From Methyloceanibacter sp. (GTDB lineage Bacteria > Pseudomonadota > Alphaproteobacteria > Rhizobiales > Methyloligellaceae), in NCBI GenBank assembly GCA_014380485.1, contig JACMJU010000077.1, forward strand, positions 1 through 36,048: a stretch of 36,048 nt of DNA. The letters are read 5' to 3'. Every line of letters starts with the position of its first letter. Within the stretch, counting starts at the first letter, position 1. Positions 1-36,048 of this stretch are shown here, piece by piece. The position numbers and the translations under genes are program-made. The notes beneath the pieces are model-generated. The model saw only the letters and a list, made by a program, of their open reading frames with translations. It had not been told where the DNA came from and searched no databases.

Positions 1-10
1 CGAGCGCGTC

Positions 11-823
11 ATGAATGGTTTCGGACCTCACCGCCTGCGCGTCCTTGCTCTCGCCAATCAGAAGGGTGGGGTGGGCAAGACCACCACGGCCATCAATCTC
101 GGGACGGCGCGCGCCGCGGTCGGCGAGCGGGTGCTGATCATCGAACACGATCCGCCGGGGAAAGCGATCACCGGGCGGGGCGTCGACGAGCGCCCGCTAT
201 CGACCTTCGACGTGCTGAGTGGGCAGGCGACCCTGGCAGCGGCAAGGGTTCCGACCAACGTGCCGAGGCTTTCCATCGTGCCGGCAACGATCGACCTGAT
301 GTCGTTCGAGCGCGAATCGGGGGCGGCCGGCGGCAGGCATTACCGCCTGCGCGATTGCCTGGCGGCGATGGGTGCCGACGAAACGCCGGACCTGGCGACG
401 ACCTACATCCTCATCGACTGTCCGCCCTCGCTGAATTTACTAACTGTTAACGCTCTTGCCGCGGCCGACGCGGTGCTCGTGCCTTTGCAGTGCGAGTTCT
501 TCGCGCTCGAGGGCTTGGCCCAGCTCTTGAGCACGGTCGAGGAGATCAGGGTACGCCTCAACCCTAAGCTCCAGATTCACGGCATCGTGCTCACCATGTA
601 CGATCAGCGCACCAGCCTCTCCGACCAGGTGGTCGACGATGTGCGGCGCGTCTTGGGCGAGAAGGTTTATACCACCGTCATCCCGCGCAATGTCCGAGTG
701 GCCGAGTCGCCCTCGCATGGGAAGCCGGTGCTGCTCTACGATTATCGCTGCTCCGGCAGCCAGGCCTACATTCAGCTCGCCTCCGAGGTGATCGAGCGCG
801 AGCGGCGGATGCGTGCGGCGTGA
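11..823 (+). CDS. parA: Chromosome partitioning ATPase ParA (Soj)
   Basis: ParA/Soj ATPase, 270 residues, which with ParB and parS sites segregates the replication origin region. The deviant Walker A motif KGGVGKTT is at residues 18-25 and the Walker B segment ILIDCPPS at 133-140. The C-terminal part (FFALEGL, IPRNVRVAE, GKPVL) is typical of chromosomal ParA. The second conserved block is unusual: families normally read DLDPQGN, whereas here residues 45-51 read EHDPPGK. The aspartate matching the catalytic one of Soj (D47) is kept, but the preceding Asp, the Gln and the Asn are changed. The ATG at 11 overlaps a possible stop (TGA, 12-14) of an upstream gene; rsmG usually lies there, but only a few codons are visible. 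parB follows 35 bp downstream, so the two are probably co-transcribed. Confidence 0.95.
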   Translation: MNGFGPHRLRVLALANQKGGVGKTTTAINLGTARAAVGERVLIIEHDPPGKAITGRGVDERPLSTFDVLSGQATLAAARVPTNVPRLSIVPATIDLMSFERESGAAGGRHYRLRDCLAAMGADETPDLATTYILIDCPPSLNLLTVNALAAADAVLVPLQCEFFALEGLAQLLSTVEEIRVRLNPKLQIHGIVLTMYDQRTSLSDQVVDDVRRVLGEKVYTTVIPRNVRVAESPSHGKPVLLYDYRCSGSQAYIQLASEVIERERRMRAA

Positions 824-858
824 GGCATTAGCGGCATTTTACGGGGAGGAGGCTCGCC

Positions 859-1722
859 ATGGCGGCAGGCGCGCAGAAAACGAGACTGGGGAGGGGGCTC
901 GCGTCCCTTATCGGCGATCGCTTCGATGAGGCAGGGCTCGGCGCCGATGAGGACCGGCGAACCGTTTCGCTCGCCGCGCTGAAGCCCGGCCGCTTCAATC
1001 CGCGGCGAAACTTCGCCGAGGCACAGCTCGAGGAACTTGCCGCCTCGATCCGCGAGCGCGGGCTGGTGCAGCCTCTGGTGGTCAGGCCGTCATCGGGCGA
1101 CACCTATGAGATCGTCGCCGGCGAACGCCGCTGGCGCGCGGCCCAACTCGCCAATCTGCACGAGGTGCCGGTCGTCGTGCGCGTGCTCACCGACCAGGAA
1201 GCGGTCGAGATCGCCATCATCGAGAACGTGCAGCGTGAGGACCTGAACGCGATCGAAGAAGGGGAGGGGTACAAGCTCCTCATCGAGGGACACGACTATA
1301 CCCAAGAGGACCTCGCACGCATCATCGGCAAGAGCCGCAGTCATCTCGCCAATACGTTGCGTCTTTTGAAGCTCCCCGAAAGCGTTCAGGACTTGGTGCG
1401 GTCCGGTGAGCTCAGCGCGGGTCACGCGCGGCCGCTGGTGGGACGGCCTGACGCCGCCGCGCTTGCCGCCCGTATCGTGAGCCGGGGGCTGACCGTGCGC
1501 CAGGTCGAGGCCCTCACTCAGGAACGGCAAGCGAAACCGAAGCGGCGGGAGGGCAAGGACGCCAACACCAGGGCCGCCGAAGCCGAGCTGCACGAGGCTC
1601 TCGGCCTTGAGGTCGAGATCCGCAAAGGGAAAGGCGAGAAGGGAGAGCTTCGCATCCGCTATGCGACGCTCGACCAGCTCGAGGAGATCCGCCAACGGCT
1701 GCTCCGCAGGTCCTATCGCTAA
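859..1722 (+). CDS. parB: Chromosome partitioning protein ParB (Spo0J/Noc family CTPase)
   Basis: ParB, 287 residues, binds parS, spreads as a CTP-dependent clamp and stimulates ParA. The N-terminal LGRGLASLIGD (residues 10-20) is the usual ParA-interacting start. The CTP-binding region includes GERRWRAA (88-95) and ENVQRED (122-128). A helix-turn-helix follows at about 148-170 (TQEDLARIIGKSRSHLANTL), then GHARPL. The C-terminal dimerisation domain is present, so the protein is full length. The ATG at 859 follows a strong GGGGAGGAGG. No parS-like 16-mer (TGTTTCACGTGAAACA type) was seen by eye nearby. pyrE converges from the other strand with only 10 bp between the stops. Confidence 0.97.
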   Translation: MAAGAQKTRLGRGLASLIGDRFDEAGLGADEDRRTVSLAALKPGRFNPRRNFAEAQLEELAASIRERGLVQPLVVRPSSGDTYEIVAGERRWRAAQLANLHEVPVVVRVLTDQEAVEIAIIENVQREDLNAIEEGEGYKLLIEGHDYTQEDLARIIGKSRSHLANTLRLLKLPESVQDLVRSGELSAGHARPLVGRPDAAALAARIVSRGLTVRQVEALTQERQAKPKRREGKDANTRAAEAELHEALGLEVEIRKGKGEKGELRIRYATLDQLEEIRQRLLRRSYR

Positions 1723-1732
1723 CGGGCCTCGC

Positions 1733-2299
1733 TCAAGCGGCGGCGAGAAACTCCTCGGCGCGGAACAGCGATGCGAAAGGAATGCCGGCCTTGGCGTAGA
1801 GATCGGCGGCGCCCTCGCCGCGGTCGAGGATCGCGAGCACGAGCGCCACTTTCGCGCCGGCCTGTTCGACCGCCTTGACCGCATCCATCGCCGATCCCCC
1901 TGTGGTGGTCACGTCCTCGAGGATGACGACGGTCTTGCCGGCGATGTCGGCGCCGTCGACGCGCTTCTTCGTCCCGTGACCCTTGGCGGCCTTGCGCACG
2001 AAGAAGCCGGGAAGACGGCGGCCAAAGTCGAGGCTCCGCATCGCCACAGGCGCGATCAGCGGCACCGCGCCCATCTCCAGTCCTCCGACGCAATCGGCCT
2101 TAACACTTTGTATTTGCTGAAGAATTAGCTCCGCCATCAGAGCGGCACCGTCAGGATCGAGCATGACGGGCTTCATGTCGAAATAGAAATCGCTCTCGCG
2201 TCCTGAGGCCAGCGTCACGCGGCCCCGTCTAAACGCGCGCTCCTTGAGCAGCGCAAAAAGCCGGTCGCGCAGTTCGACGGTGTTGTTGCGCTTGTTCAT
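1733..2299 (-). CDS. pyrE: Orotate phosphoribosyltransferase
   Basis: Transfers the phosphoribosyl group of PRPP to orotate, giving OMP in pyrimidine synthesis. The 188-residue protein has the type I PRTase PRPP-binding motif VVILEDVTTTGGS at residues 124-136 and the flexible catalytic loop KAAKGHGTKKR at about 103-113. SGRESDFYFD near residue 32 is the typical orotate-side segment. Length is slightly below the 210-220 of enterobacterial PyrE, as is common in alphaproteobacteria. The ATG at 2299 is preceded by GAGGTGACGGC. It lies 48 bp downstream of holA on the same strand and may be read through from the leuS-lptE-holA operon. Confidence 0.95.
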   Translation of the reverse strand: MNKRNNTVELRDRLFALLKERAFRRGRVTLASGRESDFYFDMKPVMLDPDGAALMAELILQQIQSVKADCVGGLEMGAVPLIAPVAMRSLDFGRRLPGFFVRKAAKGHGTKKRVDGADIAGKTVVILEDVTTTGGSAMDAVKAVEQAGAKVALVLAILDRGEGAADLYAKAGIPFASLFRAEEFLAAA

Positions 2300-2347
2300 G
2301 CCGTCACCTCGCTCGTCGGGACATGCTTACAACGCCGCGCCGTCTCG

Positions 2348-3361
2348 TCAAATCTTCGAGGTGAGCGCGAGCACGAGGCGCTCGGCGAAGGCGCCTTCGA
2401 GATCGGGCGAGCGGCGTGATCGCCTGACGGCCTCCTGAATGATGGGCAGCACCTTCGCCAAGCGTCCCGCTCCCCATTTTCGGGAACGGGCAAGAAAGGC
2501 CTCCTCGCGCGTCTTGGGACGCGGCGGGGGCCGGAGCGAACGCAGCGCCTCCTCGGCTGGCCGCCCGCTCGCCACCGCCGCAGCCACGCGATGAAGCTGG
2601 ATGAAGTGCCGGCCGAGCGCGGATAGCGCCGACGCCCGATCCGTGCCGGAAGCGGCAAGACGTTGAAGCTCCGAGAGCGCGGCCTTGGCATCGCCGCCGC
2701 TCGTGGCGTAGACGAAGTTTTCGAGCGCCGTCTCGGCGGCGTCGCCGACAATGGCCTCGATGTCGTGATGGCTGACCGTCCCTTGCCCTTGGGCATAGAG
2801 CGCGAGCTTGACGACTTCGGCGCGCGACAAGGCTTGGTCGGCGCCGAGCCGCGTCATCAGATAGTCGCGCGCCTCTCTGTCGATGCCGAGACCGGCTCTG
2901 GCGAGTTCGGCGTCGATCAGCTCCGAGAGGAGGCTTTCATCGCCGTAACAAGGAAGCGCCACAGCACTTCTGTGGCCCTCGAACAATTTGCGCAAGCCCG
3001 AGTCGGGACGGAGATTGCCCGCCTCCACGATCAAGAAATTGGCGAAGTCGTCTGCGAGCAGCGTCTTGAGCGCCGGCACATCGAGCTTGGGCCCGGCGGT
3101 GACCCGCACGACGCTCTGTTCGGCGAACATCGGGATGGTCCGAAGCTCGACCTCGAGCCGCGCGGGGTCCTCGGCGAGATCGCGATCGTCGAGGCGAATG
3201 ATCTCGGTCTGCCCCTGCCCTCGTCGCGCGAAGATTTGGGCCAGCGCGCTGGCGCGCTCGGCCACCAGCCCGGCGTCGGGCCCGTAAACGAGCACGGCGC
3301 GGCAATCGGCCTTTGGCGTCTTGATGAAGCGCGCGACGGCTGACGACTTGTAGACGACCAT
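2348..3361 (-). CDS. holA: DNA polymerase III subunit delta
   Basis: Delta subunit of the clamp loader, which opens the beta sliding clamp. It has 337 residues against about 343 in E. coli. The N-terminal AAA+-like fold starts with VYGPDAGLVAERA (about residues 25-37), a degenerate nucleotide-binding region typical of delta, which does not hydrolyse ATP. LALYAQGQGTVSHHDIEAIVGDAAE (in part) at about 185-210 is the usual central domain signature, and the C-terminal collar domain is intact. It follows lptE by 44 bp. The leuS-lptE-holA order is common in Hyphomicrobiales, which supports the call although delta sequences are poorly conserved. Confidence 0.92.
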   Translation of the reverse strand: MVVYKSSAVARFIKTPKADCRAVLVYGPDAGLVAERASALAQIFARRGQGQTEIIRLDDRDLAEDPARLEVELRTIPMFAEQSVVRVTAGPKLDVPALKTLLADDFANFLIVEAGNLRPDSGLRKLFEGHRSAVALPCYGDESLLSELIDAELARAGLGIDREARDYLMTRLGADQALSRAEVVKLALYAQGQGTVSHHDIEAIVGDAAETALENFVYATSGGDAKAALSELQRLAASGTDRASALSALGRHFIQLHRVAAAVASGRPAEEALRSLRPPPRPKTREEAFLARSRKWGAGRLAKVLPIIQEAVRRSRRSPDLEGAFAERLVLALTSKI

Positions 3362-3405
3362 GCGGATATGGGCGGCAGCTAGACGAAGTGACGAGAGCGG
3401 GAAAC

Positions 3406-3927
3406 CTAAGCGGCGTTGCTAAGATAAGCCGCGACCTGGGTCATGATGCTCTCCGACACTGTACGGGCGGCGCGGTTCTCGGCGTCGTAGCGCGCCCGCA
3501 CATTGGCGAAGATTTCTTGGAACCGATTATAGGGCGCCCGCGAGACCGCTTTGCCCTGGAGCAGAACGGCGCCCTTGGCCACGTCGACGAGCTTGAAGCT
3601 CGCGTCGAGCTGGAAGACCTGGCCGGTCGCATCGCCGGTGATCTGCACCAACTGGTCGGTGACGCTTTCCTTGACGATGATGTCGAGCCGGTAGCGGGTC
3701 GGGCCCGCGTTGCCGCCGCCGGTATTGGCGAAAATCAGTTCGTTACGCAGTTTCTGGCCGACGCGGCCCGGAATCGGGGTGACATCGACCGCGGCCATGA
3801 CCTCCGCCAGCCTGGCGCCTCCGGCCGTGGTGCCCCCGTAAAGGGGCTGGAAGCCGCAGCCGGTCAGGGCCAAGGCGGCAAGCCCGGCCAACAGCGAGGC
3901 GAAGAGGGCAGAGCTACGCCACCACAT
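3406..3927 (-). CDS. lptE: LPS assembly lipoprotein LptE
   Basis: Outer-membrane lipoprotein that plugs LptD and delivers lipopolysaccharide to the cell surface. I chose the ATG at 3927, giving 173 residues: it yields a clean lipoprotein signal ([11 protein letters not shown]..., a hydrophobic stretch, then LTGC with Cys24 as the lipidated residue) followed by the family hallmark [10 protein letters not shown]. An upstream in-frame start at 3993 would add 22 residues that only overlap leuS. The gene overlaps the 3' end of leuS by 14 bp, implying translational coupling. The rest ([28 protein letters not shown]) fits the alphaproteobacterial LptE/DUF family. Confidence 0.9.
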
Positions 3928-6526
3928 TGACGATCCTCTGCGGCACGACCACCACCTTCTTGATTTTGCGTCCCCCAATGGCGCGAACGACATTGTCGAG
4001 CTTTAGCGCCGCAGCTTCAATATCTTCCTTCGCGGCGTCTCGCGCAATCGTCAATTCGTCCCGCCTTTTACCATTGACCTGGACCGCAATTGTGACGGTT
4101 TCCTCAAGGAAAAGGGCCGTTTCCGGGGCTGGCCAGGGCTCTTCGGCGATGAGGGTCTCATGGCCGAGCCTGGCCCAGGCTTCCTCGGCCAGGTGGGGGA
4201 CCATGGGGGCAGCGATTCGCACCAAAAGCTCGGCCGCCTCCCGCACGGCGTAGGCCGTGTCGGACTGAACGTGTGGCTCGGCGTTCTGCAGGCAAGCAGA
4301 CAGCACGTTGGCGAGCTCGTAGATCTGGGCGACGGCGGTATTGAAACGAAGCTTCTCGATGGCGCCCGTCACCGCCGCCACGCTGCGGTGAGCGGCACGG
4401 CGAAGCGCCTCGGCCTCGGGTCCGAATGAAGAGGGCTTGGCGGCTGACAGCGCAGCCCCCTTCACTGCGGCCTCGCCCACCAGCCGCCAGACCCGCTGCA
4501 GGAAGCGATGCGCCCCTTCGGCGCCGGCGGCGGACCATTCGATGTCGCGTTCCGGCGGCGTGTCCGACAGCATGAACCAACGCGCGGTATCGGCCCCATA
4601 GGCGCCAATGATGCTCTCGGGATCGACCACGTTCTTCTTCGACTTCGACATCGACTCGACGGCGCCAACGGTGACCGGCTCGCCCGTCTTGGCATGCACC
4701 TGCCTGCCGTCCTTGCGAGTGACCTCCTCCGGCAGCAGCCATTTTCCGTGTACGTCCTTATAGGTCTCGTGTGTCACCATGCCTTGGGTGAAGAGGCCGC
4801 GGAACGGTTCGTCGATGGCGACGTGCCCGGTCTTAAGCATGGCGCGGGTGAAGAACCGCGCGTAGAGGAGATGAAGAATCGCGTGCTCGACTCCGCCGAT
4901 ATACTGATCGACCGGGAGCCAGTAACCGGTCGCCTTGAGGTCGGTTGGCTCGCCCGATTTCGGCGAGCAGAAGCGCGCGAAATACCAGGACGAGTCTACG
5001 AAAGTGTCCATGGTGTCGGTCTCGCGCGTCGCCGCTCCGCCGCATCGCGGGCAGGTGACGTGCTTCCAGGTCGGGTGTCGGTCGAGCGGATGGCCCGGTC
5101 GGTCGAAGCTCACGTCGCCCGGTAGCTTCACCGGAAGATCGCTTTCCGGCACCGGCACGATGCCGCAGGATGAGCAATGGATCATCGGAATCGGGCAGCC
5201 CCAATAGCGCTGCCGCGAGATGCCCCAATCGCGCAAGCGATACTGGGTGTGGCGTTCGCCGACCGGCCTTCCTTTGAGCTTCGTCTTGGCGAGATGATCG
5301 GCGACGGCGTCCTTCGCAGCCGCGACAGTGAGGCCGTCGAGAAAGCCCGAATTGATCATTGTTCCGTCGCCGGTGTACGCCTCCTCGCCGATGGTGAAGC
5401 ACTTGGGATCTTCTCCTGGCGGCAGCACGACGGGAATGACGGGCAGCCCTTCGGCGCGCGCGAATTCGAGGTCGCGCTGATCGTGCGCCGGGCAGCCGAA
5501 GATGGCGCCCGTGCCGTATTCCATGACCACGAAATTGGCGATGAAGACGGGAAGCTCAGCCCCTTCGATCAGGGGATGGAGCACGCGCAGTCCCGTGTCG
5601 AGACCCTTCTTCTCCTGCGTCTCCAGCGCGGCGGCGCTTGTGCCGTGATGGTGGCACGCGTCGATGAAGGCGGCGGCATCGAGATTTTCTTCAGCGATCG
5701 CTTTGGCGAGCGGATGATCGGGCGCGATGGCGAGGAAGCTTGCGCCGAACAGCGTGTCGGGGCGCGTCGTGAACACCTCGATCAGGTCATGATCTTTGGG
5801 GACCGCGCCACCTTCGATCGCGAAACGGACAAGAAGTCCCTCGGAACGTCCAATCCAGTTCGCCTGCATCAGACGGACCTTCTCCGGCCAGTGCTCCAGG
5901 CCGCCGAGAGCTTGAAGCAAATCCTCCGCGTAGTCGGTGATCTTGAACACCCACTCCGGCTGCTCGCGCTGCTCGACCAGAGCGCCGGAGCGCCAGCCAC
6001 GCCCGTCGATCACCTGCTCATTGGCGAGCACGGTCCGGTCGATCGGGTCCCAATTGACTTTGCGGGTCTTGCGGTCGACGAGACCCGCTTTCAAGAGATC
6101 GAGGAACAAGCGTTGCTGCTGATGGTAGTAATCGAGGTCGCAAGTGGCGAACTCGCGCGTCCAATCGAGCGACAGACCCAGGCCCTTCAGCTGGTCGCGC
6201 ATGACGGCGATGTTGTCGTAGGTCGATTTGGCGGGATGGCCGCCGCGCTCGATGGCCGCGTTCTCGGCCGGCAAACCGAACCCATCCCAACCCATGGGAT
6301 GCAGCACGTTGTGGCCCTTGGCGCGCATGTAGCGGGCAATGACGTCGCCCATGGTGTAGTTGCGCACATGCCCCATATGAATGCGGCCCGAGGGGTAGGG
6401 GAACATTTCAAGAACGTAATATTTCGGACGCGGATCATCCTCGAAGGCGCGGAAAATGCCCCGCTCCTCCCAGGCTGTCTGCCAGTGCTTCTCCCGTTTC
6501 AGCGCGTCGTAGCGTTCCGCCGCCAT
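3914..6526 (-). CDS. leuS: Leucyl-tRNA synthetase
   Basis: Charges tRNA-Leu with leucine. The protein is 870 residues with the ATG at 6526 ([16 protein letters not shown]), the normal length for bacterial LeuRS. The frame stays open about 214 codons further upstream, but that extension lies antisense to yggS and is not coding. The class I motifs are present: HMGHVRNY (HIGH) near residue 45 and [13 protein letters not shown] (KMSKS) near residue 620. A zinc-ribbon pair CSSCG/CPRCGG and the CP1 editing domain ([12 protein letters not shown]) are visible. It is the first gene of a leuS-lptE-holA group and is transcribed divergently from yggS. Confidence 0.97.
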
Positions 6527-6558
6527 GGTCCTTGCCCATTTTGCTTGGGTGCATGCGG

Positions 6559-6586
6559 AATGAACAAAAATGGTGAGAGCGGTCAA
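6559..6586 (-). promoter_or_regulatory. Probable sigma-70 type promoter of leuS
   Basis: On the minus strand, CTTGACC (TTGACC at 6586-6581) is followed after 16 bp by TTCATT (6564-6559). The -35 box is close to the alphaproteobacterial CTTGAC consensus; the -10 is weak. This would give a leader of roughly 25 nt before the leuS ATG. The divergent yggS has GCTAGATA at about 6609-6616 as a possible -10 element, which would give it a very short leader. Confidence 0.4.
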
Positions 6587-6622
6587 GTTACGCTCTGCCG
6601 GGAGCCTTGCTAGATAGCTGAC

Positions 6623-7312
6623 ATGAAATCCGATCAGCCCACCCAAATGGACGTGCCGGAGCGGCTCGCTTTGGTCCGGCAGGAGATCGCGCTTGCTGCC
6701 GAGGCGGCGGCCCGCGAGCCGGACTCGGTCAGCCTCGTGGCGGTGACGAAGACGGTCGCCGCTCCTGTCATCGCCGAGGCGATCGCGCTGGGGCAGCACT
6801 GCTTCGGCGAAAACCGCGTCCAGGAAGCGGTCAGCAAGTGGCCGGCGCTGAAAGAGCGCCATCCCGATATCGAGCTGCACCTGATCGGTCCGCTGCAATC
6901 GAACAAGGTGCGCGAGGCGGTCGGGTTGTTCGACGTCATCGAGACCGTCGACCGGCCGAAACTCGCGCGCGCTCTCGCCGAGGAGATGACGCGCTCCGGC
7001 AGGCGCCCGCGCCTCTTCGTGCAGGTCAATACGGGCGAAGAGCCGCAAAAGGCCGGCGTCATTCCCGGCGAAGCGGAGGCTTTCATCGCGCTCTGCCGCG
7101 AGACTTTCGGGCTTACCGTCGATGGGCTGATGTGCATTCCGCCCTTGGAGGAGGAGCCCGCGATGCATTTCGCCCTGCTTGCCAACATCGCAGAGAGGGT
7201 CGGCGTGAAGGCGTTGAGCATGGGCATGAGCGGCGATTTCGCCCGGGCGATCTCATTCGGCGCCACCCATGTACGCATCGGCACCGCCATCTTCGGACCG
7301 CGCGATGCCTGA
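6623..7312 (+). CDS. yggS: PLP homeostasis protein, YggS/PROSC family
   Basis: Pyridoxal 5'-phosphate-binding protein of the YggS family (229 residues), involved in PLP and amino/keto acid balance, with no established catalytic activity. The PLP lysine is K43 in VAVTKT. Other family signatures are [28 protein letters not shown], the phosphate-binding [12 protein letters not shown] and the C-terminal [11 protein letters not shown]. The ATG at 6623 follows a short leader; the gene is divergent from leuS. It ends 1 bp before the stop of the convergent small L,D-transpeptidase gene. Confidence 0.95.
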
Positions 7313-7313
7313 A

Positions 7314-7850
7314 TTAGCGCGTGACCACGATTGTCGAGCGGGCCCGCAGCTCGGCGAGCAGCATCAAGAGATCGTGAGGCTTAAGCGCGATGCAACCATC
7401 GGTCGGCGTGAGGCCCGGGCGGGCGAGGTGAACGAAGATGGCGCTCCCTTTCCCTCTCACCCGCGGCCTGTCGTTGTAACCGAGCACAAGCACGAGATCG
7501 TAGAGTCGATCGGCGCGCTTCAAGCCCTCTGCGCTTCGCCGCGACGGCAGCCTGACAAGCCGGTTGTAGTTGCGGTCGGCCGGATCGTCGCACCAGCCGT
7601 CAAGGTCGCGGATCGCACATACTGCAAGCCGCGTGCGCGGCCGTGCCATGCGGTCGGCCCGGTACAGCACCTGGCGAACGGGAAACCGGCCGAGCGGCGT
7701 CCCGCCATCCCCTTCGCGCTTCAAGGCGCAAATACCGGCTCGCCCGAGCGCCGCCGGTCTTACCCCATGACGAAGCGCAACCCGTGCCTGGCAGCCATTG
7801 CCCGGCGCGCGCCTCACAAGGATCGATCGAGATCGCTTAACCCTCATCAT
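7314..7850 (-). CDS. Small L,D-transpeptidase (YkuD) family protein
   Basis: A 178-residue YkuD-fold protein. The C-terminal part has the catalytic region with a histidine (H141) and, 12 residues on, PTDGCIAL with the presumed nucleophile C153. Classical L,D-transpeptidases have SHGC or THGC; this protein has TDGC, a variant seen in a separate alphaproteobacterial subfamily. Upstream, GDGGTPLGRFPV and GWCDDPADRNYNRLV match conserved substrate-side segments of that subfamily. No signal peptide or membrane segment is visible in the Arg-rich N-terminus (MMRVKRSRSI), so the location is unclear, or the start could be misassigned. The two consecutive ATGs at 7850 and 7847 are both possible starts. 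Role in peptidoglycan cross-linking is inferred from the family only. Confidence 0.8.
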   Translation of the reverse strand: MMRVKRSRSILVRRAPGNGCQARVALRHGVRPAALGRAGICALKREGDGGTPLGRFPVRQVLYRADRMARPRTRLAVCAIRDLDGWCDDPADRNYNRLVRLPSRRSAEGLKRADRLYDLVLVLGYNDRPRVRGKGSAIFVHLARPGLTPTDGCIALKPHDLLMLLAELRARSTIVVTR

Positions 7851-7951
7851 CGATGGGCTTTTTTACGCGCCGAGGACGCTTCGCGATAGGCTTGTCCAGA
7901 GGCCCTGCCCCGCTTACAACTCGGGACAGCGGAAACAAGCCAGGGACCCGG

Positions 7952-8638
7952 ATGAGCAACGCCCGCAAGATCCTCATCATCGACGATGACGATGAGCTTC
8001 GCGACTCCTTGAGCGAGCAGCTCAGCCTGCATGAGGAGTTCGACACGCTGCTGGCGGCGACCGCGTCCGAGGGCTTGAAGCAGGCGCGCAGCGGTCATAT
8101 CGACCTCGTGCTCCTCGATGTGGGTCTTCCCGATCTCGACGGGCGCGAAGCGTGCAAGCTCCTCCGCCGCGGCGGCTTCAAGGGTCCCGTTGTCATGCTG
8201 ACGGCGCAAACCTCGGATGCCGACACGATTCTCGGGCTGGAGTCGGGAGCCAACGACTATATCACCAAGCCGTTCCGCCTCGGCGTGCTGCTTGCACGCA
8301 TTCGCGCCCAGCTCAGGCAGCACGAGCAGAGCGAAGACGCGGTTTTCACCATCGGCCCTTACACTTTCAGGCCGGCCGCCAAGCTTCTGGTCGACGGGGG
8401 CGGATCCAAGATCAGGCTCACCGAGAAGGAGACCTCGATCCTGAAATATCTCTATCGCGCGGGCGAGCGGGTCGTGACCCGCGAGGTGCTGCTGCATGAG
8501 GTGTGGGGCTACAATGCGGGTGTCACCACCCACACGCTGGAGACGCATATCTACCGTCTGCGCCAGAAGATCGAGAAGGACCCCTCCCAGGCCGAGCTCC
8601 TCATTACCGAGACCGGCGGTTATAAACTGGTCCCGTAG
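7952..8638 (+). CDS. OmpR/PhoB-type response regulator, probably CenR-like
   Basis: DNA-binding response regulator of 228 residues. The receiver domain (about 1-118) has the acidic pocket D11/D12, the phospho-acceptor D56 in LLDVGLPD, T84 and K106 (ITKPF). The C-terminal winged helix (about 130-228) contains LTEKE, HEVWGYNAGVTTHTLE and the end TETGGYKLVP. The ATG at 7952 is chosen because the receiver begins directly after it; an earlier start at 7853 would add a basic stretch without homology. From memory the sequence resembles the CenR group of Rhizobiales and Caulobacter, which controls cell-envelope functions. The position beside xthA and lolA is also usual for that gene. No histidine kinase gene is adjacent. 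Confidence 0.9.
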   Translation: MSNARKILIIDDDDELRDSLSEQLSLHEEFDTLLAATASEGLKQARSGHIDLVLLDVGLPDLDGREACKLLRRGGFKGPVVMLTAQTSDADTILGLESGANDYITKPFRLGVLLARIRAQLRQHEQSEDAVFTIGPYTFRPAAKLLVDGGGSKIRLTEKETSILKYLYRAGERVVTREVLLHEVWGYNAGVTTHTLETHIYRLRQKIEKDPSQAELLITETGGYKLVP

Positions 8639-8640
8639 TT

Positions 8641-8664
8641 CTCGACCGTCATCGCACGGTCGAG
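8641..8664. terminator. Hairpin between convergent response regulator and xthA
   Basis: A perfect 8-bp stem, CTCGACCG / CGGTCGAG, with an 8-base loop, sits in the 49-bp gap between two convergent stops. There is no strong T-run, so it may be a weak or bidirectional terminator. Confidence 0.4.
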
Positions 8665-8687
8665 CCCGGCAATGATGCGCCGGACGA

Positions 8688-9503
8688 TCACTCAATCACG
8701 AAATCGGCGATGACCGGGACATGGTCGGACGTGCGCGGCCAATCGCGCGCCTCGTCGAGAACCGTCATAGCGCGCGCCGCGCCGTCGAGAGCAGGCGTCA
8801 TCCAGATATGGTCGAGGCGCCGGCCGCGATTGGAGGCCCGCCAGTCGCGATTGCGGTAGCTCCACCAGGTGAACAGCTTCTTCTCGGCGGGAACATGTCG
8901 GCGCATCACGTCCACCCAGCCATGAGAGGCCTGGACGCGTTCGAGGCGCTCGACTTCGGCCGGAGTGTGGCTCACCACTTTGAGCAACTGCCGGTGCGAC
9001 CACACGTCGGTCGGAAGCGGCGCGACATTCAGATCGCCGGCCATGATCATGCGGATCTTGGTCCTTCCGCGCATGGCGCCGAACCAGGACGCGAGCGCCT
9101 CGAGGAATTCGAGTTTGTGGCGGAACTTCTCATTGAGCGCGGGGTCGGGTATGTCGCCGCCGGCCGGGACATAGACATTGTGCAGCACGAGAGGCTTCGC
9201 GCCCCCGCCCTCAAGCACGACGGACAGATGGCGCGCATGTCCGCGCCCGCAAATGTCGCGACGCTCCATGAGCGTGAAGGGAAGGCGGGAGAGCGTGGCG
9301 ACGCCGTGATACCCTTTCTGGCCCGCGACCGCGATATGGGGAAAGCCAAGCGCGCCAAGCTCGCGAGCGGGGAATTTTCCCTCGATGCATTTGATCTCTT
9401 GCAGGCAAAGCATGTCGGGCCGGTGAGCCCGCACGAAGCGGCTGACGAGATCGAGCCGGAGCCTGACGGAGTTGATGTTCCAGGTGGCGAGGCGGAACCG
9501 CAT
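8688..9503 (-). CDS. xthA: Exodeoxyribonuclease III family (AP endonuclease)
   Basis: Exonuclease III/AP endonuclease acting in base excision repair, 271 residues from the ATG at 9503 (MRFRLATWNINSVR). An in-frame upstream start at 9566 would add 21 unconserved residues. Catalytic signatures of the EEP fold are intact: N9/N11 in WNIN, E36 in LQEIK, GYHGVA, Y/N region HNVYVPAGGD, GDLNVAP, LDHIW and the terminal SDHVPV. About 100 bp upstream lies the terminator of small RNA unit A, transcribed in the same direction. Confidence 0.93.
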   Translation of the reverse strand: MRFRLATWNINSVRLRLDLVSRFVRAHRPDMLCLQEIKCIEGKFPARELGALGFPHIAVAGQKGYHGVATLSRLPFTLMERRDICGRGHARHLSVVLEGGGAKPLVLHNVYVPAGGDIPDPALNEKFRHKLEFLEALASWFGAMRGRTKIRMIMAGDLNVAPLPTDVWSHRQLLKVVSHTPAEVERLERVQASHGWVDVMRRHVPAEKKLFTWWSYRNRDWRASNRGRRLDHIWMTPALDGAARAMTVLDEARDWPRTSDHVPVIADFVIE

Positions 9504-9599
9504 GGGACGGCAAGGATCGGTGTGCGCGCGAGCGAAAGCAAGCCGGGCGGGCTCAGGCTTCCACAACTCGCGCGGAGGTTTGGCGCGAAGGAGACGCTC

Positions 9600-9691
9600 A
9601 CAAAGAAGAAGCCCCGGAGACGGGGGGGACTCGGGGCTTCTCCGGTTCCGTTTGGGGGGAACCTGTGACGGGGGAGGGAAGCCCCGTCACT
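9600..9691 (-). ncRNA. Candidate small RNA A (C-rich loops, three stem-loops)
   Basis: About 92 nt on the minus strand, read from high to low coordinates. The first stem-loop (9690-9665) has the perfect 9-bp stem GTGACGGGG/CCCCGTCAC with loop CTTCCCTC. The second (9663-9644) has stem GGTTCC/GGAACC with loop CCCCAAAC. The third is a terminator (9640-9608) with stem GAAGCCCCG/CGGGGCTTC around a loop containing GTCCCCCCCGTC, followed by TTCTTTG. On the plus strand the last hairpin is not followed by T residues, so the minus orientation is preferred. Unit C (10611-10709) has the same three elements in the same order. The loops UUCCCUC(C) and C7 could pair with purine-rich ribosome-binding sites. 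No expression evidence is available. Confidence 0.6.
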
Positions 9692-9697
9692 GCAACC

Positions 9698-9725
9698 TAG
9701 ATAGCCAGCGCCGGGGCCGTTTCAA
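9698..9725 (-). promoter_or_regulatory. Promoter of small RNA A
   Basis: Minus strand: TTGAAA (9725-9720), 16-bp spacer, TATCTA (9703-9698), then 7 bp (GGTTGCA) to the first stem-loop. The 16-bp spacer and 7-bp discriminator are exactly those of unit C. Within GCTATCTA it also resembles the Caulobacter-type GCTANAWC element. Confidence 0.5.
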
Positions 9726-9771
9726 CCCCCGACACGACGAGGCTGCTTTTTCCAGTCCCAAGCGGTCGAAG

Positions 9772-9981
9772 CTACGTAAGCCAGCTGTCGAAGTCTGATA
9801 GGACGTGGTCAATGCGATGCTTGGCGTCGGCCAACGCCTCGTCCTTCTGTGGCGTCAAAATATGCAGAGTCGATTGCGGCAAGATGGGGAGGTTGGAGCG
9901 CGTGGGAGAGATACTGACGCACCAATTTGACCGCTCACGCCGGGGTTCAATCTGGTATCCGCGATAACGGTAGTATTCCAT
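9772..9981 (-). CDS. Small conserved-looking hypothetical protein (69 aa)
   Basis: A 69-residue protein starting MEYYRYRGYQIEP and containing WCVSISPTR, LPILPQSTL and a C-terminal helix (ALADAKHRIDHVLSD). I recall short proteins of this pattern (YRGYxIxP...WCVxIxPTR) in Bradyrhizobium-type genomes, where they are annotated only as hypothetical; I cannot verify this here. The start at 9981 has an AGGAG ribosome-binding site 7 bases upstream, half inside a small hairpin. No signal peptide, membrane segment or Cys cluster is present, and function is unknown. It lies between small RNA units B (upstream) and A (downstream), all on the minus strand. Confidence 0.65.
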   Translation of the reverse strand: MEYYRYRGYQIEPRRERSNWCVSISPTRSNLPILPQSTLHILTPQKDEALADAKHRIDHVLSDFDSWLT

Positions 9982-9985
9982 TGCC

Positions 9986-10003
9986 GGGCTCCTGTAAGAG
10001 CCC
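9986..10003 (-). promoter_or_regulatory. Hairpin covering the ribosome-binding site of the 69-aa gene
   Basis: Perfect 6-bp stem GGGCTC/GAGCCC with loop TTACAG (minus strand), 4 bases before the ATG at 9981. The AGGAG (9993-9989) lies half in the loop and half in the 3' arm, so folding would limit ribosome access. A regulatory role is inferred. Confidence 0.35.
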
Positions 10004-10053
10004 CCGTCGTTGACCTAACTCGCGCCAAGAAACATTGTTCAAGCCTCGCTTGC

Positions 10054-10242
10054 AAAAAAGAAGAAGCCCCGGTCGCAGGGGGAGCGCGGGGCTTCTTCGG
10101 AACTACCATGCAATCGAGTTCGGCGGGATGACGCAGGGGTCTGGGGGGTACCGCGCCGAACTCCTCGTATAACGCCATCGCCCCGATCTTGTTCCCCGGC
10201 CAAGTGGGTTCTCGTTAGGAGAATAAGGAATGTCAGTTTGGC
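10054..10242 (-). ncRNA. Candidate small RNA B (C-rich loops)
   Basis: About 189 nt on the minus strand from the promoter at 10276-10249. Near the 5' end a small hairpin (10223-10209, stem TTCTC/GAGAA) presents CTAAC within TCTCCTAACG, which contains the anti-Shine-Dalgarno core CUCCU. A long hairpin (10163-10116) has a perfect 10-bp stem GAGTTCGGCG/CGCCGAACTC and a 28-base loop containing CCCCCC and CCCC. The terminator (10098-10060) has a 12-bp stem GAAGAAGCCCCG/CGGGGCTTCTTC, an inner CGC/GCG, loop TCCCCCT and a perfect T6 tail. This is the strongest terminator of the array. The start point depends on the predicted promoter and could be wrong. Confidence 0.5.
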
Positions 10243-10248
10243 TTTTCG

Positions 10249-10276
10249 CCCATAACCCATCCTCCTTGGTGTTCAA
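10249..10276 (-). promoter_or_regulatory. Promoter of small RNA B
   Basis: Minus strand: TTGAAC (10276-10271), 16-bp spacer, TATGGG (10254-10249). The spacing equals that of units A and C. An alternative -10-like TATACG at 10171-10166 lies too close to the long stem-loop to serve it. Confidence 0.4.
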
Positions 10277-10610
10277 CCCCTCAAGTTCGGTTCCGTCCAG
10301 TCGTGCTCGCTTACGTCGACGAGTTGAGCCGCATTAGAGGCTACGGCAAAGGTCGGTCGGGAGTGATAAAACGCGTTGTCGAAAATGGCATTGCGCGAGA
10401 ACTAAGGCGCAACATTCCTCAAACAAAAAAACGCTGATGACATGGCGGAAAAGGAAGCTGCCAGTGATGACGAAGGCTAGAGCGAAGGGAGACGATTCAC
10501 AAAGAAGCGCTTCATCGACAAGGCCCGGCCTGAGAACTTGGCTGCGATGAAGACGAGGCTGCTTTTGAGAAGCGGCTAAGAAAGATCGCGAAGGCTCAGC
10601 CGCCGGCACC
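10277..10610. other. Interval between small RNA units B and C
   Basis: About 330 bases without an intact gene that I can support. The only recognisable content is the decayed small gene at 10442-10647 on the plus strand, and a 26-base segment (10482-10507) that is 23/26 identical to 9585-9608 beside unit A. The long minus-strand frame crossing it (10334-10720) runs through the stem-loops of unit C and looks accidental. Confidence 0.5.
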
Positions 10611-10647
10611 AGAAAAGAAGAAGCCCCGGAGGACGGGGGGGACCTGA
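10442..10647 (+). pseudogene. Decayed small protein gene (stop plus frameshift)
   Basis: Plus-strand fragments read like one short charged protein in pieces. The frame from ATG 10442 gives MAEKEAASDDEG and a TAG at 10478. The same frame continues with RRFTKKRFIDKAR. After five extra bases (cctga, 10529-10533) another frame continues ELGCDEDEAAFEKRLRKIAK and ends with a Lys/Pro-rich tail at TGA 10645-10647. The join FIDKAR-ELGCDEDEAAFE resembles C-terminal parts of small hypothetical proteins of Rhizobiales that I remember; this is not verified. If correct, the gene carries a stop codon and a 5-base insertion. Its last 28 bases overlap the terminator stem of small RNA C on the other strand. 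Confidence 0.4.
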
Positions 10648-10709
10648 ACCGGGGCTTCTGGGTCCTTATTGGGGGGACCTTTGTGATGGGAGAGGGAACG
10701 CCCATCACT
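10611..10709 (-). ncRNA. Candidate small RNA C (paralog of A)
   Basis: About 99 nt on the minus strand with the same three stem-loops as unit A. The first (10708-10683) has stem GTGATGGG/CCCATCAC and loop CGTTCCCTCT. The second (10679-10661) has stem GGTCC/GGACC and loop CCCCAATAA. The terminator (10658-10620) has the 10-bp stem GAAGCCCCGG/CCGGGGCTTC, an inner AGG/CCT and the loop core TCCCCCCCGT, followed by TTCTTTTCTGG. Relative to A, the fifth pair of the first stem changes from C-G to T-A with both sides altered, so pairing is kept. The second stem is one pair shorter. Conserved loop sequences on changing stems are what a structured RNA under selection would show. Confidence 0.65.
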
Positions 10710-10715
10710 CGAAAC

Positions 10716-10743
10716 GACATAGCACCTCAGGGATTGAGGACAA
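10716..10743 (-). promoter_or_regulatory. Promoter of small RNA C
   Basis: Minus strand: TTGTCC (10743-10738), 16-bp spacer, TATGTC (10721-10716) inside GCTATGTC (GCTANAWC-like), then 7 bp (GTTTCGA) to the first stem-loop. Geometry is identical to unit A although the spacer sequence is unrelated. Confidence 0.5.
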
Positions 10744-10770
10744 CCCCTCGGAGAATGAACTTTTTGTCAT

Positions 10771-10898
10771 GAAATAGAAGAAGCCCCGGCCAAGGTGGTT
10801 GACCGGGGCTTCCCAACCAAAGGGGTGATCGCAGGGTAACAATCACCGCGATGACCCATAGCACAACCCCGGCCAAGTGAGCCGGGGTTTTTCGTTAG
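10771..10898 (-). ncRNA. Candidate small RNA D
   Basis: Minus-strand unit of about 80-130 nt; the 5' end is uncertain. If it starts from the promoter at 10931-10904, it begins near TCTCCTAACG, shared with unit B, then a hairpin (10889-10865, stem AACCCCGGC/GCCGGGGTT). A second stem-loop (10847-10824) has stem GGTGAT/ATCACC and loop TGTTACCCTGCG, similar in place to the first stem-loops of A and C. The terminator (10812-10780) has the array stem GAAGCCCCGG/CCGGGGCTTC and a tail TTCTATTTC. A shorter transcript could start from GTGCTATGGG (10863-10855), which matches the -10 of unit C but lacks a good -35. On the plus strand the 10865-10889 hairpin is followed by T5 and could terminate an opposing transcript. 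Confidence 0.45.
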
Positions 10899-10903
10899 GA
10901 GAG

Positions 10904-10931
10904 CAGTTATGGACTGGGCTTACCTATTCAA
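10904..10931 (-). promoter_or_regulatory. Possible promoter of small RNA D
   Basis: Minus strand: TTGAAT (10931-10926), 16-bp spacer, TAACTG (10909-10904). The -35 and spacing match the other units; the -10 is weak. Confidence 0.3.
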
Positions 10932-11151
10932 CCTTCCGTTGGTTCTGGACGGTCGGAAAGACCCCCCTCGATCACAAGTGGTTCCCATCGGCCCCGGAGC
11001 TTCTTCTTTAACGTCAAGAGTGAGGCAATGTGCCGCGCAATCTTTAGGTCTAAGCGCGGATCGCCCCGCAGTGGGGTCCGCTCGGCCATCTGCCCCTCCC
11101 TGGTTTCAACCGGGGGTTAGATAGGGTTGGTTTATCCAGTATACGATCCCC
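10932..11151. other. Interval between small RNA units D and E
   Basis: No gene is supported here. On the minus strand there is a hairpin (11081-11056: GCGGA, CCCC, loop ACTGC, GGGG, 3-base bulge, TCCGC) and a C-rich segment TAACCCCCGG (near 11120-11111). They could be a further unit, but no U-tailed terminator follows. The plus-strand 71-codon frame (10909-11124) has a good-looking ribosome-binding site, but that site is the antisense image of the CUCCUAAC element of unit D and the protein is low-complexity, so I do not call it. Confidence 0.4.
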
Positions 11152-11302
11152 AAAAGAAAGGCGCCCAACCGCTGCGCGTGGTTGGGCGCCAGAAGCGCGT
11201 TTTTTTTCGCGCGCGTGCCGGGAGGGAAGCCGGCACGAGCGAACCACATCTTCGGCTAGACGGGGGGCACTACCGATGAAAAGCGACGTGGTCCGCTTCT
11301 AG
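11152..11302 (-). ncRNA. Candidate small RNA E (four stem-loops)
   Basis: About 151 nt on the minus strand. The first domain is closed by GCGGACCAC/GTGGTTCGC (11296-11288 with 11247-11239, one G-U pair). It holds an inner hairpin (11275-11253) whose loop TGCCCCCCGT shares CCCCCCGT with the terminator loops of A and C. The second stem-loop (11237-11214) has 8 bp CGTGCCGG/CCGGCACG and loop CTTCCCTC, identical to the first loop of A. The third is GCGCG/CGCGC around eight A residues (11212-11195). The terminator (11190-11160) has an 11-bp stem GGCGCCCAACC/GGTTGGGCGCC and tail TTTCTTTT. The terminator stem differs from A-D, while the loop motifs are shared. Confidence 0.55.
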
Positions 11303-11308
11303 GATCCA

Positions 11309-11337
11309 CACATAGTTAGATTTCGCGCCGATTTCAA
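11309..11337 (-). promoter_or_regulatory. Promoter of small RNA E
   Basis: Minus strand: TTGAAA (11337-11332), 17-bp spacer, TATGTG (11314-11309). It shares the -35 of unit A and a TATGT -10 like unit C. It lies about 140 bp downstream of the lolA stop. Confidence 0.5.
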
Positions 11338-11474
11338 CCGGCGCTCCGGGAAAAATTTAACACGACGTAAACGGAACCCCAACCTTGAGGTCAAGAGCTT
11401 GATTCGGTTACATTTTCACGCGAGGTCAGGCGGCGCGGAAGGGGGCCGGAATGCGTGCCCGGGTCCAGGCACCC

Positions 11475-12323
11475 CTAGCGAAAGGGCTGGAAACCCTCCT
11501 TGGCGGTAAAGAAATCGGCCGCCACCTTACGTCCCGAAACGACGTCGTTAACTGTGACCCGCGTGGTTAATCCTTGTGCGTCGGTGATCGCCCACTCTTT
11601 AAGCTGAAGCTCCGCGCCGCTCTCGAAGATCAGCCTGATACTTCCCGCGGCGTCGCCCGACTTGTCTTCCAATGTGATGGCAAGCGTTCCCTCTTGGCTC
11701 TCGACCCCGGCAATGCGGGCATCGCGTGCGAGGTCGACCGCCTCGGAGAGAAGCAATCGGAAGGGCGTCGATTGGATCGGATATTTCTCCACGGTTCTTA
11801 AGTCGGAATCCTCGATGGCGAGATGACTGCCGTCAGCCACGATGCGCAGCGCGCTCGGCGGTGCGTAGTCGAATCTCACCTTTCCCGGTCTTTGCACATA
11901 GAAGCGCCCGGTGGAGTGCTTATCGGTGGAATCCACCTGCTCGAAGCTGCCTTGCAGATTGGTGATGTTGTTGAAATAGGCGTTGATGCGCTCAACGGCC
12001 TTGGCCTGCTCCAGTCCGATGAGAGGGGTCGCCGCTTGCGCCGCCTCGACGGCCGCCTCCCAGCCAGCTCCCTCGTCGACTGCGGCGGGAACGATCTCAT
12101 CGGAAGGGGACGGGGTTCTGGTCGCTCCGGTCTGATCGCCGGGCAAAGGCCCCGGCGCGTCTTCCGGTTCGGTCAGACCCTGTGGCGTCGTCGGAGGGCT
12201 TGGGGCGGGGGGTGTCTTCGCGACCGAGCTCGAAGCGTCCTGGGCAAGAGCGGTCCCGATCCAGAGAAAGATGGCGAGTGGCAGCCCAAAGAATAGCCCG
12301 GCGGCTGTGCGGCTAATCATCAA
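11475..12323 (-). CDS. lolA: Outer-membrane lipoprotein carrier LolA family protein
   Basis: Periplasmic carrier that moves lipoproteins from LolCDE to the outer membrane (family role). The protein is 282 residues, longer than the roughly 200 of E. coli LolA. It has a signal peptide (MMISRTAAGLFFG..., hydrophobic core, cleavage near TALAQ, residues 26-28). A Pro/Thr/Glu-rich linker covers about 30-95, and the LolA domain runs from about 105 (AKAVERINAYFNNI, LQGSFEQVD) to the end. RFYVQRPGKVRFDYAPPS is the family core. The domain continues to FTAKEGFQPFR, so it is complete. It follows ftsK by 102 bp on the same strand; ftsK-lolA linkage is usual in Hyphomicrobiales. Small RNA unit E starts about 140 bp downstream. 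Confidence 0.88.
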   Translation of the reverse strand: MMISRTAAGLFFGLPLAIFLWIGTALAQDASSSVAKTPPAPSPPTTPQGLTEPEDAPGPLPGDQTGATRTPSPSDEIVPAAVDEGAGWEAAVEAAQAATPLIGLEQAKAVERINAYFNNITNLQGSFEQVDSTDKHSTGRFYVQRPGKVRFDYAPPSALRIVADGSHLAIEDSDLRTVEKYPIQSTPFRLLLSEAVDLARDARIAGVESQEGTLAITLEDKSGDAAGSIRLIFESGAELQLKEWAITDAQGLTTRVTVNDVVSGRKVAADFFTAKEGFQPFR

Positions 12324-12425
12324 CCCCCCTCCGGCGACCGGCGTGGCTCAAGACCTAAGAGGCAACCGATAGATGATTCCGGTAAATCTGGTCAACTTCT
12401 TGGCAAGGATGGGCTTTGCAGCCGG

Positions 12426-14891
12426 CTAATACGGTCTTTCCGCCTCATCTCCGCCCACCAGAATCTCCCGTTTTCCGGCATGGTTGGCGGCGCCGATCAG
12501 GCCCTCATTCTCCATGCGCTCGACCAGCGAGGCGGCGCGGTTGTAGCCAATGCCGAGCCGGCGCTGCACATAGCTGGTCGAGGCCTTGCGGTCGCGGAGC
12601 ACGACGGCCACCGCCTGGTCGTAAAGGTCGTCGCCCGAGGAGCCGAGCTCCCCCTCCTCTCCGTCAGCGTCTTCATCCTCCTCTTCATCGGTAACGGCGT
12701 CGAGATAAGCGGGCGAGCCCTGCTTCTTCAGGTGGCGTACCACTTTCTCAACCTCATCGTCGGCCACGAATGGCCCGTGCACGCGCATGATCCTCCCGCC
12801 GCCCGCCATGTAGAGCATGTCGCCTGAACCGAGGAGCTGCTCGGCGCCCTGCTCGCCGAGAATGGTGCGGCTGTCGATCTTCGAGGTCACCTGGAAGCTC
12901 ACCCGCGTCGGGAAGTTCGCCTTGATCGTGCCGGTGATGACATCGACGCTCGGGCGCTGCGTCGCGGTGATGAGATGGATGCCGGCGGCGCGCGCCATCT
13001 GCGCCAGACGCTGCACCGCGGCTTCGATGTCTTTGCCCGCCACCATCATCAAGTCGGCCATCTCATCGACGATCACCACGATATGGGGCATGGTGTCGTA
13101 ATCCATCTCCTCCTGCTCATAGATGGCGCGCCCGGTGGCGCGGTCGAAGCCCGTCTGCACCGTTCGCGTCAGGACCTCGCCCTTCGCCTCGGCATGGAGG
13201 ATGCGGGAATTGTAGCCCTTGATGTCGCGCACGCCCAATTTCGACATGCGCTTGTAGCGCTCCTCCATCTCCCGGACCGTCCATTTGAGCGCGACCACGG
13301 CCTTTTTCGGATCGGTGACCACCGGCGCGAGCAGATGCGGAATGCCGTCATACACCGAGAGCTCGAGCATCTTCGGATCGATCATGATGAATTTGCATTG
13401 ATCGGGCGACAGCCGGTAGAGCAGCGACAAGATCATGGTGTTGATGCCGACCGACTTTCCCGAGCCGGTGGTGCCGGCGATGAGAAGATGCGGCATGCGC
13501 GCCAGATCGACGATGATCGGCTCGCCGCCGATATTCTTGCCCAGCGCCAGCGCCAGCCTTGCGTCGGTTTCCTCGAAATCGGGCGACTCGATCATCTCGC
13601 GCAGCACCACGATCTCGCGGCGGTCGTTGGGAAGCTCGATACCGATGACGTTGCGGCCGGGGACGACGGCGACGCGCGCGGCGACCGCGCTCATCGATCG
13701 CGCGATGTCGTCGGCGAGCCCGATCACGCGCGATGACTTGGTTCCCGGCGCTGGCTCGAGCTCGTAGAGCGTGACCACCGGGCCCGGCCTGACATTGGTG
13801 ATCTCGCCCTTGACGCCGAAGTCCTGAAGCACGCCCTCGAGCTCGCGGGCATTTTCTTGCAGCACCTCGTCGCTGACGCCGCGTCCCCTGCTGCCTTTCG
13901 GCTGCTGCAAGAGCTTGGTCGAGGGCGACTCGTAGGGTTCGTCCGAGTGATTCGCACGCGACAGTCCGGTATGCTTCTTTTTCTTCTTTTCCGCGTTGAG
14001 ACGCGTGATGCGGTAGCCCGGGGAAGTGATATCGTCCACTTCCTCCTCCTCGTCGAACGCCTCGCCGATCGGTGCCGGGCCGAAAGAGGGTTCGATGCGT
14101 CCATCGGCGTCGAGTCTCCGTTCGGGTTCAGCGCCCTCCTCGTCCTCGCTTTCGTCGAGCCGACCGTCGGGATCTTCGTAGGTTGCGTCATTCCCGCGAC
14201 GGACGGCCTGGCGAAGCCTGGCGCCGGTGTGCATGGCGACATGCATGGCCGCGCCGAGCGACGCGTTGGCCCATTCGCCGGCAGCGCCACTGCGCGGGGC
14301 CCACATGGCAATGAGCCGCGAGGTCGAAGTGCCGCACGCGAACAGGAGCAGCATGGTGCCGATCACCAGAAAGGCGAGACCGGCCACGAAGGACACGGCG
14401 GCGTCGGGCAAGAACGGACCGATGATGTGCGCGCCGGCCATGAAAAAATCGCCGAAAATGCCGCCGAGACCGTTCGGCAGGGGCCAGCTTTTGGGCTGAG
14501 GCAGAGCGGCGAGCGCTGCGGCGAGGAGGATGACGGATGCGGGCCAGGCGAGGAACCGCATTCTCCGGCGGTCCGGCGTCGTTCGGAAAACGAGGTGCCA
14601 ACCCCAGGCCGCCAGCGGCATGAACAGGATGATCGCGGCCAATCCCAGGGATTGGATGGTGAGATCGGCCACCACGGCCCCCCACGAGCCGAGCACGTTG
14701 CGCGGAGCGACCCGCGTGGCGTTGTTGAGGCTCGGGTCATGCACCGACCAGGTCGCGAGGCTTGCCCAAGCGGCGCAGGCCATGGCGACGACCAAGAGCC
14801 CGTAGCCGCCGAGCATGAGACGCCGCAAGCCTGACTCGACCGCCCCCGGCAGGAGGCGCCGGCGCGCCTTTGATCTTCCTCTGCTGGCCAT
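12426..14891 (-). CDS. ftsK: DNA translocase FtsK
   Basis: Septal DNA pump that clears and aligns chromosome termini during division, 821 residues. The N-terminal membrane domain has about four transmembrane segments between residues 27 and 190. An acidic, low-complexity linker follows (about 235-335: DESEDEEGAEPE, DEEEEVDD, EKKKKK). The RecA-like motor has Walker A GTTGSGKS at 473-480 and Walker B HIVVIVDE at 603-610, then a QRPSVDVITG segment. The C-terminal winged-helix gamma domain (about 755-821: DLYDQAVAVV, TSYVQRRLGIGYNRAA) reads KOPS sites. The linker is short compared with E. coli FtsK, as usual outside enterobacteria. The start at 14891 is 3 bp after the aminotransferase stop, suggesting coupling. 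Confidence 0.97.
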   Translation of the reverse strand: MASRGRSKARRRLLPGAVESGLRRLMLGGYGLLVVAMACAAWASLATWSVHDPSLNNATRVAPRNVLGSWGAVVADLTIQSLGLAAIILFMPLAAWGWHLVFRTTPDRRRMRFLAWPASVILLAAALAALPQPKSWPLPNGLGGIFGDFFMAGAHIIGPFLPDAAVSFVAGLAFLVIGTMLLLFACGTSTSRLIAMWAPRSGAAGEWANASLGAAMHVAMHTGARLRQAVRRGNDATYEDPDGRLDESEDEEGAEPERRLDADGRIEPSFGPAPIGEAFDEEEEVDDITSPGYRITRLNAEKKKKKHTGLSRANHSDEPYESPSTKLLQQPKGSRGRGVSDEVLQENARELEGVLQDFGVKGEITNVRPGPVVTLYELEPAPGTKSSRVIGLADDIARSMSAVAARVAVVPGRNVIGIELPNDRREIVVLREMIESPDFEETDARLALALGKNIGGEPIIVDLARMPHLLIAGTTGSGKSVGINTMILSLLYRLSPDQCKFIMIDPKMLELSVYDGIPHLLAPVVTDPKKAVVALKWTVREMEERYKRMSKLGVRDIKGYNSRILHAEAKGEVLTRTVQTGFDRATGRAIYEQEEMDYDTMPHIVVIVDEMADLMMVAGKDIEAAVQRLAQMARAAGIHLITATQRPSVDVITGTIKANFPTRVSFQVTSKIDSRTILGEQGAEQLLGSGDMLYMAGGGRIMRVHGPFVADDEVEKVVRHLKKQGSPAYLDAVTDEEEDEDADGEEGELGSSGDDLYDQAVAVVLRDRKASTSYVQRRLGIGYNRAASLVERMENEGLIGAANHAGKREILVGGDEAERPY

Positions 14892-14894
14892 CCC

Positions 14895-16100
14895 TCAACC
14901 CAATATGGCGACGACCCGCATCAAGGCCTCGCGTGTGGTATCCGCGTCATGCACGAGCGCGATCCTGATGTAGTCGGTACCCGGATTGAGGCCATCGGGT
15001 TCGGCTTGTGCGAGATAGGTGCCCGGCAGCACTCTGACACCACACCCTTTCCAAAGGGTTTTCGCGGCCTCCTCCCCGCCCCCAAAAACGGCCATATTGA
15101 GCCAAAGAAAGAAGCTTCCTCTCGGGTGCCGGTAGCCATACCGGCCCTTAAGAAGCTCATCGGCGACGGCAAAATTCCGCCGGTACAGCGCCCGCCCCTC
15201 CTCGACATGAGGCTCGTCGGCCCAGGCCTTGGCCGAGACCTGCTGCACGGGGAGCGGCACTTGCGGGCAGGCGACGTTGCGGAAACGGCCGTAGGCGGCG
15301 ATGAAAGCGGGATCCCCGGCGATGAAGCCCGATCGCAGTCCCGGCAGCCCCGAGCGCTTGGACAGGGACTGGAACGACGCGACATTGGCGAGGCTCCCGG
15401 TCTCGGCGAACGCGGTCTCGAGCGCTCCCGGAGGAGGGCCATCGTCATAGATCTCGGAATAGCATTCGTCGGCGAACAGGAGAAAATCGAAGCGGCGCGC
15501 AAGGGCGACCGCCCGGGCAAGATAAGAACGGTCGGCAACCGCCCCTTGAGGGTTGGACGGCGTGCAGAGATAGAAGGCGACGGTGCGCGCGAGCAGCGCC
15601 TCGTCAATGGAATCGAGGCTTGGCAGGAAGCCGTCTTCTGCTCGCGCCCGGAGGAACGCGGGGCTAGCTCCTGAAGCCGCCGCTGCCGCTGCATAGGCCT
15701 GATAGAAGGGATTTGGGATCAGGACCACCGGGTCCGCCGCCGGCTTTCGCGCCATTGCCGGAAAGATCGCCGAGAACAATCCCTCGCGCGATCCGTTGAG
15801 CGGCAGCACGTGCTGCTCGGCATCGATCTTGCCCTTGAGGATCGGATAGCGCCGCCCAATCCAATCGGCGATGGCGTTGCGGAGCGGGGCGATGCCTTTG
15901 ATCGGCGGGTAGCGGCCGAACGCGCCGAGATGCTCCTGTAGCGTCGGCCCGAGGAAGGACGGTATGAGCGCTTTGGGCTCGCCGAGCGAAAGATCGATGG
16001 GACGAGCGCCCGGCGCGAGTCCCTCGAGCAAATTGGCAAGACGCGCAAACGGCGAACGGACCAGATCGTCGAGGGCGGAGGGCGTGACGTAAGGGGACAT
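14895..16100 (-). CDS. Class I/II PLP-dependent aminotransferase
   Basis: Fold-type I aminotransferase of 401 residues. The Schiff-base lysine is K248 in SLSKRSGLPGLRSG. Other landmarks are LSLGEP (38-43), the substrate-loop NGSREGLF, the PLP-ring segment CTPSNPQGAV with N183, the aspartate of FADECYSEIY and the C-terminal YIRIALV. It resembles proteins annotated as succinyldiaminopimelate transaminase (DapC) beside ftsK in related genomes, but substrate specificity cannot be read from the sequence. The start codon at 16100 is a GTG or ATG-type start just after a short leader. The amtB terminator lies about 60 bp upstream. Confidence 0.88.
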   Translation of the reverse strand: MSPYVTPSALDDLVRSPFARLANLLEGLAPGARPIDLSLGEPKALIPSFLGPTLQEHLGAFGRYPPIKGIAPLRNAIADWIGRRYPILKGKIDAEQHVLPLNGSREGLFSAIFPAMARKPAADPVVLIPNPFYQAYAAAAAASGASPAFLRARAEDGFLPSLDSIDEALLARTVAFYLCTPSNPQGAVADRSYLARAVALARRFDFLLFADECYSEIYDDGPPPGALETAFAETGSLANVASFQSLSKRSGLPGLRSGFIAGDPAFIAAYGRFRNVACPQVPLPVQQVSAKAWADEPHVEEGRALYRRNFAVADELLKGRYGYRHPRGSFFLWLNMAVFGGGEEAAKTLWKGCGVRVLPGTYLAQAEPDGLNPGTDYIRIALVHDADTTREALMRVVAILG

Positions 16101-16158
16101 GCGTCTCTGTTAGGGGATGCCGCGACTTGCGGCAATGTCCGCCGACCTCCGGCAATGA

Positions 16159-16183
16159 AAGCCCCGGCCAAAGGCCGGGGCTT
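16159..16183 (-). terminator. Terminator downstream of amtB
   Basis: An 11-bp perfect stem AAGCCCCGGCC/GGCCGGGGCTT with loop TTT on the minus strand, followed by TCATTG after a short T run. It lies about 80 bp past the amtB stop and should end the glnK-amtB transcript. It shares the CCCCGG stem core with the small RNA terminators but has no C-rich loop or shared promoter. Confidence 0.6.
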
Positions 16184-16265
16184 GAGGTGAGAGCCAAGTC
16201 AAGGGGAGGCGAGACTTCGCTCCGATCGTGCCGCGTTTTGTCGCCAGCGGTTGGCCAAAGGGGCT

Positions 16266-17603
16266 CTAAGGCACCACCTCGCCATGCAGGTTGATGTCGA
16301 GACCCTCGACCTCGACCGCCTGGCTCACTCTCACCCCGGTAATGATATTCACCACGATGAGAATGACGAAGGTGGCCAACCCTGACCAAATCAGGGTGGC
16401 GGCAATGCCTTCGATCTGCGTCCAGATCTGGCCGACATTGCCTTCGAGAGCGCCCTTGGCGCCGCCAATCGCCTCGACCGCGAACACGCCGGTCAGAATC
16501 GCTCCGATCATGCCGCCGACGCCGTGCACGCCGAACACATCGAGCGAGTCGTCGTAGCCGAGGGCCCGCTTGACGGTCGTGGCTGCGAAGAAACAGCCCA
16601 CCCCGGCTGCCGCGCCGATCCATAGCGCGCCGACCGGGCCGACGAAGCCCGAGGCCGGCGTGATGGCGACGAGCCCGGCAACCGCGCCCGAGATGATGCC
16701 GAGCACGCTTGGCTTCCTGTGCACGAGCCACTCGGCAAACATCCAGGCGAGCGCCGCCGTGGCCGTGGCGATCTGGGTGACCGCCATGGCCATGCCTGCG
16801 CGTCCATTGGCGGCCACCGCCGAGCCGGCGTTGAAGCCGAACCAACCGACCCAGAGCAGGGCTGCGCCGGTCACGCTGTAGACGAGGTTGTGCGGGGCCA
16901 TGTTCTCGGACCCATACCCGCTGCGCCGCCCGAGATAGATTGCGGTGACAAGACCCGCGATGCCGGCATTGATGTGAACGACCGTTCCGCCGGCGAAGTC
17001 GAGAACGCCCCTGCCGCCGAGAAAGCCGCCGCCCCATACCCAATGCGCGATCGGGGCATAGACGATGAGCACCCACAGGGTGATGAACAACACCAGCGCC
17101 GAGAATTTCATGCGATCGGCGAAGGCGCCGACGATGAGCGCGGGCGTGATGATGGCGAACGTCATCTGGAAGGTCATGAACACCGACTCGGGGATCGTGC
17201 CCGCGAGCGCGTTGGTGCTGTCGAGTGTCATGCCCTTGAGCATGAATTGCGACATGCCGCCGAGATAGCTCTGTATGTCGCCGCCGTCGGTGAACGCCCA
17301 TGAATAGCCGAGCACCATCCACGCCACGGTGACGATGCAGGTGATGGCAAAGCATTGCATGACGATGCTGAGCACGTTCTTTTTCCGCACCATGCCGCCA
17401 TAGAACAGCGCGAGCCCCGGGATGGTCATCATCAGGACCAGCGCCGTGGACGCAAGCATCCACGCCGTGTCGCCGCTGTCGATTGCTGGCTTTGCCGCCT
17501 CGGCGACTTCGGCCGCCTCCTGCGCGAGCGCGGGATCGAGCTTGGCGACCAGGAGCGCGGCGAGCGCTGCGACCGCCCCATACAAATATTTGGCAAGGGT
17601 CAT
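16266..17603 (-). CDS. amtB: Ammonium transporter AmtB
   Basis: Inner-membrane Amt/Rh channel for ammonium, 445 residues from the ATG at 17603 (MTLAKYLYG), which has AGGGGAGATAG just upstream. An in-frame start at 17645 would overlap glnK and is less likely. The N-terminus is a signal peptide ending near PALAQ, as in processed Amt proteins, followed by eleven hydrophobic segments. Family signatures include ALFYGGMVRKKN, the pore region DFAGGTVVHINAG, GWFGFNAGSA and DVFGVHGVGGM with the second pore histidine. It lies 16 bp downstream of glnK; PII (GlnK) blocks this channel when nitrogen is plentiful. Confidence 0.97.
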   Translation of the reverse strand: MTLAKYLYGAVAALAALLVAKLDPALAQEAAEVAEAAKPAIDSGDTAWMLASTALVLMMTIPGLALFYGGMVRKKNVLSIVMQCFAITCIVTVAWMVLGYSWAFTDGGDIQSYLGGMSQFMLKGMTLDSTNALAGTIPESVFMTFQMTFAIITPALIVGAFADRMKFSALVLFITLWVLIVYAPIAHWVWGGGFLGGRGVLDFAGGTVVHINAGIAGLVTAIYLGRRSGYGSENMAPHNLVYSVTGAALLWVGWFGFNAGSAVAANGRAGMAMAVTQIATATAALAWMFAEWLVHRKPSVLGIISGAVAGLVAITPASGFVGPVGALWIGAAAGVGCFFAATTVKRALGYDDSLDVFGVHGVGGMIGAILTGVFAVEAIGGAKGALEGNVGQIWTQIEGIAATLIWSGLATFVILIVVNIITGVRVSQAVEVEGLDINLHGEVVP

Positions 17604-17619
17604 TCTTCTATCTCCCCTC

Positions 17620-18093
<474 letters not shown>

Positions 18094-18181
18094 TCAGAGA
18101 TGGCGGCCAAGGCCGATCTCGGCCCGGCGCTTATCAGCTTAAATTGTGGGCGGAAAAGGGGGATCGCTCAAAAAATAGGCG

Positions 18182-19054
18182 TCACCGTTCCGCCCGGCGC
18201 TCGCGCAGCAATCCTTCCTGTGCGGTCGAGGCCACCAGCACGCCGTCACGGGTGAACAAGGTGCCGCGGCAGAAGGCTCTGCCAACGCCCGAGCTTGGGC
18301 TGTCTTGGGCATATAGCAGCCAGTCGTCGGCCCTGAAGCTTCGGTGGAACCAGATGGCGTGATCCAGGCTCGCGAGCATCAGCCGCGGATCGAACACGAA
18401 GCGGCCATGTGCGATCAGCGCCGTATCGAGCAGCGTAAAATCCGAGGCATAGGCAAGCACGCATTGATGGAGCGCGAGATCGTCACCGAGCTTGCCTGTC
18501 GCCCTGATCCAAACCTGTTGGCTGGGAGCGCGGCCTTCGGGCGAAAGATAGCGGGAAAAATCGACCGGCCTGATCTCGATCGGCCGCTCGCGCTCCCAAT
18601 AGGCTTTGACCTGCGGCGGCAGCCGGTCGATGAGTTTCTCCTTGAGCTCCGCCTCGCTCGGCAGCGCTTCCGGCGGCGGCACCTCCGGCATTTTCATCTG
18701 GTGGTGAAGTCCCGGCTCCTCCTTGTGGAAGGAGGCCGCCATCGAGAAGATTGCCTGGCCATGCTGAATCGCCACCACGCGGCGCGTGGAGAAGCTGCCG
18801 CCGTCGCGAATGCGATCGACCTCGTAGATGATGGGCACGGCGGGATCGCCGGCGCGCAGAAAATAGGCGTGCAGAGAATGCGCCAAGCGGCCTTCCACCG
18901 TACGATGGGCCGCGACCAAGGCCTGGCCGATCACCTGTCCGCCGAACACGCGCTGCCAGCCGACTTGCGGGCTCAAGCCCCGAAACAGATTTACCTCGAG
19001 CGGCTCGAGGTCGAGGATCGACAGAAGCTGTTCCAGCGCGCGGCTCATCGGCAA
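18182..19054 (-). CDS. tesB: Acyl-CoA thioesterase II
   Basis: Double hot-dog thioesterase hydrolysing medium- and long-chain acyl-CoA, 290 residues, the normal TesB length. N-terminal hot-dog: RVFGGQVIGQALVAA and LHAYFLRAGDP. C-terminal hot-dog: MLASLDHAIWFHRSF with the catalytic-type Asp, then DDWLLYAQDSPSSGVGRAF and VASTAQEGLLR with the conserved Gln. The start may be M1 (19054) or M3 (19048). It is divergent from the hydroxylase gene with 71 bp between them. In E. coli tesB also neighbours glnK-amtB, so the linkage is old. Confidence 0.95.
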   Translation of the reverse strand: MPMSRALEQLLSILDLEPLEVNLFRGLSPQVGWQRVFGGQVIGQALVAAHRTVEGRLAHSLHAYFLRAGDPAVPIIYEVDRIRDGGSFSTRRVVAIQHGQAIFSMAASFHKEEPGLHHQMKMPEVPPPEALPSEAELKEKLIDRLPPQVKAYWERERPIEIRPVDFSRYLSPEGRAPSQQVWIRATGKLGDDLALHQCVLAYASDFTLLDTALIAHGRFVFDPRLMLASLDHAIWFHRSFRADDWLLYAQDSPSSGVGRAFCRGTLFTRDGVLVASTAQEGLLRERRAER

Positions 19055-19125
19055 TACCTAAGGTTTGCGGGTGCCCGGCCCTTTAGCAGGTTCACGCGCC
19101 AGGCGGAACGTGGCATTGCTGGAAG

Positions 19126-20382
19126 ATGCCGAAACGAAGCGCATCAGGGCGAAAGCGGTTCGACGTGGCGATCGCAGGCGGCGGGCTCGCGGGGCGTACG
19201 CTCGCGCTTGCGCTGGCCAAGCTTTCGCCGCGAGGCTTCCGCATCGCGCTGATCGACGCCGAGCCGGCACCGTCGGAAAAGGGCGAAGTCGAGGACGCCC
19301 GCGCGCTCGCCCTCTCGGCGGCGACCAAGAATCTGTTATCGGCGCTCGATCTATGGGAGAAGCTCGCGCCTTCGGTCCAGGCCATCGAGGCGATCGAGAT
19401 CACCGACAGCGCTCTGAACGCCCCTCTCCGTCCCTATTTTCTCGGCTTCGACGATGAGCTCAACCAGAACGGCGCGAGCGCCTTCATGGTCGAACACGGG
19501 GCCCTGAGCCGCGTGCTCGCCGCAGCGGTCGAGATCGAGCCTGCCATCGACACTCATGCTTCCGACCGCGTAACCGGCTTCACCGCGGATCAATTTGCGG
19601 TCGCGGTATCGCTTGGCAGCGGGAAGGGCATCACGGCCAGTCTTCTCGTCGCCGCCGACGGCAAGCGCTCGCCGCTCCGCGAGCGCGCCGGGATCAAATG
19701 CGTGGGCTGGTCCTATCCGCAGATCGGGATCGTGACCACCGTGGCCCATGCGCGGCCCCATCATGGCAAGGCGGTTCAGCATTTCCTCCCCTCCGGACCT
19801 TTCGCCATCCTCCCGCTCACCGGAAACCGTTCCTCTATCGTGTGGACGGAAGACGCCGCTGAAGGCGCGGGCCTCATGGCGGCGGACGAGGCCCGGTTCC
19901 GCGACGAGCTCACCAAGCGCTTCGGCCACAGGCTCGGCGAGATCGCGCTTGCCGGCCCCCGCCAGTCCTTCAGGCTCGACATGCAAATCGCCCGCGCATT
20001 CATAGCCGACCGGTTCGCGCTGATCGGCGACGCGGCGCATGTGGTGCATCCGCTGGCGGGGCAGGGGCTCAATATCGGAATGCGCGACGTCGCCGCGCTG
20101 GCCGAGACCGTGGTCGAGGCCACAAGGCTCGGCCTCGACATCGGCGGAGCGGTTGTGCTCGAGCGTTACCAGCGCTGGCGTCGTTTCGACAGCGCCTTCT
20201 CGGCCGCCGTGATGGATGGGTTGAACCGCCTCTTCTCCAACGAAAACGCGCCCTTGCGCATCCTGCGCGATTTGGGCTTGGGCCTGGTCGATCGAGCACC
20301 CGCGGTGAAGCGGTTCCTCGTTCGAGAGGCGGCGGGGAAATCCGGGACCATCCCCTCTTTGCTGACCGGCGAGCGTCTCTAG
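19126..20382 (+). CDS. UbiH/UbiF/VisC-family FAD-dependent hydroxylase
   Basis: Flavoprotein monooxygenase of 418 residues, most likely hydroxylating the ring of a ubiquinone precursor. The FAD-binding GGGLAG motif is at 18-23 ([14 protein letters not shown]). EDARALALS and the second FAD motif [20 protein letters not shown] (about 298-317) are typical, followed by [10 protein letters not shown] and FSNENAPLR of the UbiH family. Alphaproteobacteria use different combinations of UbiH, UbiF and UbiL, so the position hydroxylated cannot be stated. The ATG at 19126 is used. The stop overlaps that of the convergent Trm112-like gene by 4 bp. Confidence 0.9.
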
Positions 20383-20585
20383 CCCTGGTCGAGCTTGCGC
20401 GCTTCCTCGGGCAACATGATGGGGATGCCGTCGCGGATGGGGTAGGCGAGGCCTGCGGCGCGACTGATCAGTTCCTGGCGCTCGGCGTCGTAGTCGAGCG
20501 AGGTCTTGGTCAGGGGGCAGACCAGTATTTCCAGGAGTTTGGGATCGAGCCGGCGTTCGTCGCCGCGCTCGGGTGCGTTGCTCAC
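20379..20585 (-). CDS. Trm112/YcaR-like small protein
   Basis: A 68-residue protein of the Trm112p-like (UPF0434) family. It has [18 protein letters not shown], then [19 protein letters not shown], the complete family core. Bacterial members usually have one or no zinc-binding Cys pair; here only one Cys (LVCPL) is present. The GTG start at 20585 has GGAGACACAACT upstream; the longer frame to 20984 is antisense overlap with the LON-domain gene. It lies 19 bp after that gene, suggesting an operon with it and cnoX. Function in bacteria is not established. Confidence 0.88.
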
Positions 20586-20604
20586 AGTTGTGTCTCCTTC
20601 CCGA

Positions 20605-21288
20605 TCATTGCAATGAAGTCCCCGAGCCGTCGTCCCGTGCCGCCAGCTCCATCTCGGCGAGGGCCACCAGAGCCTCGGCGCGCGTCCGCAAATCGGGCGC
20701 CTCGAGCAGCGCCTGTTTCTCCTCCGGCCCATAGGGACTGAGGATCGACAAGGTGTTGACCAGCCGCTCGCTGCTGGCGTTGTTGATGCGGTCCCAATCG
20801 GCGTTGAGGTTGTTGGCGAGGAGATAACTTCGCAACGTGGCGATGAGACGCGGGCGATCGACGTTGTCCTCGCCATGGCCGGCGATGAAGTCCTTGGCAT
20901 AGGGCGCGAAGTCCACCTGACAAACCCGGAACGGAGCATCTCCCGCGATATCGCTCGCGACGGCGAAACGGGCCACGCCGGCAAGCGCGATTACCACGCG
21001 GCCGTCCTCGCTCTCGGTGAAGGAAGTGATCCGCCCGGCGCAACCCACCCGTCTCAGGGGGAAGGTTTTTCCCGTTGGCGACTCGACATTCCCGGCCTCA
21101 GGGCCGGGCTGCAACACGCCGATCATGCGACCGCCGGCCAGCGCATGATCGACGAGAGCGAGGTAGCGCGGCTCGAACACGTTGAGCGTGAGCGAGGCCC
21201 GCGGCAACAGAATGGCACCGCGCAACGGAAACACCGCCAGCAGCTCCGGCATGTCGGCGACATTGCGATAACGGTCGGTGACCCCCAC
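20605..21288 (-). CDS. LON peptidase substrate-binding domain protein
   Basis: A 227-residue stand-alone LON N-terminal domain without AAA+ or protease parts. Signatures: [35 protein letters not shown] and a C-terminal helical region. I chose the GTG at 21288, which follows AAGGAG at 9 bases; the frame stays open upstream but only across the end of cnoX. The gap to cnoX is 19 bp. In related genomes this gene usually follows cnoX and precedes the Trm112-like gene, as here. A role in protein quality control is likely by context but not shown. Confidence 0.88.
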
Positions 21289-21307
21289 GAGAATGGGCTC
21301 CTTGGCG

Positions 21308-22225
21308 TCAGGCGAAGAGCAGTGAGGAGAGCCTCTGCCGGCCGGCGACAGTGGCGGGATCGTTCGCGCCCCAGGCATCGAAGAGTTGCAACAGTTGTTT
21401 GCGCGCGGCGTCGTCGTTCCAGGCGCGGTTCTTGGCAATGAGCGTAAGCAGCTCTTCGAGAGCGGCATCGCGGTCGCCCTTTGCGTTCAGCGCCAGCGCG
21501 AGGTCGAAGCGGGCCTGTACGTCCTTCGGATCGGCCGCGAGCTTGGCGCGGAGTGTGCCGATGTCGTCGGTGCTAGGGGTCTTGCGTTGGAGCTCGAGCG
21601 CTGCCCGCGCGCTCGCAACCGGTGCGCTCTCGGCCTTGGCGGGCGGCACCAGCGCCAGCGTCTGCTCGGCGCGGGCAAGGTCGCCGGTCTTGATATAGCA
21701 TTTGGCGAGACCCGCGAGCGCCTGCGCGTTCTCGGGTTCCCCTTGCAGGATCTCGCCGAAAGTCTGCGCTGCGGTATTGAGGTCGCCGGCGGCGAGCGCC
21801 GCCTCGGCGGCTTCGAGATTGGCGGCCGCATCGGCGGTGGTATCGCCAATCAACCGGGCGATGAAGGCGTTGACGCGGGACTCTGGCAGCGCCCCCATGA
21901 AGCCGTCGACCGGCCTTCCGTCCTGGAATGCGAACACCGCGGGAATCGACTGCACGGCCATTTGGCCGGGGATTTGCGGGTGCTCGTCGATATTGAGTTT
22001 GACCAGCCTGATGGCGCCCTTCGCCGCACGCACGGCCTTCTCCAGGATCGGCGTGAGCTGGCGGCAGGGGCCGCACCAGGGCGCCCAGAAATCGACCAGC
22101 ACCGGCACCTCGCGCGAGGCCTCGATGACGTCGTGCATGAAATCCTTGGTGGTGGTGTTCTTGATAAGCTCGGCGTCAGGGGTTCCCGTACCGCCTTGCT
22201 TCAGGATGGGAGTATCGACGCTCAT
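21308..22225 (-). CDS. cnoX: Chaperedoxin CnoX (YbbN): thioredoxin-TPR protein
   Basis: A 305-residue protein with a thioredoxin domain (about 20-130) fused to TPR-like repeats (about 135-300). The active site is WCGPC (Cys51 and Cys54), so this copy can be redox active, as in the Caulobacter protein. E. coli CnoX instead has a modified site. The family holds unfolding proteins during oxidative stress and passes them to GroEL or DnaK. The start at 22225 and full length are well supported. It probably heads an operon with the LON-domain and Trm112-like genes. Confidence 0.93.
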   Translation of the reverse strand: MSVDTPILKQGGTGTPDAELIKNTTTKDFMHDVIEASREVPVLVDFWAPWCGPCRQLTPILEKAVRAAKGAIRLVKLNIDEHPQIPGQMAVQSIPAVFAFQDGRPVDGFMGALPESRVNAFIARLIGDTTADAAANLEAAEAALAAGDLNTAAQTFGEILQGEPENAQALAGLAKCYIKTGDLARAEQTLALVPPAKAESAPVASARAALELQRKTPSTDDIGTLRAKLAADPKDVQARFDLALALNAKGDRDAALEELLTLIAKNRAWNDDAARKQLLQLFDAWGANDPATVAGRQRLSSLLFA

Positions 22226-22341
22226 GCTGCTTGCCCGCCGGTGGCACCCGAAGAGTTAAAATGCCAAGAGTTGCGCCACCTGTCCCAAGAAGATGGCGCG
22301 CACGGCGCCGTTTGGCAACCGGCTCCGGCCGGCAAACGGCC

Positions 22342-22833
22342 TCAAGCCAATGGAACGATCGTTGGCTCATGGCCGCAGGCCTTGATGAAGCGGATGAGAT
22401 CGGCTGTGGCGAGGCGGGTGGTTGCCGTGTTCTCGAGCGGATGGCAGTTGACCTCGGCGAAGGCCATGATCGCCTGATCGACCACGACCGTGACCCCCGC
22501 CGCCGACGCATTGATGAGGGCGAACGGCGTGACCGATCCGGGGCGCACGCCGAGCACCGCTTCGAGCCGCTCCGGCTTGCCGAAGCTGAGGCGGCCGGCG
22601 GAAAGCCGCTTGGCCAATGCCTTGAGGTCGACCCGCGTATCGTCCTTGGCGACGACCAGAACCATGCGGCCGTCGGCGTCGGTGAGGAACAGGCTCTTGG
22701 TATGGGCGCCGGGAAGGCTCTCGCGCAAGCCCGCCGACTCCTCGACCGTGAACACCGGCTCATGCTCGACCGTCGTCGTTGCAATACCGAGCGCGGCGAG
22801 GCGTGCATCGAGGGTGTTGCGGTCGGCTGCCAT
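22342..22833 (-). CDS. Prolyl-tRNA editing protein, YbaK/ProXp family
   Basis: A 163-residue trans-editing domain of the INS superfamily. It hydrolyses mischarged tRNA-Pro, most likely Ala-tRNA-Pro (ProXp-ala/PrdX type). The conserved lysine lies in HTKSLFLTD (about 44-52), followed by VVAKDDTRVDLKALAK, FGKPERLEAVLGVRPGSVTPF and the late HPLENTATT. These are the features of the PrdX group rather than Cys-specific YbaK. The ATG at 22833 is used; it is 116 bp upstream of cnoX on the same strand. Confidence 0.9.
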   Translation of the reverse strand: MAADRNTLDARLAALGIATTTVEHEPVFTVEESAGLRESLPGAHTKSLFLTDADGRMVLVVAKDDTRVDLKALAKRLSAGRLSFGKPERLEAVLGVRPGSVTPFALINASAAGVTVVVDQAIMAFAEVNCHPLENTATTRLATADLIRFIKACGHEPTIVPLA

Positions 22834-22921
22834 GGCGCAGGTCTAGCCCTTTTCCGGGGGGGAGGTGGACATCCGGGTGGCGATCAACTAGATCGTAGAA
22901 ACCCAATCGCTTGTTGGATCC

Positions 22922-22996
22922 GCGGGTGTAGCTCAGGGGTAGAGCACAACCTTGCCAAGGTTGGGGTCGGGGGTTCGAATCCCCTCGCCCGCTCCA
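22922..22996 (+). tRNA. tRNA-Gly (anticodon GCC)
   Basis: A 75-nt cloverleaf with acceptor stem GCGGGTG/CGCCCGC (one G-U pair), D arm GTAGCTCAGGGGTAGAGC, anticodon loop in CCTTGCCAAGG with GCC, T arm GGGGGTTCGAATCCCC, discriminator T and an encoded CCA. GCC reads GGC/GGT glycine codons. Confidence 0.97.
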
Positions 22997-23512
22997 ATTT
23001 CTCAATCTTTGACATATGATCCAGCTGTCGCCACCGGGAGGGTGCGCCAGCTCGATCATCAGAATGACCGCTTCAAACTCTACTGATCTGGCAGGATACG
23101 AAAAAGCTTGGCATAGCCTGCGTCGCATTCGACTTGAAGCGCCGGCGGCAAGGGCGCCAATTGTTTGCTCGCATCGAGCAACAGTAGGAAGTCGAAGCGT
23201 GCGGCATCAGGGGTAAGCCGATTGGAAAATTCCGGGGCTTCTCCGGTTATCAGCAGTTCTTCGAGAACGGGCGGCCTAGCAATGGGTCGCGCCAGCGCTT
23301 TGTAGCGTGAGCGGACGGCGATTGGATGCTGCCCCCTTCTTGTGAACATGGAAGGCCAAAAGCATCCTGGGCAGTTGCCTTAGTGCCATTGACAGTCGAT
23401 GCTAATAACAGGCGACGCTAACAGACGCCTGAGCAATGCTGCCGGCTGTGATTCGTCGTGGCGGTCGTCTATTGCTCGGCTGAATCGATAGCGAACCGGC
23501 AGGAATTAAGGC
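22997..23512. other. 516-base interval without a supported gene
   Basis: Follows the tRNA. A minus-strand frame of 89 codons (23080-23349) has no visible ribosome-binding site and no family I recognise, so I only note it as possible. A 16-base match (CGGGGCTTCTCCGGTT, 23233-23248) to part of small RNA unit A is present. No tRNA 3'-end repeat or integrase is visible. Confidence 0.4.
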
Positions 23513-24739
23513 GTGGGCGTCAACGTCGCTCCTCAGAATCTATCCGTGCTGATCGATTTTCTGCTGTTCGCCGCCACGCTCGCCGGCGTCGCGGTTTTTC
23601 ATCGTCATACGCTTGCCGCCGCCCTCCTCGGCCTCGGCGCCATCACGCTCAAGAAGCTTTTGGGTGACGGCTTCGCCGAAGGCGCAGGGCTGGCAGGCCT
23701 GTTCGCGCATTTCGGGCATGAATGGGTACTCCTGGCGAACCTGTTCCTGCTTCTGGTCGGCTTTGCTGTCCTTGCCCGCCATTTCGAGGCAAGCCGCGTT
23801 CCTGACTGGATGCCGGCGGCTCTACCGGACAATTGGACCGGCGGTTTCGTGCTTCTGTGTCTCGTGTTCGTTGTCTCCTCATTCCTCGACAACATCGCGG
23901 CGGCACTTATCGGCGCGACCGTTGCACGAGAGGTTTTCAAAGGCCGCGTGCGCGTCGGTTACCTCGCCGCGATTGTCGCCGCGGCAAACGCCGGCGGCGC
24001 GGGTAGCGTCATCGGCGACACCACGACGACAATGCTTTGGATTGCGGGCGTCAGCCCGCTTTCCGTGCTTCACGCGTATGTCGCGGCCGTGTGTGCGCTC
24101 GTCATCTCGGGTATCCCCGCATCGCTCGCCCAACAGAAATACGCACCGATCGTCAAGGATCCGCCGTCAGGTTTGCGAATCTCGTTCAGGCATCTTGGCG
24201 TGGTCATCGTGGTGCTCGCGGCAGCGATCGCCGCCAATGTCGGGGCACATTTGCTCGACGCCCGCATGCTGGACGAGGTCCCCCTGATAGGGCTTGCGGT
24301 CGCCGCTGCCATTGTCGTGACCACCCCGGTCGCGCGGCCGGATTGGTCCATCCTTCCTGGAGCCGCACGCGGCGCGCTCTTTCTCATCGCTCTTGTCTCC
24401 GCGGCGTCGATGATGCCGGTCAAATCCTTGCCATTGCCCGGCTGGGAGACAGCGTTCGGGCTCGGCTTCGTCTCAGCCGTGTTCGACAATATTCCGCTGA
24501 CCGCGCTCGCCATAAAGCAGGACAACTACGATTGGGGTTTCCTGGCGTACGCCGTCGGTTTCGGCGGTTCGATGATTTGGTTCGGATCGTCCGCCGGCGT
24601 CGCGGTTGCGGGGCTAATGGGAGAGGCGAGATCCGTGGTCCGCTGGCTGACCGAGGGATGGCCCGTGGTCGTTGGCTATGTCGTCGGCTTCTTCATCATG
24701 CTTGCACTGCTCGGCTGGAACCCCGAAATTCTCTCGTAA
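23513..24739 (+). CDS. Ion-transporter superfamily permease (citrate transporter/NhaD-like)
   Basis: Integral membrane protein of 408 residues with about ten to eleven hydrophobic segments. It belongs to the IT superfamily (ArsB/NhaD/CitM), shown by two similar half-repeats with charged or polar breaks: VVSSFLDNIAAALIGATVA and NAGGAGSVIGDTTTTMLW in the first half; GFVSAVFDNIPLTALAI and FGGSMIWFGSSAGVAVAG in the second. The FLDN...GD(T)TTTMLW pattern is close to NhaD-type Na+/H+ antiporters, but such proteins are also annotated as citrate transporters, so the substrate is open. The GTG start at 23513 follows AGGAATTAAGGC. It is not part of an obvious operon and converges on the large L,D-transpeptidase gene. 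Confidence 0.8.
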   Translation: MGVNVAPQNLSVLIDFLLFAATLAGVAVFHRHTLAAALLGLGAITLKKLLGDGFAEGAGLAGLFAHFGHEWVLLANLFLLLVGFAVLARHFEASRVPDWMPAALPDNWTGGFVLLCLVFVVSSFLDNIAAALIGATVAREVFKGRVRVGYLAAIVAAANAGGAGSVIGDTTTTMLWIAGVSPLSVLHAYVAAVCALVISGIPASLAQQKYAPIVKDPPSGLRISFRHLGVVIVVLAAAIAANVGAHLLDARMLDEVPLIGLAVAAAIVVTTPVARPDWSILPGAARGALFLIALVSAASMMPVKSLPLPGWETAFGLGFVSAVFDNIPLTALAIKQDNYDWGFLAYAVGFGGSMIWFGSSAGVAVAGLMGEARSVVRWLTEGWPVVVGYVVGFFIMLALLGWNPEILS

Positions 24740-24765
24740 GCCCGACCAAGCGTTGGCCGAGCCAC

Positions 24766-26778
24766 CTACCAGGGCCAGGACGGGCCGCGGGAAACGCCCG
24801 GCCCGCGCGGATAGCGATAGCTGTAATCGAAAGAGGGACGGCGCACGCTCCGGCTCTTCTTCTTCCGGGGTTTGGGCCGGGACAGGTCGCCGTCGATGCT
24901 CGCGGCTGTGATCTTGGCCGGCATGTCCTTGGCCCACACAAGGAAGTCGGCGCCTTTCGTCAAGGCCGCCGAATTGATTGCCGTGTCGCCGATGATGAGC
25001 GAAGAGCCCGGCGTGAGCCGCTCGGAAATCTTCTGGCGAAGGTCATTCGAAATCTCGAGCCGGTCGAGCGCGGTCGCCGAATCGTCGCCCTGAAGGCTCA
25101 TCGCCATCCATCGTGTCGACGTCTCGCCCGGCGCAAATTTCAGGGCTGTGAAGATATGGGTGCCAAGCGGCGTTTCGGAATCCTTGAACGAGACCGGCAC
25201 ATCGAACACGCGGCCGAATTCCTGCCGTACCCACAGGTGACCTGCCGGAGGCGCGCCCTTGCCGGAAACCGCGTAGACCTTGTTCACCAGCTCGTCGTTG
25301 AGGGCGCCGGTCTCGGGCATGCCGTTCGCCTTCTGGAACTGCTTGATCGCGCTCACCGTTGCCTTGCCAAGGGTGCCGTCGAAGTCCTGCGGCATGAGAT
25401 AACCGAGTTCCGAAAATATCTGCTGAACGCCGATGATGCGGTCGCGCTGGGTCCGCCGCGTCACCAGAATGCGCAAGGGCGCCGTCGAGCGCGGCTCGGC
25501 GGCGAGGATGGCTGCGGCTTGCGCGCCGGCCATCAGCTTGGCGGCGACGACCGACGGCGGCGCATAGGTTTCGGGGAGGGCGCTTGCCTCCGTCGCGCCC
25601 GCTTGAGGCGTCGTCGATGCTCGATCCGCCGGCCCCGTGGTGGCGGCCGGCGTGGGGGCAATTTCTATAGCTAGGCTCGCTTGCTCGACCGGTTTGGCCT
25701 CCATGCTCGTGGACTCGGCCGGTTTGGGCGGGGCGACGGTGGGGACCTCGGTTATGGGAGCGGTTGAAGGCGCCGCGCTCTCGACCGGTGTCGTTTCGGC
25801 GGCGTGAGCTTCGACGACCGGAGCGGCCTCCGCCAGCCTGACGAGCGACGGCTCGGGGGCATTGGCCTCATCGAGCGCATGCCCACTCGTATTCGCCGCC
25901 TGATCTGTCGGGTCTTCGTCGTGAGAGCCGTCCTCGGTCGCCACGCCGGCGAATGGATCGAAGGCATGGGCGTGCGTATCCTCGACCTTTGCGGGATCCT
26001 CTTTGGGAGACGAAGCGGCCTCTCCGCCGATCGCCTCGGCCTCAAGCGACGAGGGGACATCCGTGGTGGAGCCGGACAGAGCGACTCTCGCGAGCATGCC
26101 GGGGTGGGTCTTCACCGGCGCCATTGGCACGGCTTCGTTGCGCGATTGACGCTTCGGGGGTTCCTCTTGCTTGACCATCGCCGGCGGGGCGGGCGGAGGC
26201 AGGGGTTGGAACAGATTGGCGTGCTCGATCAACCGCGGCGCCAGACGGTCGCGAGTCACGATCACGTTGTCGCCGACCGTCGTGATCTTGAACAGCTTCG
26301 GCGCAAAGGAGAAGGGCAGCCGGATGCAGCCATGCGAGGCGGGATAGCCGGGCACGACGCCCGCGTGCAGCGCCGTGCCGGACCAGGTGATCCGGTTCAT
26401 CCACGGCATCGGCGCGCCGCTATAGAGGTTGGAGTGATGATGCCTATGCTTTTCGAGAATACTGAACACGCCGGCCTTGGTGGCGTAGCCGCGCATTCCC
26501 GTGGAGACGCTGGAGCTCGCGATGAGTGTCATGCCGCGATAGACATCGACCTTCTGCGAGCCGAGTGAGACGACGAGCGTCATCGGCTCGCCATCGGCCG
26601 GGTCGGGGATCGCCGCGGCGACCGGTTTCTCTGCGTTCCTGCGCTTCTTGGCTTCAGCCGGCAGCGACGCGCCGACAGCGGCGGCAAGTGCCGCAATGCC
26701 AAGGAATGTCAAAAATGTCGAAGAAATCCGCCGGGCGGACTGAGCCGCCGGTCCCTTCATTAACTCGGTACGCAACAC
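24766..26778 (-). CDS. Large L,D-transpeptidase with peptidoglycan-binding domain
   Basis: A 670-residue envelope protein. A signal sequence (hydrophobic 21-40, cleavage near PAEA) is followed by the YkuD catalytic domain (about 65-180) with H138 and SHGC (148-151, nucleophile C151) in HAGVVPGYPASHGCIRLP. A long Pro/Ala/Glu/Thr-rich linker covers about 190-430. A peptidoglycan_binding_1 domain lies at about 438-500 (IIGVQQIFSELGYLMPQDFDG, AIKQFQKANGMPETG). The C-terminal part (about 515-640: FDVPVSFKDSETPLGTHIF, SSLIIGDTAIN) resembles a second, noncatalytic YkuD-like segment and ends in a basic, Tyr/Pro-rich tail. It should make 3-3 cross-links or attach proteins to peptidoglycan; both are inferred from the family. 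The start may be 26778 or 26760. Confidence 0.9.
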   Translation of the reverse strand: MLRTELMKGPAAQSARRISSTFLTFLGIAALAAAVGASLPAEAKKRRNAEKPVAAAIPDPADGEPMTLVVSLGSQKVDVYRGMTLIASSSVSTGMRGYATKAGVFSILEKHRHHHSNLYSGAPMPWMNRITWSGTALHAGVVPGYPASHGCIRLPFSFAPKLFKITTVGDNVIVTRDRLAPRLIEHANLFQPLPPPAPPAMVKQEEPPKRQSRNEAVPMAPVKTHPGMLARVALSGSTTDVPSSLEAEAIGGEAASSPKEDPAKVEDTHAHAFDPFAGVATEDGSHDEDPTDQAANTSGHALDEANAPEPSLVRLAEAAPVVEAHAAETTPVESAAPSTAPITEVPTVAPPKPAESTSMEAKPVEQASLAIEIAPTPAATTGPADRASTTPQAGATEASALPETYAPPSVVAAKLMAGAQAAAILAAEPRSTAPLRILVTRRTQRDRIIGVQQIFSELGYLMPQDFDGTLGKATVSAIKQFQKANGMPETGALNDELVNKVYAVSGKGAPPAGHLWVRQEFGRVFDVPVSFKDSETPLGTHIFTALKFAPGETSTRWMAMSLQGDDSATALDRLEISNDLRQKISERLTPGSSLIIGDTAINSAALTKGADFLVWAKDMPAKITAASIDGDLSRPKPRKKKSRSVRRPSFDYSYRYPRGPGVSRGPSWPW

Positions 26779-26819
26779 ACACGCTCCCCGTCAACGGCCG
26801 CACCCATAGGCAGCCCCCA

Positions 26820-26845
26820 AGTGTGATTCCCCCACGAATCACACT
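26820..26845. promoter_or_regulatory. Perfect inverted repeat with two GANTC sites upstream of the L,D-transpeptidase gene
   Basis: AGTGTGATTC and GAATCACACT form a 10-bp perfect inverted repeat with a 6-base spacer, 42 bp upstream of the ATG at 26778. Each arm ends in a CcrM-type GANTC site. On the minus strand it overlaps the -35 position of a possible promoter with -10 TATGGG. It could be an operator or a methylation-sensitive site; it has no T-tail to act as terminator. Confidence 0.5.
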
Positions 26846-27264
26846 AAAAGAGGCACTCCCATTTGACCAGCGGAAGCCTTCCAATCGCCTAACGCCCGGG
26901 CCGGCGCCGAAGTTCTGCGCCGGGCGGCGTCCGCGAACAAAAATCGCGCAACTTCTAGAACTTACGTGCACATTTGGGCGGTTTTAGTCTCCTCGTGTGG
27001 CGGGCATGGGCCGCGAATAAACTTTGGCCTGTTTCATTCGCGCCACACCCGGAACGAGTTGGCGGCCACCGCCTCCGCGACTCCTGGCAACACCTGTCGC
27101 AACAGTCTTGGCCGATGGCGGCGTTCTCGAAACGACGGACAGGCTGCCGCCGCCGCCGCTCAATCTGCTTGACCCGCCGAGGACCGCGAAAGCGCTTGCT
27201 TCGGTTGCGGCCGCTCAATACACGAAGGGGCCTAGCGGACTGCGCTGGTTAGGGGAGTATCTTC
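26846..27264. other. Intergenic region upstream of lemA
   Basis: About 420 bases with no gene I can support; the open frames are short and shadow-like. It includes a GC-rich hairpin (26901-26923, CCGGCGC/GCGCCGG) and presumably the lemA promoter, which I could not place. Confidence 0.4.
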
Positions 27265-27876
27265 ATGCTGGCACTGACCCACGCCCGGCCGGGCAATTTC
27301 GCCCGGGCCGCCGGCCTGATCCTTGCGGGCCTAATGCTCGCCGGCTGCGGCATCAACACCATTCCCACATTGCAAGAGCGGGCCAAGGCGGCATGGAGCC
27401 AGGTCTTGAACCAATATCAGCGCCGGGCCGACCTCATTCCCAATCTGGTCGAGACCGTCAAGGGTTACGCCGCGCAGGAAAGCAAGGTCCTGACCGATGT
27501 CGTCGAGGCCCGCGCCAAGGCGACCCAAGTGCAGATTCCGCCCGACATCCTAACCAATCCCGAGGCGTTCCAGAAGTTTCAGGAGGCGCAGAACGGCCTC
27601 TCCGGCGCGCTCGGGCGCCTGCTCGTGATCACCGAGAACTATCCGGAGCTCAAGTCCAACCAGAATTTCCTGGCGCTTCAGTCGCAGCTCGAGGGCACCG
27701 AGAACCGCATCGCCGTTGCGCGGCAGGACTACATTACGGCGGTCAAGGATTACAACACCGAGCTCAGAACGATCCCCGGCCGCTGGTGGCGGGCGTTGCT
27801 CTATCCCGACGCCGAGCCGATGCAGAACTTCACTGCCGCGGAAGGCACGGAAAAACCCCCGGAGGTCAAGTTCTAG
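27265..27876 (+). CDS. lemA: LemA family lipoprotein
   Basis: A 203-residue LemA-family protein. The N-terminus is a lipoprotein signal with lipobox LAGC (Cys28). The helical core has the family pattern NQYQRRADLIPNLVETVKGYAAQE, then ENYPELKSNQNFLALQSQLEGTENRIAVARQDY and YNTELRTIPGRWW. The biochemical role of LemA proteins is unknown. The ATG at 27265 has AGGGGAG upstream. The two TPM-domain genes follow; lemA-TPM pairing is very common and suggests a shared membrane-associated function. Confidence 0.93.
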   Translation: MLALTHARPGNFARAAGLILAGLMLAGCGINTIPTLQERAKAAWSQVLNQYQRRADLIPNLVETVKGYAAQESKVLTDVVEARAKATQVQIPPDILTNPEAFQKFQEAQNGLSGALGRLLVITENYPELKSNQNFLALQSQLEGTENRIAVARQDYITAVKDYNTELRTIPGRWWRALLYPDAEPMQNFTAAEGTEKPPEVKF

Positions 27877-27900
27877 CGTCAGCCCAGTTGGGGGGCTCTC

Positions 27901-28677
27901 ATGGCCGTTGTTCGGGCTATCGGCGGGATGACGTTGGCCACGGCGCTTGCACTGTTTCTGCTGCCGGCCGCCGCCGAACCGGTCTTTCCCGAGCTGACCG
28001 GTCGCGTGGTCGATGACGCCAGCCTGCTGAGTTACCCCGAGGAAGTCGCCGTTACCGCCGATCTCAAGGCGCTCGAGGACAAGAGCTCCGATCAGCTCGT
28101 GGTCGTCACTCTGCCCTCGCTGCAAGGCTACGCCATAGAGGAGTTCGGCTATCAGCTCGGCCGCCGTTGGGGCATCGGCACCGAGAAACTGAACAACGGC
28201 GTCATCCTCATCGTCGCGCCCAAAGAGCGCAAAGTCCGAATCGAGGTTGGAAGCGGCCTAGAGGGCACCCTCACCGACGCGCTGTCGAAAATCATCATCG
28301 AGAACGCGATCCTGCCGCGCTTTCGCGAAGGCGACTTCGTCGGCGGCATCAAGAACGGGGTCCGCGACATCGCGCTCGTGCTCACCGGCGATGCCGCCGA
28401 GGTCGAAGCGCGCGCCAAGGCACGCATGGATGCCGACGATCCGATGATCCCATGGCTCTTCATCATCCTCTGGCTCGCGATCTTTCTGTGGATTGCCTAC
28501 AGCATCTGGCGCAGCACCCGCTACGCCGCGGACGCGGGCCGGGGCACCGCCGGTCCTATTCTTATTCCGGGACCGAATTGGAATGGCGGCGGCTGGAGTG
28601 GCGGCGGCGGTGGCGGTGGCGGCTTCTCCGGCGGGGGCGGCAGCTTTGGCGGGGGCGGGGCCTCGGGAGGATGGTAG
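27901..28677 (+). CDS. TPM-domain protein with Gly-rich tail
   Basis: A 258-residue TPM (TLP18.3/Psb32/MOLO-1) protein. Signal peptide (residues 1-25, cleavage near AAAEP), then the TPM domain (about 30-160: LTGRVVDDASLLS, DQLVVVTLPSLQGYAIEEFGYQLGRRWGIG, RIEVGSGLEGTLTDALS). A transmembrane segment lies at about 185-205, and the tail is rich in Gly and Ser (GGGGFSGGGGSFGGGGASGGW). It follows lemA by 24 bp. The Gly-rich end after the membrane segment is typical of the family; function is not established. Confidence 0.92.
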   Translation: MAVVRAIGGMTLATALALFLLPAAAEPVFPELTGRVVDDASLLSYPEEVAVTADLKALEDKSSDQLVVVTLPSLQGYAIEEFGYQLGRRWGIGTEKLNNGVILIVAPKERKVRIEVGSGLEGTLTDALSKIIIENAILPRFREGDFVGGIKNGVRDIALVLTGDAAEVEARAKARMDADDPMIPWLFIILWLAIFLWIAYSIWRSTRYAADAGRGTAGPILIPGPNWNGGGWSGGGGGGGGFSGGGGSFGGGGASGGW

Positions 28678-28688
28678 GACCACTTCTC

Positions 28689-29321
28689 ATGCAGCCCTTT
28701 ACGGCCGAAGATCAGGCTGCCATCTCGGCGGCCATCGCCCGCGCCGAGCAGAAGACGAGCGGCGAGATCGTGGTCGTTGCCGCCATCGCCTCCGACGGCT
28801 ACCGCTCGTTCGGACTGCTATGGGCGGCGCTGCTCGCCCTCGCCGTGCCGCTTCCGCTGGTCTTCGCCAGCAAATGGCCGGTGCAGTACATCTATTTGCT
28901 CCAGCTTGCGGCGTTTCTCGTTTTCCTGGTCCTGTTCCAACTGGACCGCATCCGCTATTTGCTCGTGCCCCCCGCCATCAAACGCGCCCGCGCCCATCAA
29001 CGCGCCGTTGAGCAGTTCCTGGTCCAGAACATGCACACCACCAAGGGGCGCACCGGCGTTCTCATCTATGTTTCGTTCATGGAGCGCTTCGCCGAGGTCA
29101 TCGCCGATGAGGGCATCTACCGCAAGGTGCCCCCTTCGACCTGGGAGGACGCGGTGGGCGAGCTCACCAATCACCTCGCGCGCGGCACCGCCACCGAAGG
29201 CTTCATCCGCGCGATCGAGCGCTGCGGAAAGATTCTCGCCAAGCATTTCCCGCCGGGCCGGGTGGCCGACAACGAACTCCCCAACCATTTGATCGTGCTC
29301 GATGCCTACGGGCGGCCTTAA
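28689..29321 (+). CDS. Second TPM-domain membrane protein
   Basis: A 210-residue protein starting MQPFTAEDQAAISAAI, which resembles proteins annotated as TPM-domain or DUF-type partners of the preceding gene. EQKTSGEIVVVAA starts the TPM fold; two transmembrane segments (about 40-58 and 62-80) split it from the rest (TGVLIYVSFMERFAEVIADEGI, LARGTATEGFIRAIERCG). I chose the ATG at 28689 because AGGA lies 9 bases before it; the ATG at 28671 overlaps the previous stop and has no spaced site. The end overlaps the start of the MFS gene by 20 bp. Confidence 0.88.
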   Translation: MQPFTAEDQAAISAAIARAEQKTSGEIVVVAAIASDGYRSFGLLWAALLALAVPLPLVFASKWPVQYIYLLQLAAFLVFLVLFQLDRIRYLLVPPAIKRARAHQRAVEQFLVQNMHTTKGRTGVLIYVSFMERFAEVIADEGIYRKVPPSTWEDAVGELTNHLARGTATEGFIRAIERCGKILAKHFPPGRVADNELPNHLIVLDAYGRP

Positions 29322-30705
29322 GCGACCGGGCACCGTTCCGGGCGATCGGGCCGAGCGAACGGGGAAGCGCGCCCTGTTCGGCTGGGTGATGTTCGATTGG
29401 GCGACGCAGCCCTTCTACACCCTGGTCGTCACCTTTCTGTTTGCGCCCTATTTCGTGAATGGCTTCATGGCCGACCCGGCGCAGGGCGCGGCGCTTTGGG
29501 CCTACGCCACCGGCATCGCCGAGTTGATCGCCGCGGCGCTCGCGCCGGTGCTCGGCGCCATCGCCGATGCCGGCCAGCCGCGCAAGCCCTGGATCGCCGC
29601 TTTTTCGGTCATGCTCGTTGTCGGGCTGTGCGGTCTTTGGTTTGCGGCCCCCGGACGCACCGATCTCGCGCCGCTCGTGCTCGTCGCCTTCGGCCTTGCC
29701 ATCCTCGGCGCCGAGCTCGCCACCGTGTTCACCAACGCCATGATGGTGTCGCTCGTCCCGGACAGGCGGCTCGGCACGCTGTCGGGCCTCGGCTGGGCGG
29801 CGGGCTATGTCGGCGGTCTCGTCAGCCTCGCGCTGGTCGCCGGTCTCTTCGTCGCCGATCCCAGCACCGGCAAGACCCTGCTTGGACTTCCGCCGCTCGT
29901 GCCGCTCGATCACTCAACGCGCGAAGGCGACCGTCTCGTGGGTCCGTTCTCGGCGCTGTGGTATCTCGTGTTCGTTCTGCCGCTCTTTCTGTTCACGCCG
30001 GATCGGCGCGAAAAGAAGCCCCTTCAAGCGCACGCGGTGAGCGCGGGTCTCGCCCAGCTTGTGCGCTCGGTGAAGGATCTCGTGCAAAACCACGCGCAAG
30101 TCGCGCTGTTCCTGCTGGCGCGCATGCTCTACGCCGACGGACTCGGCGCGGTATTCGCTTTCGGCGGCATCTATGCCGCCACCGTGTTCGGCTGGGGCGC
30201 CACCGAGCTCGGCCTGTTCGGCATCATCCTCACCATCGCCGGGACCATCGGCGCTGCACTCGGCGGCCCGCTCGACGACCGCAGAGGCTCCAAGGCGGTC
30301 ATCGTGCTTGCGCTTTGCCTGTTCATCGCCGCCTCGATCGGCGTGCTGTCGGTCGGCCACGACCATGTCTTGTTCGTGCTTCCGGTCGCGGCGAAAGTTC
30401 AAGGCAGCGCGCCGTTCGCCTCGGCGGGCGAGCAGGTCTATCTCGTCTTCGCTATTCTCATCGGGCTCGCCTCCGGTCCGATCCAATCGTCGAGCCGTAC
30501 TTTGCTCGCAAGGATGTGTCCGCCCGGCAAGACCACCGAGTTCTTCGGCTTCTTCTCCTTTTCCGGCAAGATCACGGCGTTCGCAGCGCCGCTCGCAATC
30601 GCCGCGGTCACCCACGCGACGGGCAGTCAGCGGCTCGGCATCGGCACGAGCCTCGTCTTTCTCATCGCCGGCCTCCTGCTCCTGCTGCGCATCAAAGCCA
30701 AGTAG
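29302..30705 (+). CDS. MFS transporter, UMF1 (Atg22-like) family
   Basis: A 467-residue multi-spanning transporter. The start region LFGWVMFDWATQPFYTLVVTF is the UMF1 signature, followed by GLSGLGWAAGYVGGL, a central loop (about 205-235) and FAFGGIYAATVFGW and LGGPLDDRRGSK in the second half. GPIQSSSRTLLARMCPPGKTTEFFGFF near the C-terminus is the other family hallmark. Substrate unknown; related proteins are putative effluxers of amino acids or similar solutes. It overlaps the preceding gene by 20 bp, so it is co-translated with the lemA-TPM group. Confidence 0.9.
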   Translation: MPTGGLKRPGTVPGDRAERTGKRALFGWVMFDWATQPFYTLVVTFLFAPYFVNGFMADPAQGAALWAYATGIAELIAAALAPVLGAIADAGQPRKPWIAAFSVMLVVGLCGLWFAAPGRTDLAPLVLVAFGLAILGAELATVFTNAMMVSLVPDRRLGTLSGLGWAAGYVGGLVSLALVAGLFVADPSTGKTLLGLPPLVPLDHSTREGDRLVGPFSALWYLVFVLPLFLFTPDRREKKPLQAHAVSAGLAQLVRSVKDLVQNHAQVALFLLARMLYADGLGAVFAFGGIYAATVFGWGATELGLFGIILTIAGTIGAALGGPLDDRRGSKAVIVLALCLFIAASIGVLSVGHDHVLFVLPVAAKVQGSAPFASAGEQVYLVFAILIGLASGPIQSSSRTLLARMCPPGKTTEFFGFFSFSGKITAFAAPLAIAAVTHATGSQRLGIGTSLVFLIAGLLLLLRIKAK

Positions 30706-30743
30706 CTCATCAACGAGCGCTCACCTCGACTGGCCTCGAACCT

Positions 30744-30903
30744 CCCTCCCCTTGATGGGGAGGGGGCGCGCTCTTTTGAGCGCGGCCGGGTGGGGTGAGA
30801 CGCCAGCCCCCACCCCAGCGTCGCGCTTTCGCGCTCAAGCAGCGAAGCGGTAGCGCACCGAAGAAGCGCGACGCCGGACCTCCCCACGAGGGGGAGGTCC
30901 GGC
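30744..30903. repeat. Composite palindromic intergenic repeat
   Basis: Several inverted repeats are packed between convergent genes: CCCTCCCC/GGGGAGGG (30744-30764), CGCGCTC/GAGCGCG (30767-30784), GGGTGGGG/CCCCACCC (30788-30815), AGCGCGACGC with its complement (30818-30827 and 30865-30874), and a 13-bp stem from 30873 to 30903 with loop ACGAG. The CCTCCCC...GGGGAGG pattern is like the dispersed intergenic palindromes of Hyphomicrobiales. It may also terminate both neighbouring transcripts. Confidence 0.6.
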
Positions 30904-30934
30904 CGCCTTTGGTGCTTAGCACAAGGGGAGGCTA

Positions 30935-32017
30935 TTAATGCCGGAAGTGGCGGAGCCCCGCGAACACCATGGCGAGGCCAGCCTCGTCGGCCGCGGCGAT
31001 GACCTCGTCGTCGCGGAGCGACCCGCCGGGCTGGATGACGGCGGTGGCGCCGGCCTCGGCGATCGCCTTCAACCCATCGGCGAAGGGGAAGAAGGCATCC
31101 GAAGCCGCGACGGAACCCACGGTCAAGCTCTGACCGAGGCCTTGCGCCACGGCCGCCTCGCCCGCCTTCCATGCCGCCATCCGCGCCGCATCGATGCGTG
31201 ACATCTGGCCCGCGCCGATGCCGACCGTGGCGCCATCGCGCGCGTAGACGATGGCGTTCGACTTGACGTGCTTCGCCACGGTGAAGGCGAAGATGAGATC
31301 GGCCAGCTCGCTCTTGCTTGGCTTCCGCTTGGTCACGATCCTCAATTCCGACTCGGCGATCCCATTATCGCGGGACTGCACCAGGAAGCCGCCGGAGAGC
31401 GAGCGGAACGAGAGCCCTTCCGCCTTCGGGTCGGGAAGACCGCCGGCGAGCAGGAGGCGCAAGTTCTTCTTCTCGGCGACGATGGCTTTCGCCTCATCGC
31501 TCGCCTCGGGCGCGATGATGATTTCGGTGAAGATCTTGACGATCTCGCCCGCGGCCTCGGCATCGAGCGCGCGGTTGAGCGCCACGATGCCGCCGAAGGC
31601 GCTGACCGGATCGCAGGCAAGCGCCTTGCGGTAAGCCTCGGCGAGTGTCTTGGCGGTCGCCACCCCGCAAGGATTGGCGTGCTTGATGATGGCGACGGCA
31701 TCGGCTTCCGCGGGATCGAATTCGGCCACGAGCTCGTAAGCCGCGTCGGTATCGTTGAAATTGTTGTAGGACAGCTCCTTGCCCTGCACCTGCGTTGCAG
31801 TGGCGACGCCGAAGCGCCGTTCTCCCGTCCGGTAGAAGGCGGCCCATTGATGCGGGTTCTCGCCGTAGCGCAGCGCTTCACCGAGCGTGCCCGCGATCGC
31901 GCGTGTTTTCGGCGTCCGTTCGCCTGACGACTTCGCGAACCAGGACGCGATTGCGTTACTAACGCGTTTTGGAAAACCAGCGCGCGATCGCCGCATCGTA
32001 TCTGGCGGTGTGCTCAA
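30935..32017 (-). CDS. purH: AICAR formyltransferase part of split PurH
   Basis: Holds the complete AICAR transformylase domain, which formylates AICAR in the penultimate step of IMP synthesis. LRYGENPHQ marks the domain start; [70 protein letters not shown] and the C-terminal [19 protein letters not shown] and FRH are all present. Normal PurH is one protein of about 530 residues; here the frame is separate from the cyclohydrolase part. Possible starts are TTG 32017 (weak AAAAGG before it) and ATG 31996, both inside the upstream frame, which it overlaps by 59 bp. Before LRYGENPHQ, the segment [16 protein letters not shown] repeats the AIARWF motif that ends the other frame. Removing one T from the TTTT at about 31968-31971 would join the frames. 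Confidence 0.85.
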
Positions 32018-32678
32018 ATACCTTTTCCGCGCATTTCCTACGAAAAGCGCGGGTGGTACCCCCGTTGTTTTTCTCCATCTGATCGATCAACTCTTCATAG
32101 TCCGCCGGATCGCATATCGCGGCTACGCAAGCGTGGTTTTTTGCTGCCGCCCTCAACAAGGCGGGCCCACCGATGTCGATATTCTCAATGCATGCAAAAA
32201 AGTCTGCACCACTCGCTACAGTTTTTTCGAAGGGGTAAAGGTTGACTATGACTAAGTCGATGAACTCTGCGTCTATCTTTCTGAGGGCGGCGTCGTGATG
32301 TTTCCGTATCCCCAAAACTCCAGCCTGAATCTTAGGGTGAAGTGTCTTGAGCCTTCCATTTAGATTCTCGGGATATTGTGTGTAGCTCAGAATGTCGGAG
32401 ACGCGGAGCTGGGGCGTCACCTTTCCAAGGTGCTGGACGGTACCCTCCGTCGCAACAACCTCGACGTCGAAGCGCGCCAGAACTCCCGCTAGTTTGTCGA
32501 GACCGGATTTATCGTAGACAGACGCTATTGCCTTCCGAACAGGCAACCAGGAGTCCACGGAATCAGACGCTACCGACAACGCATGTTCAGCAGCTTCGCT
32601 CTTCGCGCGCTGGTCTGAATAGCTATTCGTTTGCGCGCCACTCTCGTCGCGCGCAAGTGCGTTCAGCATGCCTGCCAT
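31959..32678 (-). CDS. purH: IMP cyclohydrolase part of split PurH, low GC
   Basis: Carries the MGS-like IMP cyclohydrolase domain that closes the purine ring. Residues matching the catalytic ones of ATIC are present: Lys in GRLKTLHPK, Tyr in NLYPF, Asp in ENIDIGGPA and Lys in AAAKNH. The phosphate-binding motif, normally STGGT, reads ATEGT. The N-terminus carries about 45 extra residues before [18 protein letters not shown] 32678 has GGAG at 6 bases; GTG 32690 is an alternative. The frame ends [17 protein letters not shown] and TAG, just where normal PurH continues. GC is low: 31 of 60 at 32161-32220 and 24 of 60 at 32221-32280, against 38 of 60 at 31501-31560. This suggests a foreign origin. 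Whether it works as a separate enzyme or is a frameshifted gene is open. Confidence 0.8.
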
Positions 32679-32849
32679 CTGCGGCTCCACCGATTGGTTT
32701 CAAGTTGGCCTAGATGTTAAACCAACTGCAGGGGCCCGGGTTCAACCGAAGCACCTTCTACCCTCCCTGGTACAGGGCTAAAGAATCACAAAGAATCGGC
32801 GTTGGCAATGCGGCAAACGCAGGATCATGGGATTAATTCTCAATAACCT

Positions 32850-34625
32850 TCAGGCTGCTTCGGGTGCGGTCTCGTTGGGATCGACCAGCCGGCCGCCGTC
32901 GCCGCCATCGGCCCTCCTCTCGATGTTCCACACGATCCTGACTTCGCTCGCCTCGCCCATGAAGCCGCCAAGCACGACCTGGGACGTCGGCTGCGGGCCG
33001 CGCGCATCGGCGAGGAAAAAGCTCTCCTCGATCTTGGTCTCCGGCGCATTGGAGCTGATCTTCCAGGTCTCGCCGTTGCCGAGCGTGAGGACGACGCTCT
33101 TGCCGTCCGCAGCCATCGCGGCGCGCACGCTCGGATGCAGGTGGAAACGGATGGCATACTCGCCGGCGACAAGGCCGCCGTCGGGGCTCTTGAGACCGGC
33201 CGGCGCCGAGAGCTTGTCCTCGCTTGAGATGAGGAGTCCGTTCGGCGCGATGAGGAGCTGGCGGGCATGGCTCACGCCGAAATCGGCCACGTAACCGTCG
33301 TGGGAGCCCTTGATCCTGAAATTGTCGCCCTGGTCGGCGAGCGCGGCTTGCGCGTTGAGCGGGCCGGTCAGGGCTGCGTCGCTCAACATCTCGCCGCCAT
33401 TGGCGCCTTCCGACGCGAACGTCGCCGAGGACGACTCCTCGAAGGTCAAGGTCGAGTGCGCCGCCGTCGAGCGGGCGAAGGGGCGCCACTCTTCGTGGTC
33501 GACCGCGGGCGATCCGCAATTGACGATCATGGGACTGTTGGCCGAGCTCATCTCGAAAGAGAAGAAGCCGGCATGGGCGCATGTGCTGACCGATTGTGCC
33601 GGCGCCGGACCGATATCGCACATCAGCACGGTGGGCCCGCAGGCGAGCCGCACATAGCCCGAGCTCGCCGCCGTGCGGACCGGCGTCCCCTCCACGTCGT
33701 CATAAGCCAGCACCGTCGCCAGCGCATCGGTGGGCGTGGGGCCTGCGCCATTGAAACGGACCAGCGTGCCGTCGCCGGTACGGAAGAAGCGGAGCGCGGG
33801 CATGATGCGATCGATCGCGTCGGTCAGCTGCTTCGGCGGCGGGCGATCGCGCGCCACGAAACATTGTCGGAGCGGCAGGAGGTCGAGCAGCAGCTCGACC
33901 AGAGCGTCGGGATTGCGCGAAATATGTCCGCCGTCGGGAAGGATTTGGCGGTCCAACTCCTTGCCGAACGGCCGTGAATAGCGCTCGACCACCGCCTGCT
34001 GCTCGGCGATGCAAAGCCCGGCATAGATGAGCGCCATCAGCGCGACGAGCCGCGGCACCCCGTCGGGTGCGTCGCGGTAGCTCGCCGAGAGATAGCGAAG
34101 CTGCGAGGTCAGCGCCCTGAGGAAAGTCTCATAAGCCTGCGGCTCGCCGGTATCGAGCACCAGCACCGAATTGGAAAGCCACGAGATCACCCTGCGCCCG
34201 ACGATCTCCGGCTTCCACGCAAGAGCTTGATGGGAGCGCCTGAGTGCGATGAAATCCTGGACCAGCGCCTTGGCCTGTTCACGCGACAGTTCCGAGCCCG
34301 CGGCGCGCAAATGTCTGAGCCAGCTAAAACCATAGAGCTCGCGCGCCCAGCCCTCCGATGGCGGGACGATTGCGAACGGGGACTCGGCGTTGACCTCGGC
34401 CAGACGCCCGGCAAGCCCGAAATGTCCGTTGTAGAGCTCGGTGGCGAAGCTCGGGTCCGCCGTCCTGAGTTCCTGAGGCGCGAGCAAGAGTTGTTCGGCC
34501 TTGGTGCCGGGGTAGCTGATGCTCGCCATGCTCGCCAGCATGAAGCGGCGAAAGGGCCCGGGGCCGCTCAGACGGGGCGTGTTACCGCGTCCGCCGCGCT
34601 CGTATGGCTGAGAGTCAGCCGCCAT
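32850..34625 (-). CDS. Heparinase II/III family protein
   Basis: A 591-residue protein with an alpha/alpha-toroid N-terminal part (about 60-300) and a beta-sandwich heparinase II/III-like C-terminal domain (about 330-570). Signatures: NGHFGLAGR, ISWLSNSVLVL, LPDGGHISRNPDALVELL with the conserved histidine, HAGFFSFEMSS, IVNCGSP and WRPFARSTAAHSTLTFEE. Members next to rsmB and purH are widespread in Hyphomicrobiales; their substrate is unknown. The ATG at 34625 has GGAGATAAGG upstream. No clear signal peptide is visible. The 172 bp between it and the purH 5' part also have lower GC than usual. Confidence 0.9.
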   Translation of the reverse strand: MAADSQPYERGGRGNTPRLSGPGPFRRFMLASMASISYPGTKAEQLLLAPQELRTADPSFATELYNGHFGLAGRLAEVNAESPFAIVPPSEGWARELYGFSWLRHLRAAGSELSREQAKALVQDFIALRRSHQALAWKPEIVGRRVISWLSNSVLVLDTGEPQAYETFLRALTSQLRYLSASYRDAPDGVPRLVALMALIYAGLCIAEQQAVVERYSRPFGKELDRQILPDGGHISRNPDALVELLLDLLPLRQCFVARDRPPPKQLTDAIDRIMPALRFFRTGDGTLVRFNGAGPTPTDALATVLAYDDVEGTPVRTAASSGYVRLACGPTVLMCDIGPAPAQSVSTCAHAGFFSFEMSSANSPMIVNCGSPAVDHEEWRPFARSTAAHSTLTFEESSSATFASEGANGGEMLSDAALTGPLNAQAALADQGDNFRIKGSHDGYVADFGVSHARQLLIAPNGLLISSEDKLSAPAGLKSPDGGLVAGEYAIRFHLHPSVRAAMAADGKSVVLTLGNGETWKISSNAPETKIEESFFLADARGPQPTSQVVLGGFMGEASEVRIVWNIERRADGGDGGRLVDPNETAPEAA

Positions 34626-34736
34626 GCTGCCTTATCTCCAAGCTCGCCGCCACGCGTCGCGACCGGTGCCCCGCGCATGAGGGCCGCATTGTCGGGCGGC
34701 GGAGCGTTCCGATCAAGCCTGATGCGCGGTTGACGC

Positions 34737-36047
34737 TTAGGAGGCGCGCGTGAGGCGGGCGGCGAAAAACCCGTCCATTCCGCTCCATTCCGGGGAATCG
34801 AGCCTGAGTTCATAGGGAAAAGTCCTGAGGCAGCCGGATGGCTCGACCCATGCTTCCTGTCCGAAAAGTTCGGTCGCGTCCACGGCTTCGAGGCTCAGCT
34901 CTTGGTTTCGCGTAAGCAGGGAGGCGATTTGAGCCTCGCCTTCCTCGGGCTCGAGCGAGCAGGTGGCATAGACGAGCCTGCCCCCGGGCTTCACGAGCTT
35001 GGCCGCGTTGTCGAGCAGCCGGACCTGGAGCTCGGCGAGCGCCGTGATCTCCCGCGGTGACTTGACATAGGGGATGTCCGGATGCCGGCGAATGGTCCCG
35101 GTGGACGAGCAGGGCGCGTCGAGCAGCACGGCGTCGAACGTCTCGCCCGGCGTCCAGCTGGTGGCATCGGCCAGCACCGTCTCCGCGGCGAGCCCGAGAC
35201 GCTTGAGGTTCTCGGCGAGGAGGGAAAGCCGTGTTTTGGAACTGTCGACGGCGACGACGGTGGCGCCGGCAAGAACAAGCTGAGCGGTCTTTCCGCCTGG
35301 CGCCGCGCACAGATCGGCGACGCGCTTGCCGGCCACCTCGCCAAGGAGCCGCGCCGGCAACGACGCGGCAACGTCTTGCACCCACCACGCCCCTTCGCCG
35401 AAACCGGGAAGCGCGTCGATGCGGCCCTTTGGCAGGATCCGCACGCTGCCCGTAGGCAACACAAGGCCTGAAAGTGTCTCGGCCCACAGCGCGGGGTCGC
35501 TTTTGACCGTGAGGTCGAGCGGGGGCTCGATGAGATGCGCTTCGGCGATCGCATGGGTGGCGTGCTCGCCCCAATAGGTGGCCCAGCGCGACCACAGCCA
35601 GTCGGGCGTGTTGACCCGCGCCGCATCGAGCCCCGACGCGATCGCCTTGCCTTCACCGGCAATGCGGCGAAGCACGGCATTGACGAGCTTGTCGTAGCGC
35701 GCGGCCTTGGGATCGTATTGGGCGAGCGTCACGGCGAGGTCGATGACTGCGTGCGGCGGCATCTCCAAGAAAATGAGCTGCGCCGCGGCGGAGAGCAGGA
35801 TCGGATAGAGCGTGCCGGATTGCTCCGGCATGCCGCGTTCGAGAAAGGCGCCCAGCACATGGTCGAGCTGGCCCTTGCGCCTCAAGCTTGTCGCCACGAT
35901 CGCGCGGACAAGAGCCCGGTCGCGTGCGGGCAGATCGAACATGAGGCCCTTATCGAGGGAACGGCCCAAGACGTCGTCGAGCGGCTGCTTCTTCTGGAGG
36001 ACGGCGGCAAGCAGCGCGGCCGCGGCGCGCCGTGCCGGCAGCCCCAC
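34737..36047 (-). CDS. rsmB: 16S rRNA m5C967 methyltransferase RsmB (5' end outside window)
   Basis: SAM-dependent rRNA cytosine-C5 methyltransferase of the Sun/RsmB type; 436 residues are in the window. An N-terminal NusB-like RNA-binding domain covers about 1-140 (RDRALVRAIVATSLRR, LVNAVLRR). The Rossmann domain has DLCAAPGGKTAQL for SAM, DAPCSSTGTIRRHPDI with the release cysteine and YATCSLEPEEGE with the catalytic cysteine. The frame is still open at the window edge; a GTG at 36047 could be the start but family members usually begin a few residues earlier, so I treat it as 5'-partial. It precedes the heparinase gene by 111 bp on the same strand. Confidence 0.93.
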   Translation of the reverse strand: MGLPARRAAAALLAAVLQKKQPLDDVLGRSLDKGLMFDLPARDRALVRAIVATSLRRKGQLDHVLGAFLERGMPEQSGTLYPILLSAAAQLIFLEMPPHAVIDLAVTLAQYDPKAARYDKLVNAVLRRIAGEGKAIASGLDAARVNTPDWLWSRWATYWGEHATHAIAEAHLIEPPLDLTVKSDPALWAETLSGLVLPTGSVRILPKGRIDALPGFGEGAWWVQDVAASLPARLLGEVAGKRVADLCAAPGGKTAQLVLAGATVVAVDSSKTRLSLLAENLKRLGLAAETVLADATSWTPGETFDAVLLDAPCSSTGTIRRHPDIPYVKSPREITALAELQVRLLDNAAKLVKPGGRLVYATCSLEPEEGEAQIASLLTRNQELSLEAVDATELFGQEAWVEPSGCLRTFPYELRLDSPEWSGMDGFFAARLTRAS

Positions 36048-36048
36048 C

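Follow-up and report, generated by a model that had tools for sequence, protein, structure and literature searches.

What occupies the space between xthA and lolA, two conserved genes of a 36,048-nucleotide Methyloceanibacter contig stretch (the window), and do the units found there belong together? The interval holds a probable cluster of small regulatory RNA genes, which the preliminary description presented as five co-directional minus-strand units (A–E), diverged tandem copies of one family. Structure, conservation and covariation support RNA genes of this kind for A, C and E, in part for D and weakly for B (Table 1). The array mixes two things: an order-wide RNA gene, E, and a family confined to one genus, represented by A and C.

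Table 1. Features of the xthA–lolA interval, with bit scores against model R1 (built from 11 sequences, A among them, C and E not) or R2 (built from 21 sequences, E among them); E-values are rough, the calibration having been short.
Feature	Position	Strand	Description	Score (bits)	E-value	Fold z-score
xthA	8688..9503	-	flanking gene; Exo_endo_phos, PF03372			
A	9603..9692	-	three-hairpin sRNA gene, genus family	R1 92.2		-6.59
B	10055..10169	-	weak two-hairpin unit, C-rich loops; 5' limit estimated	R1 28.0	0.0023	-5.59
C	10612..10710	-	second member of the genus family	R1 43.7	5.6e-6	-6.15
D	10771..10855	-	shortened relative, one C-containing hairpin and terminator; 5' limit estimated	R1 23.4	0.013	-5.29 (short version), -6.97 (longer version)
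E	11153..11303	-	order-wide sRNA gene; SL1 loop UAGUGCCCCCCGUCUAG, SL2 loop (C)UUCCCUC, terminator	R2 105.4		-5.96
lolA	11475..12320	-	flanking gene; PF03548			

All five units fold well compared with shuffled sequences, in line with the stem-loops originally proposed, and for A, C and E none of 200 shuffles folded as well as the unit itself. The U-tailed terminators were likewise borne out: between positions 8800 and 12000, both strands together, 12 terminator-like sites were counted versus 4.1±2.2 in shuffles. The promoter pair suggested for each unit fared less uniformly. A TTGAA box 5' of unit E is invariant in all 23 aligned loci, but a strict scan of the interval for sigma-70 promoters returned none.

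In a sample of 249 genomes from the order, unit E was detected in 72, spread over many families of the Hyphomicrobiales, with a single copy in 71 of the 72, and it was found in none of the 288 remaining genomes of the class sample; these scans used stricter filters and may miss weak members. Among the carriers are Kaistia dalseonensis (52.0 bits) and K. soli (33.4 bits), where E likewise stands between lolA and xthA. The locus survey of E covered 26 named loci, some of them short and possibly ending before the position of E. Both loops of E (UAGUGCCCCCCGUCUAG and UUCCCUC) are near-invariant, a near-invariant loop of 17 nt among them, and the stems covary. In two sequence-only alignments, cells with two-sided changes numbered 79 (24.4 in shuffles) and 28 (8.2 in shuffles), values reached by none of 500 shuffles, and the pairing was lost when the structure was slid along the alignments. 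Two other measures of covariation were weaker: for further pair types, 72 of 500 shuffles attained the observed value in one alignment, and for pairs with two-sided change 9 of 500 did so in the other. E had been taken for one of several tandem, diverged copies, but it is an order-wide, essentially single-copy gene and no member of a local family.

A second family, whose RNAs have three C-rich hairpins with covariation, includes units A and C; 32 copies of it were found in 16 of the 17 genomes of the genus (1–6 copies per positive genome). None was found in the 13 genomes from other members of the taxonomic family, nor in 242 other genomes of the order, where stricter filters were used and weak members may be missed. 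The loops of A are CUUCCCUC, CCCCAAAC (within GGUUCCCCCCAAACGGAACC) and, in the terminator, UCCCCCCCGU. In an alignment of 36 rows (3 of them dubious) that was itself fitted to the model, two-sided changes occur in 24 of 28 pairs, and 96.8% of cells are paired versus 82.1% in shuffles; at the three loops, C-rich motifs (scored with loose patterns) are present in 35, 34 and 33 rows, respectively. The family changes its place. In 10 genomes its copies are flanked by Bax1-I and a convergent DUF2794 gene, and the Bax1-I locus keeps an A-type copy in 11, the contig ending before DUF2794 in one of them. Another copy overlaps an integrase ORF at its end, and a phage-like contig carries one at its extremity. 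In the search for phage carriers, one IMG/VR contig (L099) proved to hold a genuine member. Two further contigs (L242 and L243), found with the looser pattern that also found L099, gave no R1 match and were taken as chance, and a second pattern yielded no phage carriers. A tree of 33 copies (the 36 matches minus the 3 dubious ones) is for the most part weakly supported and gives no dates. The lineage-specific expansion proposed earlier therefore describes the A/C type, genus-confined and present in up to six copies, but not E. Related structured copies of both kinds, A/C-type and E, do occur in the genomes of relatives.

Units B and D were redrawn. The homologues of D, in a single relative (G011, loci L070 and L077; 88% over 10866–10778 and 85% over 10853–10776), stop short of the 5' part at 10898–10867, so that limits of about 10855–10771 are preferable. 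For B, blastn homologues are confined to the terminator part (10095–10052), a sequence that recurs elsewhere in the source genome and in other genomes; limits of about 10169–10055 are preferable here. A B-like unit in locus L092 scored 17.5 bits (E-value 0.31, rough as above). The 5' ends first assigned to B (10242) and D (10898) lie outside the conserved parts. With them falls the loop motif that the two units were said to share: CUCCUAAC, the CUUCCUAAC-type motif, occurs at 10221 and 10901, in the unconserved 5' parts. It lies antisense to GTTAGGAGA, a plus-strand sequence present twice as an RBS-like repeat upstream of short plus-strand ORFs starting at 10230 and 10909. It was consequently rejected as a loop seed.

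The loop types of the array are UUCCCUC, CCCCCC(A) and CCCCCCGU. Within the window, CCCCCCGT is found only in A, C and E, always on the minus strand, and CTTCCCTCC only in A and E. UUCCCUC is indeed present in A, C and E, as had been pointed out, but also at five other places in the window. The idea that the loops are directed against Shine-Dalgarno sequences was examined on 400 kb of a relative (G014), in which 251 ATG starts had been called by a crude procedure. Loop complements were more frequent at ribosome-binding sites than in all seven control windows in seven of eight tests, with a tie in one; however, permuted loops of the same composition reached the observed level in 18–135 of 200 trials. 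The loops fit G-rich ribosome-binding sites, and since permuted loops often match it the enrichment is no evidence of anti-SD specificity beyond composition. One candidate target was followed: a 12-nt match of the E loop in the leader of a G014 gene that we read as resembling an MFS transporter. It was rejected. The corresponding leaders in G004 and G005 have one G fewer, six other inspected leaders lack the match, and the match falls in an apparent -10 box (TGTGCTAGAC). Counting against it as well, TAGACGGGGG occurs 50 times in the 17 genomes of the genus versus 78 times for the reversed control.

Rfam includes a suhB family. In the window, the only match at gathering score in Rfam 15 was a tRNA; the suhB/MmgR and other sRNA families were not matched, and no unit of the array reached any threshold. 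As far as Rfam 15 goes, the view that the family is unrecognised is supported. Among seven loci carrying E or A copies, or free of copies (L161), the only match was BjrC174, outside the A copy. A search of the open PMC literature, with most subscription papers and all supplements outside its scope, found no lolA- or xthA-linked sRNA of the order; E may already have been published.

Several described RNAs resemble the units in design. The alpha-r14/NfeR1 RNAs of Rhizobiales (RFMSmelA075, RFMSmelA099) are described as hairpins with a constant C-rich loop and variable stems, in several copies per genome, some near mobile elements (PMC3927594, PMC10746234). The A family is also multi-hairpin, with constant loops, variable stems and several copies per genome; E, a single-copy gene, differs, and the constant loop given for alpha-r14/NfeR1, CCUCCUCCC, is absent from the array (CCTCCTCCC occurs in the window only at 15068 on the plus and 852 on the minus strand, outside the array). 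The Xanthomonas sX13 (RF02232) is reported to have three stems and three C-rich loops and to act on mRNAs with G-rich motifs (PMC3771888), but its score on unit A, 16.3 bits (E-value 4.3), is below the cut-off of 50. The highest Rfam bit score of unit A was for the 6C RNA (RF01066), which shares runs of C in hairpin loops; at 27.1 bits (E-value 0.62) it too stays below the cut-off of 47. In Caulobacter GsrN, as described in PMC5869019, a run of six C in the 5' loop pairs with a G-tract of the katG leader, and katG is activated; its homologues typically lie near general stress regulators (C. crescentus excepted), whereas E is found by lolA and xthA. EcpR1 is given as a Rhizobiales-wide sRNA with a strongly conserved loop (PMC4414408), but that loop, UCCGCCGCAUCU, and its locus downstream of divK-pleD differ from the loops and flanks of E. 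PmaR is also described with a C-rich target-binding loop (PMC6234868). Stable hairpins with conserved C-rich apical loops, the mark of C-rich-loop trans-acting sRNAs, are present here. On best reading, by analogy, the units would work like alpha-r14, sX13 or GsrN while belonging to none of the families tested.

We therefore favour, with some reserve, a stand-alone E beside a genus sRNA family (A and C, with D and, weakly, B as shortened relatives), both predicted to act in trans through their C-rich loops. The reading of the loops follows the precedents of sX13, GsrN and alpha-r14/NfeR1 on G-rich leader sites. Each RNA, if transcribed, would be a chain of stable, GC-rich hairpins with short C-rich seeds exposed in the apical loops. 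The partners of these seeds would be G-rich stretches in the leaders of mRNAs, often in the ribosome-binding site or close to it, and the pairing would hinder translation. That the loops instead bind a protein or titrate another RNA is unlikely. Multi-copy arrays would fit titration, and the loops are far better conserved than any target found in this analysis, but C-rich-loop sRNAs tested elsewhere are described as acting on mRNAs. Slightly less probable still is a reading of the A-type copies as scattered palindromic repeats, or debris of mobile elements, that carry terminators but have no RNA function. Multiple shifting copies, the integrase and phage-like cases and the poorly resolved tree agree with debris; compensatory changes in all helices, constant C-rich loops and retention at one Bax1-I locus in 11 genomes do not. 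A cis-acting leader or attenuator of xthA is very improbable. In its favour, xthA follows immediately downstream of E or A, in the same orientation, in many genomes, and in 12 genomes of the genus the matched ends of E and xthA leave a gap of 82–123 bp. Yet E is independent of xthA: at 11 of 30 loci no xthA was detected over a distance of about 1.5 kb, and at one of these (L157) a Pfam-confirmed cNMP-binding gene converges on E. In the window itself 1.5 kb, including the other units, separate E from xthA, and the Bax1-I/DUF2794 copies of A have other neighbours.

A closer contest concerns descent. That E and the A family arose separately, came to resemble each other in their C-rich hairpins by convergence and are neighbours by coincidence has somewhat less than an even chance. 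R2 misses A and C (its best other match in the array is 10.8 bits, E-value 0.74, again rough), A has no counterpart of SL1, and UUCCCUC-type loops and GC-rich terminators are simple enough to arise repeatedly. Against convergence, R1, although built without E, matches 20 of 29 E loci at E-values up to 1 (16.6–37.1 bits); all 20 matches fall on the SL2–terminator part, the other 9 loci giving none, and the array adjoins E. A common ancestor of the genus family and the 3' half of E is probable. A fuller scenario is tentative, and we hold it rather doubtful: E would be the ancestral form, a C-rich-loop regulator of the whole order, and duplication of its 3' half in a single genus would have founded a compact three-seed family, with copies beside the parent and, partly via integrases and prophages, elsewhere, adding a new layer of competing seeds beside the old.

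Overall, the order-wide occurrence of E, its near-invariant 17-nt loop and its lack of an Rfam 15 match indicate that a wide-reaching regulator may be uncatalogued in the well-studied Hyphomicrobiales. The A family provides an example of how, inside a single genus, a bacterial sRNA can multiply and move, here next to what may be its parent gene; this makes the birth of sRNA families accessible to direct comparison.

Folding of the five candidate minus-strand units was compared with that of shuffled sequence. The z-scores were −6.59 for A, −5.59 for B, −6.15 for C, −5.29 (short form) or −6.97 (long form) for D and −5.96 for E, and the region contains 12 terminator-like sites against 4.1 expected, in line with the structured units of the preliminary description. 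As to the promoter pairs assigned there, a strict sigma-70 scan of the region found none, but a TTGAA box 5′ of E is invariant in all 23 aligned loci. Among the repeated loop motifs, CCCCCCGT is confined to A, C and E in the 36 kb, whereas UUCCCUC occurs at five further sites in the window; CUCCUAAC was discarded as a loop motif, as it lies within the unconserved 5′ parts of B and D and mirrors plus-strand GTTAGGAGA repeats. The supposition of an unrecognised family held as far as Rfam 15 reaches: a tRNA was the sole Rfam match in the window, and the best E-value for the array region at a relaxed threshold was 0.36. The array units are very likely real RNA genes. The E and A families have no match in Rfam 15, but the kind of RNA is already known. 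The array lacks the CCUCCUCCC of alpha-r14 and falls outside that family; membership of 6C RNA (RF01066) and sX13 (RF02232) fails on Rfam score.

Features of the xthA–lolA interval (window coordinates)
Feature	Position	Strand	Remark
xthA	8688-9503	-	one flank of the sRNA interval
Unit A	9603-9692	-	candidate sRNA gene
Small ORF	9772-9981	-	69 aa
Unit B	10055-10169	-	candidate sRNA gene
Duplicated stretch, copy 1	10194-10222	+	upstream of short ORF (10230)
Unit C	10612-10710	-	candidate sRNA gene
Unit D	10771-10855	-	candidate sRNA gene
Duplicated stretch, copy 2	10867-10902	+	upstream of short ORF (10909); includes terminator-like hairpin
Unit E	11153-11303	-	candidate sRNA gene
lolA	11475-12320	-	other flank; ftsK beyond it

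The window corresponds to contig C129 in an assembly of 1.88 Mb (completeness 86%). Among named relatives, the MAG Hyphomicrobiales bacterium palsa_904 (L033) is closest in xthA, at 78% identity. The small ORF between A and B has no Pfam match; it is probably a real small protein gene, judged from a 64% homologue in genus genome G016 (L093). The duplicated plus-strand stretch reads CCCCGGCCAAGTG...CGTTAGGAGA.

The units were told apart by a DNA search of 101 genomes. The E region matched in 17/17 genus genomes and also elsewhere in the family and the order; matches to the A region were restricted to the genus, frequently on a different contig. Two covariance models were built, R1 from 11 A-type sequences, leaving E out, and R2 from 21 E cores. 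Of the 249 order genomes scanned with R2, 72 (43/111 genera) carry E, all but one of them as a single copy. A class sample gave no match in its 288 further genomes, which include at least three members of the order. Among 26 named xthA loci, clear R2 matches were obtained in four (palsa_904, Hyphomicrobiaceae UBA2767, Kaistia dalseonensis and K. soli) and an E fragment at a contig end in Mesorhizobium sp. BR1-1-16 (E-value 0.0042); the remaining 21, mostly Microvirga and some of them short, gave nothing below E 0.2.

The E loop UAGUGCCCCCCGUCUAG and its closing pairs CGG/CCG are nearly unchanged across loci, and the outer stem is rewritten, e.g. AGCGGACCACAUC/GAUGUGGUUCGCU versus AGGCGGCGUC/GACGCCGCCU. 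In two sequence-only alignments, cells with two-sided changes numbered 79 versus 24.4 and 28 versus 8.2 in shuffles, values attained by 0/500 shuffles in each, and pairing was lost upon sliding the structure along the alignment. Two weaker measures were attained more often: further pair types by 72/500 shuffles in one alignment, pairs with two-sided change by 9/500 in the other.

In 30 loci fetched from the order-wide R2 scan, lolA was detected before E on the same strand in 26; xthA followed E in 18, lay outside the fetched locus in the window's own and was not detected in 11. Two loci (L147, L150) have xthA without detected lolA, and in L157 E is followed by a convergent cNMP-binding gene. 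Given these arrangements, E is an independent gene. In 12 genus genomes, 82–123 bp separate the matched end of E from that of xthA; the gap carries inserts in the window, G011, G015 and G016, and in G001 the contig ends there.

R1 found 32 copies in 16/17 genus genomes (1–6 per positive genome) and none in 13 other family members; of the order genomes it matched 6/249, all from the genus, with no hit in the 242 from other genera. A copy consists of three hairpins with loop types UUCCCUC, CCCCCC and CCCCCCGU. In an alignment of 36 matches, fitted to the model and including three dubious rows (E itself and two odd hits), two-sided changes occur in 24/28 pairs, and 96.8% of cells are paired versus 82.1% in shuffles. 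E and the A family may share an origin or may have converged. On 29 E loci (86.5 kb) R1 gave 20 matches up to E 1 (16.6–37.1 bits), all on the part of E from the second stem-loop to the terminator, and none in the other nine; R2 did not find A or C in the array.

In 10 genomes a Bax1-I and a DUF2794 gene flank an A-family copy (gene families by Pfam, at one locus); in an eleventh, G010, the copy sits next to Bax1-I at the edge of its contig. In the window genome this pair is 68 bp apart without a copy; A and C stand beside E instead. Elsewhere, copies beside E number three plus D in G011, one in G015 and one C-like in G016, where a B-like unit reaches no better than E 0.31 with R1. D has 85–88% homologues in two G011 loci (L070, L077), which leave the first part of D as originally drawn uncovered; the shared part of B is mainly terminator, recurring at other places. 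A distinct A-family subgroup with hairpin GGAGUUUCCCUCCUCC is an extra copy in six genus genomes (loci L074, L075, L119, L123, L124, L125). By eye, several hot-spot copies of the A/C type (in L064, L070, L077 and L092) have no obvious −35 box but have GTGnTATG in common, set in a short palindrome (e.g. AGTGGTATGCCACT) ahead of the first stem-loop; it is perhaps a differently controlled promoter.

In G011 a copy (L059:3055-3134) and the 3′ end of an integrase ORF of phage type (L059:3046-3801) overlap; the ORF has arm-binding and SAM-like domains and no detected catalytic domain, and the sRNA gene is a possible attachment site there. Another copy sits at one end of IMG/VR contig L099, which carries resolvase, terminase and ParB/methylase genes. 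Mobile transfer of copies is suggested. Just past DUF2794, adjoining the G005 copy, Rfam BjrC174 (RF02355) matches at L067:3612-3820 (57.9 bits, cut-off 45), likewise with runs of at least six C; at the same locus of the window genome (L161:2541-2745, contig C113) the match is sub-threshold (34.1 bits, E 0.0011).

The anti-Shine-Dalgarno role proposed for the loops was assessed on 251 crudely called genes in 400 kb of the relative G014, with seven control windows. In 7/8 tests loop complements were commoner at ribosome-binding sites than in any of the seven controls, and the eighth was tied; yet loops with permuted sequence attained the observed value in 18–135 of 200 trials. The fit is explained by composition, and no specific anti-Shine-Dalgarno match emerges from it. 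A promising 12-nt candidate target was rejected after failing in relatives. The mechanism is therefore proposed by analogy with sX13 (PMC3771888), GsrN (PMC5869019) and alpha-r14/NfeR1 (PMC3927594, PMC10746234).

The array had been read as tandem diverged copies from a lineage-specific expansion. That reading fits the genus-level A family but not the order-wide E: the array is part ancestral sRNA (E) and part genus-level expansion.
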